Below, one piece after another: positions 1-64,000 of a stretch of DNA of 64,000 nt. How positions within the stretch are numbered: position 1 is the stretch's first letter; the number at the start of each line of letters is the position of its first letter. Source of the stretch: Phycisphaerales bacterium (lineage in GTDB: Bacteria; Planctomycetota; Phycisphaerae; Phycisphaerales; UBA1924); NCBI GenBank assembly GCA_029260495.1, contig JAJDDD010000012.1:62001-126000 (forward strand), given 5' to 3'. The notes beneath the pieces are model-generated. The model ran no database searches and was not told the origin of the DNA. It saw nothing but the letters and a program-made list of their open reading frames with translations. The position numbers were made by a program, and so were the translations under genes.

Positions 1-1314
1 CTCATCCGCCTCTCAGGCCCGCTTGCTGCCCAAACGCTCCAGCGCATCGCGCCCACTACCCCCCTCGATCCCTGGCGCCGCGCCATCACGCGCATTCGCA
101 TCGCCCTTGCGCATGACGTCGAACTCCCCGCGCTGCTCATCTCTTTCGTGGCGCCCGCCTCATACACCGGCGAACATGTCGCAGAGATCATCACCCCCGG
201 CGCCCCCGCGCTTCTTGATCGAATCCTCGCTCTGCTTTGTGCGCACAAAAACATCCGCATCGCCAACCCCGGCGAGTTCACCGCCCGCGCCTTCCTCAAT
301 GAAAAAATGACCATCGAACAGGCAGAAGGTGTCGCCCTCTCGGTCGCTGCTGAAAACAATGCCCAGCTTCTCGCTGCCAAAGAGCTGCTCTCAGGCAGAA
401 CCGGCGCCAAACATCGCGCCCTGGCTGACCAGCTCGCCGGCGCTCTCGCCCTCGTCGAAGCCGGCGTCGACTTCACCGATCAGGAAGATGTCGTTCCCAT
501 CACGCCTGCCGATCTTTTTGCGCAGCTGGGGGCTATCTGCGCCGACATCCAAACAATCCTCTCAGTTGACCAGGGCGCCATCGCCCCATCGCACACGCCG
601 CGCGTCGTGCTCGTTGGCGCCCCGAACGCTGGCAAATCAACCCTTTTCAATGCGCTCCTCCGCCGCACCCGCGCCGCCGTCTCCGATGAGCCGGGCGCTA
701 CCCGCGACGCCATCGTCGAAGACCTCGATCTCTCCATCGACATGCCCGCTCCTTTCACCCGCAGAATCGTTCAGCTCATCGACCTCCCCGGTCTTGATGA
801 ACCTTTCGCCGCCAGTTCAAGTGCGCGAGCTCAGGCCCAACGCGCCGCCCGCAACGCCATCAAACACGCCGACGTTCTCATCATCTGCGACCCTGTCGGC
901 GATTGTGCCCCGCCCGCGTTCGCTCCCAAAGATGCAGCCGTTCTTCGCGTGCGCACAAAAGCTGATCTCGTGCGCGCAGAGGCTAGCACAACCGCGCTCC
1001 CGATCTGCGCCCTCGATGGCTGGAATCTTCCCGCCCTCCGCCGCTCGATCGCCGACGCCGCGACAACCGCGCGGGCCAGTTCGCTCGCCGTTCTTGCGCC
1101 GCGCCACGCCCAGGCTCTCACCGTCGCGCGCGATGCGCTCACAGAAGCAGTTTCCATGATCGACACAGGCCCATCAGCCCGCGCCCTTCCGGCGCCAGAG
1201 CTCCTCGCTTGTCCCATGCGCGCCGCCCTGAACGCGCTCGGTGAAATTTCAGGCGCCATCCATCCCGATGACATTATCGGCAGAGTCTTCGCAACTTTTT
1301 GTGTCGGAAAATAG
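1..1314 (+). CDS. mnmE: tRNA modification GTPase MnmE, 5' end outside window
   Basis: MnmE works with MnmG to modify the wobble uridine of certain tRNAs (cmnm5U/nm5U) in the cytoplasm. The frame is open from base 1; the first residues read IRLSGPLA, which matches the start of the N-terminal folate-binding domain of the family, so only a short N-terminal piece is missing. The G1 motif GAPNAGKST is encoded from about 616, the G3 motif DLPG near 781 and the G4 motif TKAD near 955. The C-terminus is FATFCVGK, the expected FCIGK-type end carrying the essential cysteine. The last 66 bases overlap the 3' end of the convergent nagZ gene. Identification is secure. Confidence 0.96.
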
Positions 1315-2394
1315 TCGCCCCGCAAGCTTCGACAATTGTTCAATACGCTCTGCGCTCTCGAATAAAGCCCTTTCGGAAAGATCGCCTGTCTTTACAGCTT
1401 CTCGAATCGCAACGGCTATTTCCTTCGCCGGACAGGGGCGCTCCGCGGCGACAGCATTATTGCAATCAAGAACAAGATCAGCCCCAGCCTGCAGCGCTCG
1501 CACCGCCGCCTGCGCAGGTGACATGTGTGCACAAATCGCGCCCATATCAAGGGAGTCAGTCACGATCACGCCATCAAACCCAAGCTCTGTGCGCAAGAGA
1601 CCCGTTGTCATTGTGCGCGACAGCGACGCCGGCTGACCCGACGCGTCAAACCCACGATGCCGCAGGTGCCCCGTCATCACCATTGTCAGCGCAGCATGCT
1701 CAGTCTTCAGAGCCAGGAGTTCACGGTAGGGCGCCAGCTCGGTCACGCTGTCAAATGTCTCCGTGATATCAGGCATATTTTGATGTGAATCAATCGTTGT
1801 CGAGCCGTGCCCGGGAAAGTGTTTCAAGCATGTTGCAACTCCAAGCCGCACATGCTCTTCGATGAAGGTGCGAGCACACGCAATTACCTGCGTCGGATCG
1901 TCAGAAAACGCACGCCCAAGCCTGCCAATAATCGGGTTCTTCGGCGTCACGTTGACATCAACACACGGCGCGAAGTTGAGATTGATCCCGCATTGGCCAA
2001 GCTGCCTCGCCTGCGCAGCGCACGTCTCGCGCAGCTCGCGCTCATCCAGCAAGCCAAGACGGTCCGCGCCGAAATGAAGAGCAAACCCCTTCCGTGGATC
2101 CAGCCTCGCCACCGCTCCGCCTTCCTGATCCACCCCAATAAGCGCATCTGCGCCCAGCGATTCGCGAATCCCAGCCGCCAGTTCAGCAAGTTGTGTTGGC
2201 GATTGAATGTTCCGCTCACCATCCGTCGCCAGATCGCGATCAAAGAGAATCACCGCACGACATCGCGCCGCTTGGCAAAACGCCATGTCTGCGCGAAAAT
2301 TCGCATCATCAGGAGAAGCGCCGCGAACGCCCACCATGATGAGCCGGCCAATCGTTTCATCGAGTGACTTCGAGGAACAGCGATCCGTCTTCAT
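1249..2394 (-). CDS. nagZ: Beta-N-acetylhexosaminidase NagZ (GH3)
   Basis: This is a family 3 glycoside hydrolase of the NagZ type, which removes GlcNAc from GlcNAc-anhydroMurNAc during cell-wall recycling. Visible motifs are GVDQEGG near residue 88, KHFPGHG at about 191-197 followed by DSH at 202-204 (the His/Asp acid-base loop typical of NagZ) and the nucleophile Asp280 in VTDSLDM. There is no signal peptide, so it should act in the cytosol. The chosen ATG at 2394 overlaps the stop of the upstream symporter gene as ATGA, implying translational coupling; the frame stays open upstream but that stretch lies inside the symporter gene. It is the last gene of the anmK-murQ-symporter-nagZ operon and overlaps mnmE tail to tail. 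Confidence 0.93.
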
Positions 2395-3968
2395 GAGTGC
2401 GCACGCTGTGATGAGTTGTCGTGATGTCCCCGCGGCGCTACGGCGACAAGAAACGCTATCGCAGTCGCGATCAACATGCGCCATCCCGCTGACAAGTTCA
2501 TTGCGTCCTCCTCAAAACCAAGCGAAAGCGAGCTATTAATCGCCGGCAAGCGCGCCAGGGCAAACGCTGAGAAAAAGCCGGTCAAAAGCGCGAGCACAAT
2601 CGACACTTCCGTTCCCCGCTTCGTAAAAATCGCCGTCAGAAAAACTGCTAGCAGCCCCGCGTAAGCGTAGATCATCACGCCCAGCGCAAACTCGATCAGC
2701 CCGTCGCCGGAAGCTGCTTGTGTGTGAGCAGCCCCGATAGCGCACCCCGCAAGCAGAACCGCAAACCCGATCACGCCGAGTCGCGCCGCCAGTAGGTAAT
2801 GTCCGTCGCTCTTCCCTCGCCGCAGCGGTCGATAAAAGTCCGACACCGCAGCGCTGGACATCGCGTTCAGCGCGGAATCCAGGCTCGACATCGCCGCAGC
2901 AAAAAGCCCCGCGATCATCACCCCGCGCACACCCGCAGGCGTATGTTGCAAAATATAAACAAGAAAGACCTGCCGGCCGTCATCCGTTGAGAGCGGGCCA
3001 ACACGCTGTGTGTAGACATAGAGCAGCAGTCCCACGGCGAGAAACACCCCTGCGATCGGCAAACTCATCACCGCTGCAAATATCATCGAAGCGCTTGCTT
3101 TCGCAGCGGATTTGCATGTGAGCAGTCGCTGCGCAAGATCCTGATCCGCGCCATAGGCAGCCAGATTGAGAAGCGAAAATCCGAAGATTGCTGACCACAA
3201 CGTAAAGGGGATCGCCGGGTCTGTGCGCATGTCGAGCGCTGTGAGTTTCCCTGAGCCGTCCGGAGCCCGCGCAGACTGAAGCGTCTCAATCGCGCCGGCA
3301 AATCCATCGGGAATCTCGCGCAGGAGCATCACACACACAAGCAGCGCCGCTCCGATGAGAATGATGAGCTGCGCCGTGTCCGTCCAGATCACCGCGGCGA
3401 TTCCTCCCGTCAACGTGTACAGGGTCGCGACAATCGCCACGATTGCGATCGCCAGCGCGAGATGGTTCGGCTCGATGTCCCCAAAGAGAATAAGCGCAAG
3501 CGGAATCGAAGCGACAAAGAGCCGCGCCCCCGAAGCAAACAGACGCCCGACGAGAAACATGAGCGACGCCGCCCGCTGGCTTGAACCTCCGAAGCGAACC
3601 GCCAGCAGTTCATAGACCGTCGTCACATTGTGCTTATAGAACGCAGGCAAAAAGAAACGTGCGACAACAATCGCAGCCAAAATCACGCTGAGATTGAGAA
3701 TCAGGTACGTCAGGTTTCCCGAAAAAGCATTCTCCGGCGCCCCGATGAATGTCACCGCTGAAAGGCTCGTCGCCAAGAGTGATAAAGATGCCGCCCACGC
3801 GGGAATCTTGTGTGACGCGAGGAAAAAATCATTGGCTGTCCGTTGTTTGCGCGCGCAATAGACACCAAGCGCCAGCACGCCGACGAGGTAGATCGCGACG
3901 ATCGACCAGTCACCCGCTCCGAATCGACCCAGTTCAACACTTGCGATGGACAACATGGTAAGAAACAT
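2391..3968 (-). CDS. Sodium:solute symporter (SSS family), probable muropeptide-sugar importer
   Basis: The 525-residue protein has about 13 hydrophobic segments and the SSS layout. The first helix (IVAIYLVGVLALGVYCARK) leads into the conserved TANDFFLASHKIPAW loop, and a further SSS stretch, FAAAMSSLDSALNAMSSA, lies in the middle. It starts 15 bases after murQ and overlaps nagZ by ATGA. Substrate is not visible from sequence. Because it sits between murQ and nagZ in an operon that otherwise covers each cytosolic step from GlcNAc-anhydroMurNAc or anhydroMurNAc onward, I infer that it imports one of these sugars with Na+, doing the job of AmpG or the MurP phosphotransferase elsewhere. Confidence 0.88.
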   Translation of the reverse strand: MFLTMLSIASVELGRFGAGDWSIVAIYLVGVLALGVYCARKQRTANDFFLASHKIPAWAASLSLLATSLSAVTFIGAPENAFSGNLTYLILNLSVILAAIVVARFFLPAFYKHNVTTVYELLAVRFGGSSQRAASLMFLVGRLFASGARLFVASIPLALILFGDIEPNHLALAIAIVAIVATLYTLTGGIAAVIWTDTAQLIILIGAALLVCVMLLREIPDGFAGAIETLQSARAPDGSGKLTALDMRTDPAIPFTLWSAIFGFSLLNLAAYGADQDLAQRLLTCKSAAKASASMIFAAVMSLPIAGVFLAVGLLLYVYTQRVGPLSTDDGRQVFLVYILQHTPAGVRGVMIAGLFAAAMSSLDSALNAMSSAAVSDFYRPLRRGKSDGHYLLAARLGVIGFAVLLAGCAIGAAHTQAASGDGLIEFALGVMIYAYAGLLAVFLTAIFTKRGTEVSIVLALLTGFFSAFALARLPAINSSLSLGFEEDAMNLSAGWRMLIATAIAFLVAVAPRGHHDNSSQRAHS

Positions 3969-3983
3969 CGGCCCGCGCGCCCG

Positions 3984-4919
3984 TCAGGCGTGACCTTCCA
4001 GCGCCTCGCGCAGCCTGCCCTGCGCCTGATCCAGAAAAACCCGTGCGGTGTCAAGATCGACACTGCGATTGTGCATGACGATCGCGGTCTTGAGATCACC
4101 TCCCGCCCGCTCAAGCAGCGCCAGCGCCCCTTCGCGTGACACCCCCGTCACCTCCATCGCGATGCGCGCCGCCCGGTCGCGGAGCTTTTCATTCGTCGCG
4201 CTCAGATCGACCATCAGATTCTCATATACTTTGCCCATGCGCACCATCAGCGTCGTTGAAATGGTGTTGAGCACAAACTTCGTGGCGGCGCCCGCTTTCA
4301 TGCGCGTTGAGCCGGTGATCGCCTCGGGACCAGTCTCGATCACAATCAGATGATCTTCAGACGCTCGCGCTTCGACATGCGCACAACACAGGAGGCCGGT
4401 CAACGCCCCACACGAGTGAGCAAGGTCAATCGCCCCAAGCACATACGGCGTCGTTCCCCCCGCAGCGATGCCGAGCAGTGTGTCGTGCTGTGTCAGCTCC
4501 AGTTTCTTCAGTGCTTCATGAGCGCCGTGCGGGTCGTCCTCTTTTGATTCCGATGATCTTCGCAGCGACAAATCCCCCCCGGCGATGATCCCCACCACAA
4601 GGCCGGGCGGCGTTCGGAATGTTGGGGGGCACTCTGCAGCGTCGAGCACGCCAAGTCTTCCGGATGTGCCGGCGCCGATGTAGATGAGCCGTCCGCCGGC
4701 GCGCATTCGCGCTTCGGTTGCCTCGATGAATCCTGTAATCGCATCGCCGGCGCGCATGACGGCTGCGGGAACGGTTGCGTCCTCTTCATTCAGGAGCGCC
4801 ACGCAGGCGCGCACAGAGAGTGTGTCAAGATGGCGCGTGCGCGGGTTTCGCTGCTCGGTCAGGAGGTGGCCTCTGTCGAGCGGCGCTCGGTCGGGCGAGG
4901 CTGGGGTGTGGCTGGGCAT
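3984..4919 (-). CDS. murQ: N-acetylmuramic acid 6-phosphate etherase MurQ
   Basis: MurQ cleaves the lactyl ether of MurNAc-6-phosphate to give GlcNAc-6-phosphate and D-lactate. The SIS-domain signature GAGTSGRLGVLDAAECPPT is present, followed by GIAAGGTTPYVLGA and GSTRMKAGAATK, all characteristic of the family. From the ATG at 4919 the protein has 311 residues, close to the usual 300. This start places the conserved LLTEQRNP..LDTLS segment at the N-terminus, as in known MurQ, and makes the gene overlap the end of anmK by 61 bases. It is the second gene of the recycling operon and acts directly on the AnmK product. Confidence 0.95.
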   Translation of the reverse strand: MPSHTPASPDRAPLDRGHLLTEQRNPRTRHLDTLSVRACVALLNEEDATVPAAVMRAGDAITGFIEATEARMRAGGRLIYIGAGTSGRLGVLDAAECPPTFRTPPGLVVGIIAGGDLSLRRSSESKEDDPHGAHEALKKLELTQHDTLLGIAAGGTTPYVLGAIDLAHSCGALTGLLCCAHVEARASEDHLIVIETGPEAITGSTRMKAGAATKFVLNTISTTLMVRMGKVYENLMVDLSATNEKLRDRAARIAMEVTGVSREGALALLERAGGDLKTAIVMHNRSVDLDTARVFLDQAQGRLREALEGHA

Positions 4920-6013
4920 GTGTTGATCCAGGCGCCGGACAGCGGCGCGGGGGCGGGGACGCCGGTGACCCCCGGGATGGTGATGGGCACACCATCTGCG
5001 CACAGAGCGCCCAGAATCGCAATCGCGGCGCTTTCTCGATGTGCGCTGGGAATCCCGAGTTCATCCGTTGTGCGCACAGGTTTGCGGGCGGCGCGTTCAA
5101 TGAAGCGCAAGAGTGTTGTATTCCTGGCGCCGCCCCCGGCACAGAGCACGCTGTCAGTTTCTTTCACACAATCTGCGATCACGCGCGCTAGTGACTGCGC
5201 TGCGGTCGTCGCGAGATCTTCTGGCGCCAGCTGTGATGTCCATGCCTCAAGCCAGGCGACCGGCTCATCGCCCGTCCCCAGCGATCGGTCGGCGCGGGCC
5301 TGAATTGCAAGGGCGCTGATGAGGTCGGTCATCGCGTGTGGGTCTGCTTGTCCTTTTGCGGCGGCGGCGCCTCCCTCGTCAAAAGGCTGATGCAGCGCAC
5401 GCCGGGCGACCGCGTCGAGCAGATGATTGCATGCGCACACATCGAAGGCGTGCAGGTCCGCGGGTCCGCCATCGGCTGGGAGAATCGTGATGTTGCAGAA
5501 CCCGCCAAGATTGATAATCGCGCGCGATTCCTTCTCACCTCGAAAGAGAATGTAATCCGCGATGGGTGTGATCGGCGCTCCCTGCCCGCCATGGATCAGG
5601 TCGGCGCCGCGCATATCAAAGACAATGGGGCAGTCAGCGACGCGCGTGACGGGCCACGGATTGACAAGCTGCCATGAGAGGGGGGGGCGATGGAATACTG
5701 TTTGTCCGTGGAGGGCGATCAGGTCGGGGGCGCCAACGCCGGAATCAGCCAGCAGCTTCTCGATGACGTCCGCATGCATTTCGCCGAGCGCCGCCGAAGC
5801 GTCGACAATCTGCGAAGCGAGAACCGCTCGCTCGTCGGCCAGCACGCGGAAGAGATCCGCGATGGACTCGAATGGCTTTGACGCCGTCGCGAGGAGCTCT
5901 GCAGTGATCTCGTATCCAGTTCCATGAATGCGCACAGCCGCTGCATCCAGCCCGTCCATGCTGGTCCCGGTCATGCACCCGATCACGAGCCGAGATGGCG
6001 GCTGATCACCCAT
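4859..6013 (-). CDS. anmK: Anhydro-N-acetylmuramic acid kinase AnmK
   Basis: AnmK opens the 1,6-anhydro ring of anhydroMurNAc and phosphorylates it to MurNAc-6-phosphate. The N-terminal GCMTGTSMDGLDAA motif, the LIALHGQTVFHRP and IINLGGFCNIT stretches and the CAGGGARN nucleotide-site motif identify the family clearly. The ATG at 6013 puts MGDQPPSRL directly before the first strand and gives 384 residues, a normal size; a TTG at 6052 would add 13 residues. It is the first gene of the minus-strand operon anmK-murQ-symporter-nagZ and overlaps murQ by 61 bases, so the two are probably coupled. Confidence 0.95.
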   Translation of the reverse strand: MGDQPPSRLVIGCMTGTSMDGLDAAAVRIHGTGYEITAELLATASKPFESIADLFRVLADERAVLASQIVDASAALGEMHADVIEKLLADSGVGAPDLIALHGQTVFHRPPLSWQLVNPWPVTRVADCPIVFDMRGADLIHGGQGAPITPIADYILFRGEKESRAIINLGGFCNITILPADGGPADLHAFDVCACNHLLDAVARRALHQPFDEGGAAAAKGQADPHAMTDLISALAIQARADRSLGTGDEPVAWLEAWTSQLAPEDLATTAAQSLARVIADCVKETDSVLCAGGGARNTTLLRFIERAARKPVRTTDELGIPSAHRESAAIAILGALCADGVPITIPGVTGVPAPAPLSGAWINTCPATPQPRPTERRSTEATS

Positions 6014-6191
6014 GGTGCGTGAGAGTGTCGCCGGCCTGTCGACGGCTGGCAAGGGCGTTGGGCGCGAGCGGCGAAGTCGGCGCCGTTGAGCCGGGTTCTA
6101 TGCGGGCAGGATCAACCCCCGAATTCTCTCAAATTCGAGGAGTTGATCCTGCTCACGTCCAGAATCTTGCTGTTCGGGGAGAAGATTGCTT

Positions 6192-8279
6192 TTACAGCGG
6201 GGCTGAAGAGCAGGCGCCCCAGGATCCAAGCACGATCGCGAGATCGGCGCTGCCAACGAAGCCGTCGCCGTCAAGGTCTGCTGGGACACCGGCTTGTCCC
6301 CACGAACCCAGCAGGATGGCGAGATCCGCGCTTCCAACTAGTCCGTCGCCATCAAGATCAGCAATGCACGGAGTTGCGGGGAACTCGACGAGCTTGGCGA
6401 AGGATCGCGAGTTGTGCTCGAAGTCGATGACTGCGATCAGCTCGCCCTCAAAGAGCGGGCGATTAAAGAAGATCAGCAGTTCCTGGGAGACACCCTGGCC
6501 GATTCCGGCGCCCAACGGCTCGATGAGTTCGCCCAGCGGATCAATCGCCCAGACTTCAAGGGGCGCACCCAGCGTGCCGTACGCAAACGCCTCGGGAGCG
6601 CCGGGCAGTAGGAACTCGTGCGTGAAGACAGGCTGGATGGGAATGAGGTCGTCGAACTGAATTTCAAACTGGATGTCGAAGAAACTATCCACATTGAAAT
6701 CCTGCATCACATAGAGAGGCGCGCCGTCACCCAGGGAGGGCGCGAAGACATCGCGCGTGGGATACCCGATCAACGTCGGAAGAGGCGCGTTCGGATCGAA
6801 CTGGAACTGCGGATAGTCCTGCATCAGGGGGTCGGGGTTGTTGATTGGCAGGCCGAGCTGATCCGGCAGAAGGTCGAGGTCTGTATCAATGAACTGGTAG
6901 ATCAATGTTGAGAACGAATCGTAGATGAAGTAGAAGTCGCTGTTCTGATCATGGATAATCTGCATGTTGTCCTGAAGGCGCGGATCGCCTGTAAAGAGAA
7001 CCTGCTTTGTGTTTTCATCAAAGAAGGTGTCGCCGTCCTCGTCGAAGTAGAGCTGAAGCTCGCCGAAGCCCAGGGGATCCTCACCGACCACCAGAAGCCT
7101 GGGCACGCCGCCGTCGACGCGCACGTGGAAATCACGAATCTCAATGCCCGTGTTGATGTCCGGTCCGTCGAGATCCTGCACGCCGGAGTATTGCGAGATC
7201 ACTTGTGGCGGGACGATCGCGACAAAGTTGGGATGATCGAGCCAACTAACGTATCTCTTCCATGCGGCGTCGCTGAGCACTTTCTGTAGCTTGTCCTTAT
7301 CTCCATCTGCGATGAAGGCGCAAAACGCGTCTTTTGCTGCCTGGTAGCAGTCCTTGACGCCCTTGTTCCAGTTGGCGTAGTGCTGCATGTGCCTCTTGAG
7401 CTTGGCGGCCTCTGCGTCGCGGGTTGTCTTGGGCATGACCATCCGCAGGGCTTTGAGAGTTCGCTGGATTGCGGCATTGGCATTGGGAAGCGGCTTGGTT
7501 GGATCGTAGCTGTCGGGGTCACAAAGGATCATCTTCATATCGTTCTGCCACGTCTCTCCGCCGCCGTGGGCTCCGATTTCATTGCACGCATACTTTTTGC
7601 CAAGACCAGCTTTGACCTGCGCCGGTGTTGGATCGGCGGGAAGGGCGGTGGCGTCCGGCTTGTAGAGTTGCCCCGCATGGAGTGTTTCGTGTCGAATGAA
7701 ATCAGCGAGGATGAGCATGCGCGAGTCGTAGCATGGAATGGTGCAGTCAAGCAGGTATTCAATGTTGAGAAGAATCTGCTCGCTCTCGCGCTTTTTTGCG
7801 GTGCAGTTGGCTTCGTCGGACTTGATGTCAATATCAACAGTGCCGGCGACTGACATTCCCCATCCGACGCAGATCGAGCCGGCCTTGGCTTGATCGAGCA
7901 CCCACTTGGAGCAGGCGGCATCTGTCAGCATCTCTGAGCCGAGCGTCGCAGCTTTCTTGGCGTTCTTGCGGATGCAGTCGATCTTGGCCCAAGCGTCTGC
8001 TTCGCTGAGGCCAAGGCCCTTGTCCTTGGCGTAACGCTGGGCGGAGCTCGCCGCCGCAGGCATCATGAGCTGCTGGACCAATGGCTCGACGAGCTTCTTC
8101 TGCTCCTCAGTAAGATCCTTGAGCGAGCCGTCGGGGTTGCATTCGAGAGGGCCGATCTTGAAGCCCGTGCCGCCCCAGGCGTCGAAGCCGGCGAATGCCG
8201 TCTGTGCTGCCAGAAGGGCCGCGAGAGCTATGGAGCAACGGAGCCAAGCACTGAACCTGTTTTTGTTTATGTTCCGCAT
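6192..8279 (-). CDS. Secreted protein with HETLH motif and C-terminal dockerin-like repeats
   Basis: The 695-residue product begins with a signal peptide (about residues 1-30, ending TAFA). The N-terminal third has paired cysteines and a HETLH sequence at residues 197-201, followed by NEIGAHGGGE about 35 residues later, so a zinc-peptidase-like site is possible. The middle and C-terminal half are rich in Asp, Phe and Pro, as in beta-sandwich or propeller proteins, and I recognise no family. The last 60 residues hold two calcium-loop repeats (DLDGDGLVGSADLAILLGSW and a near copy). Such tails recur in four other proteins here. It is probably exported; the function is unknown and the peptidase idea is inference. 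Confidence 0.8.
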   Translation of the reverse strand: MRNINKNRFSAWLRCSIALAALLAAQTAFAGFDAWGGTGFKIGPLECNPDGSLKDLTEEQKKLVEPLVQQLMMPAAASSAQRYAKDKGLGLSEADAWAKIDCIRKNAKKAATLGSEMLTDAACSKWVLDQAKAGSICVGWGMSVAGTVDIDIKSDEANCTAKKRESEQILLNIEYLLDCTIPCYDSRMLILADFIRHETLHAGQLYKPDATALPADPTPAQVKAGLGKKYACNEIGAHGGGETWQNDMKMILCDPDSYDPTKPLPNANAAIQRTLKALRMVMPKTTRDAEAAKLKRHMQHYANWNKGVKDCYQAAKDAFCAFIADGDKDKLQKVLSDAAWKRYVSWLDHPNFVAIVPPQVISQYSGVQDLDGPDINTGIEIRDFHVRVDGGVPRLLVVGEDPLGFGELQLYFDEDGDTFFDENTKQVLFTGDPRLQDNMQIIHDQNSDFYFIYDSFSTLIYQFIDTDLDLLPDQLGLPINNPDPLMQDYPQFQFDPNAPLPTLIGYPTRDVFAPSLGDGAPLYVMQDFNVDSFFDIQFEIQFDDLIPIQPVFTHEFLLPGAPEAFAYGTLGAPLEVWAIDPLGELIEPLGAGIGQGVSQELLIFFNRPLFEGELIAVIDFEHNSRSFAKLVEFPATPCIADLDGDGLVGSADLAILLGSWGQAGVPADLDGDGFVGSADLAIVLGSWGACSSAPL

Positions 8280-8635
8280 GATGTTTACCTATTCTTCCAG
8301 CCCGGTCTTTGGTGCGGCGATTAGGACCGTCCACTCTGCCGTCTTGCGACCGAGGCTCTACGAAGGAGAGCGTCAGCCAGACTCATATCCGGCGCGCGAC
8401 GACGGCCATTCAACCTGAGCAGGCTCAGGCCCTCGTACTCTCGGACCGGGGGGGCTAAATCGGCTGGAATCGAGAATCTTCTTGTTCCTACTGACGAACG
8501 CCGGTATGCTCATGGGAGCCGGAGGTCCTAGCCAGGGAGTCTCTGGGTTCGCAAAACCTTGTTCGGGCAAACGGTTCCTGCGGTTCTTCTGCGCGCCGGA
8601 TGCAGCACACCGGACATGCGTTGAGGAGTCTATAG
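8280..8635. other. Intergenic region between divergent secreted-protein genes
   Basis: This 356-base gap must hold the promoters of both neighbours. It contains a perfect inverted repeat CCTGAGC-AG-GCTCAGG at 8414-8429 and, at 8550-8580, small GC-rich stems with CAAA loops. I could not fit these to a riboswitch family. The plus-strand gene has a GGAG ribosome site just before its ATG. I see no convincing ORF or RNA gene. Confidence 0.5.
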
Positions 8636-9952
8636 ATGAACGAGTTGAACATCCACGGCGCTTTTTTGATGGCTGCGGCTGCCGGCGTTGCGATCGCCGG
8701 CGCTGGCTATTGCAGCGCGGGTTTTCCCGTCGCCTTCGCGCCGCGTGTTGACTATGAAGTTGGGACCAAGCCCACAGCGGTCGCCCCAGGCGACTTCGAC
8801 GGCGACGGGCTTATGGATATCGTCGTCACCGAACGCAATGACAACACCGTCACTATCCTGCGCAACGCAGGCGATCGCACTCATGTTCCCTTCGGGACGT
8901 ATTCCGTCGGTGAGATGCCTCGCATTCCGGCGGTTGGCGACCTGGACGGCGACGGCGACCTTGACATTGCGGTCCCAAACTGGGGCGAAGGTGACAATCG
9001 AATTGCCTTGCTCTTCAATACAGGCGTTGGAACATTTGAACCTGCGGTTTTTATCGACAGTGGAACGCGTCCTCGCGCCGCTGCGATCGCTGACCTTGAT
9101 GGCGATGGGGCGATGGACATCGTCACCGCAAACAACGGGTCCGACGATCTTTCAGTTCTGTTTAACCTCGGCGATGGGTCATTCGCGACCGCTCTTTCGA
9201 TGCCCGTGCATTCTCAGCCGGGATCGACGAAGATCGCTGACCTCAATGGAGATGGTCTTCCGGATCTGATCGCGAGCAATCGCGCATCAGATGATGTTTC
9301 GGTTCTGATTAATCTCGGCGGCCGGGTGTTTGCTGAAACTCAGAATTTCGGCATCGGGCGCACGCCCCGCGATGAGTTCGTCGCAGATGTGAACAACGAC
9401 GGCGCTCTGGACATCATGACAGCGAATCGCAGGAATCAACTTACAACAGTCTCGGTTCTGATTAATGACGGCTTCGGCTCCTTCGCGCCGGCGATGACGT
9501 TCCCCGGCGGCCCTGGTCCGCACGGCGTCGTCGCGCTGGATATCGACCTTGACGGCTTCATTGATATCGCCACGGCCAATCTGGATGAGGCAACCGGCGG
9601 CGGCATTGCGATTCTGCTTAACGACGGCGCGGGCGCGTTTGGTTCGCCGATCATGCACTCCACTGGCGAAGGCCCCGCATTTGTCACCAGCGCCGACTTT
9701 GACAACGACGGCCGCCCTGACCTTGCCACGGCGAACTCCGCATCACACGGCGCAACAGTCCTGCTGAATCGCACTGGCGCTCTCATTGTCGACGCGGACC
9801 TCAATAATGATGGCCGCGTCAATGCGATTGATCTTGCGACCTTTCTCAGCCTGTGGAGTACAGATAGTCCGATTAGCGACCTCACCGGTGATGGTGATAC
9901 GGGACCACAGGATCTCGCTGCCCTGCTCGGGAGCTGGGGCGTGATCGAATAG
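8636..9952 (+). CDS. Secreted FG-GAP/VCBS repeat protein with dockerin-like tail
   Basis: The 438-residue product has a signal peptide (hydrophobic stretch about 9-28) and then about six to seven repeats built on the pattern D-D-G-D-G-x-D-I, for example GDFDGDGLMDIVV, GDLDGDGDLDIAV, ADLDGDGAMDIVT and ADFDNDGRPDLAT. This is the FG-GAP/VCBS type that folds into an integrin-like beta-propeller and binds calcium. The C-terminus carries a pair of dockerin-like loops (DLNNDGRVNAIDLATFLSLW and a second ending LLGSWGVIE). The role is probably extracellular adhesion or binding; no catalytic motif is visible. The start follows a GGAG ribosome site. Confidence 0.85.
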   Translation: MNELNIHGAFLMAAAAGVAIAGAGYCSAGFPVAFAPRVDYEVGTKPTAVAPGDFDGDGLMDIVVTERNDNTVTILRNAGDRTHVPFGTYSVGEMPRIPAVGDLDGDGDLDIAVPNWGEGDNRIALLFNTGVGTFEPAVFIDSGTRPRAAAIADLDGDGAMDIVTANNGSDDLSVLFNLGDGSFATALSMPVHSQPGSTKIADLNGDGLPDLIASNRASDDVSVLINLGGRVFAETQNFGIGRTPRDEFVADVNNDGALDIMTANRRNQLTTVSVLINDGFGSFAPAMTFPGGPGPHGVVALDIDLDGFIDIATANLDEATGGGIAILLNDGAGAFGSPIMHSTGEGPAFVTSADFDNDGRPDLATANSASHGATVLLNRTGALIVDADLNNDGRVNAIDLATFLSLWSTDSPISDLTGDGDTGPQDLAALLGSWGVIE

Positions 9953-9976
9953 TTAATTGGCTGACTGTGCGGTTGT

Positions 9977-10996
9977 TCAGCCGTACCGGCTGATGAGATC
10001 AATAATCTTGGGCTGGTCGCGTTTAATCTGCACGCTCTTGCGCAGCGCTCCCAGCGCGCCGCGCCGGGACTCCAGATCCTGCCTTCCGCTGAGCAGGTAC
10101 TTGTTGAGCAAACACACACCGACGCCGTTGTACGCGGGGTAGTGTCGCGCGTCCAGAGTGACTGCCTGCTCGAAGGCTTCCTGTGCATCGCCGCGCCGGC
10201 GCAGATGGAAGAAGGCTGACCCAAGTCGTTCGTACGCCAAGGCTGATGGCTCCAGGCGGATGAGTTGCTGGAGCGTGTTGACCATTTCCTGATAGCGTTT
10301 GGCCTTGCCCAAGCTGTCAGCAAGGTTAATCAGAAGCGTCGGTGTGAGGTCCATGAGCTCCGCCGCTGCCTGGTACTCATCGACCGCGTCATTGTGCCGG
10401 CCCATCGCGGCGTAGACCGCTCCAAGATTCACCCGGCTGGGCCCGTGACTCGAAACAAGCTGCACCGCGCGCCGGGCGTAGGGGAGCGCTTGCCTGGGCT
10501 CATCAAGCTGAAGATAGGCGGTCGCGAGATTGAGATTCGCCTCGTGGTGATCAGGATCAATAGAGAGAGCCCGCAGGTAAGCGCGGACAGCGTCTGTGAG
10601 CCGGTCGAGCAGCTGAAGCATCAATCCGTGGTTGAACTGCGTTTTGAAGTGGTGAGGCTCAAGGCGGGCCGCCTTCCCGTAGGCAGCCTCGGCGGCGAAA
10701 TGATCCCCCTGCACCTGATAGATATCCGCAATCCCGACATAGGCGTTCGCGAGTTCCGGATTCTCAGCGATGGCCTGCTCGAAGAGCGCGATCGCCTCGG
10801 AAAGCTGACCATCATCAATCGCCTGCTGACCCTGAATCACATAGGTCTCAGCATTGGCTTTGGACTGTTGAATGGGAGAAGCGCCTTGTCGAACACAGCC
10901 AGCCAATGTCAGCAGCGCAAGGCACGCCAGGCACAGTCTTTGCGCTTTCCATCCGCTTGGCAGTTCGTTCTTCAAGGCTTTCACGCGATCATCCAT
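9977..10996 (-). CDS. TPR lipoprotein
   Basis: The N-terminus has a basic stretch, a hydrophobic core (LCLACLALLTLAGC) and a lipobox with Cys34, so it should be a lipid-anchored envelope protein. From about residue 45 to the end it consists of seven or so tetratricopeptide repeats (for example AIALFEQAIAENPELANAYV and AVRAYLRALSIDPDHHEANL). It resembles PilF/NlpI-type TPR lipoproteins in layout, but no specific role can be assigned. It ends only 24 bases from the convergent FG-GAP gene. The next upstream gene on the same strand (endonuclease IV) ends 21 bases before its start, so the two may be co-transcribed. Confidence 0.85.
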   Translation of the reverse strand: MDDRVKALKNELPSGWKAQRLCLACLALLTLAGCVRQGASPIQQSKANAETYVIQGQQAIDDGQLSEAIALFEQAIAENPELANAYVGIADIYQVQGDHFAAEAAYGKAARLEPHHFKTQFNHGLMLQLLDRLTDAVRAYLRALSIDPDHHEANLNLATAYLQLDEPRQALPYARRAVQLVSSHGPSRVNLGAVYAAMGRHNDAVDEYQAAAELMDLTPTLLINLADSLGKAKRYQEMVNTLQQLIRLEPSALAYERLGSAFFHLRRRGDAQEAFEQAVTLDARHYPAYNGVGVCLLNKYLLSGRQDLESRRGALGALRKSVQIKRDQPKIIDLISRYG

Positions 10997-11017
10997 AATC
11001 AGGGTGGACTCAGATTC

Positions 11018-11980
11018 TCAACTTCTCGACGCCGACTTTCCTGATGAAGTTCGACGTTTGCCTTTCATCTCGACCACATCAGTCCCTTGATCCGACGGCG
11101 GGCGAATCAGCTTCTTCAGGCGATTGAGGTTGAGTGTGTCCAGCGGGGTTCCTTTCGGCGTTTTCCCCTTCGGCGTTTCCATGATTTTCGGTACACCTCT
11201 CAACCGGGGATGGTTCACCACGGCTGAAAAGGCGCCAAGGCCTATCTGGCCCTTTCCGATGTGCTCATGCCGATCCAGCCGAGAGCCCATCGCTCCCTTT
11301 GAGTCATTCAGATGCAGGACACGCAGGTGTTCAAGCCCGCAGCAGGCATCGAACTCCTCGAGAACGGCCTGCGCGGTCGCCTCACTCGATAGGTCATAGC
11401 CAGCGGCGAAAGCGTGGCAGGTATCCAAACAAAAGCCTACCCTGCCCTTGGCGTCAGCTCCCGCTTCCTCGTGGATGAGCGCGGAGAGTTGGGCCAACTC
11501 CTCGAAAGTCCGCCCGAGCGTCGAGCCGGCGCCGGCGGTGTCCTCCAGGCACATCATCACGTTGCAGCCCCGCGTCTCCCGAAAGAGCCGCTTGTACGCC
11601 TTAGCGATCCGCCCAAGCCCTGCCTCGACTCCGGAGCCGGTATGGGCGCCCGGGTGGGAAACGAGCAGGGGGATGTTCAACTGGGCGCAGCGCTCGATCT
11701 CCTCGCGCATCAGAACGATTGACTTCTCCCACAGTTCATCATCCGGGCTCGCCAGGTTGATGAGGTAGGCATCGTGCGCAACGACGCGGTCGGCCCACCC
11801 CAGGCGGTTGAGCTCAGCACACCAATCCCTTACTGCACCCGGGTCCAGCGGGCGCACGCGCCACTGCCTTTGGTTCTTGGTGAAGATCTGCACGGTGTCG
11901 AGCTTGAGGGCTTGAGCATCGTGCAGCGCATTGACCAAGGCGCCCGCGATGGAGAGATGAGAGCCGAACATGGGCGCCAT
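11018..11980 (-). CDS. nfo: Endonuclease IV (deoxyribonuclease IV)
   Basis: Nfo cuts DNA at abasic sites in base-excision repair. The sequence shows the TIM-barrel family motifs in order: GSHLSIAGAL at the N-terminus, NLASPDDELWEKSI, SHPGAHTGSG, CLEDTAGAGSTLG, CLDTCHAFAAGYD and HLNDSKGAMGSRLDRHEHIG, which supply the His, Glu and Asp ligands of the three-zinc site. At about 320 residues it is slightly longer than the E. coli protein (285) because of a Lys/Arg/Ser-rich tail after IRPP. ATG at 11980 or 11971 are both possible starts. Confidence 0.95.
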   Translation of the reverse strand: MAPMFGSHLSIAGALVNALHDAQALKLDTVQIFTKNQRQWRVRPLDPGAVRDWCAELNRLGWADRVVAHDAYLINLASPDDELWEKSIVLMREEIERCAQLNIPLLVSHPGAHTGSGVEAGLGRIAKAYKRLFRETRGCNVMMCLEDTAGAGSTLGRTFEELAQLSALIHEEAGADAKGRVGFCLDTCHAFAAGYDLSSEATAQAVLEEFDACCGLEHLRVLHLNDSKGAMGSRLDRHEHIGKGQIGLGAFSAVVNHPRLRGVPKIMETPKGKTPKGTPLDTLNLNRLKKLIRPPSDQGTDVVEMKGKRRTSSGKSASRS

Positions 11981-12510
11981 GGTAGTGAAGTCGGCTGAGC
12001 GGCGCAGTGGTGCAAATATTGGTCACACGTTGGCGGTGCGGCGCTTTGGCGTCGGTGTGGTTCAACAAAAGCAAAGTTCATGAGTCGTGCGCACGCGCGA
12101 TGAAAAACAGCGCACACGCTGCGTCAGTGATGAAGGACACGCAAACTTGATGATTTTCTTGTGCGCACGCGCGTGTTGGCGCCACTCTTGCCTTGTTGTA
12201 AGTCATCTTCACTGCAACATGAAATAACAAGGAGAGGAGAAGTGACAATGAATAGCGGATAGTCAACAGAAAGGCGAAAGTTTCACGACGCGCAATGAGT
12301 GAGCATCGGTAGTGCGCTGCGACGCAATCGCCACACCAAAGCGGAAACCCCTGAAAACAAGTATGGCGCGCCAGCCCTGAGGGTGCGTGCAAAAATTGCT
12401 GGTAACAGCAGAGCGCGATCGGTGCGCACGGCGTGAGCGCATTGTGCATTGTCCGGCCGCGTTGAGTGAGCGCGACAAATTTTTATTGATAGTGAAAGGA
12501 TCAGAGAAAG
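11981..12510. other. Long intergenic region with three GTGCGCAC palindromes
   Basis: This 530-base stretch separates the divergent nfo gene and the secreted protein at 12511. Open frames across it have no homology or codon pattern I would trust. The octamer GTGCGCAC occurs at 12087, 12161 and 12422. A TTGAGT at 12462 lies about 50 bases before the downstream ATG and could be part of its promoter, but no good -10 partner is evident. Confidence 0.5.
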
Positions 12511-14055
12511 ATGAACACGAAGAGAAACAGTACGAACTCCAGCATCCGTCCCGCACTGACGGGATTCCTCTCAGCAGCTGCCTTGCTGAGCTTCACTGCG
12601 GGAACAACTCTCGCTTGCGAAACCGTCTGTGTTGATTTCAACGGCGCCACCTGTCCGCCCAACGGCTATAACGGCCCTGGAGATTGCACCGACCGTCAGC
12701 CGCCGTACAACTGCTGCACCGACGGCGACCCCACCACTGGTGAAGACAACGATCTTGACGGTGATGGAATGATTGGGCCCGGAGAGATGGGTCTTGACGG
12801 CTGGTGCGATGATATTGACATTGACAGGCCCGGCGGCGGAACCACTCCGACCACTGATTCCTGCGGCAAGACCGCCTATCTCCCGTGCGTTCCCGATCCC
12901 GCGGGCGACGGCAAGGGTGGCGACTATTTCAGCCCGCGCATTGTCTGCCCCGGCGGCACGCCTGGCGGTGACGAGGTCGGTCAGTGTGTCTATCCCTGCG
13001 GCCGCAATAGCTGGAAGATCAACATGTGCGACACGACCGGCGACGGCACGCCGGACAAGTTCATGAGTTCCAAGTGGGTGAGTGAAAAGTACATCGACAC
13101 TGACGGCGACGGGCGGTGGGACAGCCCCAGCGGCACCGAGACGACGTTTTGTGAAGATCTCGCCAGCCCTATCACCGCTGGACCTGATTTCACCACGCCT
13201 GATGATTATCCGATGATCATCGTTTCTTCGTCGTTGCGCGATCCCAACAATGTGCACGCTGGCTACAGGATTACCGACGCCGTCCTTATCTACAACGAGT
13301 ACGCAGCATTGGCGGATGTCATTCTTGATGGTCGTCGCATTGGGACGCCGGATGAAAACAACCCAGTTGCAGCCACCTCGCCCTCACCGACGCCTTCGCC
13401 GACAGCTTCAGCGAGTAGTTCATTTTTCGCTGACACAGCGACGATCAGTCGCCGGCCGATCGATGACGAAAACGACGTCGTGGACATGTATCAGGAAGGC
13501 ACTGATCCAGATGTGGTGATTGATCACAAAGTTGACGCTGAACTCAAGTACGACACGCGGTATACCGCGCGGGGCGCCAACGGCGATCTTCAGGACATCT
13601 TTCTGTTTAACGCCACCGTAAGCAATCCTGACTCTGTCGGACATTTTTATGAGATTATGTGCTTCGGCATCGATGTTGACGTCTCACAGGCGCCGATCAA
13701 CTTCTGGCTCGAACCCGGCGCGAGCGCCGATGTTCCGATCGAATGTGTGCGCGGCGTCGCAGGTCAGCCGGCGATCGCAACCATCATCTACAATGACGCC
13801 TCCAGGCCCGGCGAAGCGAAGGTTCTGACCTCCTACATTGATTTCAAGTTCCTTCGTCCAGGCGACCTCAACTCCGACGGCGATATCAACAGCTCCGACC
13901 TGTCATTGCTCATGTCGCAGTTCGGCCTGCATGGCGAGCGCCTCCCGGCGGACTTTGACGAAAGCGGACAGGTTGATTCGCGCGATATGGCGATTCTGCT
14001 TGGCAACTGGGGCTCGGGCGCCGGATCCAACTCTGGCGGCGGAGTCATCCACTGA
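12511..14055 (+). CDS. Secreted Cys-rich protein with dockerin-like tail
   Basis: The 514-residue product has a Sec signal peptide (about residues 1-35, ending TTLACE). The next 150 residues are rich in Cys, Gly, Pro and Asp and include a calcium-loop-like DLDGDGMIGPGEMG. A Pro/Ser/Thr/Ala linker (SPSPTPSPTASASSS) lies near residue 300. A beta-rich segment follows, and the C-terminus has two dockerin-like loops (DLNSDGDINSSDLSLLMSQF, then DESGQVDSRDMAILLGNW) and a Gly/Ser tail. I do not recognise the family. A strong terminator follows at 14158. Confidence 0.8.
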   Translation: MNTKRNSTNSSIRPALTGFLSAAALLSFTAGTTLACETVCVDFNGATCPPNGYNGPGDCTDRQPPYNCCTDGDPTTGEDNDLDGDGMIGPGEMGLDGWCDDIDIDRPGGGTTPTTDSCGKTAYLPCVPDPAGDGKGGDYFSPRIVCPGGTPGGDEVGQCVYPCGRNSWKINMCDTTGDGTPDKFMSSKWVSEKYIDTDGDGRWDSPSGTETTFCEDLASPITAGPDFTTPDDYPMIIVSSSLRDPNNVHAGYRITDAVLIYNEYAALADVILDGRRIGTPDENNPVAATSPSPTPSPTASASSSFFADTATISRRPIDDENDVVDMYQEGTDPDVVIDHKVDAELKYDTRYTARGANGDLQDIFLFNATVSNPDSVGHFYEIMCFGIDVDVSQAPINFWLEPGASADVPIECVRGVAGQPAIATIIYNDASRPGEAKVLTSYIDFKFLRPGDLNSDGDINSSDLSLLMSQFGLHGERLPADFDESGQVDSRDMAILLGNWGSGAGSNSGGGVIH

Positions 14056-14157
14056 CATTTGCTTCATCCGCGTGTGAGCTGGGCTCGATCCGAGCCGCCC
14101 TCGCAGCTTGCGAGTGATTCAACGGGGCTCGGTCAGCCCGCGCTCACTCATTGCGGT

Positions 14158-14197
14158 GCGTCTTCGCCACTCACGCGGTGGCGAGGGCGCTTTTTTT
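14158..14197 (+). terminator. Rho-independent terminator
   Basis: A perfect 13-bp stem (14158-14170 with 14178-14190, two G-T pairs) with a 7-base loop is followed by seven T residues. It lies about 100 bases after the stop of the gene at 12511 and ends that transcript. Confidence 0.9.
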
Positions 14198-14277
14198 GTA
14201 TTCATTCGCCCCATGTTTGCAATGCTTTTTTGCAGCGTTGACTTGCTGATTGGGCGGCGCTGCCTTCCAATCTTGCC

Positions 14278-15669
14278 ATGCTTGCACGAATCGGCCAGCG
14301 CATCGCAGCGGTTTTCCGCGCCACCGCCCCCGATCCCTTCGTCATCGCGATCCTGCTGACGTTCCTGACGATGGCGCTTGTCCTGATCTTCACGGACGCT
14401 TCGCCAGGGGGCGCAGTTGCGGCGTGGGCGGACCCGGGCTCGGGCGTGTGGCGTTTTTTGAAGTTCTCGATGCAGATGTGCCTGATCCTTGTCACCGGGC
14501 ACGCGCTGGCTTCGAGCCCGCCGGCTTCGTGGATGCTGACGAAGCTCTCGCGCCTGCCTCGCTCTTCGGCGCAGGCGATCGCGCTGGTCGGCGCGAGCGC
14601 AGCCATGCTGGGCGTCTTGAACTGGGGGCTTGGTCTGATTGGCGGCGCGATTCTGGCGCGGCGGGTTGGGGTCGCGATGGAGAAGCGTGGCGTCCTTGTC
14701 CATTACCCGCTTCTCGCTGCTGCTGGCTATATGGGCTTGCTTGTGTGGCACGGGGGGTTTTCCGGCACCGCGCCTTTGAAGGTTTCCAAACTCAGCGAGA
14801 TCACCGATATATTCGGCGCCGACGCGCCTATCGGCGCCATCCCCACAACTGAAACTATTCTCTCGCCGATGAACCTCATCATCACCGGCGGGCTCATCAT
14901 CATCGCGCCCCTGGCGCTGGCGCTCATGTGTCCGAAGGCGACTGATGATTCCATCGAGCAGGCGAGCAAGTTTGTTCCAGCTGAGCCGGTTGCTACCGCG
15001 AATGAGGCAAACCAGCACAAGCCTTTTCTTCCGCGCGTGCTCGAAGACACACCAATCGTTTCGTTTGCGCTCGCGGGGATGATCGGCGTCTGGGCCTGGG
15101 GGTATTACTTTCCCGCCGACCTCGCGGAAACCGGCGTAAAATCACTTACGCCCGACACAGTCAATCTCACGATGCTCATGCTCGGGCTGATTCTGCACGG
15201 CACGCCCCGGCGTTATGCAGAAGCAGTCGCGGACGCTGCTTCAGGATGTTCGGGCATCATTCTTCAGTTTCCGCTGTACGCTGGCATCATGGGAATGATG
15301 GAGACTTCGGGGCTGACGAAACAGATCGCGGACAGCTTCATCAACCTCGCCGGCTCATCGGAGGCGGGATTGAGTGTGATGACTTTTCTGTCTGCGGGTC
15401 TGGTGAATCTTTTCGTTCCTTCCGGCGGCGGGCAGTGGGCGATTCAGGGGCCGATCGTCATGCAGGCGGCTGACAGCGCAAATGTCGCGCCATCGAGAAT
15501 CGTCATGGCTCTCGCGTACGGCGACCAATGGACGAACATGCTCCAGCCATTCTGGGCGCTGCCGCTGCTCGCGGTGACGGGTGTCAAGGCTCGGGACATT
15601 GTCGGCTATACGGCGATCGTGCTTGTCGTCGCGGGGATCTGGATTGGAGCTTGCCTGACGCTTCTTTAG
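14278..15669 (+). CDS. AtoE-type short-chain fatty acid transporter
   Basis: The 463-residue membrane protein has about twelve hydrophobic segments. It matches the AtoE family in the N-terminal APDPFVIAILLTFLTMALV segment, LNWGLGLIGGAILARRVG, HGGFSGTAPLK and the C-terminal VNLFVPSGGGQWAIQGP motif. Members carry short-chain fatty acids such as butyrate or acetoacetate across the inner membrane. No degradation genes (atoDAB) are nearby, so the substrate is not confirmed by context. The start is the first ATG after the terminator region. Confidence 0.88.
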   Translation: MLARIGQRIAAVFRATAPDPFVIAILLTFLTMALVLIFTDASPGGAVAAWADPGSGVWRFLKFSMQMCLILVTGHALASSPPASWMLTKLSRLPRSSAQAIALVGASAAMLGVLNWGLGLIGGAILARRVGVAMEKRGVLVHYPLLAAAGYMGLLVWHGGFSGTAPLKVSKLSEITDIFGADAPIGAIPTTETILSPMNLIITGGLIIIAPLALALMCPKATDDSIEQASKFVPAEPVATANEANQHKPFLPRVLEDTPIVSFALAGMIGVWAWGYYFPADLAETGVKSLTPDTVNLTMLMLGLILHGTPRRYAEAVADAASGCSGIILQFPLYAGIMGMMETSGLTKQIADSFINLAGSSEAGLSVMTFLSAGLVNLFVPSGGGQWAIQGPIVMQAADSANVAPSRIVMALAYGDQWTNMLQPFWALPLLAVTGVKARDIVGYTAIVLVVAGIWIGACLTLL

Positions 15670-15689
15670 GGGGCGATTGTGCGCTATAT

Positions 15690-16511
15690 TCACTCCAGGG
15701 TGAGTCCGTCCCACGCCAGACTGAGTCCGTCCGGCATTTTCGCTTGCGCCTCAGCGTGTTTCACCTGATGCGCCATATGTACAAACCAGGTCTGCCCCGC
15801 TGCGATTTGATCAGCGACTTCAATCGCCTGATCGACGGTGAGGTGCGTCGGGTGGTGGCGCCAGCGCAGACAGTCAAGCACGAGCGTTTCCAAATCCTCA
15901 AGCTGTGACCACGTTTCCGGCGGGACGCTGCTGACATCGGTGCAGTACGCCATCGTCATCCACGGCGCCGGCGCCAACCCGCCGCCCGGTGTCGGCTCAA
16001 TTCGAAACCCAAGAATCGGCAGCCGGCCGTGCAGAAGTCGGATTGGTGTGAATCGCAGGCCCCAAAGGTCCACCGGCTCTCCCGGCCCGATTTGATGCGC
16101 AATGAGCCGCGCGACGAATGACTTATTCACATTCTTCTCAGGGTCGAAAACGTGCGCATAGACACGGCGGAGCGCTTCGAGCGTGTGCTGTTCTGCGTAA
16201 ATATCAATCGGCGCCTGCATGACCGCGTTGAATCGCCGGATTTCATCGAGGCCGAAGACGTGGTCGACGTGGTTGTGGGTAAAGAGCACGGCGTCGCACC
16301 GCTGCAAGTCCAGGGCGAGCGCCTGTTGGCGAAGGTCGGGGGTGGTGTCGATCAAGACGACGCGTTCGGCGCCTTCCGGATCAACCCACCGAAGACAGGC
16401 GCCTGTTCGGAGCCGACGATCCCGCGGATCGTCGCTTGTACAGGTTTCGCAATCACACGCGATGACGGGGATGCCTGCTGATGTTCCTGTGCCGAGAAAG
16501 GTAAAACGCAT
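15690..16511 (-). CDS. MBL-fold metallo-hydrolase (PhnP-like)
   Basis: The protein begins MRFTFLGTGTSAGIP and shows the metallo-beta-lactamase motif THNHVDHVFGLDEI with metal ligands, the CDCETCTSDDPRDRRLRTG loop typical of PhnP-like phosphodiesterases, and further His and Asp residues in YCTDVSS and HPTHL. The family hydrolyses cyclic phosphate diesters or related esters; the exact substrate here is unknown. The ATG at 16511 is preferred although the frame stays open upstream. A TATCCT hexamer lies 7 bases before it and there is no Shine-Dalgarno site, so the mRNA may be leaderless. Confidence 0.87.
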   Translation of the reverse strand: MRFTFLGTGTSAGIPVIACDCETCTSDDPRDRRLRTGACLRWVDPEGAERVVLIDTTPDLRQQALALDLQRCDAVLFTHNHVDHVFGLDEIRRFNAVMQAPIDIYAEQHTLEALRRVYAHVFDPEKNVNKSFVARLIAHQIGPGEPVDLWGLRFTPIRLLHGRLPILGFRIEPTPGGGLAPAPWMTMAYCTDVSSVPPETWSQLEDLETLVLDCLRWRHHPTHLTVDQAIEVADQIAAGQTWFVHMAHQVKHAEAQAKMPDGLSLAWDGLTLE

Positions 16512-16518
16512 GGAGGCA

Positions 16519-16524
16519 AGGATA
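16519..16524 (-). promoter_or_regulatory. -10-like element of the MBL hydrolase gene
   Basis: TATCCT on the minus strand lies 7 bases before the ATG at 16511, a spacing that would start transcription at or next to the start codon. No clear -35 element is seen. Confidence 0.45.
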
Positions 16525-16581
16525 CGTCCTTTGGTCACGGGCGCCCTGCGCGGGGGCCCATGAGGATTTCTCTTTCTGCGC

Positions 16582-18579
16582 GTGAACCGTCCGGCGCCTA
16601 CCATTCCCGCCGTGCCGCACGATCGAAAGCCAAGCAGCCGTCTTTTCAAGGATTATCGCCAACGCCGGCGCGAACTCGATCGCACCGACGTCGGCGCTGA
16701 AGCCGTGCGTCCGGGTGACGCCACGCTTGGCGATCCCACCTCGGGGAAGTCCCGCAAACGCTCGCGCACTTTTTTCTCGCTCCTGCGGCGATTTCTCGGC
16801 CTGCTCAAAGGGAGCCGGCGCCGGCTCGCTCTCGCGCTCGGAGCGCTCTCCATCGCGACGGCGCTGGGCCTGGTGATCCCCGCTTCGACCAAGTTCGTTA
16901 TCGACTACATCCTCACGGACAACCCCGGGCCAGCCGGCATCCCCGCGGCGCTTCACCTGCCGCAGGACCGCATGGCTCTCCTCTGGATTCTCGCCGCCGC
17001 GATGGTTGTGACGGCGGTGCTGGCGACCGCAGCAAGCATGTGGGGACGCTGGCAGGCGACCAAGCTCATGAAACAAACGCAAGTGCATTTGCGCCGGCTT
17101 GCTTTTGAGAAGGCCGTCCGCCTGCCACTGCACCGCGTCTATGACCTCAAGAGCGGCGGTGTTGCGAGCCTGCTGCGCGAAGACGCCGGCGGCGCGGGCG
17201 AACTCGTCTTCTCCATGATCTACAACCCCTGGCGCGCCATCATTCAACTTCTTGGAACGCTCGCAGTTCTTGTGTTCGTTGATTGGCGACTCCTGGCTGG
17301 CGCTCTGCTACTGGCGCCGCTTATCTGGATCACACATCGAACCTGGATCGCGCGCATCCGCCCGCTCTACCGCGACATCCGCGCCACGCGCCAGTCAATC
17401 GACGCCCACGCAACTGAAGCGTTCGGCGGGATGCGCATTGTGCGCGCCTTCAGTCGTGAGCGCCGTGAGTCAGGGCGTTTCGTCCAATCGAATAACTTTC
17501 TTATCCGCCAGGAGATCTACACCTGGTGGTGGGCCCGCGGTGTGGATGTCGCGTGGTCGCTCATCGTTCCCTTTGCATCGGTCGCTGTGCTTGTCTATGG
17601 CGGTTCGCAGGTGCTCAGCGGCGCACTGACCATCGGCGATGTGATGATGTTCAGCGCCTACCTGCTCATGCTGCTTTCGCCTCTTGAGACGCTCGCCGCT
17701 TCCGCGACAGGCATCCAGAACAGCCTCGCCGGCCTTGATCGTCTGCTCGATCTCCTGCGGCAACCAGCTGAGTTCGAATCCGTTTCCGGCGCTGTCGTCG
17801 TGGAAAAGCGAGCCGTCACTGGGCGCATCACACTCGTTGACATTCACTTTCGCTATCCGCGCTCTGAAATCGAAGTGATGCGCGGCGTCTCACTCGAAGC
17901 AGCGCCCGGCGAGACCATCGCTCTCGTCGGTCCGTCCGGAGCGGGAAAAACAACACTCTGCAACCTCATCGCCCGTTTCTACGATCCCACCGCTGGCGCC
18001 GTCCTGCTTGACGGGCGCGATTTGCGCACTATCAACGTCGATTCCTACCGCCGGCTGCTGGGCGTCGTTGAGCAGGATGTCTTTCTCTTCGATGGGACGG
18101 TGCGAGAGAACATCGCGTACGCGCGCACGGACGCTGGCGAAGAAGAAATTATCGCTGCCGCTCACGCCGCTCATGCGCATGAGTTCGTCACACAACTTGA
18201 GCGAACCTATGACACTGTCGTCGGCGAGCGCGGCGTGCGCCTCTCTGGCGGGCAAAAACAACGGATCGCTATCGCCCGCGCCATCCTCGCGGATCCACGC
18301 ATCCTCATCCTCGATGAAGCGACCAGCAGCCTGGACACCGAATCCGAACGCCTTATCCAGCAGTCGCTCGCCGAGCTTTTCAAGGGGCGCACCAGCTTTG
18401 TCATCGCTCACCGCCTGAGCACCATCCGCCATGCGGATCGCATCGTTGTGATTGAAGACGGCGCGATTACCGAGCAAGGCCCCCACGAAGACCTCATCGC
18501 CCGCGGCGGCCGCTATGCAGAGTTGCTGCGCCTGCAAACTGCTGACCAACACGAACCTGGCGCTATCGAAGCGATGTAG
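16582..18579 (+). CDS. ABC transporter, fused permease and ATPase (MsbA-like exporter)
   Basis: A cytosolic basic N-terminus of about 60 residues precedes a six-helix type 1 exporter membrane domain (about residues 75-375) and a C-terminal ATPase. The ATPase shows Walker A GPSGAGKTT, the signature LSGGQKQRIAIARA, Walker B ILILDEATSSLD and the H-loop FVIAHRLST. The half-transporter would act as a homodimer, as for MsbA lipid flippases. Substrate is not determined by sequence. GTG at 16582 is the longest start; GTG at 16612 is attractive because TACCAT lies 7 bases before it, like other leaderless starts in the window. Confidence 0.92.
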   Translation: MNRPAPTIPAVPHDRKPSSRLFKDYRQRRRELDRTDVGAEAVRPGDATLGDPTSGKSRKRSRTFFSLLRRFLGLLKGSRRRLALALGALSIATALGLVIPASTKFVIDYILTDNPGPAGIPAALHLPQDRMALLWILAAAMVVTAVLATAASMWGRWQATKLMKQTQVHLRRLAFEKAVRLPLHRVYDLKSGGVASLLREDAGGAGELVFSMIYNPWRAIIQLLGTLAVLVFVDWRLLAGALLLAPLIWITHRTWIARIRPLYRDIRATRQSIDAHATEAFGGMRIVRAFSRERRESGRFVQSNNFLIRQEIYTWWWARGVDVAWSLIVPFASVAVLVYGGSQVLSGALTIGDVMMFSAYLLMLLSPLETLAASATGIQNSLAGLDRLLDLLRQPAEFESVSGAVVVEKRAVTGRITLVDIHFRYPRSEIEVMRGVSLEAAPGETIALVGPSGAGKTTLCNLIARFYDPTAGAVLLDGRDLRTINVDSYRRLLGVVEQDVFLFDGTVRENIAYARTDAGEEEIIAAAHAAHAHEFVTQLERTYDTVVGERGVRLSGGQKQRIAIARAILADPRILILDEATSSLDTESERLIQQSLAELFKGRTSFVIAHRLSTIRHADRIVVIEDGAITEQGPHEDLIARGGRYAELLRLQTADQHEPGAIEAM

Positions 18580-18698
18580 ATCGCTCCAGCAGGTTTGCCA
18601 TCGGAGCGGGGGGATTGTTTATGCATCTTCTATCAATCACGAGGTGTTTTATGTAGGATTCCATACAAGAAGGGCCATCGGGGGAGATGAGGAGAGAG

Positions 18699-19577
18699 AT
18701 GATGATTGAGTTTACAAGAGCCATGCGCACGCGGGGTAGCGCGGCTGTTTTGTTCGTCGGCGGAGCAGTGAGTTGCTTCGCCGCAGGCGCCTCGGACAAC
18801 TTCAACGACGGCGTGATCGCTGACCTCTGGGAGACCGTCCAGCTCCCGCCCAACGTCGTCAACCTCAATGAGACCAACGGCAGGCTTGAACTCAGCGCGT
18901 TTCCCAATGCCACGCTCTACGGCGTCGGTGGGTACGCCTCCAACACATTCTTCTTTGACCTGAACCAGGACTTTCGCTGGCGCGTCGATTGGAGGTTCGT
19001 CCCGCCTGCAGGCACGGACGGCGACCTTGGCATCGAACTCATCTGCCTCGGGCTTGGCGATCTCACAGACGGCCTCACCGGCATTGACACCTTCATCGGG
19101 CGCGATTTCTTCGGGCCATACATTCAGTTCGATCGCGTCGAGTTCAACAACACGCTGCTCTCGAACGGCCATTCCAACGCCGGGAACACAACGGGCACGA
19201 TGTATTACTGGTACGACGCCGCCAGCGACACGCTCTTCGTCAGCGAGACGGAGTTTGACGATCCCACGCCCGGCATCTCTCTGCCGAACTTCCGCGCCAC
19301 GGTGAATACCGATATCGCCGGTGTCTTCATCGGCGGCTTCTCCGATCCCGGCTCACCCGCCATGAGCGGCTCGGACACCTGGCTCGATAACTTCGTCGTC
19401 GAAGAGCATCCATGTGTTGGTGATCTCAACGGCGACGGCGTCGTTAATGCCGTCGACCTTGCCCAACTGCTCGGCGCCTGGACGGGCAACTCTCCGCTCG
19501 GCGATCTGGACTGCAACGGCGTCGTCGCGGGTCCGGACCTTGCGATCCTCCTCGGAACCTGGGGGCCATGCCCTTGA
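18699..19577 (+). CDS. Secreted protein with dockerin-like tail
   Basis: The product has a signal peptide (hydrophobic AAVLFVGGAVSCFAAGAS), a beta-rich domain of about 200 residues beginning DNFNDGVIADLWE, which resembles the start of concanavalin/LamG-like carbohydrate-binding folds, and a C-terminal pair of calcium-loop repeats (GDLNGDGVVNAVDLAQLLGA and GPDLAILLGTWGPCP). ATG at 18699 or 18702 follows a GGAGAGAG ribosome site; an earlier ATG at 18687 has none. No catalytic residues are recognisable. It is one of five proteins with this tail in the window. Confidence 0.78.
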   Translation: MMIEFTRAMRTRGSAAVLFVGGAVSCFAAGASDNFNDGVIADLWETVQLPPNVVNLNETNGRLELSAFPNATLYGVGGYASNTFFFDLNQDFRWRVDWRFVPPAGTDGDLGIELICLGLGDLTDGLTGIDTFIGRDFFGPYIQFDRVEFNNTLLSNGHSNAGNTTGTMYYWYDAASDTLFVSETEFDDPTPGISLPNFRATVNTDIAGVFIGGFSDPGSPAMSGSDTWLDNFVVEEHPCVGDLNGDGVVNAVDLAQLLGAWTGNSPLGDLDCNGVVAGPDLAILLGTWGPCP

Positions 19578-19762
19578 TTCTCGTTCGCCCCTCCTCCCTG
19601 ACTCTTTCCTCACTCTATGCCCTCCAAACGCCGATCCTGGCCATTCCGGTTTGCCTGCTGACCTCTGCTCCGGTACATTTCCCGGCTCGCTGGTGGCCGC
19701 CCGGGTGGGTCATTTTCGGGGACGGCCTTCAAACATAGAGCGAGCTTCGGAGCCACGTTGTC

Positions 19763-20080
19763 ATGCCCAAGAACAAAAGCCATAAAGGCACGCTCAAGCG
19801 CGTGCGCATCACCAAGACCGGCAAGGTCAAGCACAAGCACGCGTTCAGCGGTCACTTTAAGGGCCGAAAGTCCGCGACGCGACTTCGCCGCCTGCGCCAG
19901 AACAAGTGCCTGGCGAGTTCAGAGGCGAAGCGATTTGAGAAGCTTTTGTTTCGCCGCCTGCGCGGGCGCACCCAGCCCCGTTCATCGCTGAAGGTCAGCC
20001 CGTCGCCGGAACAGCGTCGCGCAAAGCGCGAAGCCAAGTGGGCCGCTGAAGACGCCGCCGCCGCCGCTGCGAAGAGTTGA
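19763..20080 (+). CDS. rpmI: Ribosomal protein bL35
   Basis: The N-terminus MPKNKSHKGTLKRVRIT and the basic KHKHAFSGHFKGRKSATR core identify bL35 of the large ribosomal subunit. The protein is 105 residues rather than the usual 65, with an extra basic, Ala-rich C-terminal extension ending AAAAAAKS. It is followed by rplT, as in the conserved infC-rpmI-rplT cluster, but infC is not upstream; a dockerin-type gene is there instead. Confidence 0.94.
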   Translation: MPKNKSHKGTLKRVRITKTGKVKHKHAFSGHFKGRKSATRLRRLRQNKCLASSEAKRFEKLLFRRLRGRTQPRSSLKVSPSPEQRRAKREAKWAAEDAAAAAAKS

Positions 20081-20188
20081 GATTTCGTTCGTTTGTAGAA
20101 GAACAAGATTGATTGAATCACCACCCGCCGGGATTTATGCAAGACGGTTTGAATGAACCGCCCCGTTCGGATGTGAAGGAGGCACACC

Positions 20189-20578
20189 ATGCCACGCGTA
20201 CGCAAGGGTTCAGCTAGAAAACGGGCGCACAAGCGCGTTCTCCGTGAAGCCCGCGGTTATTTCGGCACAAAGAGCCGTCACTTTCAGCAGGCCAAGGTCG
20301 CGCTCACACGGGCCGGGCAGTTCGCCTACCGCGATCGCCGCAACCGCAAGCGCTCCATGCGCGCCCTCTGGATCACACGCATCACCGCTGCCTGCAGAAT
20401 GCGCGGCTCGCGCTACTCGCTCTTTATGAACGGCCTGCGCAACGCCAGCCTCATGCTCAACCGCAAGATGCTCAGCCAGATCGCCATTGACGACCCCGCT
20501 ACATTCGACCGTCTCATTGAAATCGCCAACGAAAATACGACGGCGATGCCAGCCAACCCAGAGAAGACGACTGCCTGA
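20189..20578 (+). CDS. rplT: Ribosomal protein bL20
   Basis: The sequence MPRVRKGSARKRAHKRVLRE with GYFGTKSRHFQQAKVAL and RRNRKRSMRALWITRI is typical of bL20, an early 23S-binding assembly protein. A perfect AAGGAGG ribosome site precedes the ATG. It lies 108 bases after rpmI. In enterobacteria L20 represses this pair by binding the leader; I do not see an obvious copy of that structure here. The last 30 residues are a non-conserved tail, under which the ubiX frame begins. Confidence 0.96.
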   Translation: MPRVRKGSARKRAHKRVLREARGYFGTKSRHFQQAKVALTRAGQFAYRDRRNRKRSMRALWITRITAACRMRGSRYSLFMNGLRNASLMLNRKMLSQIAIDDPATFDRLIEIANENTTAMPANPEKTTA

Positions 20579-21212
20579 TAGCAGCGCGCCAAAGCGAATC
20601 ATTGTCGGCCTCTCCGGAGCCTCCGGAGCGCTGTACGCCCAGCGACTTGTCTCCCTCCTGATCTCGGGCGGGTATGAAGTCCATCTCACCATCACGCCCC
20701 CCGGCGCCCGCCTTCTTCACGATGAGCTGGGCATGGAGGGCGTCAATCTCTGCTCCCTCGCCGGCCTTGATGAAAACGCAGACCCTCGCGCCGCTGGCCT
20801 CTTTCTCTACAACATCAAGGACATCGGCGCCGAAATCGCCTCCGGCTCCTTCCTCCACGATGGCATGGTCATTGTCCCCTGCTCATCGCATACGCTCAAT
20901 GCGATCGCCTGCGGCCTCGGCGACAACCTTCTCACCCGCGCCGCAGCTGTCACACTCAAAGAGCGACGCCCGCTCATCATTGTCCACCGCGAGTCCCCCC
21001 TCACACTCATCGACATCCGCGCTATGGCGCAGCTCACCGAGGCGGGCGCCATCATCGCGCCGGCCAATCCCGGCTTCTATCTGCTGCCCGAATCCATTAG
21101 CGACATCGTTGATTTTGTCGTTGGCAAGACGCTTGATTTGTTGAACGTTAAGCACACGCTCGAAACCCGTTGGGAAAGAGCTCTGGCGCAGCGCAAGAGC
21201 GATCAGCGATAA
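20487..21212 (+). CDS. ubiX: UbiX-type flavin prenyltransferase
   Basis: UbiX joins dimethylallyl phosphate to FMN to make prenyl-FMN, the cofactor of UbiD-type decarboxylases. The motifs KRIIVGLSGASGALYAQRL, SGSFLHDGMVIVPCSSHTL and the C-terminal NPGFYLLPESISDIVDFVVG fit the family. The start is unclear: the only in-frame ATG (20487) makes 92 bases of overlap with rplT and adds about 33 non-conserved residues, whereas a CTG at 20571 would give a normal N-terminus. The next gene is a UbiA-type prenyltransferase, which suggests a shared quinone pathway. Confidence 0.9.
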   Translation: MTTPLHSTVSLKSPTKIRRRCQPTQRRRLPDSSAPKRIIVGLSGASGALYAQRLVSLLISGGYEVHLTITPPGARLLHDELGMEGVNLCSLAGLDENADPRAAGLFLYNIKDIGAEIASGSFLHDGMVIVPCSSHTLNAIACGLGDNLLTRAAAVTLKERRPLIIVHRESPLTLIDIRAMAQLTEAGAIIAPANPGFYLLPESISDIVDFVVGKTLDLLNVKHTLETRWERALAQRKSDQR

Positions 21213-21218
21213 GCCAGC

Positions 21219-21224
21219 TACACT
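21219..21224 (+). promoter_or_regulatory. -10-like element of the ubiA-type gene
   Basis: TACACT in the context GCTACACTGCTCC lies 12 bases before the ATG at 21237. The same 12-base string GCTACACTGCTC occurs upstream of rpsL (38857) and of the ketoacyl synthase at 53542, which supports a promoter role. Confidence 0.4.
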
Positions 21225-21236
21225 GCTCCAGAAACT

Positions 21237-22175
21237 ATGGGCGCCACAATCACAGCAAGCCAATCGTCTCCAACGCGACGACTTCGCGTCGTCACTGCTG
21301 CGCTGACAGACATTAAACTCGCGCACTCCGTCTTCGCTCTGCCCTTCGCGCTGCTTGGCGCATTCCTCGCCAAACCATCTGCGCTGCAAGCACAGTGGGG
21401 GGTCTTTGTAGGGCAGCTCCTGCTCATCGTCGCCTGCATGTTTTTTGCGCGCACATGGGCGATGCTCATTAACCGCCTGGCTGACCGCCGCTTTGACGCT
21501 GCCAATCCTCGCACCAGTCGGCGCGCCATCGCATCCGGCCGCGTTTCCGCTCGCCAGGGGCTCACCGTTGCACTCCTCGCCGGCGCCGCCTTCATCATGT
21601 GCTGCGCACTTTTCTGGATAATCTTTAACAACCCCTGGCCCGCGATTCTTTGCGTCCCCACGCTCGCCTGGATCGCCTTTTACAGCTTCACCAAACGCTT
21701 CACCGCGCTCGCCCACGTCTTTCTCGGCGGCGCCCTCGCGGTCAGCCCTCTCGCTGCAGCCATCGCGGTGCGCCCGGAGGCCCTCGCGCAGACTCCAGCG
21801 CTCTGGCTCATCGCTGGCTTTGTTCTGCTCTGGGTCGCTGGCTTTGACATCGCCTACGCGCTTCAGGATCTCGACTTCGATCGCGAGTCTTCTCTCTATA
21901 GTGTTCCCGCCAAGGTCGGGATGCGCGGCGCCCTTTGGCTGAGCCGCCTCATGCACCTCGCCGCTGCCGCATTTATTATTGGCGCCGCGATCGCCGACGC
22001 GCGCTTTGGCGTCATCTTCAGCCTCGCTGTCGCCGTCATTGTCGGGATCCTGCTCATCGAACACCTTGTCCTCGCCCGACGCGGCCTCGCGGGCCTCCCC
22101 ATGGCCTTCTTCACACTCAATGGCATTGTCAGCTGCGTGCTCGGCGCCGCGGGGATCACCGACCTGCTTGCTTGA
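21237..22175 (+). CDS. UbiA-family prenyltransferase (MqnP-like)
   Basis: The 312-residue protein has about eight membrane helices and the two Asp-rich motifs of UbiA enzymes: NRLADRRFDAANPRTSRRAI near residue 79 and DIAYALQDLDFDRESSLYS near residue 204. These variants match the enzymes of the futalosine menaquinone route (MqnP) better than classic UbiA. The enzyme would attach a polyprenyl chain to an aromatic acid in the membrane, and prenyl-FMN made by the adjacent UbiX would support the matching UbiD-type decarboxylase. The pathway assignment is inference, as no mqn genes lie in the window. Confidence 0.87.
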   Translation: MGATITASQSSPTRRLRVVTAALTDIKLAHSVFALPFALLGAFLAKPSALQAQWGVFVGQLLLIVACMFFARTWAMLINRLADRRFDAANPRTSRRAIASGRVSARQGLTVALLAGAAFIMCCALFWIIFNNPWPAILCVPTLAWIAFYSFTKRFTALAHVFLGGALAVSPLAAAIAVRPEALAQTPALWLIAGFVLLWVAGFDIAYALQDLDFDRESSLYSVPAKVGMRGALWLSRLMHLAAAAFIIGAAIADARFGVIFSLAVAVIVGILLIEHLVLARRGLAGLPMAFFTLNGIVSCVLGAAGITDLLA

Positions 22176-22201
22176 TCTGCTCGCAGATCGTGGATCTGTT
22201 C

Positions 22202-22236
22202 CGGGCTGGTCCCGACATAGACGCGGGTGAAGCCCG
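22202..22236. repeat. Imperfect hairpin after the ubiA-type gene
   Basis: CGGGCT pairs with AGCCCG and an inner CCCG with CGGG around a 9-base loop. There is no T run directly after it, so it may be a weak terminator or simply secondary structure. Confidence 0.4.
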
Positions 22237-22254
22237 AGTCAATAGAGCTTTTAT

Positions 22255-22272
22255 TTTCAGAAAGTTCTGAAA
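22255..22272. promoter_or_regulatory. 18-bp palindrome upstream of the GbsR/MarR gene
   Basis: TTTCAGAAAGTTCTGAAA is a perfect 8-2-8 palindrome about 85 bases before the regulator start. Proteins of the MarR superfamily bind such sites as dimers and often control their own genes, so this is a candidate autoregulatory operator. Confidence 0.45.
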
Positions 22273-22356
22273 CCATTGTAGATTCTGGCCTCCCGACTCG
22301 ATACGCTTCACGTGAAGGCGCTGTTTCCCGCCTTTGCAGTCCAGGAATGACTCCGC

Positions 22357-22923
22357 ATGAGTAGAACCGAATCATCCAACACAACCCGAACCCTCGCTGA
22401 AGCTCAGGATCGCTTCATCGCCGCCTGGGGCCAGATGGGCAGCGCTTGGGGCATCAGCAGGACAATGGCTGAAGCGCATGCCCTCCTCTACATCGTTGGA
22501 GAGCCGCTCAACACCGATGATGTGATGGATCGCCTCCAAATCAGCCGGGGCAACGCCTCGATGAGTCTGCGCGCTCTGGTTGAATGGGGACTCGTCTCGC
22601 GCGAACACAAGCGCGGCGACCGCAAGGAATACTTCCGCGCCGAAGCCGACGTCTGGACCATGCTTCGCACCATCGTCCGCGAGCGCATCAAACGCGAAGT
22701 CGATCCCGTGCTCGCTTCCCTCTATGACATCCGCGATATGACCGCCCCCGCGCGCGTCGGCGATATCCCCGTCGAATGCGCCCAAGCGCTTACGGATCAC
22801 AACGATCGCCTTGATTCCATGGTCGACACTATCGACTCACTCCACAAACTCGCAGAGCGCTTCACCGAAGGTGATGGCAAGAAACTCAGGCAGGCCGCCA
22901 AAGCTCTCTCAAAAATTGTCTGA
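22357..22923 (+). CDS. GbsR/MarR family transcriptional regulator
   Basis: The 188-residue protein has a winged helix-turn-helix: GISRTMAEAHALLYIVGEPLN leads into the recognition region MDRLQISRGNASMSLRALVEW, then the wing GLVSREHKRGDRKEYFRAE. The long C-terminal helices (from about residue 100) are those of GbsR-like proteins, known in some bacteria to respond to osmolytes such as choline or glycine betaine. No betaine genes are nearby. A hypothetical gene follows after 13 bases and probably shares the transcript. A perfect palindrome lies upstream. Confidence 0.87.
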   Translation: MSRTESSNTTRTLAEAQDRFIAAWGQMGSAWGISRTMAEAHALLYIVGEPLNTDDVMDRLQISRGNASMSLRALVEWGLVSREHKRGDRKEYFRAEADVWTMLRTIVRERIKREVDPVLASLYDIRDMTAPARVGDIPVECAQALTDHNDRLDSMVDTIDSLHKLAERFTEGDGKKLRQAAKALSKIV

Positions 22924-22936
22924 AAGACCAATCGTG

Positions 22937-23422
22937 ATGTTGCAGACCGTCACTTCCAAAACGGCCAAACACGACGCGACCAAGGCTGGGGCCATACCCA
23001 CGCTGACAAGCATTGAAATTCGCTGGAGTGTGCGCGCTGTCATCATCGACGATGACAGTCGAATCGTCCTCACAAATAATATCGACGATCACGCCGAGCT
23101 TGTCTGGCGTTTCGATCACCTCAAGAGTCAGAGCGCCAGAGTTGCCATGGCGTGCGTCACATCTGCTGATTCAGAAGCGCGGACTGCTCCCGTCACCGAG
23201 TGCGTCGTCCCAGCCGGAGCTATTTTTCTGGAAGATGGGTTGATGCACATTGAACTTGCCTCCACTTTGAGCGCAACTCTTCGCATCGCTCCATCTGCCG
23301 CAACTGCCAGCCAGTTGCTCTACGCCAGAACAAACATTTTCACCCAACTCGAACTTCCAGGCGCCATGTACGAAGTTGCTGGCGTTCAAATAGATGCGCC
23401 CAGGCGCCAGACCTTAAGCTGA
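22937..23422 (+). CDS. Hypothetical protein downstream of the GbsR-type regulator
   Basis: From ATG 22937 the frame gives 161 residues with alternating beta-type segments (IEIRWSVRAVIIDDDSRIVL, GLMHIELASTLSATLRIAP) and neither signal peptide nor membrane helix. I recognise no family. It starts 13 bases after the regulator, so it is likely co-transcribed with it, and its last 9 bases overlap the convergent gene. A GTG at 22934 is an alternative start. Confidence 0.55.
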   Translation: MLQTVTSKTAKHDATKAGAIPTLTSIEIRWSVRAVIIDDDSRIVLTNNIDDHAELVWRFDHLKSQSARVAMACVTSADSEARTAPVTECVVPAGAIFLEDGLMHIELASTLSATLRIAPSAATASQLLYARTNIFTQLELPGAMYEVAGVQIDAPRRQTLS

Positions 23423-25843
23423 GCGCCGACGCCGAACAGCGAGACTCGCAGCCATCAGGAAGAGCGCCGCTCCCGATGGCGCCGGGATCAACACAATCCG
23501 CACGCGATCAGGCAGATACACCGCCTCGATCCCAAGCCCGGCGCCCACTCCCGACGCGCGCAGCGACTCAAACTCCCCGCCGTTCCATGACGAAAACAGA
23601 ATCACATCAAAGAAATCACCAAACGACGGGAGAAAGCCATCGATAAAGCTCACATCAAGTGTTCCCGCCATAGCGCTTTCAAAATCAAACGCGCCGCTGA
23701 CAACCAACTGATCATGCGCTCCCGGCGTCATGCCCCTTTGCGCTGCAATCGCCGCCGGAGATAACCCCGCAATCTCAATCTCAACAACCGCGCTCTGTCT
23801 GAGCGCCACATCGCCGTCAATCGTGAGCGATCCTACTCCCAACCCAGGTTCAACAGTCCCGCCAGCGTCGAGCGCCGGCGTCGACACAACGCCTGAACCA
23901 CGAAGACTCGCAGCCGGTCCCAGCGTTATTGCGCTCGAAGCGCTCAAACTCGCGCCATCAAGTTCAATCACCCCCGACCCCTGAGACATTCCTCCATCAA
24001 TGGAAAGTGAAGCGCTTCGCAGCGTCAGCGCCCCGCCGCCAACCATGTCGCCCGTCACCGCCAGCACTGTCGGTGGCGTCGACCCCCGATTCACTCCCGA
24101 AGTCCCATCGACGATCAACTCCCCATCCACAATCAATCCGTTTGGCAGGTTCAGCTGCCTGCCGTTCAGCACGGAGAGCGACCCGCTGGCGTCAATCAGA
24201 TTCAGATTGCGCAGCCCGTCCTGCATTCCGCCCCCCGTGTTGTCGGTCAACAGCGAGCCCGGCCCGTCAAGCACAAGCCGATTGGCAATGGTTTCAATAT
24301 CCGCATTGGCGAAGCGCAGCTCCCCTTCCAAGGTAATTACGCCGTCACTGAAAATACCCGTTGCAAAGTTCGTGAGAATCGAGTTCTGATCCACTTCAAA
24401 GACAGTCCCCGCTCCAACCGTCAGGTTTCCGGTTGGATCAATCGTGAAGTCGCCGATCGTCGTGAAGTTTCGCCCGTTCACGACCGCAAGCCTGCCCGCA
24501 GGCCCAACGTCGCTTAGGTTCCGCAGCCCATCCTGCGCGCTCGCCGAATCAACAATCGAAGCCCCAACGCCATCAAGCGTCACATCTGCGTCGATCGAAG
24601 TAATGTCGGCGCCATCAAAGCGCAGCTCGCCCGCGATCTCAAAAACACCCCCAGTCAATACACCCCCAGCTGCATTGGTGAGTGTGTTCCCCGAGTTCAC
24701 CTGAAACTGCGTTCCGTTTCCAAGTCGCAGCAATCCATTGTTCTGAAAATCGCCCGACGTGTTGAAAGCGCCGGTTGTGTCAATCTCGAGCGACCCCGTC
24801 GTGTCATTGAGCGTGATGTTGTTCTCAAAATCTGAAAACACCGATCCAGCATCACGGATCGTCACCATCGCCTGATTCGTCGTCACCGCCTGCCCCAGAA
24901 AATCAAGCTCCGCTCCGCCGAAAACGTTCCATGTCCCGCCTGTCAGCGCTCCCGCTACAAGCCCGACGTCGTCGGCCCGCAGCGCCCCGACCTCGACCTG
25001 GACTGTTCCCGCTGTGTTGTCGAGGCGCACACCGGTGATCGACGTATCCCCGCCGCCAACGCTCTTGCGGAACGTTCCGTTGTTAATAATCGTGCTCGCA
25101 GCGCCAACACCCGTGATGGACTGCATCCCCGTGGTTTCAATGCGAAACTCCGAGGCGGACGCGATATTAATCATCGATCCGTCCATCACAATCCCGCCCG
25201 TTCCCGCCCAGCGCATCGCTGCCCCGGTGTGCGTCACGCACGTGTCACAGATTTCATCCATCACCGAAGCGTTGAATATGAAATCCCCCTGGCTCATCAC
25301 ATCGCCAACATTGCGCAGCGCGCCGTCTTGCAGCGTGATGTCGCCCATTGCGTCGACCAGCGTCGTGTTCTCAATGGAAGCGCTCGTCAGCGTGACGCTG
25401 GACGCCGCCCGCAGTTCCGTCAGCCCGTCGATCATTGAGTTGTCAATCATCGCCGACCCGCCGACATCAAGCGTGCCCGGTCCGGAAAGCAGCGCCCCCG
25501 CCGTCTGCATGAACACGTCGTCCACCCGCATCTCCGAGCCAGTCAGATCAAGTGTCACATCGCTCGAGTCGAGATTCAGCGTTGTCACCCGCCGATCAAT
25601 ATCGATCGTCACCGTATAAGACCCTGCCAGCGCGCCGATTGTCACAGCGAACGAACCACCAAGATTGTTGTCAGGAAGCACCGCGGGATTCCAGTTCCCT
25701 GCGTTTCCCCAACTGCCGCCAGCAGCGTTGTTCCACGTCACGCCCGTCGGGCCTGCACTCGCTATGAATGAAACACTCAACGCAAGACCTGCACTCGCCA
25801 ACAGGGCGCAGCCCCGAAGCTGACTTCTCTTCGCATTCTTCAT
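23414..25843 (-). CDS. Large secreted beta-repeat protein with PEP-CTERM-like tail
   Basis: From ATG 25843, which follows a GGAGG/GGGAAG-rich ribosome region, the protein has a signal peptide (GCALLASAGLALSVSFIASAG), then the WNNAAGGSWGNAGNWNP stretch that often opens autotransporter-like passenger domains, and about 650 residues of beta-helix repeats (e.g. GGVLTGGVFEIAGELRFDGA, repeated with variations). The C-terminus is IPAPSGAALFLMAASLAVRRRR: a Pro-Ala motif, a hydrophobic helix and an Arg cluster, that is, a PEP-CTERM/exosortase-like sorting tail. It has no outer-membrane beta-barrel, so it is not a classic autotransporter. It is probably a surface or matrix protein; partner and role are unknown. 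Confidence 0.82.
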   Translation of the reverse strand: MKNAKRSQLRGCALLASAGLALSVSFIASAGPTGVTWNNAAGGSWGNAGNWNPAVLPDNNLGGSFAVTIGALAGSYTVTIDIDRRVTTLNLDSSDVTLDLTGSEMRVDDVFMQTAGALLSGPGTLDVGGSAMIDNSMIDGLTELRAASSVTLTSASIENTTLVDAMGDITLQDGALRNVGDVMSQGDFIFNASVMDEICDTCVTHTGAAMRWAGTGGIVMDGSMINIASASEFRIETTGMQSITGVGAASTIINNGTFRKSVGGGDTSITGVRLDNTAGTVQVEVGALRADDVGLVAGALTGGTWNVFGGAELDFLGQAVTTNQAMVTIRDAGSVFSDFENNITLNDTTGSLEIDTTGAFNTSGDFQNNGLLRLGNGTQFQVNSGNTLTNAAGGVLTGGVFEIAGELRFDGADITSIDADVTLDGVGASIVDSASAQDGLRNLSDVGPAGRLAVVNGRNFTTIGDFTIDPTGNLTVGAGTVFEVDQNSILTNFATGIFSDGVITLEGELRFANADIETIANRLVLDGPGSLLTDNTGGGMQDGLRNLNLIDASGSLSVLNGRQLNLPNGLIVDGELIVDGTSGVNRGSTPPTVLAVTGDMVGGGALTLRSASLSIDGGMSQGSGVIELDGASLSASSAITLGPAASLRGSGVVSTPALDAGGTVEPGLGVGSLTIDGDVALRQSAVVEIEIAGLSPAAIAAQRGMTPGAHDQLVVSGAFDFESAMAGTLDVSFIDGFLPSFGDFFDVILFSSWNGGEFESLRASGVGAGLGIEAVYLPDRVRIVLIPAPSGAALFLMAASLAVRRRRSA

Positions 25844-25972
25844 AACGCTTCCCTCTTCCTCCGAACTCGATTCCAACCGGTGTCGAGCGGCGCCCATCAT
25901 CGCTACGCAAGAAGCCATCGACAAACAGCCCCTCGCCCGGCGCTTCAAAAACGCCCCTGGCGCGTGTCTCTC

Positions 25973-28717
25973 TCACTCTCCGCCAGATCGATCCACCAGT
26001 TCAACTACTCTTGCATTCACTCTCTCGATCGCCCTCCTGACCGTTTCGAGATTTCCGGTGTTCAATGCCCCGCCCTCCGTTGCAATGGCGCGATAATTCT
26101 TTTCACACTCCGTATATAGCGTTCCCGCCTGCACATACTGCTCCAAACGCTGCGCCGGTGCTGGCGTCGCATCCGCCGCTGCGTCAGCCATGCGCTCGAT
26201 CGCCTGCCCGAGTTTGTATTGTCCAACCGCAAGATCCGAACGATGCCGCTGCGTCGGGTCGATCTTGTAAATGTCCTCGCGCACGCGGAGCGATTCGGCG
26301 AATGTCAACATCGCTTGTGCCAACTCCCCGAGCGCCAACTGCTGATTCCCCACCTTGTTAAGACAGACAACATGATCCCGCTGCGCCTGTAGATTCGCTG
26401 CATCACTCCAGGCAAGCTGCTGAGCCACATCGAGCGCACGTTGATACCACACCAGCGCGTTGGCGTGTAGTTCCTCCGCTGGCTCATCAACGTCAACACT
26501 CATTGTCTCAAGGAGCGCCATCGTTTTCGCCTTCCACATGAGCGCCAGTCCGGCATTGTGCCGACTGAGCCACAGCGAACGCAGCGCCTCTGTCTCACCC
26601 GGAGCTCGTTCCGCCGCCGCCTCCAACCTTGAAAGCGCCTGTCGCGAAAGCTCAAACGCCGCCTCATACCGATCAATCGCAGCGCGCAACCGCACGACAG
26701 CCCGATCGCCCCGCTCTTCGTCAACCAGCGCTTCTCCTTCGCGACGCAGTTCATGACCAAGCTCGACAACTGCTGTCGCTTTTTGATCCGTTGCTCGCGC
26801 CAACTTAACTTCCGCATAAGCATCCGCCGGATCGTTGGCGCTGCGCTTGCTCCAATAGCCAATGGTTTCATCAAACCGCTGCATCGCGACGCGCCGATGC
26901 CGACTCACTGCTTGCTCGTCGCTCGTCTCCTGCGCCCGCCGAAGCTCAACCTCTCCAACCCAGCGGGTCTTTCCGTGGCGAGCTTCCTCATAGGCGCGCC
27001 GGGTGTCCTCATCGCCTGCCAGCTCAATCGCCTTCTCATACATCTGCACCGCGCGCCCGTACAGTCCGCTCGCCTCTTCGTAGCGTCGATCCTGTTGCGC
27101 AATCCATCCATCGCGATAGACACTTTCAGCCATCTCCGCATGCGCCCGCGCCTCTTCGGGAGCCTTCTCAAGCAGCCGCGAACGAATTTGCTTCGCCGCC
27201 TCATATTCGCGCTTCGCATCTTGAAGCGACCCCGTCGTCGCAGCCTTCATCCCCACCCCGCCGCGCAGATCGCCCAACCGTTCATGCGCGTCCGCCAACT
27301 CGCGCAAAAACTCCGGATCATCGCTCCCCTCTTCCTTCACCTGTTCCAGATACGCCGCCGCCTCAGCGATGATGAGTTCCTGAGCCCGCGTCGTCCCGCG
27401 TAAGGGCATCACTTCGTCATAAAAGTCAAACATAAACGTATGCGCCAAGTGCCGCACCGCTCCGAAGTTCCGCTCCGCTCGTGCTCGCGCTGTCGACTCC
27501 GCCGCCAGCGCCGCCGTCTCGCTCTCTCGCGCTGCAACCGCCTCGCGTCGCGCACTCTCCGCCGACCGCCACATCCCCGTCATGACGCCGGCGAATACAA
27601 TCAACGTCACTAGAAAAACCGCTGCCACCGCAACGTGCGGCTTATACCGACGCAACGTCTTGCGCAGCACATACCAACCTCGATCCCGCTTCGCCTCGAT
27701 CGGCGCCCCCTGCAGGTACCGACCGATATCCCGCCCCAAATCCCCCGCGCTCTGATACCGCCGATCGCGCTCCTTGCTCAAGCACTTGAGCACAATCGTC
27801 TCAACATCGTCATCAACGCTGCGCTTGATCGTGCTCGGCCGCGCCGGCTCGCGCTTGACAATGTTGTCCAGCACATCCCGCATGTTCCCCACAACTTCAT
27901 ACGGAAACTGCCCGCCCGTCACCATCTGATACAAGAGCACACCCAACGAATACACATCCGTGCGAATGTCAATCTGATCCGGCGCCCCGATCGCCTGCTC
28001 CGGACTCGCCCAGGGCAGCGATCCGATGAACTGCCCCGTGATCGTCATCAACTGCATCCGGGATGTGTCGTCAACCTCCCCCGTCGCAATCTTCGCTAAA
28101 CCGAAATCCACAATATGAGGCGCCCCATCCGGATCCACCAGAATATTGCTCGGCTTCAAATCCCGATGAATCACTCCCTTCAAATGCGCCGCCGAAATCG
28201 CCTTGCAAATCCGCTGAAACAAATCCAGCATGTCGCGAAGCGAAAGGTTCGCATCCGTCACATATTCATCCAGCGCCCGCCCCGAGATGTAATCCATTAC
28301 ATAGTAAAACGAGCCCTCAACTTCACCAGAATCAATCACGGACACAATGTTCGGGTGCTGAAGTTGTCCCAGAATCTCTACTTCACGCTCAAACCGCGCC
28401 CGCCCCCGCGAACCGATCAGCGGGTTGTCGCGCATCACCTTCACCGCGACCTTCCGCTTCGTCGCGTGTTGAATCGCCTGATACACGATCCCCTGCCCGC
28501 CCCGGTGAATCTCGCGCACAATCTCATAGCCTGGAATATGCGCCGGCGCCCGCACCGCCCACGTCCGCCGCGAAACCGCGCCTTCGGCTTGTGCGCGCGC
28601 CGCGGCAATTAAGTCACGATCAGAGCTGGACCCATTCCGATCGCTCGGCGGGCCGCCGTTGTCATTGTGGGCGCTATTCGAATCAGCGCCGGGCGAGTTG
28701 CTCTCCGACTCTGCCAC
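25973..28717 (-). CDS. Membrane-anchored Ser/Thr protein kinase with TPR region
   Basis: The kinase domain spans about residues 64-335 and is intact: glycine loop GGQGIVY (73-79), Lys93, HRDLKPSN (184-191) and DFG (204-206). One membrane helix lies at about 361-383, followed by some 500 residues of helical TPR-like repeats that should face the other side of the membrane and act as sensor. The start is GTG with an AAGGA ribosome site. A sigma factor gene lies 191 bases upstream on the same strand. In planctomycetes such kinase-ECF pairs are common, and the kinase is thought to control the sigma factor. Confidence 0.93.
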   Translation of the reverse strand: MAESESNSPGADSNSAHNDNGGPPSDRNGSSSDRDLIAAARAQAEGAVSRRTWAVRAPAHIPGYEIVREIHRGGQGIVYQAIQHATKRKVAVKVMRDNPLIGSRGRARFEREVEILGQLQHPNIVSVIDSGEVEGSFYYVMDYISGRALDEYVTDANLSLRDMLDLFQRICKAISAAHLKGVIHRDLKPSNILVDPDGAPHIVDFGLAKIATGEVDDTSRMQLMTITGQFIGSLPWASPEQAIGAPDQIDIRTDVYSLGVLLYQMVTGGQFPYEVVGNMRDVLDNIVKREPARPSTIKRSVDDDVETIVLKCLSKERDRRYQSAGDLGRDIGRYLQGAPIEAKRDRGWYVLRKTLRRYKPHVAVAAVFLVTLIVFAGVMTGMWRSAESARREAVAARESETAALAAESTARARAERNFGAVRHLAHTFMFDFYDEVMPLRGTTRAQELIIAEAAAYLEQVKEEGSDDPEFLRELADAHERLGDLRGGVGMKAATTGSLQDAKREYEAAKQIRSRLLEKAPEEARAHAEMAESVYRDGWIAQQDRRYEEASGLYGRAVQMYEKAIELAGDEDTRRAYEEARHGKTRWVGEVELRRAQETSDEQAVSRHRRVAMQRFDETIGYWSKRSANDPADAYAEVKLARATDQKATAVVELGHELRREGEALVDEERGDRAVVRLRAAIDRYEAAFELSRQALSRLEAAAERAPGETEALRSLWLSRHNAGLALMWKAKTMALLETMSVDVDEPAEELHANALVWYQRALDVAQQLAWSDAANLQAQRDHVVCLNKVGNQQLALGELAQAMLTFAESLRVREDIYKIDPTQRHRSDLAVGQYKLGQAIERMADAAADATPAPAQRLEQYVQAGTLYTECEKNYRAIATEGGALNTGNLETVRRAIERVNARVVELVDRSGGE

Positions 28718-28908
28718 GATTCCTTACCTCTTCGCAACCGTCTCTTCGCGCCTTGGACGCCATGTTCGCTATGGCTGTCGCGCTCAACCGCGCCCCGGAC
28801 GAATGCCGAACAGAATCAACTTGCTTTGACCAACACGCAGAACCCACCGCCCTCCGTGGCGAGCTTCCATCTCGTACGGCGGCATCCAGCCCCGATGCTC
28901 ACGCAAAA

Positions 28909-29547
28909 TTACGCCCAATGCGTAAAAAACTTCGAGGGCTTCCCCATCACATCCCGCAAACAGTCATGCGCCCGCGCCCGCAGCATGTACACCGCCCCCT
29001 CACTCCTCCCCAGGGCGATCGCCACCTCACTCGCAGGTCGCATCTCAAGGTCGTACAGACGGATAACCTTCTCGTAATCGTCAGGCAGCTCCCCGAGCGC
29101 CTTCTCCAAAAACACCTGCGCCTCCTGCGCCGCAGCCTCCCGGCTCGGCGTCTTGCTCGTTGCCCCCAGCACCTCCACCAGCGCCATATAGGAGTTCTGA
29201 TCAGGCCCCCCCAGCGCACTGTTCCGCACGCGCTGCCTGGGACTCGGCCGTTTCTCAGCTTCAAGAGCCCGAATCGCATCCAGCATGTTGTTCTTCGCAA
29301 TCTGCCGCAGCCATGCCCCAAACCCCGCCGCCGTCCGCGATTCCAGCCGCCCAATTCGCAGGAACGCCTCCACATACGTCACCTGCATGATGTCATCCAC
29401 ATCAATCGCCGACTGCCACTGCGCCCCAAGCGAGAACCCAATATGCCGCCGAACAACAGGTCCATGATCCTCAAGGAGTTGCGTCAGTGCATCCTCATCA
29501 CCGCGCATCGCACGCTCAATCATTTCAACCATCGCGCCATCGTCCAT
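28909..29547 (-). CDS. ECF-type RNA polymerase sigma factor
   Basis: The 212-residue protein has sigma region 2 (AIDVDDIMQVTYVEAFLRIG with the conserved VDDIMQ stretch, then WLRQIAKNNMLDAIR) and region 4 (LGELPDDYEKVIRLYDLEMR, then the helix-turn-helix ASEVAIALGRSEGAVYMLRARA). No anti-sigma gene is next to it; a Ser/Thr kinase gene follows, so control by phosphorylation is likely by analogy with other planctomycete ECF groups. It probably directs transcription of a small regulon in answer to the signal sensed by the kinase. Confidence 0.91.
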   Translation of the reverse strand: MDDGAMVEMIERAMRGDEDALTQLLEDHGPVVRRHIGFSLGAQWQSAIDVDDIMQVTYVEAFLRIGRLESRTAAGFGAWLRQIAKNNMLDAIRALEAEKRPSPRQRVRNSALGGPDQNSYMALVEVLGATSKTPSREAAAQEAQVFLEKALGELPDDYEKVIRLYDLEMRPASEVAIALGRSEGAVYMLRARAHDCLRDVMGKPSKFFTHWA

Positions 29548-29629
29548 CCAGCCATCTCCAAGCCGCCCACCTGCCCCTTCGAACCAGCCTCCAGTCTACC
29601 CATCGCCTTCTCCAAACGAGCGAGCGAAT

Positions 29630-30361
29630 CTAAGAAAAATCTGCCCCCTTGCTTCGGTAATACTCCCCAACGTCAACCCGCCGAGCCTCCGCAAACTTCT
29701 TCGTCATACTCCCCGACCATCCTCGCCCTGCCCCCTCGCGCCGCTCTATATACCGCGCGTACCGCTCGTCATACGCCTCAATCATCCCCAGCATCGATTC
29801 ATCATCCGGGTACTTATTCTCAAACAGCACCGCCTCCGCCCCGAGCCGAGGCCTCTCCATCGGCGACTCATCCGCCACCCCGGCGCACATGCCAAACAAC
29901 GGATACACACCCTCCGGCGGCGTCAGCACACGCTCCACCTCAAACAACTGACTCCGCAGCCCCCCGATATAGCACACCCCATACCCCTGTGACTCCAGCG
30001 CCAGCGCCATGTTCTGCGCGAACAACGTCGCATCAATCACCGCAAGTAAAAACGCCTCCATCCGCGCCTCATACGCTCGCCCCTCCCGCGCGCACAAAAG
30101 CCGATGCCGCCGCGTGTCCCCGCACACCACAAAGAACGCCCCCGCTCGCCGCACCTGCTCTTGCGGCCCAGTGAGCTCCGCCAACTTCTTGCGCTTCAAA
30201 CCATCCGTCACATGAATCACACAATATGACTGAATCGCTGAGCTCGTCGAAGCCGCCTGCCCCGCCTCAACCGCAAGACGAACGTGCTCAAGCGGAATTG
30301 CCTCAGATTTGTACCGCCGAATCGACCGGTGCCGCTTCATCAATGCTATCGCTTCATTCAT
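29630..30361 (-). CDS. NfsA-like nitroreductase family oxidoreductase
   Basis: The N-terminal MKRHRSIRRYKSEAIP motif and the later YGVCYIGGLRSQLFEVERVL and PLFGMCAGVADE segments fit the FMN-binding nitroreductase family, NfsA/FRP branch. These enzymes reduce nitro groups, quinones or flavins using NADPH. The ATG at 30361 is preferred over an upstream start because the family begins just before RSIRRY. TAGACT lies 7 bases before this ATG without a Shine-Dalgarno site. Confidence 0.88.
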   Translation of the reverse strand: MNEAIALMKRHRSIRRYKSEAIPLEHVRLAVEAGQAASTSSAIQSYCVIHVTDGLKRKKLAELTGPQEQVRRAGAFFVVCGDTRRHRLLCAREGRAYEARMEAFLLAVIDATLFAQNMALALESQGYGVCYIGGLRSQLFEVERVLTPPEGVYPLFGMCAGVADESPMERPRLGAEAVLFENKYPDDESMLGMIEAYDERYARYIERREGAGRGWSGSMTKKFAEARRVDVGEYYRSKGADFS

Positions 30362-30368
30362 GCAGCAG

Positions 30369-30374
30369 AGTCTA
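30369..30374 (-). promoter_or_regulatory. -10-like element of the nitroreductase gene
   Basis: TAGACT on the minus strand ends 7 bases before the ATG at 30361, the spacing expected for a leaderless transcript. It lies just downstream of the terminator of the preceding gene. Confidence 0.4.
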
Positions 30375-30411
30375 ACTGCATCATCCGATGACAGCCCCAC
30401 CCACCGCGCAT

Positions 30412-30445
30412 AAAAAAGGCCGCGCTCCCCCGGAGAAACGCGGCC
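30412..30445 (-). terminator. Rho-independent terminator of the histone-like gene
   Basis: On the minus strand GGCCGCG pairs with CGCGGCC around a 14-base loop, followed by six T residues. It lies 30 bases after the stop of the basic repeat protein and ahead of the nitroreductase gene. Confidence 0.88.
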
Positions 30446-30475
30446 CTGTCAAACATTCAGTTTCTGATTGCTAGT

Positions 30476-31219
30476 TCAGGCAGCCCGACGCCGACGCGCC
30501 GCGCTCGTGCGCCGACGCGTTCCCGATGAGCCAACCAGGCGCAAGTTCGGACTCCGCCGACTTGTAGAGCGGCGAGTCGAACTCTTGCGAGCTGTGGTCG
30601 GACGCTTGCGTGCCGTCGTGGCGCGCTTCTTGGCGGTGGTCGTGCGACGCTTCGCGGCCGTTGTCGGGCGCTTGCGTGCCGTCGTGGCGCGCTTCTTGGC
30701 GGTGGTCGTGCGACGCTTCGCGGCCGTTGTCGGGCGCTTGCGTGCCGTTGTGGCGCGCTTCTTGGCGGTGGTTGTGCGACGCTTCGCGGCCGTGGTCGGA
30801 CGCTTGCGAGCCGTTGTGGCGCGCTTCTTGGCGGTGGTTGTGCGACGCTTCGCGGCCGTGGTCGGACGCTTACGTGCCGTCGTGGCGCGCTTCTTGGCGG
30901 TGGTCGTGCGACGCTTCGCGGCCGTTGTCGGACGCTTGCGTGCCGTCGTGGCGCGTTTCTTCGCAGTGGTTGTGCGACGCTTCGCAGCCGTGGTCGAACG
31001 CTTACGAGCCGTGGTGGCGCGTTTCTTCGCAGTGGTTGTGCGACGCTTCGCAGCCGTGGTCGAGCGCTTGCGTGCCGTGGTGGTGCGTTTCTTTGCGGTC
31101 GTCGTGGATTTCCGTTTCGGCGTGCTCTTCCGGGCCGCCGTCGTCTTGCGCGCGCCTGTGCGGCTGCGCGTTCGCGAGGCGGAGCTCCGTCTCGTCGAAT
31201 TACTTCTTCCTGCCGGCAT
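30476..31219 (-). CDS. Histone H1-like basic repeat protein
   Basis: The 247-residue product is almost entirely Lys, Arg, Thr, Ala and Ser. Its core is seven nearly identical 22-residue repeats of the type RPTTAAKRRTTTAKKRATTA, flanked by Arg/Ser-rich ends (RRSTSRRS, SAARRRRAA). Such low-complexity proteins resemble the C-terminal domain of eukaryotic histone H1 and bacterial Hc1/AlgP proteins, and probably bind and compact DNA. ATG 31219 is chosen because it follows GGAGAAG. The repeats keep several other frames open, but those are shadows. A terminator follows directly. Confidence 0.85.
   Translation of the reverse strand: MPAGRSNSTRRSSASRTRSRTGARKTTAARKSTPKRKSTTTAKKRTTTARKRSTTAAKRRTTTAKKRATTARKRSTTAAKRRTTTAKKRATTARKRPTTAAKRRTTTAKKRATTARKRPTTAAKRRTTTAKKRATTARKRPTTAAKRRTTTAKKRATTARKRPTTAAKRRTTTAKKRATTARKRPTTAAKRRTTTAKKRATTARKRPTTARKSSTRRSTSRRSPNLRLVGSSGTRRRTSAARRRRAA
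30601..31066. repeat. Tandem 66-bp repeats, about seven copies
   Basis: The unit of 66 bases recurs about seven times in the coding sequence of the histone-like protein, with few differences between copies, mostly at third codon positions. The copy number may vary between strains by slippage or recombination. Confidence 0.85.
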
Positions 31220-31559
31220 AATCACTTCTCCATCGAGGTCCTTCTCGAGCGCTCCTCTTGGCGTCCGCCATCCACGCTCGAATCCTTGTAAATCACTCAA
31301 GCCCGATGAATCTCCCTGATCCAGCCGGACCCACGCTTACGTTCTTTCCGTAAACACGAAGAGAACGCTAATAACGCATGGACTTTCGGCGAGCGCCCCG
31401 ACCCTCTAAAGAGCAGACACATTAAAAATGAAAAATCCTTCAAGTGTGCTTCGCATAACCCCTTTTCGGACCCACGCCGTCCGTCCGCTATACTCATCGT
31501 TTCGCCAATGGCGCGCAGATGCGCGCAAGCTCCCGCCACACACCTGAAAGAAACTTCGC
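31220..31559. other. Intergenic region between histone-like gene and DAHP synthase
   Basis: This 340-base gap holds both divergent promoters. TATACT at 31489-31494 with a weak TTCGGA 18 bases upstream is a plausible promoter for the DAHP synthase gene, giving a leader of about 60 bases. I see no ORF or RNA gene I can support. Confidence 0.5.
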
Positions 31560-32945
31560 GTGCCCGATACACCGCACAACTGGTCGCCCCAAAGCTGGAA
31601 GTCCAAGCTCGCTGCCCATCAAACGCGCTACCCTGACCGCGCCGCTGTCGAACAGGCGTTCCAAAAGCTTCAGTCCCTTCCCCCGCTCGTCACCAGTTGG
31701 GAAATCGAGCGCCTCCGCGATGAAATCGCCCAGGCTCAGCGCGGCGAGCGCTTCGTCCTCCAGGGTGGAGACTGCGCCGAAACACTCGCTGACTGCACGC
31801 CCGCCGCCATCACCGGCAAACTCAAAATACTTCTCCAAATGTCCCTCGTGCTTGTTCATGGCTCACGCCGGCCTGTCGTTCGCATCGGGCGCTTCGCCGG
31901 CCAATACGCCAAGCCGCGCTCAAGCCAAACCGAATCTCGCACAGAATCAGCAGATTCCGCAGCGTCCCACCAACTCCCCAGCTATTTCGGCGACCTCGTC
32001 AATCGCGCCGACTTCACTCCCGAAGCCCGCCAGCCCGACCCCCATCTCATGGTGCGCGGCTATCAGCATGCCGCCATGACGCTCAACTTCATTCGCGCTC
32101 TCACCGAGGGCGGCTTCGCAGATATGCATCATCCCGAATACTGGGATCTCGGATTCCTCGAACACGCCGGCCTTACGCCCGAGCTGCGCAACCAGTATCA
32201 ACACATGACCCAAAGCCTCGCCGGCGCTCTCGACTTCATGGAAGCCCTCGGTGAAACCAAGATCGAGGACCTCACCCGCGTCGAGTTCTTCACAAGTCAC
32301 GAGGGACTCAACCTTCTCTATGAAAGCGCACAAACACGCACCGTCCCCCGTCGTGACGGCTTCTACGACCTGTCAACCCACTTCCCTTGGATCGGCGAGC
32401 GCACACGCGCCATCGATGGCGCTCACATCGAGTTCTTCCGCGGCATTCGCAACCCCGTCGGTGTCAAGATCGGACCCACAACTTCCCCCGATGAACTCAT
32501 CGCCCTCGTTGACGCTCTCAATCCGGACAACGAACCCGGTCGCCTCGTCCTGATCGTGCGCCATGGCGCCGACCGCATCCGCGCGACTCTCCCCTCCCTC
32601 ATCGAAGCAGTCCAGCGCGATGGCCGCACCGTCCTCTGGATGTGCGATCCTATGCATGGCAACGGCGTCACCACAAACGCCGGCGTCAAGACCCGCGACT
32701 TCCAAACCATCCTCTCCGAAATCGAATCATCCTTCGATATCCACGCTGAAGCCGGCTCAATTCTCGGCGGCGTCCATTTCGAGCTCACCGGAGATGATGT
32801 CACCGAATGCGTCGGAGGCGCGGGCCAGATGAACGAAGACGACCTCGCCCGCAACTATCAATCGCTCTGCGACCCCCGCCTGAACTACCACCAGTCTCTC
32901 GAACTCGCCCTCCGCATCGCCAGCCGCATGGGGCAATCTGACTAA
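31560..32945 (+). CDS. aroG: Class II 3-deoxy-D-arabino-heptulosonate 7-phosphate synthase
   Basis: This enzyme condenses PEP and erythrose 4-phosphate in the first step of the shikimate pathway. Class II features are clear: NWSPQSWKSK at the N-terminus, FVLQGGDCAE, VRIGRFAGQYAKPRS, FTSHEGLNLLYE, GIRNPVGVKIGP, WMCDPMHGN and GGVHFELTGDDVTECVGG, which hold the metal and PEP ligands. The start is GTG. At 461 residues it is a normal size. No other aromatic biosynthesis gene is adjacent. Confidence 0.95.
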   Translation: MPDTPHNWSPQSWKSKLAAHQTRYPDRAAVEQAFQKLQSLPPLVTSWEIERLRDEIAQAQRGERFVLQGGDCAETLADCTPAAITGKLKILLQMSLVLVHGSRRPVVRIGRFAGQYAKPRSSQTESRTESADSAASHQLPSYFGDLVNRADFTPEARQPDPHLMVRGYQHAAMTLNFIRALTEGGFADMHHPEYWDLGFLEHAGLTPELRNQYQHMTQSLAGALDFMEALGETKIEDLTRVEFFTSHEGLNLLYESAQTRTVPRRDGFYDLSTHFPWIGERTRAIDGAHIEFFRGIRNPVGVKIGPTTSPDELIALVDALNPDNEPGRLVLIVRHGADRIRATLPSLIEAVQRDGRTVLWMCDPMHGNGVTTNAGVKTRDFQTILSEIESSFDIHAEAGSILGGVHFELTGDDVTECVGGAGQMNEDDLARNYQSLCDPRLNYHQSLELALRIASRMGQSD

Positions 32946-32963
32946 CTGTTTATTCGCCCGCAG

Positions 32964-32993
32964 TTGACAGCCTTCCCATCTTCCTGCTATCCA
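32964..32993 (+). promoter_or_regulatory. Promoter of the ATP-grasp gene
   Basis: A perfect -35 TTGACA (32964-32969) is followed after 18 bases by TATCCA (32988-32993), which ends 9 bases before the ATG at 33003. The spacing predicts a leaderless mRNA. Confidence 0.6.
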
Positions 32994-33002
32994 CCCGCCC
33001 TC

Positions 33003-33884
33003 ATGTCACTCCATGTCGGCCTAATCACCTGCGTTAACCTCCCCGAGCCTGACCCCGATCAGACGCCCTTGCTTGCCGCGCTGCGCGATTCCAATGTCGA
33101 AGCTGAGATGGTCGCCTGGGACGACCCCAATACGGATCTTGCCCGCTTCGATCTTTGCGTCATCCGATCAACATGGAACTACTACAAAGACTGCGCCCGG
33201 TTCATGGACTGGCTCGCCCACGCTTCCAAAACAACACACCTGCTCAACCGCGCCCCCATTATCGAGTGGAATCTCCACAAGTTCTATCTGGATGAACTCC
33301 AGCGCGCCGGCGTCCCCATTGTCCCCACCGCATTCATCAGCAAAAGCCAACACGCCGAACTCAGCGCCATCCTCGCGCCCCACGACTGGCAGGACATTGT
33401 CATCAAGCCCGCCATCTCCGCCTCCTCCTTTGACACCAAACGCTTCACCCGCGCCCAACTCCCTGACGCCCAGGCCTTTCTTGATTACCTGCTCGTCAAC
33501 CGCGACGCATTGGTTCAGCAGTACATGCCCACCGTCGAAACTTCTGGCGAACGCGCTCTCATATGTATCGCAGGCGAGTTCACACACGCCATCCGCAAAA
33601 ACCCACGATTCTCGCGCGATGATGAGAGCGTCTCCGACGCCCTGTCTCTCGAACCCGACGAGCGCGCCTTCGCCGACTCCGTTCTCGACGCCATTCCCGA
33701 ACGCGTTATTTCCGCAACTTCGCGCGATGAACTCCTCTACGCGCGCATCGACATCATGCGCAACCAATCGGGCGCCATCCGGCTCTCAGAGCTCGAACTC
33801 ATCGAGCCCTCGCTTTTTCTTATTCAGAGTCCCCCAGCCATGGCCCGCATCGTGTCAGCAATCAAAGCCCGCGCCAGCTCCTGA
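33003..33884 (+). CDS. ATP-grasp family protein (DcsG-like)
   Basis: The 293-residue protein begins with a segment typical of a family of ATP-grasp proteins related to the cycloserine ligase DcsG (VGLITCVNLPEPDPDQTPLL and DLCVIRSTWNYY). The central part has the ATP-grasp lysine strand DIVIKPAISASS and the DALVQQYMPTVETSGERALI region, and the C-terminus has metal-binding residues in YARIDIM and SELELIEPSLFL. Such enzymes join a carboxylate to an amine through an acyl phosphate. No partner gene is adjacent, so the substrate is unknown. A promoter 9 bases upstream supports this ATG. Confidence 0.82.
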   Translation: MSLHVGLITCVNLPEPDPDQTPLLAALRDSNVEAEMVAWDDPNTDLARFDLCVIRSTWNYYKDCARFMDWLAHASKTTHLLNRAPIIEWNLHKFYLDELQRAGVPIVPTAFISKSQHAELSAILAPHDWQDIVIKPAISASSFDTKRFTRAQLPDAQAFLDYLLVNRDALVQQYMPTVETSGERALICIAGEFTHAIRKNPRFSRDDESVSDALSLEPDERAFADSVLDAIPERVISATSRDELLYARIDIMRNQSGAIRLSELELIEPSLFLIQSPPAMARIVSAIKARASS

Positions 33885-34175
33885 TCTCATTTCAACCAGT
33901 TCCCATATTCATGCAAGGGATCGCCGCTCCCGCGACATCTCCACATGAGGAAAGGGCATCGAGGCGCCACACGGGGTCTTCATACCATCGTGAGCTGTCG
34001 TTTTGCAGTTCAGATGGATGGAATTAGTAGCCTGGAAGGTTGATTCAGATGTATGGTTGACGATGCATATGCTGAGTCAGAACAAGGATGAAAAGAGAGA
34101 AATGGGTGTCTTGAGTCCGTTATCGACCGACGGAGAGCCGGATGCCAGGTGTGAAATAAACGGAGATGTAAAGAG

Positions 34176-36200
34176 ATGAAATTGTTGACAAGTCTGTCCG
34201 CCCTCGCTCTGCTCAGTAACGCCGCCCTCGCCGCCCCGCGCGATATCCAGATCGTTCAGGTCAACTTCAACTCCGGCGTCGTCACCATCCGAAATCTCGG
34301 TCCCGCCAACCAAACCATCAGCGGCTTTCGCTTCTGCACCGCCGACGACAACCAGCAACTCCAGTACACCGGCACAACCGGTCTCTCCGGCCTCTCCCTC
34401 GACCCCGGTGAAGACTTTCACATCCACTGGAACAACGACGCCCCCGCCGACCCCAACGCGCGCAATGTCTCCGCGCTCGGCGGCTTTAGCGCTCAACCAA
34501 TGGATCGCGGTCCTTGGGGCCTGGCGCTCTACTCCTCATCCCCCTTCGGCACACCCGCCAACATGGTCGATTACGTCCAGTGGACTGACGACCTCGCCAA
34601 TCCCTCTAACTTCACCGCTGACGCCCGAGCGCCTGTCGCGACCAGCGCCTTGCTCTGGTCTGCAAATGCGGACTTCGTCGTCACCACGCCAAAAGCCGTC
34701 TCCCTCGACCTCACCGATCTCGCAAACAACACCGCCCACAGCCCAGCCGACTACAACCTTGGCGGAGGCCCGGGTGGTGGCCCTCTTGCTGATCCCATCC
34801 CTACGCCGGTCCCGCTCGGCGCTGTGAATGTTCAGCTCGCCACCGTCGCGACCGGGCTCACTGCTCCAAACTGGGGAACAAATGCACCCGGCGTCTCCGG
34901 TCGACTCTACGTCTCAGACCAAAACGGCATATTCTGGAACATCAATCTCGCCGACGGCTCCAAGTCCGTTTTCCTCGATGTTTCAAGCATCATTGTCACG
35001 CTCGGCATCGGCGGACCCGGGACCTTCGATGAACGCGGACTCCTCGGTGTCGCCTTCCATCCCAATTACCAGGCCAACGGCCTTCTTTACACCTACACCT
35101 CAGAGCCAAACGCCGGCGCCGCTGATTTTTCCACCATTCCCGTCGGCGAAACCGCCGACCACCAAACTGTCATTCGTGAATGGAACGTCCCCGAACCGGG
35201 AGATCTCAATGCGACCGTGAACTTTGCTTCTTCGCGCATCCTCCTCACCATCGATCAACCACAGTTCAACCACAACGCCGGCGCCATCAATTTCGGCGCT
35301 GACAACATGCTTTACATCGCGCTGGGCGACGGGGGCGCCTCAGATGACGAAGGCATCGGGCACGGCGTTTCAGGCAACGGGCAGGATCCCACCAACCCAC
35401 TCGGATCCATCCTGCGCATTGACCCGCTCGGAAACAACTCCGCAAACAGCCAGTACGGCATTCCCTTTGACAATCCATTTGTTCCGGAGCGAGGCGCCAA
35501 TGTTCAGGAAATATTCGCGTTCGGCTTCCGCAATCCCTTCCGCTTCTCATTCGACGGACCGGATCTATACGTCGCCGACGTCGGACAAAACGACATCGAG
35601 GAAGTTGACATCGTCACCTCCGGCGACAACTACGGCTGGAACCTCAAGGAAGGTTCGTTCTTCTTTGACCCCAACGGCGTTGATCCCGGCTTTATCACGA
35701 ATGTCGATCCAGGCGTCCCCGCAGGCCTCGTCGATCCCATCGCGCAATATGACCACGATGAAGGCATCGCCATCGTTGGTGGATTCGTCTATCGCGGCGT
35801 CAAGATCCCCGCTCTCACTGGCAGCTACATTTTCGGCGACTTCGCGCAAACGTTCTCCAACGACGGTCGACTTTTCTATCTCGATGGCGCCGGCGACGTC
35901 GTTGAGTTCAACCTCCTCGGCCAGCCCGCGCTCAATCTCTCCCTCCTCGGATTCGGCCAGGATGAGAACGGCGAAGTCTATGTTCTCGCCAATAACACCG
36001 GCGTGCCATTCGGCGTCGGCGGTGTCGTCCTTCGCATTGCTCCAAAGATTGGTGATCTTGATGCCAACGGTGTAGTCGGCAGCGCAGATCTCGCCAACTT
36101 GCTCGGCTCCTGGGGCCAGCCTGGCGGCGCCGCAGACCTCGACATGAGCGGCGCCGTCGGAAGCGCCGACCTCGCTCTCCTCCTCGGCAACTGGGGCTGA
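34176..36200 (+). CDS. Secreted PQQ-type sugar dehydrogenase with dockerin-like tail
   Basis: The 674-residue product has a signal peptide (residues 1-19), an N-terminal domain of about 160 residues resembling lamin-tail/LTD folds, and a six-bladed propeller of the glucose/sorbosone dehydrogenase family from about 225 to 610. Family motifs are DERGLLGVAFHPNY, HNAGAINFGADNMLYIALGD (with the likely catalytic His), NPLGSILRIDPLG, AFGFRNPFRFSF and VGQNDIEEVD. Members oxidise sugars with PQQ in the periplasm. The C-terminus has two calcium loops, each ending LLGSWG or LLGNWG. A strong terminator follows. Confidence 0.9.
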   Translation: MKLLTSLSALALLSNAALAAPRDIQIVQVNFNSGVVTIRNLGPANQTISGFRFCTADDNQQLQYTGTTGLSGLSLDPGEDFHIHWNNDAPADPNARNVSALGGFSAQPMDRGPWGLALYSSSPFGTPANMVDYVQWTDDLANPSNFTADARAPVATSALLWSANADFVVTTPKAVSLDLTDLANNTAHSPADYNLGGGPGGGPLADPIPTPVPLGAVNVQLATVATGLTAPNWGTNAPGVSGRLYVSDQNGIFWNINLADGSKSVFLDVSSIIVTLGIGGPGTFDERGLLGVAFHPNYQANGLLYTYTSEPNAGAADFSTIPVGETADHQTVIREWNVPEPGDLNATVNFASSRILLTIDQPQFNHNAGAINFGADNMLYIALGDGGASDDEGIGHGVSGNGQDPTNPLGSILRIDPLGNNSANSQYGIPFDNPFVPERGANVQEIFAFGFRNPFRFSFDGPDLYVADVGQNDIEEVDIVTSGDNYGWNLKEGSFFFDPNGVDPGFITNVDPGVPAGLVDPIAQYDHDEGIAIVGGFVYRGVKIPALTGSYIFGDFAQTFSNDGRLFYLDGAGDVVEFNLLGQPALNLSLLGFGQDENGEVYVLANNTGVPFGVGGVVLRIAPKIGDLDANGVVGSADLANLLGSWGQPGGAADLDMSGAVGSADLALLLGNWG

Positions 36201-36290
36201 GCAACACAACCCGCCCTTTTCGACGCCCTGTTCACTCACAAGGCGTCAACCTCCTCCTCTATCAACGATGTATTTAATTGGGGATGACAG

Positions 36291-36335
36291 GAGCTGGCGA
36301 ACTGGGCATCCCTCAGTTCGCCAGCTCAATTTTTT
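36291..36335 (+). terminator. Rho-independent terminator
   Basis: A perfect 14-bp stem (36291-36304 with 36314-36327), a 9-base loop and a run of six T after AA close the sugar dehydrogenase transcript, 90 bases after its stop. Confidence 0.93.
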
Positions 36336-36461
36336 GTGCAAACTCACGAGCGCCTCCAACGTCGTGCGAGCGGCGCCCATCGATCACCCCCCCGTGCCGA
36401 CTCCGGGCCTATGCTGAACTTCTTCGTTTCTCGAAGCACTCCTATCACCAGGAGTCAGCGC

Positions 36462-37664
36462 ATGGATGATGTATTCGACGCGATCGTAATCGGCGCCGCC
36501 ATCTCAGGATCCATGACTGCAATCAGCCTCACCCGCGCTGGCTGGCGCGTCGCGCTCATCGAAAAACGCGCCCCCAACAACTCCAAAGCCTGCGGCTGCT
36601 GCCTCAGCCCGCGCGTTGCGCCCATCCTTGAATCCGCCGGCCTTATGAAAGATGTCCAGCGCCTTTCAGCAGGTAGGGTGCGCCGCGTCCGCATCCATGT
36701 CTCGGGTCGCCCGCCAATTGAAACGCCTCTCATCACTCCCTCAACAAGAACGCAGCCAATCGCAGGATGGCTGGTCCCCCGCGCCCAGTTCGACGACGCC
36801 CTGCGCCAGCGCGCCCAACACGCCGGCGTCCGCCTCGTCAGCGCCCGCGCAAAACTCGTGCTGAAGAACTCCGGCATGCAGACCGTCCAGCTGCGCCGCT
36901 CTTCTGAGAACAACCACGCCGGAGCAACGAAGATCATCCGATCTCCGCTCGTCATCGGCGCCGATGGTCTGGGCAGCGCCGTCGCCCGCGCCGCCGGGCT
37001 CAACCGCCAGCCATCTCGATCGCTCTTCCCGGTGAAGCCACGCCAAAAATATGGCTTTTCCTTCGACATCGCCCCCGCCGATCCCGCCGCGCTCTTACCC
37101 CAGACAATCGAAATGTTTGTTTCCTCAGCCGGATATCTCGGCGTCGTCCAGCAAGCGAACACCATGCTCCATGTCGGCGCCCTCGTTCAGCGCCGCGCCC
37201 ACTCGCTGCGCGATCCCTTCAGCTTTGTGGCTCAACTCGCGCAGCAACACCCTGCGCTGCGCCAGGCGCTCGGCGAATCTCCGTTCCGCGAGCGAGCTAT
37301 AGATTTTCACGCCGCCGGACCAATGCCCTGGCGTCCGCGCCATGTCGCAACCAACCGCGTCGCGCTTGTCGGCGACGCCGCAGGCTACGTCGAACCCTTC
37401 ACCGGCGAAGGGATGGCCTGGGCCCTCGAAAGCGCCGACCTGCTCGCGCAAGTCTGCGCTGCTGCAACCCCCGGCGCCTGGAACGCTGCAACTGCAGCGC
37501 GATACGAAAACCTCTGGCGCCGCCGCATCGCCGGCCGCCAACGCATCTGTAAATCGCTCTCATTTGCTATCGCCCGCCCCGCCGCTCTCAGCGTGCTTGT
37601 AAGAATCGCCAACATCGCAAGCCCGCTCCCCAATGCCCTCTCGCGACGGGTGGCTCAAGCGTGA
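36462..37664 (+). CDS. FAD-dependent oxidoreductase paired with type III PKS
   Basis: The protein starts with the dinucleotide-binding motif DAIVIGAAISGSMTAISL (the last Gly of GxGxxG replaced by Ser) and has the GD motif VALVGDAAGYVEPFTGEGMAWAL, as in geranylgeranyl reductase-like and aromatic hydroxylase flavoproteins. A CGCCLSP stretch near residue 45 is typical of the geranylgeranyl reductase-like group. ATG 36462 follows a CAGGAG ribosome site. Its stop overlaps the start of the type III polyketide synthase as GTGA, so it likely modifies that product, by hydroxylation or reduction. Confidence 0.86.
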   Translation: MDDVFDAIVIGAAISGSMTAISLTRAGWRVALIEKRAPNNSKACGCCLSPRVAPILESAGLMKDVQRLSAGRVRRVRIHVSGRPPIETPLITPSTRTQPIAGWLVPRAQFDDALRQRAQHAGVRLVSARAKLVLKNSGMQTVQLRRSSENNHAGATKIIRSPLVIGADGLGSAVARAAGLNRQPSRSLFPVKPRQKYGFSFDIAPADPAALLPQTIEMFVSSAGYLGVVQQANTMLHVGALVQRRAHSLRDPFSFVAQLAQQHPALRQALGESPFRERAIDFHAAGPMPWRPRHVATNRVALVGDAAGYVEPFTGEGMAWALESADLLAQVCAAATPGAWNAATAARYENLWRRRIAGRQRICKSLSFAIARPAALSVLVRIANIASPLPNALSRRVAQA

Positions 37665-38839
37665 CTGCCATCTCTTCACAATCCGCGCAGCGCGCAAAGC
37701 CATCAGCGCACCGGCGCCCCAACACCCCCGCGAACAAAACCCCTGCTCGCGCAGAACTCCTCAGCCTCGGTTTCGCAACCCCGGAGTTGTGTCAACCACA
37801 AGTTCAAATCTGCGCAGAAATCGCCGACCTACTTGAACTCAAGGACAAAGCCCTCGCCCGCTGGAACCGAATCGTGCGCGGCTCTCAAATCGACTCCCGA
37901 CACGCCGTCCAGCCCATCGCCCGCACAATCCATCTCTCAACCGCCCAGCGAATGCAAACCTACGCACAACTCGCCCCACCTCTCGCTCAGCGCGCTTGCC
38001 AACACGCAGTCGAGCGCGCACGCATCGCCCCGGAAGACATCACCGACCTCATCGTCGTTTCCTGCACCGGCTTCTCCGCGCCCGGCGTCGACGCCGAACT
38101 CATCACCCGCCTCAGCCTCCGCCCAACAGTCCGCCGTTCGACAATCGGATTCATGGGCTGCTTCGGCGCCATCACCGGCCTCCGCGCCGCAGCCGGCGCC
38201 TGCGCACTCGACCCAAACGCTATCGCCCTCGTTGTCTGCGTAGAACTCTGCTCCCTCCACATCCGCGCCGCATCCGATCTCAATAACCAAATTGCCTCAG
38301 CCCTTTTCTCTGACGGCGCCGCCGCCGCGATCGTCGCTTCGCCCAACCGCATCAATCACCGCCCCAATCGCGCGCACAATTCCACCACCTCTGCCCCCCG
38401 GCGCCAACCCATCGCCGCCATCCATCCCGGCGCCTCCCTCCTCATCCCCGAAGCCGCCGCCGATATGACCTGGACCATCACCGACTCCGGATTCGCCATG
38501 ACCCTCACCCGCGACGTCCCCCCAGCCATCGAACGCCAGATTGGCGACTTTCTCCGCCAGGCCTATCCCGATCGCCCCGCCTCCTACATCATCCACCCCG
38601 GCGGCCCCGGCATCCTCACCGCCGTCCAGCGCAGCCTCGACCTTCCCTCCAACCGCTCCGACCTCCTCGCCGCCCGCCACATCCTCCGCCACCACGGCAA
38701 CATGTCCTCCAGCACCATCCTCTTCGTCCTCGACCACGCCCTCAAACTCCCCGCCGCCCAGCTTCCAGCCCTCCTCCTCGCCTTCGGCCCCGGCCTCACC
38801 ATCGAATCCCTCTCTCTCAGCCCGCCCCCCTCATCTTGA
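37661..38839 (+). CDS. Type III polyketide synthase (chalcone/stilbene synthase-like)
   Basis: The 392-residue protein carries the catalytic triad of the family: Cys167 in GFMGCFGAITGLRAA, His312 in YIIHPGGPGIL and Asn347 in RHHGNMSSSTILFVL. These enzymes extend acyl-CoA starters with malonyl-CoA and cyclise the chain to resorcinols or pyrones. The first 30 residues are an Ala/Pro/Arg-rich extension without homology. The GTG start overlaps the upstream oxidoreductase stop by 4 bases. No methyltransferase, often the third member of such alkylresorcinol operons, is adjacent. Confidence 0.92.
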   Translation: MTAISSQSAQRAKPSAHRRPNTPANKTPARAELLSLGFATPELCQPQVQICAEIADLLELKDKALARWNRIVRGSQIDSRHAVQPIARTIHLSTAQRMQTYAQLAPPLAQRACQHAVERARIAPEDITDLIVVSCTGFSAPGVDAELITRLSLRPTVRRSTIGFMGCFGAITGLRAAAGACALDPNAIALVVCVELCSLHIRAASDLNNQIASALFSDGAAAAIVASPNRINHRPNRAHNSTTSAPRRQPIAAIHPGASLLIPEAAADMTWTITDSGFAMTLTRDVPPAIERQIGDFLRQAYPDRPASYIIHPGGPGILTAVQRSLDLPSNRSDLLAARHILRHHGNMSSSTILFVLDHALKLPAAQLPALLLAFGPGLTIESLSLSPPPSS

Positions 38840-38863
38840 ATCCCCCAGCCACTTCGCTACACT
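38836..38863 (+). promoter_or_regulatory. Probable promoter of rpsL-rpsG-crcB
   Basis: TTGAAT at 38836-38841 and TACACT at 38858-38863 are separated by 16 bases, giving a leader of about 90 bases before rpsL. The -35 overlaps the stop codon of the polyketide synthase gene. Confidence 0.5.
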
Positions 38864-38962
38864 GCTCGGCTCGCCTCTGGTAATCGCGAGGGATGCCCGT
38901 GCGCTTTTCTGCGGGCCCAACCTGACTGAGACAGACACCCCTAGAAATGGTTCCGAAGCGCT

Positions 38963-39334
38963 ATGCCGACGATTAATCAACTTGTTCGCAATCCTCGCAA
39001 GCCCCAGGTGGCGAAGTCCAAGGTGCGCGACATTGATAAGTGCCCCCAAAAACGCGGCGTCTGCCTCCAGGTGCGCACCGTCACGCCCAAGAAGCCCAAC
39101 TCCGCGCTCCGCAAGGTCGCGCGCGTTCGCCTCTCCAACGGCAAAGAAATCTCTGCCTACATCGGCGGCGAAGGCCACAACCTTCAGGAGCACTCCATCG
39201 TCCTCGTTCGCGGCGGCCGCGTTCGTGACCTCCCCGGCGTCCGTTACCACGTCGTGCGCGGCACGCTCGATTGCCTCGGCGTCGACGGACGCAAAAAGGG
39301 TCGAAGCAAGTACGGCGCCAAACGCGGTAAGTAA
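38963..39334 (+). CDS. rpsL: Ribosomal protein uS12
   Basis: The 123-residue sequence [20 protein letters not shown] with [41 protein letters not shown] and the C-terminal [11 protein letters not shown] is textbook uS12 of the 30S decoding centre. Lys42 and the PKKPNSA loop where streptomycin resistance arises are wild type. It leads an rpsL-rpsG pair, but the usual fusA and tuf genes do not follow. Confidence 0.97.
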
Positions 39335-39392
39335 TACGCAAAACACAATCAGGTCCTCCAGCATCGGGCTGGCGGACAGACAGGCAAGTAAT

Positions 39393-39425
39393 CCCGCCCC
39401 CATGCCGGCAAAAAGGCGAGGCGGG
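39393..39425 (+). promoter_or_regulatory. Hairpin in the rpsL-rpsG spacer
   Basis: CCCGCC pairs with GGCGGG around an inner GCC/GGC stem in the 148-base gap between rpsL and rpsG. In E. coli S7 binds the S12-S7 spacer to repress its own translation, so this structure is a candidate for a similar control site. There is no T run. Confidence 0.35.
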
Positions 39426-39482
39426 GTGAACACAAAGCTGAGCATCTCTCGCTTCAGCAGATGAGCCCACAGGAGATAGAAA

Positions 39483-39983
39483 ATGGCTGGCAGAATCACC
39501 AAATCAGAAGAGCAGCTCCGCCCCGACGCTCGTTTCAACGACAAAGTCCTCGCGCGCTTCATCAACTGCGTCATGCACGACGGCAAAAAGTCCGTCGCCA
39601 CCCGCATCATGTATGACGCCCTCGATGACATCCAAAAACGCCTCGAAAAAGAAAACAATCCCGAGGCCCCCAAAGAGTCCATCGAAGTCTTCCGCCTCGC
39701 CTTGGACAACGTCAAGCCACCCGTCGAAGTCCGCTCCAAGCGCATCGGCGGCGCCAACTATCAGGTTCCCATGCAGGTCAACCGCAAGCGCCAGCAATCG
39801 CTCGCCGTCCGGTGGATCATCAACGCAGCCCGCAGCGAAAAGGGCCGCCCCATGTCCCGCTGCATCGCCGATGAGATCTACGCCGCCGCCCGCCGCGAGG
39901 GCAAAGCCATGACCACCCGCGAGCAAACCATCCGAATGGCTGAAGCAAACAAAGCCTTCGCCCACTTCGCAGGACCCCGGTAA
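39483..39983 (+). CDS. rpsG: Ribosomal protein uS7
   Basis: The 166-residue protein has FNDKVLARFINCVMHDGKKS, NVKPPVEVRSKRIGGANYQV, RKRQQSLAVRWII and the C-terminal EANKAFAHF typical of uS7, the primary 16S 3'-domain binder. It is about ten residues longer than the E. coli protein's core. An AGGAG ribosome site precedes the ATG. The stop lies 23 bases before crcB. Confidence 0.97.
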   Translation: MAGRITKSEEQLRPDARFNDKVLARFINCVMHDGKKSVATRIMYDALDDIQKRLEKENNPEAPKESIEVFRLALDNVKPPVEVRSKRIGGANYQVPMQVNRKRQQSLAVRWIINAARSEKGRPMSRCIADEIYAAARREGKAMTTREQTIRMAEANKAFAHFAGPR

Positions 39984-40006
39984 ACCCCCAAGAAAAAGAA
40001 CAGCCC

Positions 40007-40396
40007 ATGATCGGCCTCTTCTATGTGGCGATCGGCGGAAGTCTCGGCGCTGTCCTGCGCTATCTCCTCGTCAATGCCGCAGCCCGCTGGGCCGGCGACT
40101 CCTTCCCCTACGGCACACTCCTCGTCAACGCGATCGGCTGCGCCCTCATGGGCGTCGCCCTCGCCCTCTTTTCGGGTCCACACGCCGTCGCCATCCGCGA
40201 AGAACATCGCCTCGCCATCCAGGTCGGTGTGCTCGGCGGCTTCACCACCTACTCCGCCTACGCCCTCGACACACTCGAACTCGCCCGCACCGGCAGCCCC
40301 CGCCTCGCGATTCTTAACATCATCCTCACCAACGCCCTCGCCCTCATCGCTGTCATCACCGCCTACCGCATCACCGCAAGATTCATGGGCGGGTGA
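40007..40396 (+). CDS. crcB: Fluoride channel CrcB/Fluc
   Basis: The 129-residue protein has four membrane helices and the family motifs GGSLGAVLRYLL, YGTLLVNAIGCALMG (pore Asn) and GVLGGFTTYSAYALDTLEL (Phe-box and central Na+ loop). Fluc works as an antiparallel dimer to expel fluoride. It lies 23 bases after rpsG, in the place usually held by fusA, and no fluoride riboswitch fits in this short gap. Confidence 0.93.
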   Translation: MIGLFYVAIGGSLGAVLRYLLVNAAARWAGDSFPYGTLLVNAIGCALMGVALALFSGPHAVAIREEHRLAIQVGVLGGFTTYSAYALDTLELARTGSPRLAILNIILTNALALIAVITAYRITARFMGG

Positions 40397-40472
40397 AAAA
40401 ACAGGCGCCGGCCGCACACCCAGCTCGCCAATCTCCAATCTTCACCATCTGCGCAAGCGTACGATCGCCGTT

Positions 40473-40491
40473 TATACTTAGAACTAAGTAT
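40473..40491 (+). promoter_or_regulatory. -10 element and palindrome overlapping the TPR gene start
   Basis: TATACT at 40473-40478 lies 11 bases before the ATG at 40490. The perfect palindrome ATACTTAGAACTAAGTAT (40474-40491) covers most of this hexamer and the first two bases of the start codon. A repressor bound there would block both transcription and initiation; the mRNA would be leaderless. Confidence 0.5.
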
Positions 40492-42754
40492 GAGTGGAGT
40501 CATCGGCAACTTGATGACAGGGCTTGGAATGGCGGGCCTCAGCCCGGTGATTGACAAGCTTTGCAATGCTAGCGCGTCAGATAACGGCGTCGCTATCGCG
40601 ACGATTCTCGGGGGGCTGACTGGCGGGCCGTTGCTCGCGGTGGGGATCCTTTGTGGCGGCATCGCTCTCCAGCTCCACTCCGAAAACAAACGCAAAGCGA
40701 CCCAGGCAGAGCTGTTCGCAAAGCTCGGCGAGCACTGGAAGCAGTGCAATCAGAATCAACAGCAGTTAATCGAGCAGCTCACGCCTTTCATCAAACGCGA
40801 GGACTACTTCCTCGCCCGCCTGCCCGGGTATGAAAAGGCGGACCTCGCCAAAATCGTCGCGAGCGCCGTAAAGGAACAGCTCTCTCCGCTGCTGCCGGAA
40901 GGCTCAAACAAGATCGCCTGGGACGATGTTCGCATTTTTCTCAACGACAACAACGAACGGCTCGTTGATCTGCGAGAGTTGATCGCCGAGCAACAAAAAA
41001 CCCTCAACATCATCGCAGAAAAACAAAAAGAACAAGCGACAAAGGACGATCTCGCATCAACCATCGCACCCGTCCTCGCTCGAAATGAAAAGTTCGAAAC
41101 GCGAAACGCTCATCTCGCAACCGCCCTTCACGTCACGCAAAACGCTGTTAGCACATTCTTCGCCATCCTCAATCGTGAAGATATCCCACAGGACAAATGG
41201 CCCCAGGAACTCGCGCAAATCGCTGTGCGCCACCGCGAACTCCTTGCAGATATCGATCGTGTCGAAGTCGCTGATGAATCTCTGGAAAATCAAAAACAGC
41301 AGGCCCTCGCAGCAATCGAAGGAGGCGACTACGACCTCGCTGAACAACTCCTCATCCATCTACAAATTGCCGACCTCGACGCAGCCAAGCAGCATCAACA
41401 GACCGCCAATGCTCGCTTCCGCCGCGCTGTGCAATCAACCGCCATCCTTGCAGACCTGTCGATGACGCGTATCGACTACCAGACCGCCGCAACCCGTTAC
41501 GCAGAAGCAGCCGACCTCGTCCGCAGCTTTGATGCTGACGCCTGCAACCGCTACCTTTGGAAACACGCCGATGCACTCTACACACTCGGCCTCGAAAAAG
41601 GCGATAACGACGCCCTTCAACAAGCCATCATCAGTTGGATCGATCTGCTCACACGCTTGCCCCGCGAGCGCGTCCCCCTCAACTGGGCGACGACGCAGAA
41701 CAGCCTCGGAAACGCGCTGCTGACCCTTGGTGCGCGTGAGAGCGGGACGGAGCGACTGGAGGAGTCTATCAAAGCGTACCAGGCAGCGCTCAAAGAACGC
41801 ACGCGTGAGTGCGCCCCCCTCGCCTGGGCGGAAACGCAGAACAACCTCGGAAACGCGCTGCAGACTCTTGGTGCGCGTGAGAGCGGGACGGAGCGGCTCG
41901 ATGAGTCTGTCAAAGCGTACCAGGCAGCGCTCGAAGAACGCATGCGCGATCGCGTCCCCCTCAACTGGGCGACGACGCAGAACAATCTCGGAGCCGCGCT
42001 GTTTGCACTCGGTGAGCGTGAGAGCGGCACGGAGCGACTGGAGCAGTCTGTCGATGCGTACAAGGAAGCCCTCAAAGAACGCACGCGCGAGCGCGTACCG
42101 CTCGAATGGGCAGCGGCGCAGAACAATCTCGGAAATACGTTGGCAGTCCTTGGTGAGCGCGAGAGAGGCGCGGAGCGACTGGAGCAGTCTGTCGATGCGT
42201 ACCGGGCAGCGCTCAAAGAACGCACGCGCAAGCGCGTCCCTCTCGACTGGGCAATGACGCAGAACAACCTCGGAAACGTGCTGCAGACCCTTGGTAAACG
42301 CGAGAGCGGCATGGAGCGACTGGAGGAGGCGGTCGAAGCGTTCGAGGCAGCGCTCAAAGAATACACGCGCGAGCGCGTCCCCCTCAACTGGGCGATGACG
42401 CAAAGCAACCTCGGAAACACACTGCTGACCCTTGGTGCGCGTGAGAGCGGCACGGAGCGGCTCGATGAGTCTGTCAAAGCGTACCAGGCAGCGCTCAAAG
42501 AACGCACGCGCGAGCGCGTCCCCCTCGGCTGGGCGGCGACGCAGAACAACCTAGGAGCCGCATTGCGGACACTGGGTGAGCGCGAGAACAGCACAGACCG
42601 ACTCGGACAGTCTGTCGATGCGTACCGCAGCGCTCTGGAAGTCTTCGAAGAGGCGAACGCGACCTACTACATAGAAGGGACGAGGCGCAATCTTGACCGG
42701 GCTGAGCGGCTGATTGAAGAACGCCGCACACGAAAGCCTGATGACCAACCCTGA
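40490..42754 (+). CDS. Membrane-anchored coiled-coil TPR protein
   Basis: The 754-residue protein has a Gly-rich hydrophobic N-terminus (about 1-60, two possible membrane segments, ending GGIALQLHSENKRK), a coiled-coil region rich in Gln, Glu and Lys (about 60-220), a helical stretch with ALAAIEGGDYDLAEQLL, and seven tandem 47-residue repeats of the RVPLNWATTQNNLGNAL type from residue 394. This repeat class is widespread in bacterial TPR proteins used as interaction scaffolds, some in signalling or defence proteins. No enzymatic domain is visible. It has no Shine-Dalgarno site; a TATACT 11 bases upstream suggests leaderless expression. The gene at 45821-47587 has a similar layout. Confidence 0.85.
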   Translation: MSGVIGNLMTGLGMAGLSPVIDKLCNASASDNGVAIATILGGLTGGPLLAVGILCGGIALQLHSENKRKATQAELFAKLGEHWKQCNQNQQQLIEQLTPFIKREDYFLARLPGYEKADLAKIVASAVKEQLSPLLPEGSNKIAWDDVRIFLNDNNERLVDLRELIAEQQKTLNIIAEKQKEQATKDDLASTIAPVLARNEKFETRNAHLATALHVTQNAVSTFFAILNREDIPQDKWPQELAQIAVRHRELLADIDRVEVADESLENQKQQALAAIEGGDYDLAEQLLIHLQIADLDAAKQHQQTANARFRRAVQSTAILADLSMTRIDYQTAATRYAEAADLVRSFDADACNRYLWKHADALYTLGLEKGDNDALQQAIISWIDLLTRLPRERVPLNWATTQNSLGNALLTLGARESGTERLEESIKAYQAALKERTRECAPLAWAETQNNLGNALQTLGARESGTERLDESVKAYQAALEERMRDRVPLNWATTQNNLGAALFALGERESGTERLEQSVDAYKEALKERTRERVPLEWAAAQNNLGNTLAVLGERERGAERLEQSVDAYRAALKERTRKRVPLDWAMTQNNLGNVLQTLGKRESGMERLEEAVEAFEAALKEYTRERVPLNWAMTQSNLGNTLLTLGARESGTERLDESVKAYQAALKERTRERVPLGWAATQNNLGAALRTLGERENSTDRLGQSVDAYRSALEVFEEANATYYIEGTRRNLDRAERLIEERRTRKPDDQP
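41669..42655. repeat. Seven tandem 141-bp TPR-coding repeats
   Basis: The unit of 141 bases (47 residues, starting Arg-Val-Pro-Leu-x-Trp-Ala) occurs seven times in a row. Copies are very similar in DNA, especially the segments coding for GARESGTERL and AYQAALKERTRE, which suggests recent duplication or gene conversion. Confidence 0.85.
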
Positions 42755-42954
42755 GGCGTGATTGTTATCTCAGGTGGGCATTCGCGCCGCCTGCCATCGT
42801 AATCAACACACCACCCCTTATCGGCCCCCATCCCATCCACCTATACCATCTGCACCGTTCATCAACGTCCATAACAACACAACCGCTCATCACGCCCCTC
42901 CCGCTGGCCGAAGCAATAACGCTGCACCCAGTTGTTCAGCAGGAGGATTTCCCC

Positions 42955-43194
42955 ATGGTTCAGCTCAAGCTGCATACGTTCGAGGAGGAAGCCGAGCGCG
43001 ATCCCGACATCCTGCCATTCCCGCAGGAAGTCATCGCTGATGAAAATTCCCCAGCCCCCGCCCTCGATCTCGCCGATCGCATCGAGCAATCGCTCGATGA
43101 TCTTCAGCGACGCATCGACAAGGTCAAGGATGAAATCGACTCTGCCTATCGCTTCCCCGGCCCCGAAGATTGGCCGCCCCATTCCGCCGCGTGA
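42955..43194 (+). CDS. Small acidic coiled-coil protein
   Basis: A strong AGGAGG ribosome site lies 8 bases before the ATG of this 79-residue ORF. The protein is acidic, with a predicted helix (DLADRIEQSLDDLQRRIDKV) of coiled-coil character and a Pro-rich end (PGPEDWPPHSAA). It has no signal peptide or membrane segment. I recognise no family. It ends 11 bases before the convergent fur-type gene. Confidence 0.6.
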   Translation: MVQLKLHTFEEEAERDPDILPFPQEVIADENSPAPALDLADRIEQSLDDLQRRIDKVKDEIDSAYRFPGPEDWPPHSAA

Positions 43195-43205
43195 TTCACG
43201 CGAAA

Positions 43206-43703
43206 TTATTCAATAGATTGCACAACCCCCGACGCCGGCGGAAACTCTCCGTCGGCGTCGTCGCGCGCGCACCGGGCGCATCGACCATGAAGCACCGCGT
43301 CCTGCTCCCGAATCCGTCGCCGCGCCATCGTGCTCCCGCGCAGACAGCCCGGAAACTCAACATGCACCTGCGCATCATCCAGGCACTCCACCGCCCCGCA
43401 TTCATCACACACCAGATGCGGATGGTCATGCGCCCCCAACCGCGCCAGGCTGAAGCGCCACACGCGATCACCCGCATCAATGCGATGCACAATCTGCTTC
43501 TCCTCAAACGAGTGCAGCGTCCGATACACCGTCACCCGATCCGCAGCGCCCTCAGGCAGCGCTCCATGCACTTCCTGTGCGTTCAGGGGCGATTCCGCTT
43601 CGTCAAGCACACGCAACACGTCCAGCCGGACAGTGGTAATGCGCAGCCCAACTTCGCGAAGACGGTGCCGACGGTCGATATCAATGCTTGTTGTAGATTT
43701 CAC
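43206..43703 (-). CDS. Fur family metalloregulator
   Basis: The 165-residue protein has the Fur winged helix (LREVGLRITTVRLDVLRVL and DRVTVYRTLHSFEEKQIV), the metal-sensing DHPHLVCDECG segment and two CxxC pairs (Cys99/102 and Cys142/145) that hold structural zinc. Whether it senses iron, zinc or peroxide cannot be told. The GTG at 43703 is chosen because the long upstream extension has low complexity and overlaps the divergent gene, and because TACACT lies 6 bases before this GTG. It is divergent from the PfkB-type kinase gene. Confidence 0.88.
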   Translation of the reverse strand: MKSTTSIDIDRRHRLREVGLRITTVRLDVLRVLDEAESPLNAQEVHGALPEGAADRVTVYRTLHSFEEKQIVHRIDAGDRVWRFSLARLGAHDHPHLVCDECGAVECLDDAQVHVEFPGCLRGSTMARRRIREQDAVLHGRCARCARDDADGEFPPASGVVQSIE

Positions 43704-43709
43704 GTCCCG

Positions 43710-43715
43710 AGTGTA
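43710..43715 (-). promoter_or_regulatory. -10-like element of the fur-type gene
   Basis: TACACT (minus strand, context GGCTACACTCGG) ends 6 bases before the GTG start, again predicting a leaderless transcript. No Fur box is obvious in the 85-base divergent spacer. Confidence 0.4.
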
Positions 43716-43788
43716 GCCCTGCTTTTGCGTCCGTCTTTCATGTGGAGTTGCGTTGTGCAGGAATGCATGACAAGCTCTAAGGCCTGTG

Positions 43789-45072
43789 ATGTCTGAACTA
43801 CCTATAACGCAAAAAAACGACTCCGCTCCGACGTTCGGAGGCCCTTCCGGGGACACTTCCGGGGATACTTCCGGGGGTGCTTCCGGGGGTGCTTTTGCGG
43901 GCGCTGCCGACGCCATCGCGCATGCAGATTCACTCTCCGGCGCCGCTGCCTTCGTCGGATTCGATGGCTGCATCGATTCCATCATCCGCCTCGTCGATTC
44001 GCGCCCAGGTGATGACCCGAATCAGTTCACGCCGATCCGCACTCTCGCGGACTTCGCCCAGCGCATCGCCAACGCCTCAGGCCGCAGCGCCAATATCGAA
44101 ATGGTCGTCGAGCGCACCAAGCTCGGCGGCAACGGCCCCATCCTCGCGAGCGCCCTCGCCAAGCTTGGCGCCCCCGTCACCTGCGCCGCCGCCGTCGGCA
44201 AGCCCAACGCGCTCCCCGGCGACCCGCCCCATCCCATCTACAACGAACTCAAAGAAAACGGCGCCCAGCTGTTCAATCTCGGCCCCGCCGGCGCCACCGA
44301 CGCCTGCGAGTTCGACGACGGCAAAATCATGCTCGGCAAAAACATAGACTTCCAATGCGTCTCCTGGGATCGCCTCCTTAAGGCCGTCGGCGGCGCCGAC
44401 GCTTTTGTCCAGCAAGTTAACAACGCGCGCATCATCGCCACCTGCAACTGGACCATGCTTCGCGCGATGGGTGAAATTTGGGAGCGCCTGGCCCGGGAAA
44501 TTATCCCCCGCTGTCAGGGCGCCAAGCGCGTCTATGTTGATCTCGCCGACCCCGCCAAACGGTCGGACGCCGACCTTGCGGGCGCCATGAGTCAGCTCCG
44601 CGAGCTCGACGCCGCCAGCCCCGTCACGCTGGGCGTCAACATCGCCGAAGCCGCCCGGCTGGCCCAACTTGTTGGAGTGTCAACACGTATCGATGAAGAG
44701 GGTTTCGCGCCCGAGTCCCTCGCAGACGCCGCAGCCTCGCTGCGCGCCGCGCTGCGTCTGAGCGAACTTGTCATCCACAACCGTCGCGGCGCCGGCGCAG
44801 CAGTCGCTGCCGACTCCGAATCGGTTGATCGCGCCGCGCTCGCTGGCCCCTTTATTAACGATCCCGTGATCTCCACCGGGGCGGGGGATCATTTTGGGGC
44901 TGGATGGTGCTTTGGGCTTGGATTGGGGTTGCCGCTCGATCAACGCCTGGCGTGCGCGGTTGGCGTAAGTGGGCTGTATGTGCGCACCGGAGCATCACCT
45001 GCGCGCGAAGAGCTGACCAACTTTCTGCGCACGATGCCTGAACCTGAGGTGCGGGAGCATGAAATTCCTTGA
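43789..45072 (+). CDS. PfkB-family carbohydrate kinase
   Basis: The 427-residue protein has an N-terminal low-complexity segment made of GDTSGDTSGGASGGA repeats, then a ribokinase-like fold: VGFDGCIDSIIRLV, the glycine pair LGGNGPILASALAKLGA and the catalytic loop ISTGAGDHFGAGWCFG, in which the GAGD Asp is the likely base. Members phosphorylate sugars or nucleosides with ATP. It is longer than typical PfkB proteins (about 310), and the substrate is unknown. The ATG at 43789 is preferred over a GTG just before it. It is divergent from the fur-type gene. Confidence 0.85.
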   Translation: MSELPITQKNDSAPTFGGPSGDTSGDTSGGASGGAFAGAADAIAHADSLSGAAAFVGFDGCIDSIIRLVDSRPGDDPNQFTPIRTLADFAQRIANASGRSANIEMVVERTKLGGNGPILASALAKLGAPVTCAAAVGKPNALPGDPPHPIYNELKENGAQLFNLGPAGATDACEFDDGKIMLGKNIDFQCVSWDRLLKAVGGADAFVQQVNNARIIATCNWTMLRAMGEIWERLAREIIPRCQGAKRVYVDLADPAKRSDADLAGAMSQLRELDAASPVTLGVNIAEAARLAQLVGVSTRIDEEGFAPESLADAAASLRAALRLSELVIHNRRGAGAAVAADSESVDRAALAGPFINDPVISTGAGDHFGAGWCFGLGLGLPLDQRLACAVGVSGLYVRTGASPAREELTNFLRTMPEPEVREHEIP

Positions 45073-45102
45073 ATTGTGTGCGCACGAAAACGGCGCAGGA
45101 AC

Positions 45103-45130
45103 AAGGCCCATGCGCGCATGCATGGGCCTT
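45103..45130. terminator. Hairpin between convergent pfkB-type and dinB-type genes
   Basis: AAGGCCCATGC is repeated in inverted form (45103-45113 and 45120-45130) with a 6-base loop. It has no good T run on either strand, but its position 30 bases after one stop and 50 before the other suits a two-way transcription end. Confidence 0.5.
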
Positions 45131-45180
45131 ATGACTTGAATTTCTTGTTCATCACCGCGCGCTCATCGCGCACGATGCTA

Positions 45181-45699
45181 TTACATACAGGAGCCGAGGC
45201 CGACGATTCTGCGGTACGCGCTGAGCTGGCCGAGGTGCATCATGCAGTGGGAGCCGAGCAAGAAGTTGGTCGTGGCGCCGACGGATGAGAACATGTCCGG
45301 GCCCTCGCCTTTTGGCATCGGCTTGGCGAATGTGCTCTCGTCAGCTTCAGCGACCGCGTCGATGACGACATTCATGCGATCGAAGAATCTCTTGGTGATT
45401 TCAGCAAACGCGGGGTAGTGCTTGAAATCCGGATCGTCCTGGAGTTCGGATTTGTAGCCGAAGAGTTTGTCGTAGTCCTCAGCGTTGATGGCGATGTCTT
45501 CGCGGCCGATGAGTTTGAGAATAAACTCGGGATAGACTGCAAGATGGCCAAGAATCCAGGCGGGATGATTGGTGTTGATTCCCTTGGGCCGGACAGCGGC
45601 GGCTTTGGGATCGATTCCCTCAAGACACTTTTCAGCGTACATGGTGGTGACGCGGGCGCCTTGAACGATTGTGTCAGCGGTGATGGTTGTGGTTGCCAT
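45181..45699 (-). CDS. DinB superfamily protein
   Basis: The 172-residue protein has the four-helix DinB/YfiT-like layout with conserved histidines in NHPAWILGHLAVYP near residue 45 and in GSHCMMHLGQLSAYRRIVG near the C-terminus, which form a metal site in the family. Members act as thiol transferases or hydrolases, and the exact reaction is unknown. AGGAG lies just before the ATG. A near-palindrome overlaps a TATACT promoter element about 65 bases upstream. Confidence 0.85.
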   Translation of the reverse strand: MATTTITADTIVQGARVTTMYAEKCLEGIDPKAAAVRPKGINTNHPAWILGHLAVYPEFILKLIGREDIAINAEDYDKLFGYKSELQDDPDFKHYPAFAEITKRFFDRMNVVIDAVAEADESTFAKPMPKGEGPDMFSSVGATTNFLLGSHCMMHLGQLSAYRRIVGLGSCM

Positions 45700-45747
45700 G
45701 GTGGGTCTCCTAGGATTTTGACTTGTGGGATCAGATGCGTTGATGTT

Positions 45748-45769
45748 CTGAAACGATCGTTCCAGTATA
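45748..45769 (-). promoter_or_regulatory. Operator-like near-palindrome at the dinB-type promoter
   Basis: CTGAAACGATCGTTCCAG (plus strand, 45748-45765) is palindromic at 16 of 18 positions around AACGATCGTT. On the minus strand it directly follows and partly overlaps TATACT (45769-45764). TetR-type repressors bind sites of this shape, but no regulator gene is next to it. Confidence 0.45.
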
Positions 45770-45820
45770 GTGATAAAGATCGCGGAGTGCGAACTGGGGG
45801 AGGAGTTTTGTAGGAGGCAA

Positions 45821-47587
45821 TTACGCCTCTGGCAGATCGTCCAGCCGGCTTTGGAGTTCTTCGACCATGTGCAGCATGCCGATTTGGTTGTAGAGATCGC
45901 GAGCTTGCGTCAACAGTTGGCGTGCTTTGGGATAATGTCCTTGCTTGTACTCAATAACACCAAGGTTGCGGTAGGCCATGGCAATACTTGCCTTGTTTCC
46001 GAGTTCTTCGAAGATCGCAAGGGCTTGCTTACCGTATACGCCGGCAGTACTGAACTCGTCTCGGGCTTCCTCGATGGCACCGAGGTTGCCAAGATTAATT
46101 GCCATGCCCTCCTTGCGCCCGAGTTTTTTGTGAAGAGCAAGGGATCGCTTGATGTAGCTTTCGGCGCTGTCAAGATCGCCACGCGTAAGCTGGATTAACC
46201 CAAGTGCTCCAAGATGCCGAGCAATACCATGTTGATTAGCAATTTTTTCGTCTATGACAAGTGCTTCTTCAACACAGTTTTCTGCTGCATCGAGATCACC
46301 TCTCAACAGGTTGATATTGCCTATATTGGCCAATGCAGTCGATACACCCATTGGGTTTGCGAGTTGCGCATTAATGGCAACAGCTCGTTCAAAACAGTCA
46401 CGAGCTGCATCCAGATTATTACAACTTTGTTCAATTATTCCAAGGTTGCTAAGCGAATTGGCTGCGCCTTCTATGTTCCCTAGTTTTTCATCAATGGCAA
46501 TGGATTGTTTGAGATATTTCTCGGCGATACTGATATTGCCGCGAGAATGTTCGATTGGCGCAAGGTTGTTAAGTGCAATAGCCCGCCAGCTATCATCTGA
46601 TGTCAGCTTTAGCACGCACTCATAGAGACGTTGAGCCTCATCAAGTTCGCCTTGTAGCCGACGCACATGGCCAAGGCTATTGATCGCGTCCAAATCGTTT
46701 GGTGCGAAAGTGAGAATGCGTTGGAGGTTCTTTTCTGCTCTTGCAATCTCGCCAATCAGAAAGGCGACCGCGGCGGCGCGGCGACGTGTTTCGATCGATC
46801 GTGATTCGCTCTCCGCGGCCTGCTTTCGATGATCAATCGCTTGCGCTTCCTCCGCTTCCGCTTGTGCTTCGAGATAGGCAATAAGCTCTGCCTTGCCTTC
46901 GGGCTGGAGGACACGATCGAGAGCCGCTTCGCCCTTGGCCTCTGAATAGGTGTGGAGAGCATCTCTCAGTTCTTGAATTTCGTTGTCCTTGTCGGCTAGC
47001 ATGCCGACAAGTTGTGCGTTGGTGCTGCTAAGTTGCTCGTTTTGGGCGAGAAGACGCTGGGCGATGTCATCGATCTTCTCTTCGACGCGATCAAGAGCGT
47101 CGCGCACGCCGGCGATGTTCTCGTCAATGCACTGGCCGACGTAGAGGTTGAGCGATTCAATGCGTTCAAGAGAGGCGCGGGTTTCTGCATTGCTTTCTTT
47201 CGCAGCTTCGAGCGCTTCGCGGAGTTCACGGGCGCGCTCGCGGATGACAGTGCGCGGGTAGTGGGGTGGCAGTTCTGGAGGCAACTCGCCTTTTTCAAAA
47301 CCAGCGAGAGCAAGTTCAAGACTGCGACGCTCGCGTATGGATTGTTCGAGCAGGGTTTGGGCGTATGCAGCGTCTTTTTTCTGCTGATCATCCTCATGAA
47401 CGGACTTGGCAGCGTCGAAGATGAGATATCCTGCGAAGATGGCGACGGCGCAGCCGGCGATGGCAGGGCTGGCGGTCGCGAGGGCGCCAACGCCTACAGC
47501 ACTGGTGGCGACTTCTGCGAATGTCTCTCTGCCAGCGCTTCCTGCGACGTGGCGAAGGAACGAGATGATTGTGCTCTGCGCAGCCAC
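45821..47587 (-). CDS. Membrane-anchored coiled-coil TPR protein, A+T-rich
   Basis: The 588-residue protein has a hydrophobic N-terminus (about 25-60, AIAGCAVAIFAGYLIFDAAK), a long coiled coil (about 70-270, with LNYL-like heptads such as EKIDDIAQRLLAQNEQL) and about eight kinesin-light-chain-type TPRs of 40 residues (e.g. NLGIIEQSCNNLDAARDCFE). The layout mirrors that of the protein at 40490. Its middle part (about 46.0-46.7 kb) is visibly richer in A+T than the neighbours and uses codons such as TTA and ATT, a sign of transfer. The GTG start lies 8 bases after TATACT and has no Shine-Dalgarno site. Confidence 0.83.
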   Translation of the reverse strand: MAAQSTIISFLRHVAGSAGRETFAEVATSAVGVGALATASPAIAGCAVAIFAGYLIFDAAKSVHEDDQQKKDAAYAQTLLEQSIRERRSLELALAGFEKGELPPELPPHYPRTVIRERARELREALEAAKESNAETRASLERIESLNLYVGQCIDENIAGVRDALDRVEEKIDDIAQRLLAQNEQLSSTNAQLVGMLADKDNEIQELRDALHTYSEAKGEAALDRVLQPEGKAELIAYLEAQAEAEEAQAIDHRKQAAESESRSIETRRRAAAVAFLIGEIARAEKNLQRILTFAPNDLDAINSLGHVRRLQGELDEAQRLYECVLKLTSDDSWRAIALNNLAPIEHSRGNISIAEKYLKQSIAIDEKLGNIEGAANSLSNLGIIEQSCNNLDAARDCFERAVAINAQLANPMGVSTALANIGNINLLRGDLDAAENCVEEALVIDEKIANQHGIARHLGALGLIQLTRGDLDSAESYIKRSLALHKKLGRKEGMAINLGNLGAIEEARDEFSTAGVYGKQALAIFEELGNKASIAMAYRNLGVIEYKQGHYPKARQLLTQARDLYNQIGMLHMVEELQSRLDDLPEA

Positions 47588-47595
47588 GATGGCAG

Positions 47596-47601
47596 AGTAT
47601 A
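47596..47601 (-). promoter_or_regulatory. -10 element of the second TPR gene
   Basis: TATACT on the minus strand ends 8 bases before the GTG at 47587. The same hexamer precedes the first TPR gene at a similar distance. Confidence 0.45.
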
Positions 47602-47728
47602 GGGCGCCTGCCCTAGGGTTGGCATGATGAGAGAGTCAGAGGCTCGGCGGCTGTTTGACGCTTGATTTGTGGGAAAACCACTATCTACAACGAGTTTGCA
47701 GTGCGACCGAATATATGTTCGAGTGCAT

Positions 47729-48403
47729 TTATGCGCTGACAGGCTGTGCGTGGCGCGCCGGATCCGTCGCTGTCTCTTGATCCGCCCAGATGAACTCGAT
47801 TTCTACATCGAAGAGTGAGAGCAGCGTCGCCAACTGGCGTTCCACACTTCGGCGGGCTTCGAGTTCGTATTTGATATCGTTCTTTTCGTAGAGTTCGGCG
47901 GCCTGGGATTGGGCGCGTTGCATGAGGTCTTTTTGGGTGGGGGCGTCGACCTGGATGATGTCGAGCAAACCCAGCATTCGGCCGGCCTGGATGTCGTAGG
48001 GGGAGACATCGGTGAGGCGGAGTGTTCCTTCGATGGCGGGGAGGCGGACGCGGAACCTGCCTTCGGCGAGTTCATCGACATCGCGCGGGGTGAGGCGGTT
48101 GAGGTCGATGGAGTATTGCTTTTCGAAGTTGAAGATCATGGCGAGGCGGGCCTGACTCAGAATGAGCGGCGGGAGCCAGCCCCAGCCTTTCTTCGACGTT
48201 GCGATTTCCTTGGCGCAGACTTCCAGGCCGATGAGCCTGCCGACGGCGGTGACGCGCTCGAAGATGGTCTGGGTTTGGATGGTTTCGATGGGGGCGGACT
48301 TGCCGCGCTTGCGCAGGAGCATGACGCCGAGCACGAGGGCGAGCGCGAGGAGGAGGCCGGTCGCGATCGCGAGTGCGATGATGGTGAGTGTGCCTGAGAT
48401 CAC
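47729..48403 (-). CDS. DUF4230-like membrane-anchored protein
   Basis: A single N-terminal membrane helix (about 5-30) is followed by a soluble domain. The pattern ARLAMIFNFEKQYSIDLNRL, then RFRVRLPAIEGTLRLTDVSP, then a charged helix (RAQSQAAELYEKNDIKYELE) and a final IEFIWAD strand agrees with the DUF4230 family, whose function is unknown. GTG at 48403 follows a GAGGAG ribosome site. It is the last gene of a minus-strand run that begins at 53542. Confidence 0.7.
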   Translation of the reverse strand: MISGTLTIIALAIATGLLLALALVLGVMLLRKRGKSAPIETIQTQTIFERVTAVGRLIGLEVCAKEIATSKKGWGWLPPLILSQARLAMIFNFEKQYSIDLNRLTPRDVDELAEGRFRVRLPAIEGTLRLTDVSPYDIQAGRMLGLLDIIQVDAPTQKDLMQRAQSQAAELYEKNDIKYELEARRSVERQLATLLSLFDVEIEFIWADQETATDPARHAQPVSA

Positions 48404-48542
48404 GGGGTAGCTCCTCGAGGGAAACGGGCAGGGCGGGATCGCGCGAGGTCTGATCGAAAGTCTGATCGAAAGAAAGGGCGATCCACCTTCCTTGTTGTGA
48501 TCTTAGGGGCGCGTCTTGCAAGGAATCGCATTGAAAATGAGT

Positions 48543-49388
48543 TCATTGCCCCGGTGGGTTGGCGTTTTGTGACTTGTTTTGCGTGTATTTTCGGACCATC
48601 GGGCGGACGGCGGCGTCGGAGAGGCGGGGGACGAAGGCGGAGATGGAGATGCCAAGGCGGACGGGCCAGCTGGTCCAGACTTCGGGGCGGGGGCGGCGGA
48701 GGGCTTTGATGGTGGCGCGAGCGACGCGCTCGGGGGATTGTTTGAGTCGATCGGGTTGGTGGCTGACGAGTTTGGAGCTTTGAGATTGGTCGGCGGCGCG
48801 ATCGAAGAATTCTGTTTTCGTGCCGACGGGGTAGATGGTGGAGACGTGGACGCCGAAGGGTTCGAGTTCGAGGCGCATGGCGCGGCCGATGTGATGTTGG
48901 GCGGATTTGGTGGCGCTGTATGCGGCGTAGTAGACGAGGGGGTGGCGGGCGACGCAGCTTGAGCAGAGGAGGATGTGGCCTTGCTGGGCGCGCATGAGGT
49001 GGGGGAGCGCGGGGCGGATGGTGTTGAGGGCGCCGAAGAAGTTTGTTTCGAAGATGTCGCGCATTTCTGCGTCGGACATTTCGTGGATTGCTTTTTCGAG
49101 GCCGTAGCCGGCGTTTGCGTAGACGGCGTAGATGGAGCCGAAGGCTTCGATGGCGCGCGCTATCATTTCATCGCAGGCTTGTGTGTTGGTGACATCGACC
49201 TGGAATGGTTCGGCGGCGCCGCCTTCCTGGCGGATGTGTTCGACGAGCTCTTCGAGTTTTTCAAGGCGGCGTGCGGCGACGAGGACGGGCATGCCGGCGC
49301 GGGCGCAGGCGAGAGCAGCAGCGCGGCCGATGCCGGAGCTGGCGCCGGTGATGCAGATGGGTTTGTTTTTGAGGTTGATTGGGGGCAT
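48543..49388 (-). CDS. Short-chain dehydrogenase/reductase
   Basis: The protein has the classical SDR motifs: cofactor site TGASSGIGRA near residue 14, NAGYG (NAG motif), catalytic Ser in CSSCVARHP and the YSATK active-site Tyr and Lys, with a C-terminal extension ending in a basic tail. It would reduce a ketone or oxidise an alcohol with NAD(P). It is transcribed with two ketoacyl synthases, so a ketoacyl reductase role is a reasonable guess. The ATG at 49388 lies 6 bases after TACAAT; longer versions of the frame have no homology. Confidence 0.9.
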   Translation of the reverse strand: MPPINLKNKPICITGASSGIGRAAALACARAGMPVLVAARRLEKLEELVEHIRQEGGAAEPFQVDVTNTQACDEMIARAIEAFGSIYAVYANAGYGLEKAIHEMSDAEMRDIFETNFFGALNTIRPALPHLMRAQQGHILLCSSCVARHPLVYYAAYSATKSAQHHIGRAMRLELEPFGVHVSTIYPVGTKTEFFDRAADQSQSSKLVSHQPDRLKQSPERVARATIKALRRPRPEVWTSWPVRLGISISAFVPRLSDAAVRPMVRKYTQNKSQNANPPGQ

Positions 49389-49465
49389 GGGGGGATTGTA
49401 TGGGAAGGGGTGCGCGGGGAGTTGCGAAAGGCATGGAGTGCGCTCGTAGGTTGCGCGCAGGTGTG

Positions 49466-50221
49466 TTATGGGTTGCGCTGTGTGCGCAGTGAGAGGAGGA
49501 GGCGGTCTTGTTCGGGAGTGATGGTGAGGAGTTCGATGCGGCGGCCGTCTTCTAGAGTGAAGGCGGCATCCGGGAAGAGTGGAGCGGCGCCTTCGAGGGC
49601 GCTCAGCGCAGCGACAGCAGAGTCTTTGTTGCGGATGGAGTCGGGGAGCCATTCGCGGAGGGCGGCGATGGTCCAGCCGCGGGGGAGGTCGAGGCGTCCC
49701 GCCTGGGTGGCGGCGATGCGGAGCCAGAATGCATGCGCGTCGTCGATGCTTGCTTCGACAGTTGCGGCGACGATGTGCTCGTTTTCGTTGGTAGTGAGGC
49801 GGGCGCCGACGGAGATTTGTTCGGGCTCGAAGTTGACCTGGAGTTCGTTGAGTTGGTCGGGCCATTCGATGCTGCGGTTGGCGAGCCACTTGGGGAGCTT
49901 GGCGTTGAGCCAGGCGTTGGCTTGCTCTTCGGTGATTTCGACGGTCCAGGCGCCATCGGCGGGTTGTTGATTGTGGACGAGTGTGAGCAGGCCGCGCTCG
50001 ACTTGCTCTGCGAGGTTGAGTGTTGCTTCTTCGTGTTCGGGGGAATGCGCGATGGGCGCTTCGCGCCACCATGTTGGTTGTTGGCCGGCGAGTGAAGAGG
50101 CGCGAAGGGCGGCGACGGTGGCGGCGGCGATCATGATGAGGACTGCGGCGGCGGCGATGGCGCTGATGCGCGGGGAGCGCTTGGGGAAAGTGATGAGATA
50201 GTTCAGGAGCGTGTTCACCAC
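49466..50221 (-). CDS. Hypothetical membrane-anchored protein
   Basis: The 251-residue protein has one N-terminal membrane helix (about 18-40, ISAIAAAAVLIMIAAATVAA) and a soluble domain with the pattern VEITEEQANAWLNAKLPKWL and EPEQISVGARLTTNENEHIV, suggestive of an envelope-facing beta-rich fold. I recognise no named family. It follows the ketoacyl synthase by 75 bases and precedes the SDR by 77, so it probably belongs to the same operon. Confidence 0.65.
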   Translation of the reverse strand: MVNTLLNYLITFPKRSPRISAIAAAAVLIMIAAATVAALRASSLAGQQPTWWREAPIAHSPEHEEATLNLAEQVERGLLTLVHNQQPADGAWTVEITEEQANAWLNAKLPKWLANRSIEWPDQLNELQVNFEPEQISVGARLTTNENEHIVAATVEASIDDAHAFWLRIAATQAGRLDLPRGWTIAALREWLPDSIRNKDSAVAALSALEGAAPLFPDAAFTLEDGRRIELLTITPEQDRLLLSLRTQRNP

Positions 50222-50296
50222 GATTGGCCCGGAGTTTGGTAAAGGGGAAGGCGGAAGAACATCCGGCCGGACATGGTGTGAACAGCGAAAGGAAGA

Positions 50297-51667
50297 TCAG
50301 GGTTCAAAGCGTTTGATGATGAGCGTGTTGTTTTGACCGCCGAAACCGAAGGAGTTTGAGAGCGCGATCTTGACGCCGCCCGTTTGGTTGAGGTCGCGGG
50401 CCTGATTGGGGACGTAGTCGAGATCGCAGACGGGATCAGGGATGGTGTAGTTGATGGTGGGCGGGACAAAGCCCGTGCGGATGGTTTGCACGCATGTGAT
50501 GGCCTCGACGGCGCCGGCGGCGGCGATGAGATGGCCCATCATGGACTTGATTGAGCTGATGGGAATTTTGTAGGCGTTGTCAGCGAAAACAGCTTTGATG
50601 CCGGTGGTTTCGATGGAATCGTTTTCTTTGGTGCCTGTGCCGTGCGCGCTGATGTAGTGGATGGGCGGGCGGCCTGATTCGTCTGTTGTGTGGGGGTTGA
50701 TGTGCGCTTGCTGAAGGGCGTGGGCCATGGAGGCTTTGGCGCCGAGGCCGTCGGGCTGGATGTCGGTGATGCGGAATGCGTCTGCGGAGGAGCCGAAGCC
50801 GACGATTTCGGCGAGCGGCTGCGCGTTGCGTGCCTGGGCGTGTTCGAGGGATTCAAGAATGAGTATGCCGGCGCCTTCACCCATAACAAAGCCGTCGCGG
50901 TCGAGTGAGAAGGGCCTGCAGGCGCGGGCGGGGTCGCCGGCGCGGGAGGAGAGTGCGGTGAGGCGAATGAAGCCTGTGACGCCGAGCGGGTGGATCATGG
51001 TGTGAGCGCCGCCGACGATCATGACATCGGCTTCATCGCGGCGGATGATTTCGGAGGCTTCGCCGATTGCTTGTGTTGAAGCGGCGCAGGCGGTGAGACA
51101 GTTGTAGGTTGGCCCATAGGCGGCGAATGCCTGGGCGATGTGTGAGAGAGGCATGTTGGGCTCTTGCTCAACTTCGCAGCGGGCGCTCATGTTTTGATAT
51201 GCAGCGTTTGCCCAGGCGCGTGTGTCAACGGCGCGAGTTTCTTCGCGCCAGCCGGCGAGATTGGTGGCGGAGAAGGCCGGGAAATCGGGTGGCCCTTCGC
51301 CGGAGCCGAGATAGGCGCCGACTCTTTCGGTAGGTGTGTGAGCGCAGCCCGCGCGGGAAGCTCCGGGTGTTGAGACATCTCCAAGCCCGGCGTTTTTCCA
51401 GGCGTTGGCCGCAGCCGTAAGAGCAAAGCGCGTGTTGAGGCCGACGCCAATGTACGGCGCGGGGTCGGCGAAGCGCTGAGCCAGGCTCACATCGGGAGTT
51501 TGCGCAGCGAAGTTGGTCGCCATGGCGCTGGCGGGGAAATGCGTAATAGGCACAACGCCGGAGTCACCGGAAAGGAGCCTGCGCCAGACGCCTTCGATGG
51601 TGTCACCGAGCGGCGTGACCCAACCCATGCCAGTGATGACGACGCGGATTGTTCCGCTCGTGGGCAT
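50297..51667 (-). CDS. Beta-ketoacyl-ACP synthase (FabF-type)
   Basis: The 456-residue protein is a thiolase-fold condensing enzyme with an intact triad: Cys194 in TACAASTQAIG, His342 in AHGTGTKEND and His379 in KSMMGHLIAAAGA, with Lys374. It would extend acyl-ACP with malonyl-ACP. Its ATG overlaps the stop of the upstream GxxExxY gene (TAATG), so the two are translationally coupled. A second, partly degenerate synthase lies further upstream. The pair recalls KS/chain-length-factor couples, though both are FabF-like in length. Confidence 0.92.
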   Translation of the reverse strand: MPTSGTIRVVITGMGWVTPLGDTIEGVWRRLLSGDSGVVPITHFPASAMATNFAAQTPDVSLAQRFADPAPYIGVGLNTRFALTAAANAWKNAGLGDVSTPGASRAGCAHTPTERVGAYLGSGEGPPDFPAFSATNLAGWREETRAVDTRAWANAAYQNMSARCEVEQEPNMPLSHIAQAFAAYGPTYNCLTACAASTQAIGEASEIIRRDEADVMIVGGAHTMIHPLGVTGFIRLTALSSRAGDPARACRPFSLDRDGFVMGEGAGILILESLEHAQARNAQPLAEIVGFGSSADAFRITDIQPDGLGAKASMAHALQQAHINPHTTDESGRPPIHYISAHGTGTKENDSIETTGIKAVFADNAYKIPISSIKSMMGHLIAAAGAVEAITCVQTIRTGFVPPTINYTIPDPVCDLDYVPNQARDLNQTGGVKIALSNSFGFGGQNNTLIIKRFEP

Positions 51668-52161
51668 TAGTCTGAGTAGCTTTCGCTGTACTCGTGGTCG
51701 TGTTCTTCTTCGTGGTGGTCGTCGTCGCGCATCGCGTTGAGTTTGTCGGGATTCAGAACGCGGACGAGCCCGTCCTTGAGGCGGCGCTCGCCGAAGTTAA
51801 TCATGAGGCCAAGCTCAAGGTCAGCGGCGCGAAGCTGAGCGCGAAGCTTGGTGCGATCGAAGCCGTCAATCTCGCGGTGCTCAGCCATGAGTTCGACGAC
51901 GAAGCGATCGTTGACGTAGAGATCGATGTGATGTTCGCCGACTTTTTCGTCCTCATATGTGACATCGACGGCGTAATCGAGTTCGTAGGGAACCTCGAGA
52001 TCATCGAGTTCGATGCAAAGTGCTTTGCGGTAGACATCGGTGTCGAAGCCGGGGCCGAGCGCTTTGTGAACATCGATGGCGGCGCCGATGACCTGACGGC
52101 TGACATCAGTGAGTTCGGGGTCGAGGTCTTCGAGGGGGGTTGCTTTGCGGGGACGTGTCAT
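51667..52161 (-). CDS. GxxExxY-family protein with altered signature
   Basis: The 164-residue protein matches the GxxExxY family in VIGAAIDVHKALGPGFDTDVY, the VGEHHIDLYVNDRFVVEL strand pair and LGLMINFG. Members have a PD-(D/E)XK nuclease-like core. Here the signature Glu is Thr41 and the ExK motif reads Glu90-Leu-Met92, so only Asp80 of the core remains; nuclease activity is unlikely. The C-terminus is a His/Glu/Asp-rich tail. It is sandwiched between two ketoacyl synthase genes and overlaps the second by one base. Confidence 0.85.
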   Translation of the reverse strand: MTRPRKATPLEDLDPELTDVSRQVIGAAIDVHKALGPGFDTDVYRKALCIELDDLEVPYELDYAVDVTYEDEKVGEHHIDLYVNDRFVVELMAEHREIDGFDRTKLRAQLRAADLELGLMINFGERRLKDGLVRVLNPDKLNAMRDDDHHEEEHDHEYSESYSD

Positions 52162-52222
52162 GGTGAGTGTCTCACTCTCTAGGTAGTGGGTGAAGAAAAG
52201 CAGGGTTCTTGCGTGCGGGAAG

Positions 52223-53542
52223 TCAGGCGTCGATGCGTTTGAGTATGACAGCGGCGTTCTGGCCGCCCAGTGATGATGAGCATACGAGCATATGTTGAAT
52301 CGACGCGTCGCGTTGATCGGCGGCGTGGGCCTGGAGATCTGATGGGCACTTGCCAGCGTGCAGACGGGTCGGGAGGGTCTGGTGGTGGACGCAAAGGGCG
52401 CCGACGCAGGCGGCGACGCCGAACGCGCCGGCGAGGGTTTCGCCGATGGCGGGCGTGAGTGTGACGAGGGGGATTTTTTCGAGCGAGTCGCCAAAGATGG
52501 CGCGGAGGGCCGCGGCTTCTTCAAGGTCGAGGTCGGGCACGCCGGCGGCATGGGGGAGGATCGCCTGGATCTGGTCGGGTGTGATCCCGGCGCTGCGGAT
52601 GGCGGCCCGGATGGCGTTTTGCAGGCCGACGGACCGGCGGGCGGGATCATCGCTCGCGGGAGATTGGCCGGCGCCAGCGCCTGCGAGCTGGCAGTAGGCG
52701 CCGGCGTTGCGCGCAGCTGCGGTGTCTTTGGATTCCAAAAGGATGATGCCGCCCGCTTCACCGAGGAGCGAGCCGGGCGCATCGGGATCGTATGGACTGA
52801 TGAGCGAGGCGCCGTCGGTGATGCCTTCGGTGCGAGCGAGCCGGCCGGCGAACTCGAGGCGCATCATGCCCATGGGGTTGAGTTTGGATTCGGCGCCTCC
52901 GGAGAAGCAAATATCCGCTTCGCCGCGCTCGATGATGCGCTTTGATTCACCGATGGAAAGACCGCCCGATGCTTCGGCGCAGGTGATGGTGTTGGAAGGC
53001 CCGCGGGCGTCGTGGATGATGGTGACGTGGCAGGCGAGCATGTTGGGTAGGTATTTGAGGAGCCAGAGAGGGGTGAGGTTGTTGATGGCGCCACGGCCCC
53101 AGGCTTCGTAGTCGAACTCACCGGCGTCGTTGCGCGATGTCGAGAGCGCGGCGGTGAGCTCATCGATTTCACAGGCGATCAGGCCGGCGCCGATATGACA
53201 ACCGACGCGGGCGGGGTCATAGGTGAGCGGCGTTGAGTCATCATCGCGCGTGCCTTTGGTGATGAGGCCGGCGTCGTGAACAGCGTCGAGCGAAGCGCCG
53301 ACGGCGAGTTCGATGTCACGGGCCATGACTTTGACAGCTTTGCGGTAGGTCTTGGGGACGAACTTGCGGGCGGAGAAATCGGGAATCTCGCTGGCGAGCG
53401 CGGAGGGGAAGCCGGAGGCGTCAAACCGGGTGATGGGCCCGAGCGTCGATTGCCCGGCGAGGAGGCCATCCCAGAGGGCGGCGGCGCCAACGCCAAACCC
53501 CGTGACGGCGCCCAGACCTGTGATGACGATTTCGCGAGTCAT
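52223..53542 (-). CDS. Beta-ketoacyl synthase homologue lacking the second active-site His
   Basis: The 439-residue protein has the thiolase fold of FabF (EIVITGLGAVTGFG start, CSSSLGGQNAAVILKRI end). Cys188 in NTITCAEASGG and His331 in LPHAAGVPD are in place, but the Lys and second His of the KxxxxGH motif are Thr363 and Glu368 in TLTPAIGETLAG. Condensation is therefore doubtful; it may act as a partner or chain-length factor for the intact synthase downstream. The ATG at 53542 lies 9 bases after TACACT. It is the first gene of the run. Confidence 0.87.
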   Translation of the reverse strand: MTREIVITGLGAVTGFGVGAAALWDGLLAGQSTLGPITRFDASGFPSALASEIPDFSARKFVPKTYRKAVKVMARDIELAVGASLDAVHDAGLITKGTRDDDSTPLTYDPARVGCHIGAGLIACEIDELTAALSTSRNDAGEFDYEAWGRGAINNLTPLWLLKYLPNMLACHVTIIHDARGPSNTITCAEASGGLSIGESKRIIERGEADICFSGGAESKLNPMGMMRLEFAGRLARTEGITDGASLISPYDPDAPGSLLGEAGGIILLESKDTAAARNAGAYCQLAGAGAGQSPASDDPARRSVGLQNAIRAAIRSAGITPDQIQAILPHAAGVPDLDLEEAAALRAIFGDSLEKIPLVTLTPAIGETLAGAFGVAACVGALCVHHQTLPTRLHAGKCPSDLQAHAADQRDASIQHMLVCSSSLGGQNAAVILKRIDA

Positions 53543-53551
53543 AGAAGGAGC

Positions 53552-53557
53552 AGTGTA
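53552..53557 (-). promoter_or_regulatory. -10-like element of the ketoacyl synthase operon
   Basis: TACACT (minus strand, in GCTACACTGCTCC) ends 9 bases before the ATG at 53542. The divergent gatB start is about 100 bases away and has TAGGAT (53646-53651) 9 bases before its ATG. Confidence 0.45.
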
Positions 53558-53660
53558 GCCCGGGTGCGCTCTTGGGCGCGAGTGGAGGGGGGATGAAATC
53601 TGCAGGTCGTCATATGGATCGCGGGAGTCGCCCAAGCGGAGCGGTTAGGATGCTGTTCCT

Positions 53661-55202
53661 ATGGCAGAGATCCAAAGCATTGAGTTGATTGTGGGATTGG
53701 AGATTCACGTCGAGCTCGCGACGCGGACCAAGATGTTTACCCGCGTCCTGAGTCCGGCGCATCCTGACGCGGGGGAGCCGGCGCCGAACACGCTGATCGA
53801 CCCGGTGGTGCTGGCGTTGCCCGGGGCGCTGCCGGTCTTGAATAAGGCGGCGCTGGAGATGGCGATGCTGGTGGGTCTTGCGCTGGAGTGTGAGATCGCA
53901 GAGTTCACAAAGTGGGACCGAAAGAGCTACTACTACCCGGACCTGCCCAAGAGCTATCAGATTAGTCAGTACGACCTGCCGATTTGCTTTGACGGTTCGT
54001 TTGATCTTCCGGCGCCGACGACCGATGAGCCGGCGCGCATCAAGCAGGTGGGAATTATTCGTGCCCACTTGGAAGAAGACACGGGCAAGCTTTTGCATGA
54101 GCTTCCCGGTGGGGAGCGGGTTGAGTATTCGATCGTGGATTTCAATCGCGCGGGTACGCCACTCCTGGAAATTGTCACGCAGCCCGATTTTGACAATGCG
54201 GATGATGTCGTGACGTTCGGACAGGCGCTGCGGAACATCTGCCGGTTTTTAGAGGTTTCCGAGGGTGTGATGCAGCGGGGGCACATGCGCTTTGAGCCAA
54301 ACATCAATACGATATTAACGCTGGATGACGGGCGGATTGTGAAGACCCCGATTGTTGAGATTAAAAACTTGAACTCATTCCGAGCGCTGCGCGGGGCGAT
54401 CGAGTACGAGTTTGCCGAGCAGCCTGAACGCTGGAAGCGCGATGGCAAGGAGATGGGCCCGGGCGCAAAGTCGACGCGCGGGTGGGATGATGTCAAAGGC
54501 GCGACGGTGCTGCAGCGCGAGAAAGAAGATGCGCACGATTACCGATATTTTCCCGATCCGGATCTGATTCCGGTGGTGGTTGATGAAGCGTGGCGCGAAG
54601 AGGTGCGCAGCCGGCTGCCGGAGCTTCCCCATCGGCGGATGAAACGGTACATGGATGACTACGCTCTCACGGTGAAGGAGGCAGCCGCGCTGACGGACGA
54701 GCGGGAGGTGTGCTTCTTCTTTGAGCGAACAGTCGATGTGATCCGGCAAAAGCTCGAGTCGATTCTGCCCGAGCGGGCGGGGAAGCAGGCGGCGAATATG
54801 CTTTTGCAATATGGGGCGAAGCGGGCGAATGAAGCGGGATGTTTGATTTCCGAGCTTGGGATATCACCGGAACAGGTGGCGGGGATTGTTTCGTTGCGCG
54901 ATGGGGACACGATCGGCTCGAGCGCGGCCGATGAGTTGTTCGGGTTGCTGTGCGAAAGCGATGAGGACGCGGAGCAGATCGCGGAGAAGAGCAATCTGCT
55001 GCAGGTGACGGATTCGGGGCAGCTTGAAGCATGGGTCGAGCAGGTGATCGCGGATCCAGCCAATGCGAAGGCAGTTGAGGATGTCCGAGGCGGGAAGATA
55101 GCTGCGATCGGGAGATTGGTGGGCGGGGTGATGAAGCTCTCAGGCGGGGCAGCGGACGCGAAAGCTGTGCGCGAAATGCTGGTGGCGAAGCTGGGGAGCT
55201 GA
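53661..55202 (+). CDS. gatB: Aspartyl/glutamyl-tRNA amidotransferase subunit B
   Basis: GatB is the kinase/tRNA-binding subunit of the GatCAB complex that turns Glu-tRNA(Gln) or Asp-tRNA(Asn) into the amide forms. Motifs include LIVGLEIHVELATRTKMF, KWDRKSYYYPDLPKSYQISQ, LEEDTGKLLHELPG, DFNRAGTPLLEIVT and EIKNLNSFRALRGAIEYE, with the YqeY-like C-terminal domain (about 360-513). It is 513 residues, slightly longer than usual. gatC and gatA are not adjacent. Confidence 0.96.
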   Translation: MAEIQSIELIVGLEIHVELATRTKMFTRVLSPAHPDAGEPAPNTLIDPVVLALPGALPVLNKAALEMAMLVGLALECEIAEFTKWDRKSYYYPDLPKSYQISQYDLPICFDGSFDLPAPTTDEPARIKQVGIIRAHLEEDTGKLLHELPGGERVEYSIVDFNRAGTPLLEIVTQPDFDNADDVVTFGQALRNICRFLEVSEGVMQRGHMRFEPNINTILTLDDGRIVKTPIVEIKNLNSFRALRGAIEYEFAEQPERWKRDGKEMGPGAKSTRGWDDVKGATVLQREKEDAHDYRYFPDPDLIPVVVDEAWREEVRSRLPELPHRRMKRYMDDYALTVKEAAALTDEREVCFFFERTVDVIRQKLESILPERAGKQAANMLLQYGAKRANEAGCLISELGISPEQVAGIVSLRDGDTIGSSAADELFGLLCESDEDAEQIAEKSNLLQVTDSGQLEAWVEQVIADPANAKAVEDVRGGKIAAIGRLVGGVMKLSGGAADAKAVREMLVAKLGS

Positions 55203-55390
55203 GAGGCGCGTGAATCGCGTGATGTGCGGACACAAGCGCAAGTTGTGCGCATGACGAGCCTGCGCTGGCTGGTCAGCAGGCAACCTGTGCGCTCTTTTTG
55301 ATGAAGCAGGTCGCCGGAGGGGGCAGAGCAGCGTGGCGCGCCATTTGAGTGTGTTGTGCGGATGGATGCTGCGCAGGAGGCGCTTACACC

Positions 55391-55627
55391 ATGCGAAATG
55401 CGCTGAAAGGCACAACTTCAATGATGACGAACGCGGAGCGAACAAACGAACTGGATGTCGGAGCGCGGCTGATCGGAATGGCCCGGGCCGCGGCGGCAGT
55501 TCATCAGGCCCAGCTCGCGCAGCGGTGGGCGGCGGACGCAACCGGGTGGGCGGGCGATGCCGACGAGGCGGAAGCCGACGACGCACGGCCGTTCATGGCC
55601 TTCTTTAATAAGGAGGCGGCGACGTGA
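55391..55627 (+). CDS. Small Ala-rich protein ahead of flgF
   Basis: A good AGGAGG site lies 10 bases before the ATG of this 78-residue ORF, and its stop overlaps the flgF start as GTGA. The protein is Ala-rich with a helical middle (GARLIGMARAAAAVHQAQLA) and an acidic end. I recognise no family. Its coupling to flgF makes it likely to be a real gene of the flagellar operon. Confidence 0.6.
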   Translation: MRNALKGTTSMMTNAERTNELDVGARLIGMARAAAAVHQAQLAQRWAADATGWAGDADEAEADDARPFMAFFNKEAAT

Positions 55628-56403
55628 ACTACGGCCTGTACCTTTCATCTTCCGGGTTGTTGACGGGGATGCACCGGCTGGATGTCGCTGCGAACAATTT
55701 ATCGAATGTCAACACGACGGGGTTCAAGCCGGACTTTTCGGATTCGCTGCACCGTCCGACGGCGCGGGTTGAAGACGGGCTTTTCAACTTGGAATCCAGC
55801 AAGCTGCTCGAGGCGCTCGGTGGTGGGGCATTGCAGGCGCCGGCGCGGACCAACTTCACGCCGGCGGCGCCTGTCGATACGGGGAATCCACTGGATGTAG
55901 CGATTCTTGGCGAGGGCTTCTTTGTTGTTGATTCGGGGAAGGGCGCAGGAGAAGAACGGTTGCGACTCACACGCGATGGTGGGTTTCTCGTGGATCATCA
56001 GGGTTATTTGGTGACGGGCGAGAAGGGCTGGCGCGTACTTGATGAACAGGATCAACCGATTCACCTTGATCCGAATCAGGCGGTTGAGATCAACGGAGCA
56101 GGTGAGATTCGTCAGGGCGGAGCGACGGTGGCGCAGCTGCAGGTGGCCACTGTTGGGAATGTGCAGTCGCTGCACAAGGTTGGGGCGAACATGTTTGCAG
56201 CAAAGCCCGGCGCTTCGATTGATCGCGCAGCGTCACAGAGCGCGGTGCGGGCGGGGGCGCTGGAAGCGTCAGGCGTTGATCCCATCATGGCGATGATGGC
56301 GGTGCGCAAAGCTTCAGGCGCGATCAGCGACAATACACGAATGATTCGGATGCATGATGAACTCATGGGCCGGGCAATTAATACGTTTGCGCGGGTTGGT
56401 TGA
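55624..56403 (+). CDS. flgF: Flagellar basal-body rod protein FlgF
   Basis: The N-terminus (LTGMHRLDVAANNLSNVNTTGFKPD) is the flagellar rod/hook motif, and the C-terminus (GALEASGVDPIMAMMAVRKAS with IRMHDELMGRAINTFARVG) is the matching rod helix. The central GNPLDVAILGEGFFVV region fits the proximal rod protein FlgF. FlgG follows after 55 bases. The GTG start overlaps the preceding small ORF by 4 bases. Confidence 0.92.
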   Translation: MNYGLYLSSSGLLTGMHRLDVAANNLSNVNTTGFKPDFSDSLHRPTARVEDGLFNLESSKLLEALGGGALQAPARTNFTPAAPVDTGNPLDVAILGEGFFVVDSGKGAGEERLRLTRDGGFLVDHQGYLVTGEKGWRVLDEQDQPIHLDPNQAVEINGAGEIRQGGATVAQLQVATVGNVQSLHKVGANMFAAKPGASIDRAASQSAVRAGALEASGVDPIMAMMAVRKASGAISDNTRMIRMHDELMGRAINTFARVG

Positions 56404-56458
56404 AATGACTGAGTGAGCGACTGGCGATACGCAGCGCTCATCGGAAACGAGGAAATAG

Positions 56459-57268
56459 ATGGCGATTACAGCTCTGCATTCTGCTGCTTCGGGACTTTCG
56501 GCGCTCGGGCTGAAGCTTGACACGATTTCCAACAACCTTGCAAATGTTAATACGGACGGATTCAAGGCAAGTCGGGCGAACTTCCAGGATTTGCTCTATG
56601 TAGAAAAGGCGCAGCCCGGCGTTGAGAATCGCAATGGCGATCAACGGCCGACGGGGTTGTATGTGGGGTTGGGGGTGAAGGTTTCGGGGACGCAGCTTGA
56701 CTTTGCCCAGGGGCCGCCGATCGCGAGTGATCGCCCGCTGGATGTGATGATTGACGGAGCCGGATTTTTTCAAGTTCAAGTTGAAGATGCGCGGGGGGCG
56801 GGGGGCATCGGATACACACGAGCCGGGAACCTTGCGGTGAACTCTGACGGCGAGCTGGTGCTCGCGAACGATCAGGGCAGGCGGCTGGAGCCAAACATCA
56901 CGATTCCGAATGACGCAACGACAGTTCAGATTAATCGGGATGGCCAGATCTTTGCGCGCGTGCCCGGCCAGCAGGATCCGGTGAATGTCGGCGAGCTTCA
57001 ACTCGCTGCATTTGTTAATCCTGCGGGATTGCAACAGCTGGGAGAAAACTTGTTTGGTGAGACGGCGGCATCGGGGCCTCCGATTGTGGGCGAGCCGGAC
57101 ATTGATGGGCGCGGAGGAATTATTCAAAACTTTCTGGAGGGTTCAAACGTGAATCCAACGCTTGAGCTGATCAATCTGATTCGCACGCAGCGGGCCTTTG
57201 AGATGAACAGCCAAACCATTCGCGCAGCAGATGAAGCGCTGCAGCAGATCGCACAGTTGAGGCGGTAA
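56459..57268 (+). CDS. flgG: Flagellar distal rod protein FlgG
   Basis: The 269-residue protein has ALHSAASGLSALGLKLDTIS and NNLANVNTDGFKASRANFQD at the N-terminus, the FlgG-type RPLDVMIDGAGFFQVQ and GYTRAGNLAVNSDGELVLAN in the middle and the C-terminal NVNPTLELINLIRTQRAFEM. It forms the distal rod. A GAGGAAA ribosome site precedes the ATG. Confidence 0.95.
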   Translation: MAITALHSAASGLSALGLKLDTISNNLANVNTDGFKASRANFQDLLYVEKAQPGVENRNGDQRPTGLYVGLGVKVSGTQLDFAQGPPIASDRPLDVMIDGAGFFQVQVEDARGAGGIGYTRAGNLAVNSDGELVLANDQGRRLEPNITIPNDATTVQINRDGQIFARVPGQQDPVNVGELQLAAFVNPAGLQQLGENLFGETAASGPPIVGEPDIDGRGGIIQNFLEGSNVNPTLELINLIRTQRAFEMNSQTIRAADEALQQIAQLRR

Positions 57269-57308
57269 GAGTCGGCGAGGTAGTAGGAACTTTGCGTAAG
57301 GATCGTTA

Positions 57309-58424
57309 ATGCGTGTTCGCCTGATGCAACTAGGATGTGTGGCTGGAGCAGCTTTGTGCCTGCTGGCAGGAAGTGTTCGCGCGGGTGTCGTTGAGCTGCG
57401 CAGCACAGTCCGGGCGGTCGAAGGAGCGCCGATCGCACTTCGGGATGTAGCCCGGCTTGATGGCGTCGAGGCCGAGAGGCTGGGAAATGTCGTTCTCGTT
57501 GATATGGAGACACTCTCAGCGGCGCCGAAGGAGTGGATTGAGGTACGGCTTGTTGATGTGCGCGCGCGGCTCACTGCAGCGGGCGCGAACTGGGCGCTGC
57601 TGGAGTTGCGAGGCGGAAAGTGCTCGGTGCATGTACTTGCTGATAGCGCCGTACAGAATGTGCGCGAGCGCAGCGAGAATGCATCGACGCGCCGTGCGTA
57701 TGACAAGCCGGCGCTGGTTGTTGTTGATGCGAATGGCGGGACGGTGCGCGCGCTGGTGGCAAGCAAGTTGGCTTCACATTTCAATGTTCCGGTGGATCGA
57801 GTGCGGCTCAGTTTTAGCCAGTCGGATACGCAGTTTCTGGAAAACCTGGTGGATGGTCAGCGGGTCGAGGTGGCGCCTGCCGCTTCGTCAATGTCAGCGC
57901 GTGTTCCTGTGCGTGTGCGCATGTATCAGGGTGAAATCCTGATTCACGATCGAATGATCCGCATTGAAGCGGAGGTTCAGCGTGATGTGCTTGTGACGCA
58001 GGGGCGGCTGCGCAAGGGCGATGTAGTGTCGGCAGGGATGGTGGTAAGTGAGCAGCGGTGGGTGGCGCCCGGCGTTGTGAGCTTTGCAGAAGCGACGGAA
58101 ATCTTTGGGCGAACGGTGCGGTCGCGCGTAAACGTGGGCGTAGTTGTGGAGCCGCGACATCTGGTGACGCCTGTCGCCATCGAACGCGGAGAGCTGGCGA
58201 CGGTGCGATGCTTGTCGGGCGGCATTGCGCTGACGGCCAAGGCCCGCGCGCTTTCGGATGGACAGGTTGGGGAGTTGATCGAAATGCGTCTTGAAGGCGC
58301 GGAGAAGACATTCATGGCGCGCGTGACCGGGCCGGGCGGCGCGGTGATGGACCTGGATGAGCGAGCAGGCGCACCAGGCGAGCGGGCCCAGCGGAATACG
58401 GAAGACAAAGAGAGTGGAGCGTGA
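57309..58424 (+). CDS. flgA: Flagellar P-ring formation chaperone FlgA
   Basis: The product has a signal peptide (about 1-24, ending VRAG), a long N-terminal region, and the C-terminal SAF domain of FlgA from about residue 200 (VTQGRLRKGDVVSAGMVVSE then VVEPRHLVTPVAIERGELATV). FlgA helps FlgI assemble into the periplasmic P ring. At 371 residues it is longer than the E. coli protein (219). It overlaps flgH by 4 bases (GTGA). Confidence 0.9.
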   Translation: MRVRLMQLGCVAGAALCLLAGSVRAGVVELRSTVRAVEGAPIALRDVARLDGVEAERLGNVVLVDMETLSAAPKEWIEVRLVDVRARLTAAGANWALLELRGGKCSVHVLADSAVQNVRERSENASTRRAYDKPALVVVDANGGTVRALVASKLASHFNVPVDRVRLSFSQSDTQFLENLVDGQRVEVAPAASSMSARVPVRVRMYQGEILIHDRMIRIEAEVQRDVLVTQGRLRKGDVVSAGMVVSEQRWVAPGVVSFAEATEIFGRTVRSRVNVGVVVEPRHLVTPVAIERGELATVRCLSGGIALTAKARALSDGQVGELIEMRLEGAEKTFMARVTGPGGAVMDLDERAGAPGERAQRNTEDKESGA

Positions 58425-59119
58425 AGATGTTGAACATGCGCATGATGATGGCAGTTTGTGCAGGGGGGGCTCTGGCGTGCGCTTCGGTGTGCGCATGGGG
58501 GCAGAGTTTGTTTCACGAGCCGGTAGATGTAGTGGATGACTCAATAGAGGATCCAGCAGAGCCACTCTATGCGGTGAGCCTGTTTGCAATTGAGCCGCCG
58601 AAACCGCGGGAGTTTGCCCCGCATGATCTTGTGACGATTGTTGTTGTTGAAACTTCAAACATGAAACACGAGCAAAAGCTGGATGCTGACAAGGAATATG
58701 AGCTTGACACCATGCGGCTGCAGATTCCGGAGTTGCTGAAGTTTATCGCGCTCAATGGGGCAGCCGCGGATGTTAATCCACTGGCCGAGCTTGGGGTCGA
58801 TCACACGGCGGAGTTCGCTGGAGAAGGAAAATATAAGCGTACGGACGACATTCGTGCGCGCGTGACGGCACAGGTGGTGGAAGTGAAGCCCAATGGAACC
58901 TTGTTAGTTGAGGCGCGAACGCGGATTCAGACAGATGAAGAAGTGCAGGAGTTTCGACTCTCTGGAATGTGCCGGGCTGAGGATGTCACAGAGCAAAACA
59001 CGGTGCTCTCGAATCAGCTCTTCGAGTTGGCGTTTGAGGTCAAGCACGAGGGCGAAGTGGCGGATGTGAATCGGAAGGGTCTTTTTACAGAGGTGCTTGA
59101 GACATTGTTTGCATTTTGA
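58421..59119 (+). CDS. flgH: Flagellar L-ring protein FlgH
   Basis: The protein has a signal peptide and the FlgH core: APHDLVTIVVVETSNMKHEQ, FAGEGKYKRTDDIRARVTAQ and VVEVKPNGTLLVEARTRIQT. FlgH forms the outer-membrane L ring. Unusually, the signal region (GALACASVCAWGQS) shows no good lipobox, whereas most FlgH are lipoproteins. The GTG start overlaps the flgA stop; an ATG two codons later is an alternative. Confidence 0.92.
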   Translation: MKMLNMRMMMAVCAGGALACASVCAWGQSLFHEPVDVVDDSIEDPAEPLYAVSLFAIEPPKPREFAPHDLVTIVVVETSNMKHEQKLDADKEYELDTMRLQIPELLKFIALNGAAADVNPLAELGVDHTAEFAGEGKYKRTDDIRARVTAQVVEVKPNGTLLVEARTRIQTDEEVQEFRLSGMCRAEDVTEQNTVLSNQLFELAFEVKHEGEVADVNRKGLFTEVLETLFAF

Positions 59120-59193
59120 CGCATGATCGGGCGTGCGAGTTGGTGAAGACGGGACAAAGAATGGAGCGCCAGGCGGCGCCGGGATGAAGAAGC

Positions 59194-60339
59194 ATGGATG
59201 TTTGGAGGCAGAACAACAGGAGCGAGTGCGTCGGCGCGAGCAGGTGGGCGCTTGCGCTGGCGCCGCTCTTGTGCGCACTGATTGTGCTCTTTGTTGGAGC
59301 GGGGGGAGCTGGGGCAGCGAGTGTGCAGGAGTTTGCCCGGCTGGCGGGCCAGGGTGAGACGGTGCTGCAGGGCTTCGGTTTGGTAATGGGTTTGCCGGGG
59401 ACGGGTGATTCGGGTGAGGATCTGGTTGTGGCGCGGCCGTTGGCGGAGCTGATGCGCAATCAAGGGGCGGCGGTGAGCTCGTTTGAAGAGCTTTCGGAAT
59501 CGAAGTCTGTTGCGATTGTCATGGTGACATGCGTGATCCCGCCGGAGGGGGCGCGACTTGATGATAAGTTCGATGTGATCGTGACTGCAATTAACAACCC
59601 GAAGAGTTTGAAGGGCGGCGAACTGTTTTTAACGCCATTACGCGGGCCTTTACGGAATCAGAGTGTGTATGCGATTGCGCAGGGTCCGCTTGAGATTGAA
59701 GGGGAGAATGAGGCGCGAGGGCGTGTGTCTACGGGAGCACGGATGATGAAGTCGATCGAAATGCACACGATCGCAGCGAATGGGACAATCTCGCTCATCG
59801 TGAAGCCTGAAGCAGCTGGGTGGACAACGACGCAGCTTCTGGCAAACGTGATTAATGATCATCGCCTGGGGCTTGACGAGACTGCGCCTGACATTGCGCG
59901 CGCGGTTGATGAACGGCGTGTGCTGGTTGAGATTCCGCAGGCGGAGCTGGCGAACCCGGCGAGTTTTCTTTCGGATGTGTTGAGCATTCGGTTTGATCCG
60001 TCGTTGCTCTCGTTGCCAGCGAAGGTAATCGTGGACGCGCGACGCGGAACGATCATTGTAACAGCTGATGTTGAAATCAGTCCGGTGATCATTAGCCATC
60101 GAAATCTGGTGCTGACGACGGTGACGCCGGCGATTGAGCCGACGGATGAGCGCCCGGTGGTTGAACAGCAGCGCTGGGCGAGGCTGGGCACGCAGGCTCG
60201 GCCGCGCGACTCGGCGCGGATCAATGACTTGATCAATGCGTTTAAACAGCTTGATGTTGCAATTGAGGATCAGATTACGATTTTGAGCAAGCTGCATGCA
60301 TCGGGGCGATTGCATGCGGAGTTGGTGGTGAATCGATGA
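59194..60339 (+). CDS. flgI: Flagellar P-ring protein FlgI
   Basis: After a signal-like hydrophobic segment (WALALAPLLCALIVLFVGAG) the sequence runs LAGQGETVLQGFGLVMGLPG, then TPLRGPLRNQSVYAIAQGPL and the late VIVDARRGTIIVTADVEISP, all typical of FlgI. It builds the P ring in the periplasm. The 381-residue length is normal. The end overlaps the next gene by 4 bases (ATGA). Confidence 0.94.
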   Translation: MDVWRQNNRSECVGASRWALALAPLLCALIVLFVGAGGAGAASVQEFARLAGQGETVLQGFGLVMGLPGTGDSGEDLVVARPLAELMRNQGAAVSSFEELSESKSVAIVMVTCVIPPEGARLDDKFDVIVTAINNPKSLKGGELFLTPLRGPLRNQSVYAIAQGPLEIEGENEARGRVSTGARMMKSIEMHTIAANGTISLIVKPEAAGWTTTQLLANVINDHRLGLDETAPDIARAVDERRVLVEIPQAELANPASFLSDVLSIRFDPSLLSLPAKVIVDARRGTIIVTADVEISPVIISHRNLVLTTVTPAIEPTDERPVVEQQRWARLGTQARPRDSARINDLINAFKQLDVAIEDQITILSKLHASGRLHAELVVNR

Positions 60340-60800
60340 GTGTGGATGCGGGCGGCATATTGGGATTCGAAAACAGCCATAGGCCGGGCGCTTTGGGCTC
60401 GTTTCCTTCAATTGGTTCGTTGCGCACGGTTGGCCTTGAGAGCGATGGGCTCGGGAGCAGGTTTGCAGATGTGCTGAAGCGAGCAGAAGCGAGTGGCGCT
60501 GCGGGCGATGGCAAGGCAAGTCTGGACAGGGCGCGTGCACGCGGAGCGGCGGCGGAGTTCGTTGCTGCGACATTGGTGCAGCCGATTTTGGCGTCCTTGC
60601 GCGATACGAATGAGTCGGCGGCGCCTTTTGCTCCGGGCGAAGCAGAGCGGGCGTTTGGGCCAATGCTTGACGCGGAGATTGCTGAGCGGATTGTAAAGAG
60701 CGCGCGGTTTTCGATTGTTGATGTGATTGCAAAGCAGCTTGTTGGTGAGGGCAAGGGTGTGAGCGGCACTCGAGCGAGTATGGAGGTTGAAGGATCATGA
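60336..60800 (+). CDS. Flagellar rod-binding protein (FlgJ N-terminal type)
   Basis: The 154-residue protein has a disordered N-terminus and a domain like that of FlgJ: ARGAAAEFVAATLVQPILAS, then AFGPMLDAEIAERIVKSARF and SIVDVIAKQLVG. It lacks the C-terminal muramidase domain of enterobacterial FlgJ. It probably caps the growing rod. Both ends overlap neighbours by 4 bases (ATGA). Confidence 0.82.
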   Translation: MSVDAGGILGFENSHRPGALGSFPSIGSLRTVGLESDGLGSRFADVLKRAEASGAAGDGKASLDRARARGAAAEFVAATLVQPILASLRDTNESAAPFAPGEAERAFGPMLDAEIAERIVKSARFSIVDVIAKQLVGEGKGVSGTRASMEVEGS

Positions 60801-61369
60801 CTCACATTGCATTGCAGGATGACACGAATCGCGTTACAGAGGTTAGCGCAGCGGCGGGAAGTGAAGTTGATGCGATGGCGGAGCAGCTGGGCGTTGTTCT
60901 CACTGACTTAGCACATGAATATGAGATGCTTGAGAAGCTGGCGGCGGAGCGCGAGGAGGCGCTGGCGGAGGCGCGCGTGGGCGATCTTGGAGCGACACTC
61001 ACCGCGGAGAGCGCGGTGGTGCAGCGTGTGGCGGAGATCGAGCCGCGACGGGCGGCGATTGCAGGGTTTTTTGCTGAGCGATTTGAGTTTGCAGGTGAGG
61101 GGGAACCAAGCGCGACATGGATCGCGGAGCGAGTTGATGGAGTTCGCGGTGAGGAGCTGCGTGAGGCGGCGTCAACACTGCGTGTCTTGATTGAGCGCGT
61201 GCGCGGCGCTGGAGAGGCGACGCGGTCGGCTGCCGAGACTTTGGCGCGACATATGCGCGGAATTGTGGCGTCTGCTGAACGGCAGATGAGCCATACGGGA
61301 GCGTATGGCCGCGTTGGGCGCGTGCAGGCGGGACCTGCGGTGGTGAGCGCACTGGATGTGACGACATGA
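60797..61369 (+). CDS. FlgN-like flagellar chaperone
   Basis: The 190-residue protein is nearly all helical, with heptad character (QLGVVLTDLAHEYEMLEKLA, then LREAASTLRVLIERVRGAGE), and lies just before flgK, whose product FlgN escorts. Family similarity is weak, as is usual for FlgN, so the name rests mainly on position. It overlaps both neighbours by ATGA. Confidence 0.75.
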   Translation: MTHIALQDDTNRVTEVSAAAGSEVDAMAEQLGVVLTDLAHEYEMLEKLAAEREEALAEARVGDLGATLTAESAVVQRVAEIEPRRAAIAGFFAERFEFAGEGEPSATWIAERVDGVRGEELREAASTLRVLIERVRGAGEATRSAAETLARHMRGIVASAERQMSHTGAYGRVGRVQAGPAVVSALDVTT

Positions 61370-63099
61370 GTCTGACAAGTTCATTGTTAATCGGTCGGTC
61401 GGCGCTGACGGCGAGTCAGCTTGCGGTGCAGGTGACGGGTGACAATCTGGCGAATGCCGCAACGCCGGGGTATCACCGACGGGTGGCAAACCTGGCTGCG
61501 GTGCGAGGGAACATTGATTCGCGAGGTATTTACACGGGGCGCGGCGTTCAGGTGCAGTCGGTGCGGCGTGCGATTGATGAGGCGCTGGAAGGGCGGCTGC
61601 GCGCGAACTCATCTTCGCTGGAAGCAACGCTTGTGAATGAAGAGGTGCTGACGCAGATTGAATCGCTCACCAATGAGCTTGGCGGGCAGGGTGTTGGGAA
61701 TGATCTTGAGGCGCTGTTTAATGCGTTCAGTGAGCTCGCAAATAACCCTGGGGCGTCAGAGAACCGGGCCCTGATCGTAGAGCAGGGGGTTGCGGTTGCG
61801 GGACGACTACGGCGGCTGCGGACGGATCATATCGAGCTGCGCGGCGCGCTTGAGAGCGAGCTGCGGCAGACGGTGACGCGGGCGAACGAGCTTTTAAATG
61901 AGATTGCGACGTTAAACAGCGAGTTGGTGGCGTCGGAGCAGGGGCGAAGTGAGGATGCGGCGCTGCGCGACCAGCGGGATGTTGTTCTGGGTGAGCTGGC
62001 GCAGTTGGTGGATATTAATGTTGTTGAGCAGGCGTCCGGATCGGTGGATGTGCATGTGGGATCGCAGCCGATCGTTTTGGGAGATCAGAATCGCGGGCTT
62101 GAGGTGCGTGACCGAGTTGTGAATGGGGAGTCGGTGGCGGAGGTGCGGATTATTACGTCGGATGAGAGGATCACGCCGACGGGGGGGCGGATTGGCGGAC
62201 TCTTGGCGCAGCGCGACGGAGTTGTGCAGGGGACGATTGATGACATTGACGAGTTGACTAGCGGGTTAATTTATGAGGTGAACCGGATTCATTCATCGGG
62301 GCGGTCGTTTCCGGGGCTGACGGATACGATCGGGTACTTGCGCGTGGCGCCGGCAGATCAGGCGGTGTCGTTTAATGATCCTGCAAATACAACGTTTGCG
62401 GGTTTGGCGCATGGACCGACGAACGGCAGTTTTACGGTGTATGTGACGGACAGCTCGACGGGATTGGTGACCCAGACCGAAGTCTTTGTTGATCTGGATG
62501 GCGTTGACAACACGGGCGCGGCAGGGTTCGGGGACGACACCACGCTTGCATCACTTACTGCGGATCTGGGAGCGATCGGAAGTGTGAACGCGACGATTAC
62601 CGCTGCGGGTGAGCTTCGGCTTATCGCGGATGCGGGGTTTGAGATTGGATTTGCTGACGACACGTCAGGCGCGCTCGCGGCGCTGGGGATTAATACGTTC
62701 TTTGAGGGGGTGGATGGTCGGGATATTGGTGTGCGGGGTGAGATTGAGAAGAACCCGGAGCTGATTGTCGCAGGGCTTGAGCCGGGGTCCAATGAGGCGG
62801 CGCTGGGAATTGCGGAGCTGCGCGATCAGGGCGTTGACGCGTTTGGGGGAGTTTCAGTGTTGGAAAGGTGGCGTCAGACGACGGAGAGCGTCGCGGTGAA
62901 GACGCGCTCAGCGCAGACTGCTACGCGCGCGAGCCAGCAGGTGCAGCGGAGCCTGGAAGCGCAGAGCGCTGCGATCAGCGGTGTGAGCGTGGATGAAGAG
63001 TCGATCAATCTCTTGAACTTCCAGAGGCAGTATCAGGCGGCGGCGCAGTTTATTTCGACGGTGGATCAGATGACGCAAATTCTGCTGGGATTGGTGTAA
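61366..63099 (+). CDS. flgK: Flagellar hook-associated protein FlgK
   Basis: The N-terminus (LLIGRSALTASQLAVQVTGD, then NLANAATPGYHRRV) and the C-terminus (GVSVDEESINLLNFQRQYQA, then AAQFISTVDQMTQILLGLV) are the paired helices of FlgK. A domain of about 200 residues in the middle (DSSTGLVTQTEVFVDLDGVD) is the variable outer part. FlgK is the first hook-filament junction protein. Confidence 0.94.
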   Translation: MSLTSSLLIGRSALTASQLAVQVTGDNLANAATPGYHRRVANLAAVRGNIDSRGIYTGRGVQVQSVRRAIDEALEGRLRANSSSLEATLVNEEVLTQIESLTNELGGQGVGNDLEALFNAFSELANNPGASENRALIVEQGVAVAGRLRRLRTDHIELRGALESELRQTVTRANELLNEIATLNSELVASEQGRSEDAALRDQRDVVLGELAQLVDINVVEQASGSVDVHVGSQPIVLGDQNRGLEVRDRVVNGESVAEVRIITSDERITPTGGRIGGLLAQRDGVVQGTIDDIDELTSGLIYEVNRIHSSGRSFPGLTDTIGYLRVAPADQAVSFNDPANTTFAGLAHGPTNGSFTVYVTDSSTGLVTQTEVFVDLDGVDNTGAAGFGDDTTLASLTADLGAIGSVNATITAAGELRLIADAGFEIGFADDTSGALAALGINTFFEGVDGRDIGVRGEIEKNPELIVAGLEPGSNEAALGIAELRDQGVDAFGGVSVLERWRQTTESVAVKTRSAQTATRASQQVQRSLEAQSAAISGVSVDEESINLLNFQRQYQAAAQFISTVDQMTQILLGLV

Positions 63100-63102
63100 A
63101 TA

Positions 63103-64000
63103 ATGTCACAAATACCTTCAAACTTGGCGCGTGTGCCGAACCTGTTGTCGTCGCAAACGCTCCTTGGAAACGTGACGCGCACGAGTGTTGAGTTGCTTCG
63201 TGTGCAGACACAGCTAGCCACAGGCAAGCGGCTCAATGCGCCGAGCGATGATCCCTTGGGCGCGGCGCTGGTGAATGTGCTGGAGTCTCGGCTGCGCACG
63301 AGCGAACAGCGTCAGCGGAACCTTTCGCACGGAGCGAGCGCGCTTTCGACGGTGGAGCAGGCGCTGAGCGATTCAACGAGTTTATTGCTCGATGCAAAGC
63401 GCGTTGCGTCGGAGCAAGTCGGAGTGGGTTCAGATAGTGAGACTCGGGCGGCGCAAGCGGTGGTGGTGGAGTCTTTGATCCGAGAGCTCACGACGCTTTC
63501 AGCAGCGCAGTTCGCGGATTTGTATGTGTTCGCGGGCTCGCGCACGGGCGAGGCGCCGATCGAGGGGTTTCTTGATGGGTATCGGTATGTGGGCGCGGGT
63601 GACGGGTTGGTGACGGATTTGGGGCCGGGGTTTGACACACCGATCACGATTGGCGCCGACCGGGCGTTTGGCTCGCTTTCGACGCGGATTGAGAGCGATG
63701 TTGATCTTGATCCACAGTTGGCGCGGGATACACACCTGAGCGCGTTGCGCGGCGCGGGTGGGCTTGGTGTGCGGCTGGGGACGGTTGACGTGATGATTGA
63801 TGATGGGACGCCGCCGGCGCAGCTGATTACGGTTGACCTGACAGATGCGGAGACGGTGGGGGACGCGCTGGACCGGATTGAGTCGGATATTCGCGCTGCG
63901 GATCCGGCGGCGTTTGATGGCGGGTTTGTATTTCCAGGTGGCGCCGAAATCAATGCTTCGGGGACGGGGATTGAGTTTAACGTGGCTGCGGGGTACACGA
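63103..64000 (+). CDS. flgL: Flagellar hook-associated protein FlgL, 3' end outside window
   Basis: The frame opens at ATG 63103, three bases after the flgK stop, and runs beyond the window. The start reads SQIPSNLARVPNLLSSQTLL, followed by the flagellin-type motif QTQLATGKRLNAPSDDPLGA and the helical NLSHGASALSTVEQALSDST. This identifies the second junction protein FlgL (flagellin family). About 300 residues are visible; the C-terminal helices are missing because the window ends. Confidence 0.9.
   Translation, partial: MSQIPSNLARVPNLLSSQTLLGNVTRTSVELLRVQTQLATGKRLNAPSDDPLGAALVNVLESRLRTSEQRQRNLSHGASALSTVEQALSDSTSLLLDAKRVASEQVGVGSDSETRAAQAVVVESLIRELTTLSAAQFADLYVFAGSRTGEAPIEGFLDGYRYVGAGDGLVTDLGPGFDTPITIGADRAFGSLSTRIESDVDLDPQLARDTHLSALRGAGGLGVRLGTVDVMIDDGTPPAQLITVDLTDAETVGDALDRIESDIRAADPAAFDGGFVFPGGAEINASGTGIEFNVAAGYT

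Follow-up and report, generated by a model that had tools for sequence, protein, structure and literature searches.

A class-wide pair of degenerate and intact ketosynthases in Phycisphaerae, with a pseudo-nuclease as a possible accessory subunit in one family

We herein describe two ketosynthase genes, one degenerate (KS1) and one intact (KS2), which lie side by side across the class Phycisphaerae and which, in one family of Phycisphaerales, carry between them a gene for a GxxExxY protein devoid of nuclease residues. The window (the whole stretch of 64,000 nucleotides analyzed) comes from a member of that family. As our best explanation we tentatively propose that KS1 and KS2 form a KSbeta-KSalpha condensing enzyme that makes a long acyl chain destined for an envelope lipid, and that the pseudo-nuclease serves it as an accessory subunit. 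The proposal is based on residue losses, gene order, a single origin of the GxxExxY gene and the existence of a dedicated acyl carrier protein (ACP2) and a second dehydratase (dehydratase 2), all seen at the sequence level, and on a nuclease fold whose retention is predicted by modeling.

All six genes of the locus lie on the minus strand, at the same coordinates as in the sequence-only reading that preceded this work, and re-checking showed that the GxxExxY stop codon and the KS2 start codon indeed overlap by one base (TAATG); a GxxExxY/KS2 overlap occurs in 10 of 31 loci. The six genes had been regarded as one operon, and this view stands only in part. KS1, the GxxExxY gene and KS2 constitute a conserved core, and the gene for a one-helix protein (49466-50221) follows KS2 in some relatives: 13 of 20 loci in the order but outside the window's family show it, as do roughly one in four loci within that family. 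The remaining two genes are neighbors outside this core: the SDR-family oxidoreductase (48543-49388; adh_short, 7.4e-48) was not found beside KS2 in relatives and the DUF4230 protein (47729-48403; PF14014, 4e-10, above the cut-off) was not found in their loci, which rules out a single conserved unit that includes them. The one-helix protein possesses an N-terminal membrane helix (hydrophobic stretch 21-39) and a domain whose model (pLDDT 91) is best matched in VIA-align, with modest Z scores, by TULIP lipid-binding proteins (CETP, Z 5.4; BPI, 5.0; LBP, 5.0; YceB, 4.7). Open reading frames around KS1, KS2, ACP2 and the GxxExxY copies unlinked from KS1 were named by eye unless a family search is given.

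KS1 (52223-53542; Pfam ketoacyl-synt N and C domains) carries Thr363 and Glu368 at the KxxxxGH positions, as reported earlier, and has also lost the nucleophile, a change absent from the earlier account: Glu190 (TITCAEASGG) occupies the Cys position. Only the first His (His331) is retained, Thr363 standing for Lys and Glu368 for the second His. KS2 (50297-51667), a FabF-type ketosynthase, possesses the intact catalytic set (Cys194, His342, Lys374 and His379), and Cys-His-Lys-His is found in every complete KS2 among the Phycisphaerae rows. KS1 is present in 145 of 150 genomes of the class, and in all its Phycisphaerae rows but one truncated extra copy the Cys position is taken by Glu, in some by Asp or Gln and in one by His; the second His is usually absent, the first is lost in many rows, and His-Lys-His is kept in a few relatives. 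Outside the window's family, KS1 is degenerate and adjacent to KS2 in 43/43 Phycisphaerae loci (20 from the order and 23 from the rest of the class). Since the degeneracy is class-wide, it is neither a peculiarity of the window's operon nor linked to the GxxExxY protein, and since intact frames are conserved over dozens of genera, pseudogene decay of KS1 or of the GxxExxY gene is ruled out as well.

KS1 thus has a ketosynthase fold with the Cys replaced and adjoins an intact KSalpha. The idea, put forward in the sequence-only reading, of a condensing enzyme built from two subunits of which one is non-catalytic gains support from this adjacency and degeneracy in every Phycisphaerae family examined, and KS1 is very probably the non-catalytic partner of KS2 in a heterodimer, where the two would represent the KSbeta and KSalpha halves. 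Its chemistry would be performed by KS2 (Cys, His, His), while KS1, having no nucleophile, would probably complete the pocket and therefore probably set the chain length. The adjacency observed throughout the class is what one would expect of stoichiometric partners.

The earlier remark that no acyl carrier protein gene is visible has to be qualified: ACP2 is encoded in the window's own genome, so the lack of such a protein can be dismissed, and its gene lies together with that of dehydratase 2 on a different contig from KS1-KS2. In two other planctomycetes (loci L182 and L183), dehydratase, FabG, ACP2, dehydratase, KS1 and KS2 form a single cluster, and similar clusters are present in L172, L188 and L179. 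We consider it likely that KS1-KS2 work with ACP2 and dehydratase 2. They would be part of a dedicated second system for fatty-acid elongation, present throughout the class, with an AcpXL-like ACP2 and a FabZ-like dehydratase of its own. The acyl chain produced would probably be long or very long and go into an envelope lipid, possibly lipid A. That the product is a very-long-chain or hydroxylated acyl group has, in our estimation, somewhat less than an even chance. The genome encodes LpxC and, on contig C16, a member of the lipid A acyltransferase family; in the window, KS1-KS2 have beside them neither the acyltransferase nor the dehydrogenase found in the acpXL cluster, and a literature search for planctomycete long-chain hydroxy acids gave nothing useful. 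Regarding the specialized lipid or polyketide suggested earlier, a lipid acyl chain seems the likelier product. Collectively, these findings indicate that a KSbeta-KSalpha enzyme with its own carrier protein belongs to the core equipment of Phycisphaerae and is not a sporadic secondary-metabolite gene.

The GxxExxY protein (51667-52161), which ends in an acidic C-terminal tail, matches TIGR04256 (90.2 bits versus a cut-off of 35, 1.2e-25) and Pfam PDDEXK_3 (89.1 bits versus a cut-off of 22, 3.4e-25). Our analysis confirmed that Thr41 replaces the signature Glu and that Met92 replaces the Lys of ExK (ELM), Asp80 and Glu90 being retained. The proposed loss of catalytic residues in intact frames extends to the relatives as well: the ExK Lys is found in 0/117 copies, the signature Glu in 23 and the catalytic Asp in 86, and the signature Gly and Tyr are kept in all 117. 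The full nuclease residue set (Glu, Asp, ExK) is absent, and the predicted model retains the PD-(D/E)XK fold; a search of the sequence against solved structures gave no match, and a literature search on GxxExxY proteins brought up two incidental mentions, one of which proved unrelated. The gene is present in 41 of the 43 genomes of the window's GTDB family, where all copies form one clade (support 100), pointing to a single origin, and its place between KS1 and KS2 is conserved in 31 of the 41; both genes flank it in 70 of 80 named MAG loci. Asking whether relatives keep the order and whether homologues have the usual residues did not refute the KS1-GxxExxY-KS2 arrangement. A general need of the condensing enzyme for a nuclease-fold partner, on the other hand, was not borne out, since 42 of the 43 loci outside the family have nothing GxxExxY-like between KS1 and KS2. 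In G130, an intact GxxExxY gene is independently present at the same position and may represent the start of such a capture.

We propose that a GxxExxY gene was inserted between KS1 and KS2 in the common ancestor of this Phycisphaerales family, and that its product then lost the nuclease residues but not the fold and was fixed as an accessory subunit, which would bind or stabilize KS1-KS2 or dock ACP2. Its physical presence within the complex is a possibility that we rate just short of even. To our knowledge, no condensing enzyme has a pseudo-nuclease partner, and we give somewhat less than an even chance to the stronger claim that, in one bacterial family, a ketosynthase heterodimer has taken on a PD-(D/E)XK pseudo-nuclease as its obligate third subunit. 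If the protein is a subunit, it would offer a clear example of how a protein of unrelated fold joins an enzyme complex, with relatives lacking it as natural controls. In genus g24, SDR, cysteine-desulfurase-like and MlaF/MlaD-like genes (named by eye) lie near the unlinked GxxExxY gene, a neighborhood suggestive of lipids.

The GxxExxY protein could instead stand outside the KS1-KS2 heterodimer and have another role, e.g., RNA or DNA binding via an RG-rich extension and the retained fold; its gene, once inserted, would have been kept in position through co-transcription with KS2 and translational coupling to it. Other families of the class do without such a protein, of 36 copies 8 have an RG-rich N-terminal extension and 19 an acidic tail, six genomes retain the gene unlinked from KS1, and no family-specific change, sought as a docking surface, was found in KS1; in KS2, such changes were confined to two substitutions and one short insert. 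However, the linkage to KS1/KS2 is kept in most genera, whereas that to the neighboring GatB is kept in just 12/76 loci, KS1 and the GxxExxY gene stay together in G004, G014 and G018, where KS2 has moved away, and all three genes are jointly missing from G028 (an assembly only 87% complete). We consider a role outside the heterodimer rather less likely.

The activity and the product of the pair can also be read differently. In the KSQ pattern, Cys alone is replaced and both His are retained. The His-Lys-His kept in a few KS1 relatives, e.g., those of L170 and L183, would suit a protein acting alone, not as a structural partner of KS2, whether it decarboxylates malonyl-ACP as a KSQ-like starter enzyme or recruits a non-fatty-acid unit, the latter being proposed for degenerate FabF in a 2009 paper (PMC2649909), but the second His is lost in most KS1 rows, including that of the window, the first in many, and the class-wide adjacency is what stoichiometric partners would show, which makes this reading very improbable. 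It is rather unlikely, too, that the product is specialized (a polyene, polyunsaturated hydrocarbon or ladderane-like chain) instead of a plain very-long-chain fatty acid. Aryl polyenes are made by KS-CLF heterodimers (PMC8358021), and the residues of Rhodopirellula baltica NP_866153 (Glu163, His298, Lys328 and Asn333; Rattray et al., 2009) match KS1 of L185 and L187, such genes being discussed in that paper for ladderane and polyunsaturated hydrocarbon clusters. Nevertheless, the ORF lists around KS1, KS2 and ACP2, read by eye, revealed no gene recognizable as radical SAM, desaturase or aromatic-starter, and nearly all class members possess a plain FabG/FabZ/ACP/KS set, which fits a structural lipid.

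The accessory role proposed here for the pseudo-nuclease has parallels in its fold. The protein shares with the GxxExxY/PDDEXK_3 family (TIGR04256, PF13366) model matches over the cut-offs, the predicted fold and the signature Gly and Tyr, but copies of the window's family lack nuclease residues, in some cases bear RG-rich or acidic extensions, and are fixed in a lipid operon. Among its structural matches are non-nuclease PD-(D/E)XK-fold proteins (Rep15 with Rab3, CidA/CidB complexes and mitoribosomal proteins), in which the fold has protein-protein or ribosomal roles; the likeness is one of fold only, and none of them is joined to a ketosynthase. As to the ketosynthases, KSalpha-KSbeta of type II PKS and ApeO-ApeC of aryl polyene clusters likewise consist of adjacent intact and degenerate ketosynthases with the nucleophile replaced, forming a small heterodimeric condensing enzyme, as KS1 and KS2 would. 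Unlike these systems, the window's locus has no cyclases or aromatases, and ApeC is about half a ketosynthase. Streptomyces CLFs carry Gln, Asp, Lys and Arg at the four positions, and in our tree three of them fell apart from the planctomycete KS1 clade, ruling out placement of KS1 within theirs; therefore KS1 may work like a CLF without being filed as one.

The closest parallel in gene content is the rhizobial module for very-long-chain fatty acids, acpXL-fabZXL-fabF2XL-fabF1XL of S. meliloti, whose order (ACP, FabZ, degenerate KS, intact KS) is complete in L172, L182 and L183 and is split in the window's genome, where ACP2 and the dehydratase lie on the other contig. Both systems have Glu for Cys in the degenerate subunit (FabF2XL and KS1), use a special ACP (ACP2 aligns with AcpXL, 7.5e-13) and are additional to the housekeeping FabF, and an A. 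fabrum fabF2XL mutant produces lipid A without the very-long-chain acid (PMC11901934). The rhizobial module differs in having no GxxExxY gene, and KS1-KS2 in having no dehydrogenase or LpxXL gene beside them. KS1 is 23% identical to FabF2XL and did not group with it in the tree, where the FabF2XL comparison branch was very long; since KS1 groups with neither Streptomyces CLFs nor FabF2XL, the analogy may be convergent. These observations indicate that two distant phyla possess Glu-for-Cys ketosynthase pairs encoded alongside an ACP and a dehydratase. A further counterpart is provided by the divergent planctomycete FabF paralogues (R. baltica RB3714 and RB4527) with Asp or Glu for Cys163 and other residues partly lost; the passages of Rattray et al. 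(2009; PMC2649909) on them neither read them as KSbeta partners of an adjacent ketosynthase nor mention a nuclease-fold gene. The role of these degenerate planctomycete genes, puzzling since 2009, is now testable by lipid analysis.

The six minus-strand genes lie where the sequence-only reading had placed them, and our residue check bore out its claims that KS1, the degenerate ketosynthase (52223-53542), carries Thr363 and Glu368, that the GxxExxY protein (51667-52161), a PDDEXK_3 protein, carries Thr41 and Met92, and that this gene and KS2 (50297-51667) share a TAATG overlap. A point absent from that reading is that the KS1 nucleophile is also gone: since TITCAEASGG lines up with TVTACATAT, Glu190 occupies the Cys position. 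The catalytic set of the FabF-type KS2 is complete (Cys194, His342, Lys374, His379). In all Phycisphaerae rows bar one, a truncated extra copy, the Cys position of KS1 holds Glu (in some Asp or Gln, in one His), and the second His is usually absent, while KS2 reads Cys-His-Lys-His in all rows with complete sequence. Locus L189 (G072:C1:1447000-1463000) has, downstream of KS1, a further KS1-like copy (10633-11478) that is truncated and carries Ala in place of the Cys. The matches of KS1 in L291 (CP053450.1, 2418-3788) and of KS2 in L115 (G051, 9746) fall into several pieces, as if through frameshifts or assembly errors.

Strong KS1 matches (E at most 1e-50) were found in 145 of the 150 class genomes, and KS1 adjoins KS2 in 20 loci from five other families of the order and in 23 loci from other families of the class, the two genes mostly overlapping or lying within 100 bases. 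In the tree, they form two separate planctomycete clades, and since the closest relative of the KS1 clade (genome G206) is still intact, the residue losses postdate their separation. Judged from sequence, KS1 and KS2 are built like a KSalpha/KSbeta pair.

Among 43 genomes from the window's family, 41 carry the GxxExxY gene; the two that lack it are 81% and 87% complete. The order KS1-GxxExxY-KS2 is whole in 31 genomes; G004, G014 and G018 keep KS1 and GxxExxY together with KS2 elsewhere, a contig break interrupts the order in G021, and GxxExxY lies apart from KS1 in six genomes (G002, G023, G072, G090, G103, G162). A scan with the family alignment, in which each species was represented by a single genome, yielded 142 relatives, the best 80 of which are Phycisphaerae MAGs by name or contig identity; both neighbours are in place in 70 of these 80, and the others show a single neighbour or the end of a contig. 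In contrast, GatB, the window's other neighbour of KS1, persists in only 12 of 76 loci. By eye, across 53661-55202 and 55624-57268 of the window, this GatB-like gene diverges from KS1 and is followed by two flagellar basal-body-rod-like genes, all unrelated to the present finding. GxxExxY overlaps KS2 in 10 of 31 copies, and KS1 often overlaps KS2 in other families. The unlinked loci of genus g24 (L085, L262, L261) show, by eye, an SDR, a gene like cysteine desulfurase and MlaF/MlaD-like lipid transport genes, and their GxxExxY has a long, RGG-rich N-terminal extension. A record titled Cyanobacteria bacterium (RHKP01000018.1) carries the operon and is apparently a mislabelled MAG.

A tree built from 29 operon rows picked at random and 37 canonical rows unites the operon copies of GxxExxY in one clade (support 100). 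None of 117 copies has the ExK Lys (68 Met, 33 Leu instead); the GxxExxY Glu survives in 23 of them and the Asp in 86. All three residues are retained in each of the 36 canonical copies that could be aligned. The fold is still predicted to be PD-(D/E)XK (pLDDT 87; structural matches SSO0001, Z 9.1, and BamHI, 7.2). An acidic tail occurs on about half of the copies and an RG-rich extension on 8 of 36. In family f22 of the class, an intact canonical GxxExxY (5425-5856) lies between KS1 and KS2 (L174, G130:C1:1565000-1579000), and that genome yielded no other; as this copy groups with the canonical ones, it represents an independent second occurrence at this site.

At least two ACPs were present in each of ten genomes searched, one typically beside FabF and the second longer; in G112 the second lies directly upstream of KS1. 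Two loci of other planctomycetes (L182, L183) have the order dehydratase, FabG, ACP2, dehydratase, KS1, KS2; L172 has it minus FabG, and the arrangement in L188 and L179 resembles it, the genes of all five loci being read by eye. Contig C10 of the window's genome carries ACP2 (197241-197636) and dehydratase 2 (197678-198196) side by side, with matches to ACP and FabZ/FabA models, and contig C20 holds the housekeeping FabG-ACP-FabF set. Hence, KS1-KS2 belong to a second, dedicated elongation system, which is split up in the window's order. In such a system, KS2 would carry out condensation and KS1 would fill out the pocket, with the chain borne by ACP2 and the cycle finished by FabG and dehydratase. 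The pseudo-nuclease is linked to the pair, occurs together with it and has lost its catalytic residues, which makes binding to the complex or docking of the carrier its most likely role, although the KS1-KS2 pairs of other families lack such a partner. The window's genome also encodes LpxC and a lipid A acyltransferase, and the model of the one-helix protein that follows KS2 (49466-50221; pLDDT 91) has TULIP lipid-binding proteins as top structural matches, at modest Z; together with the likeness to acpXL, these point to an envelope lipid as the probable product.

The nearest characterised system is the S. meliloti acpXL module, whose order acpXL, fabZXL, fabF2XL, fabF1XL is that of ACP2, dehydratase 2, KS1 and KS2. 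FabF2XL has, like KS1, Glu for Cys, and its first His and Lys are absent, and FabF1XL remains intact. The alignment of ACP2 to AcpXL covers 101 residues at 31% (7.5e-13), and an A. fabrum fabF2XL mutant makes lipid A without the very-long-chain acid (PMC11901934). One S. meliloti record of 3.7 Mb (CP090106.1), entitled pSymB, holds the acpXL cluster and cobalamin genes, and may be a mislabelled chromosome. In the tree, KS1 joined neither Streptomyces CLF nor the very long branch of FabF2XL, so its likeness to these may be convergent. In R. baltica, degenerate FabF in which Asp or Glu replaces Cys was described as early as 2009 (PMC2649909). The system is real, conserved and interesting, and most of its components are of familiar kinds. 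The Glu-for-Cys pair represents a new variant and has a clear analogue; the novel element, if contact with the synthases were shown, would be the pseudo-nuclease partner.
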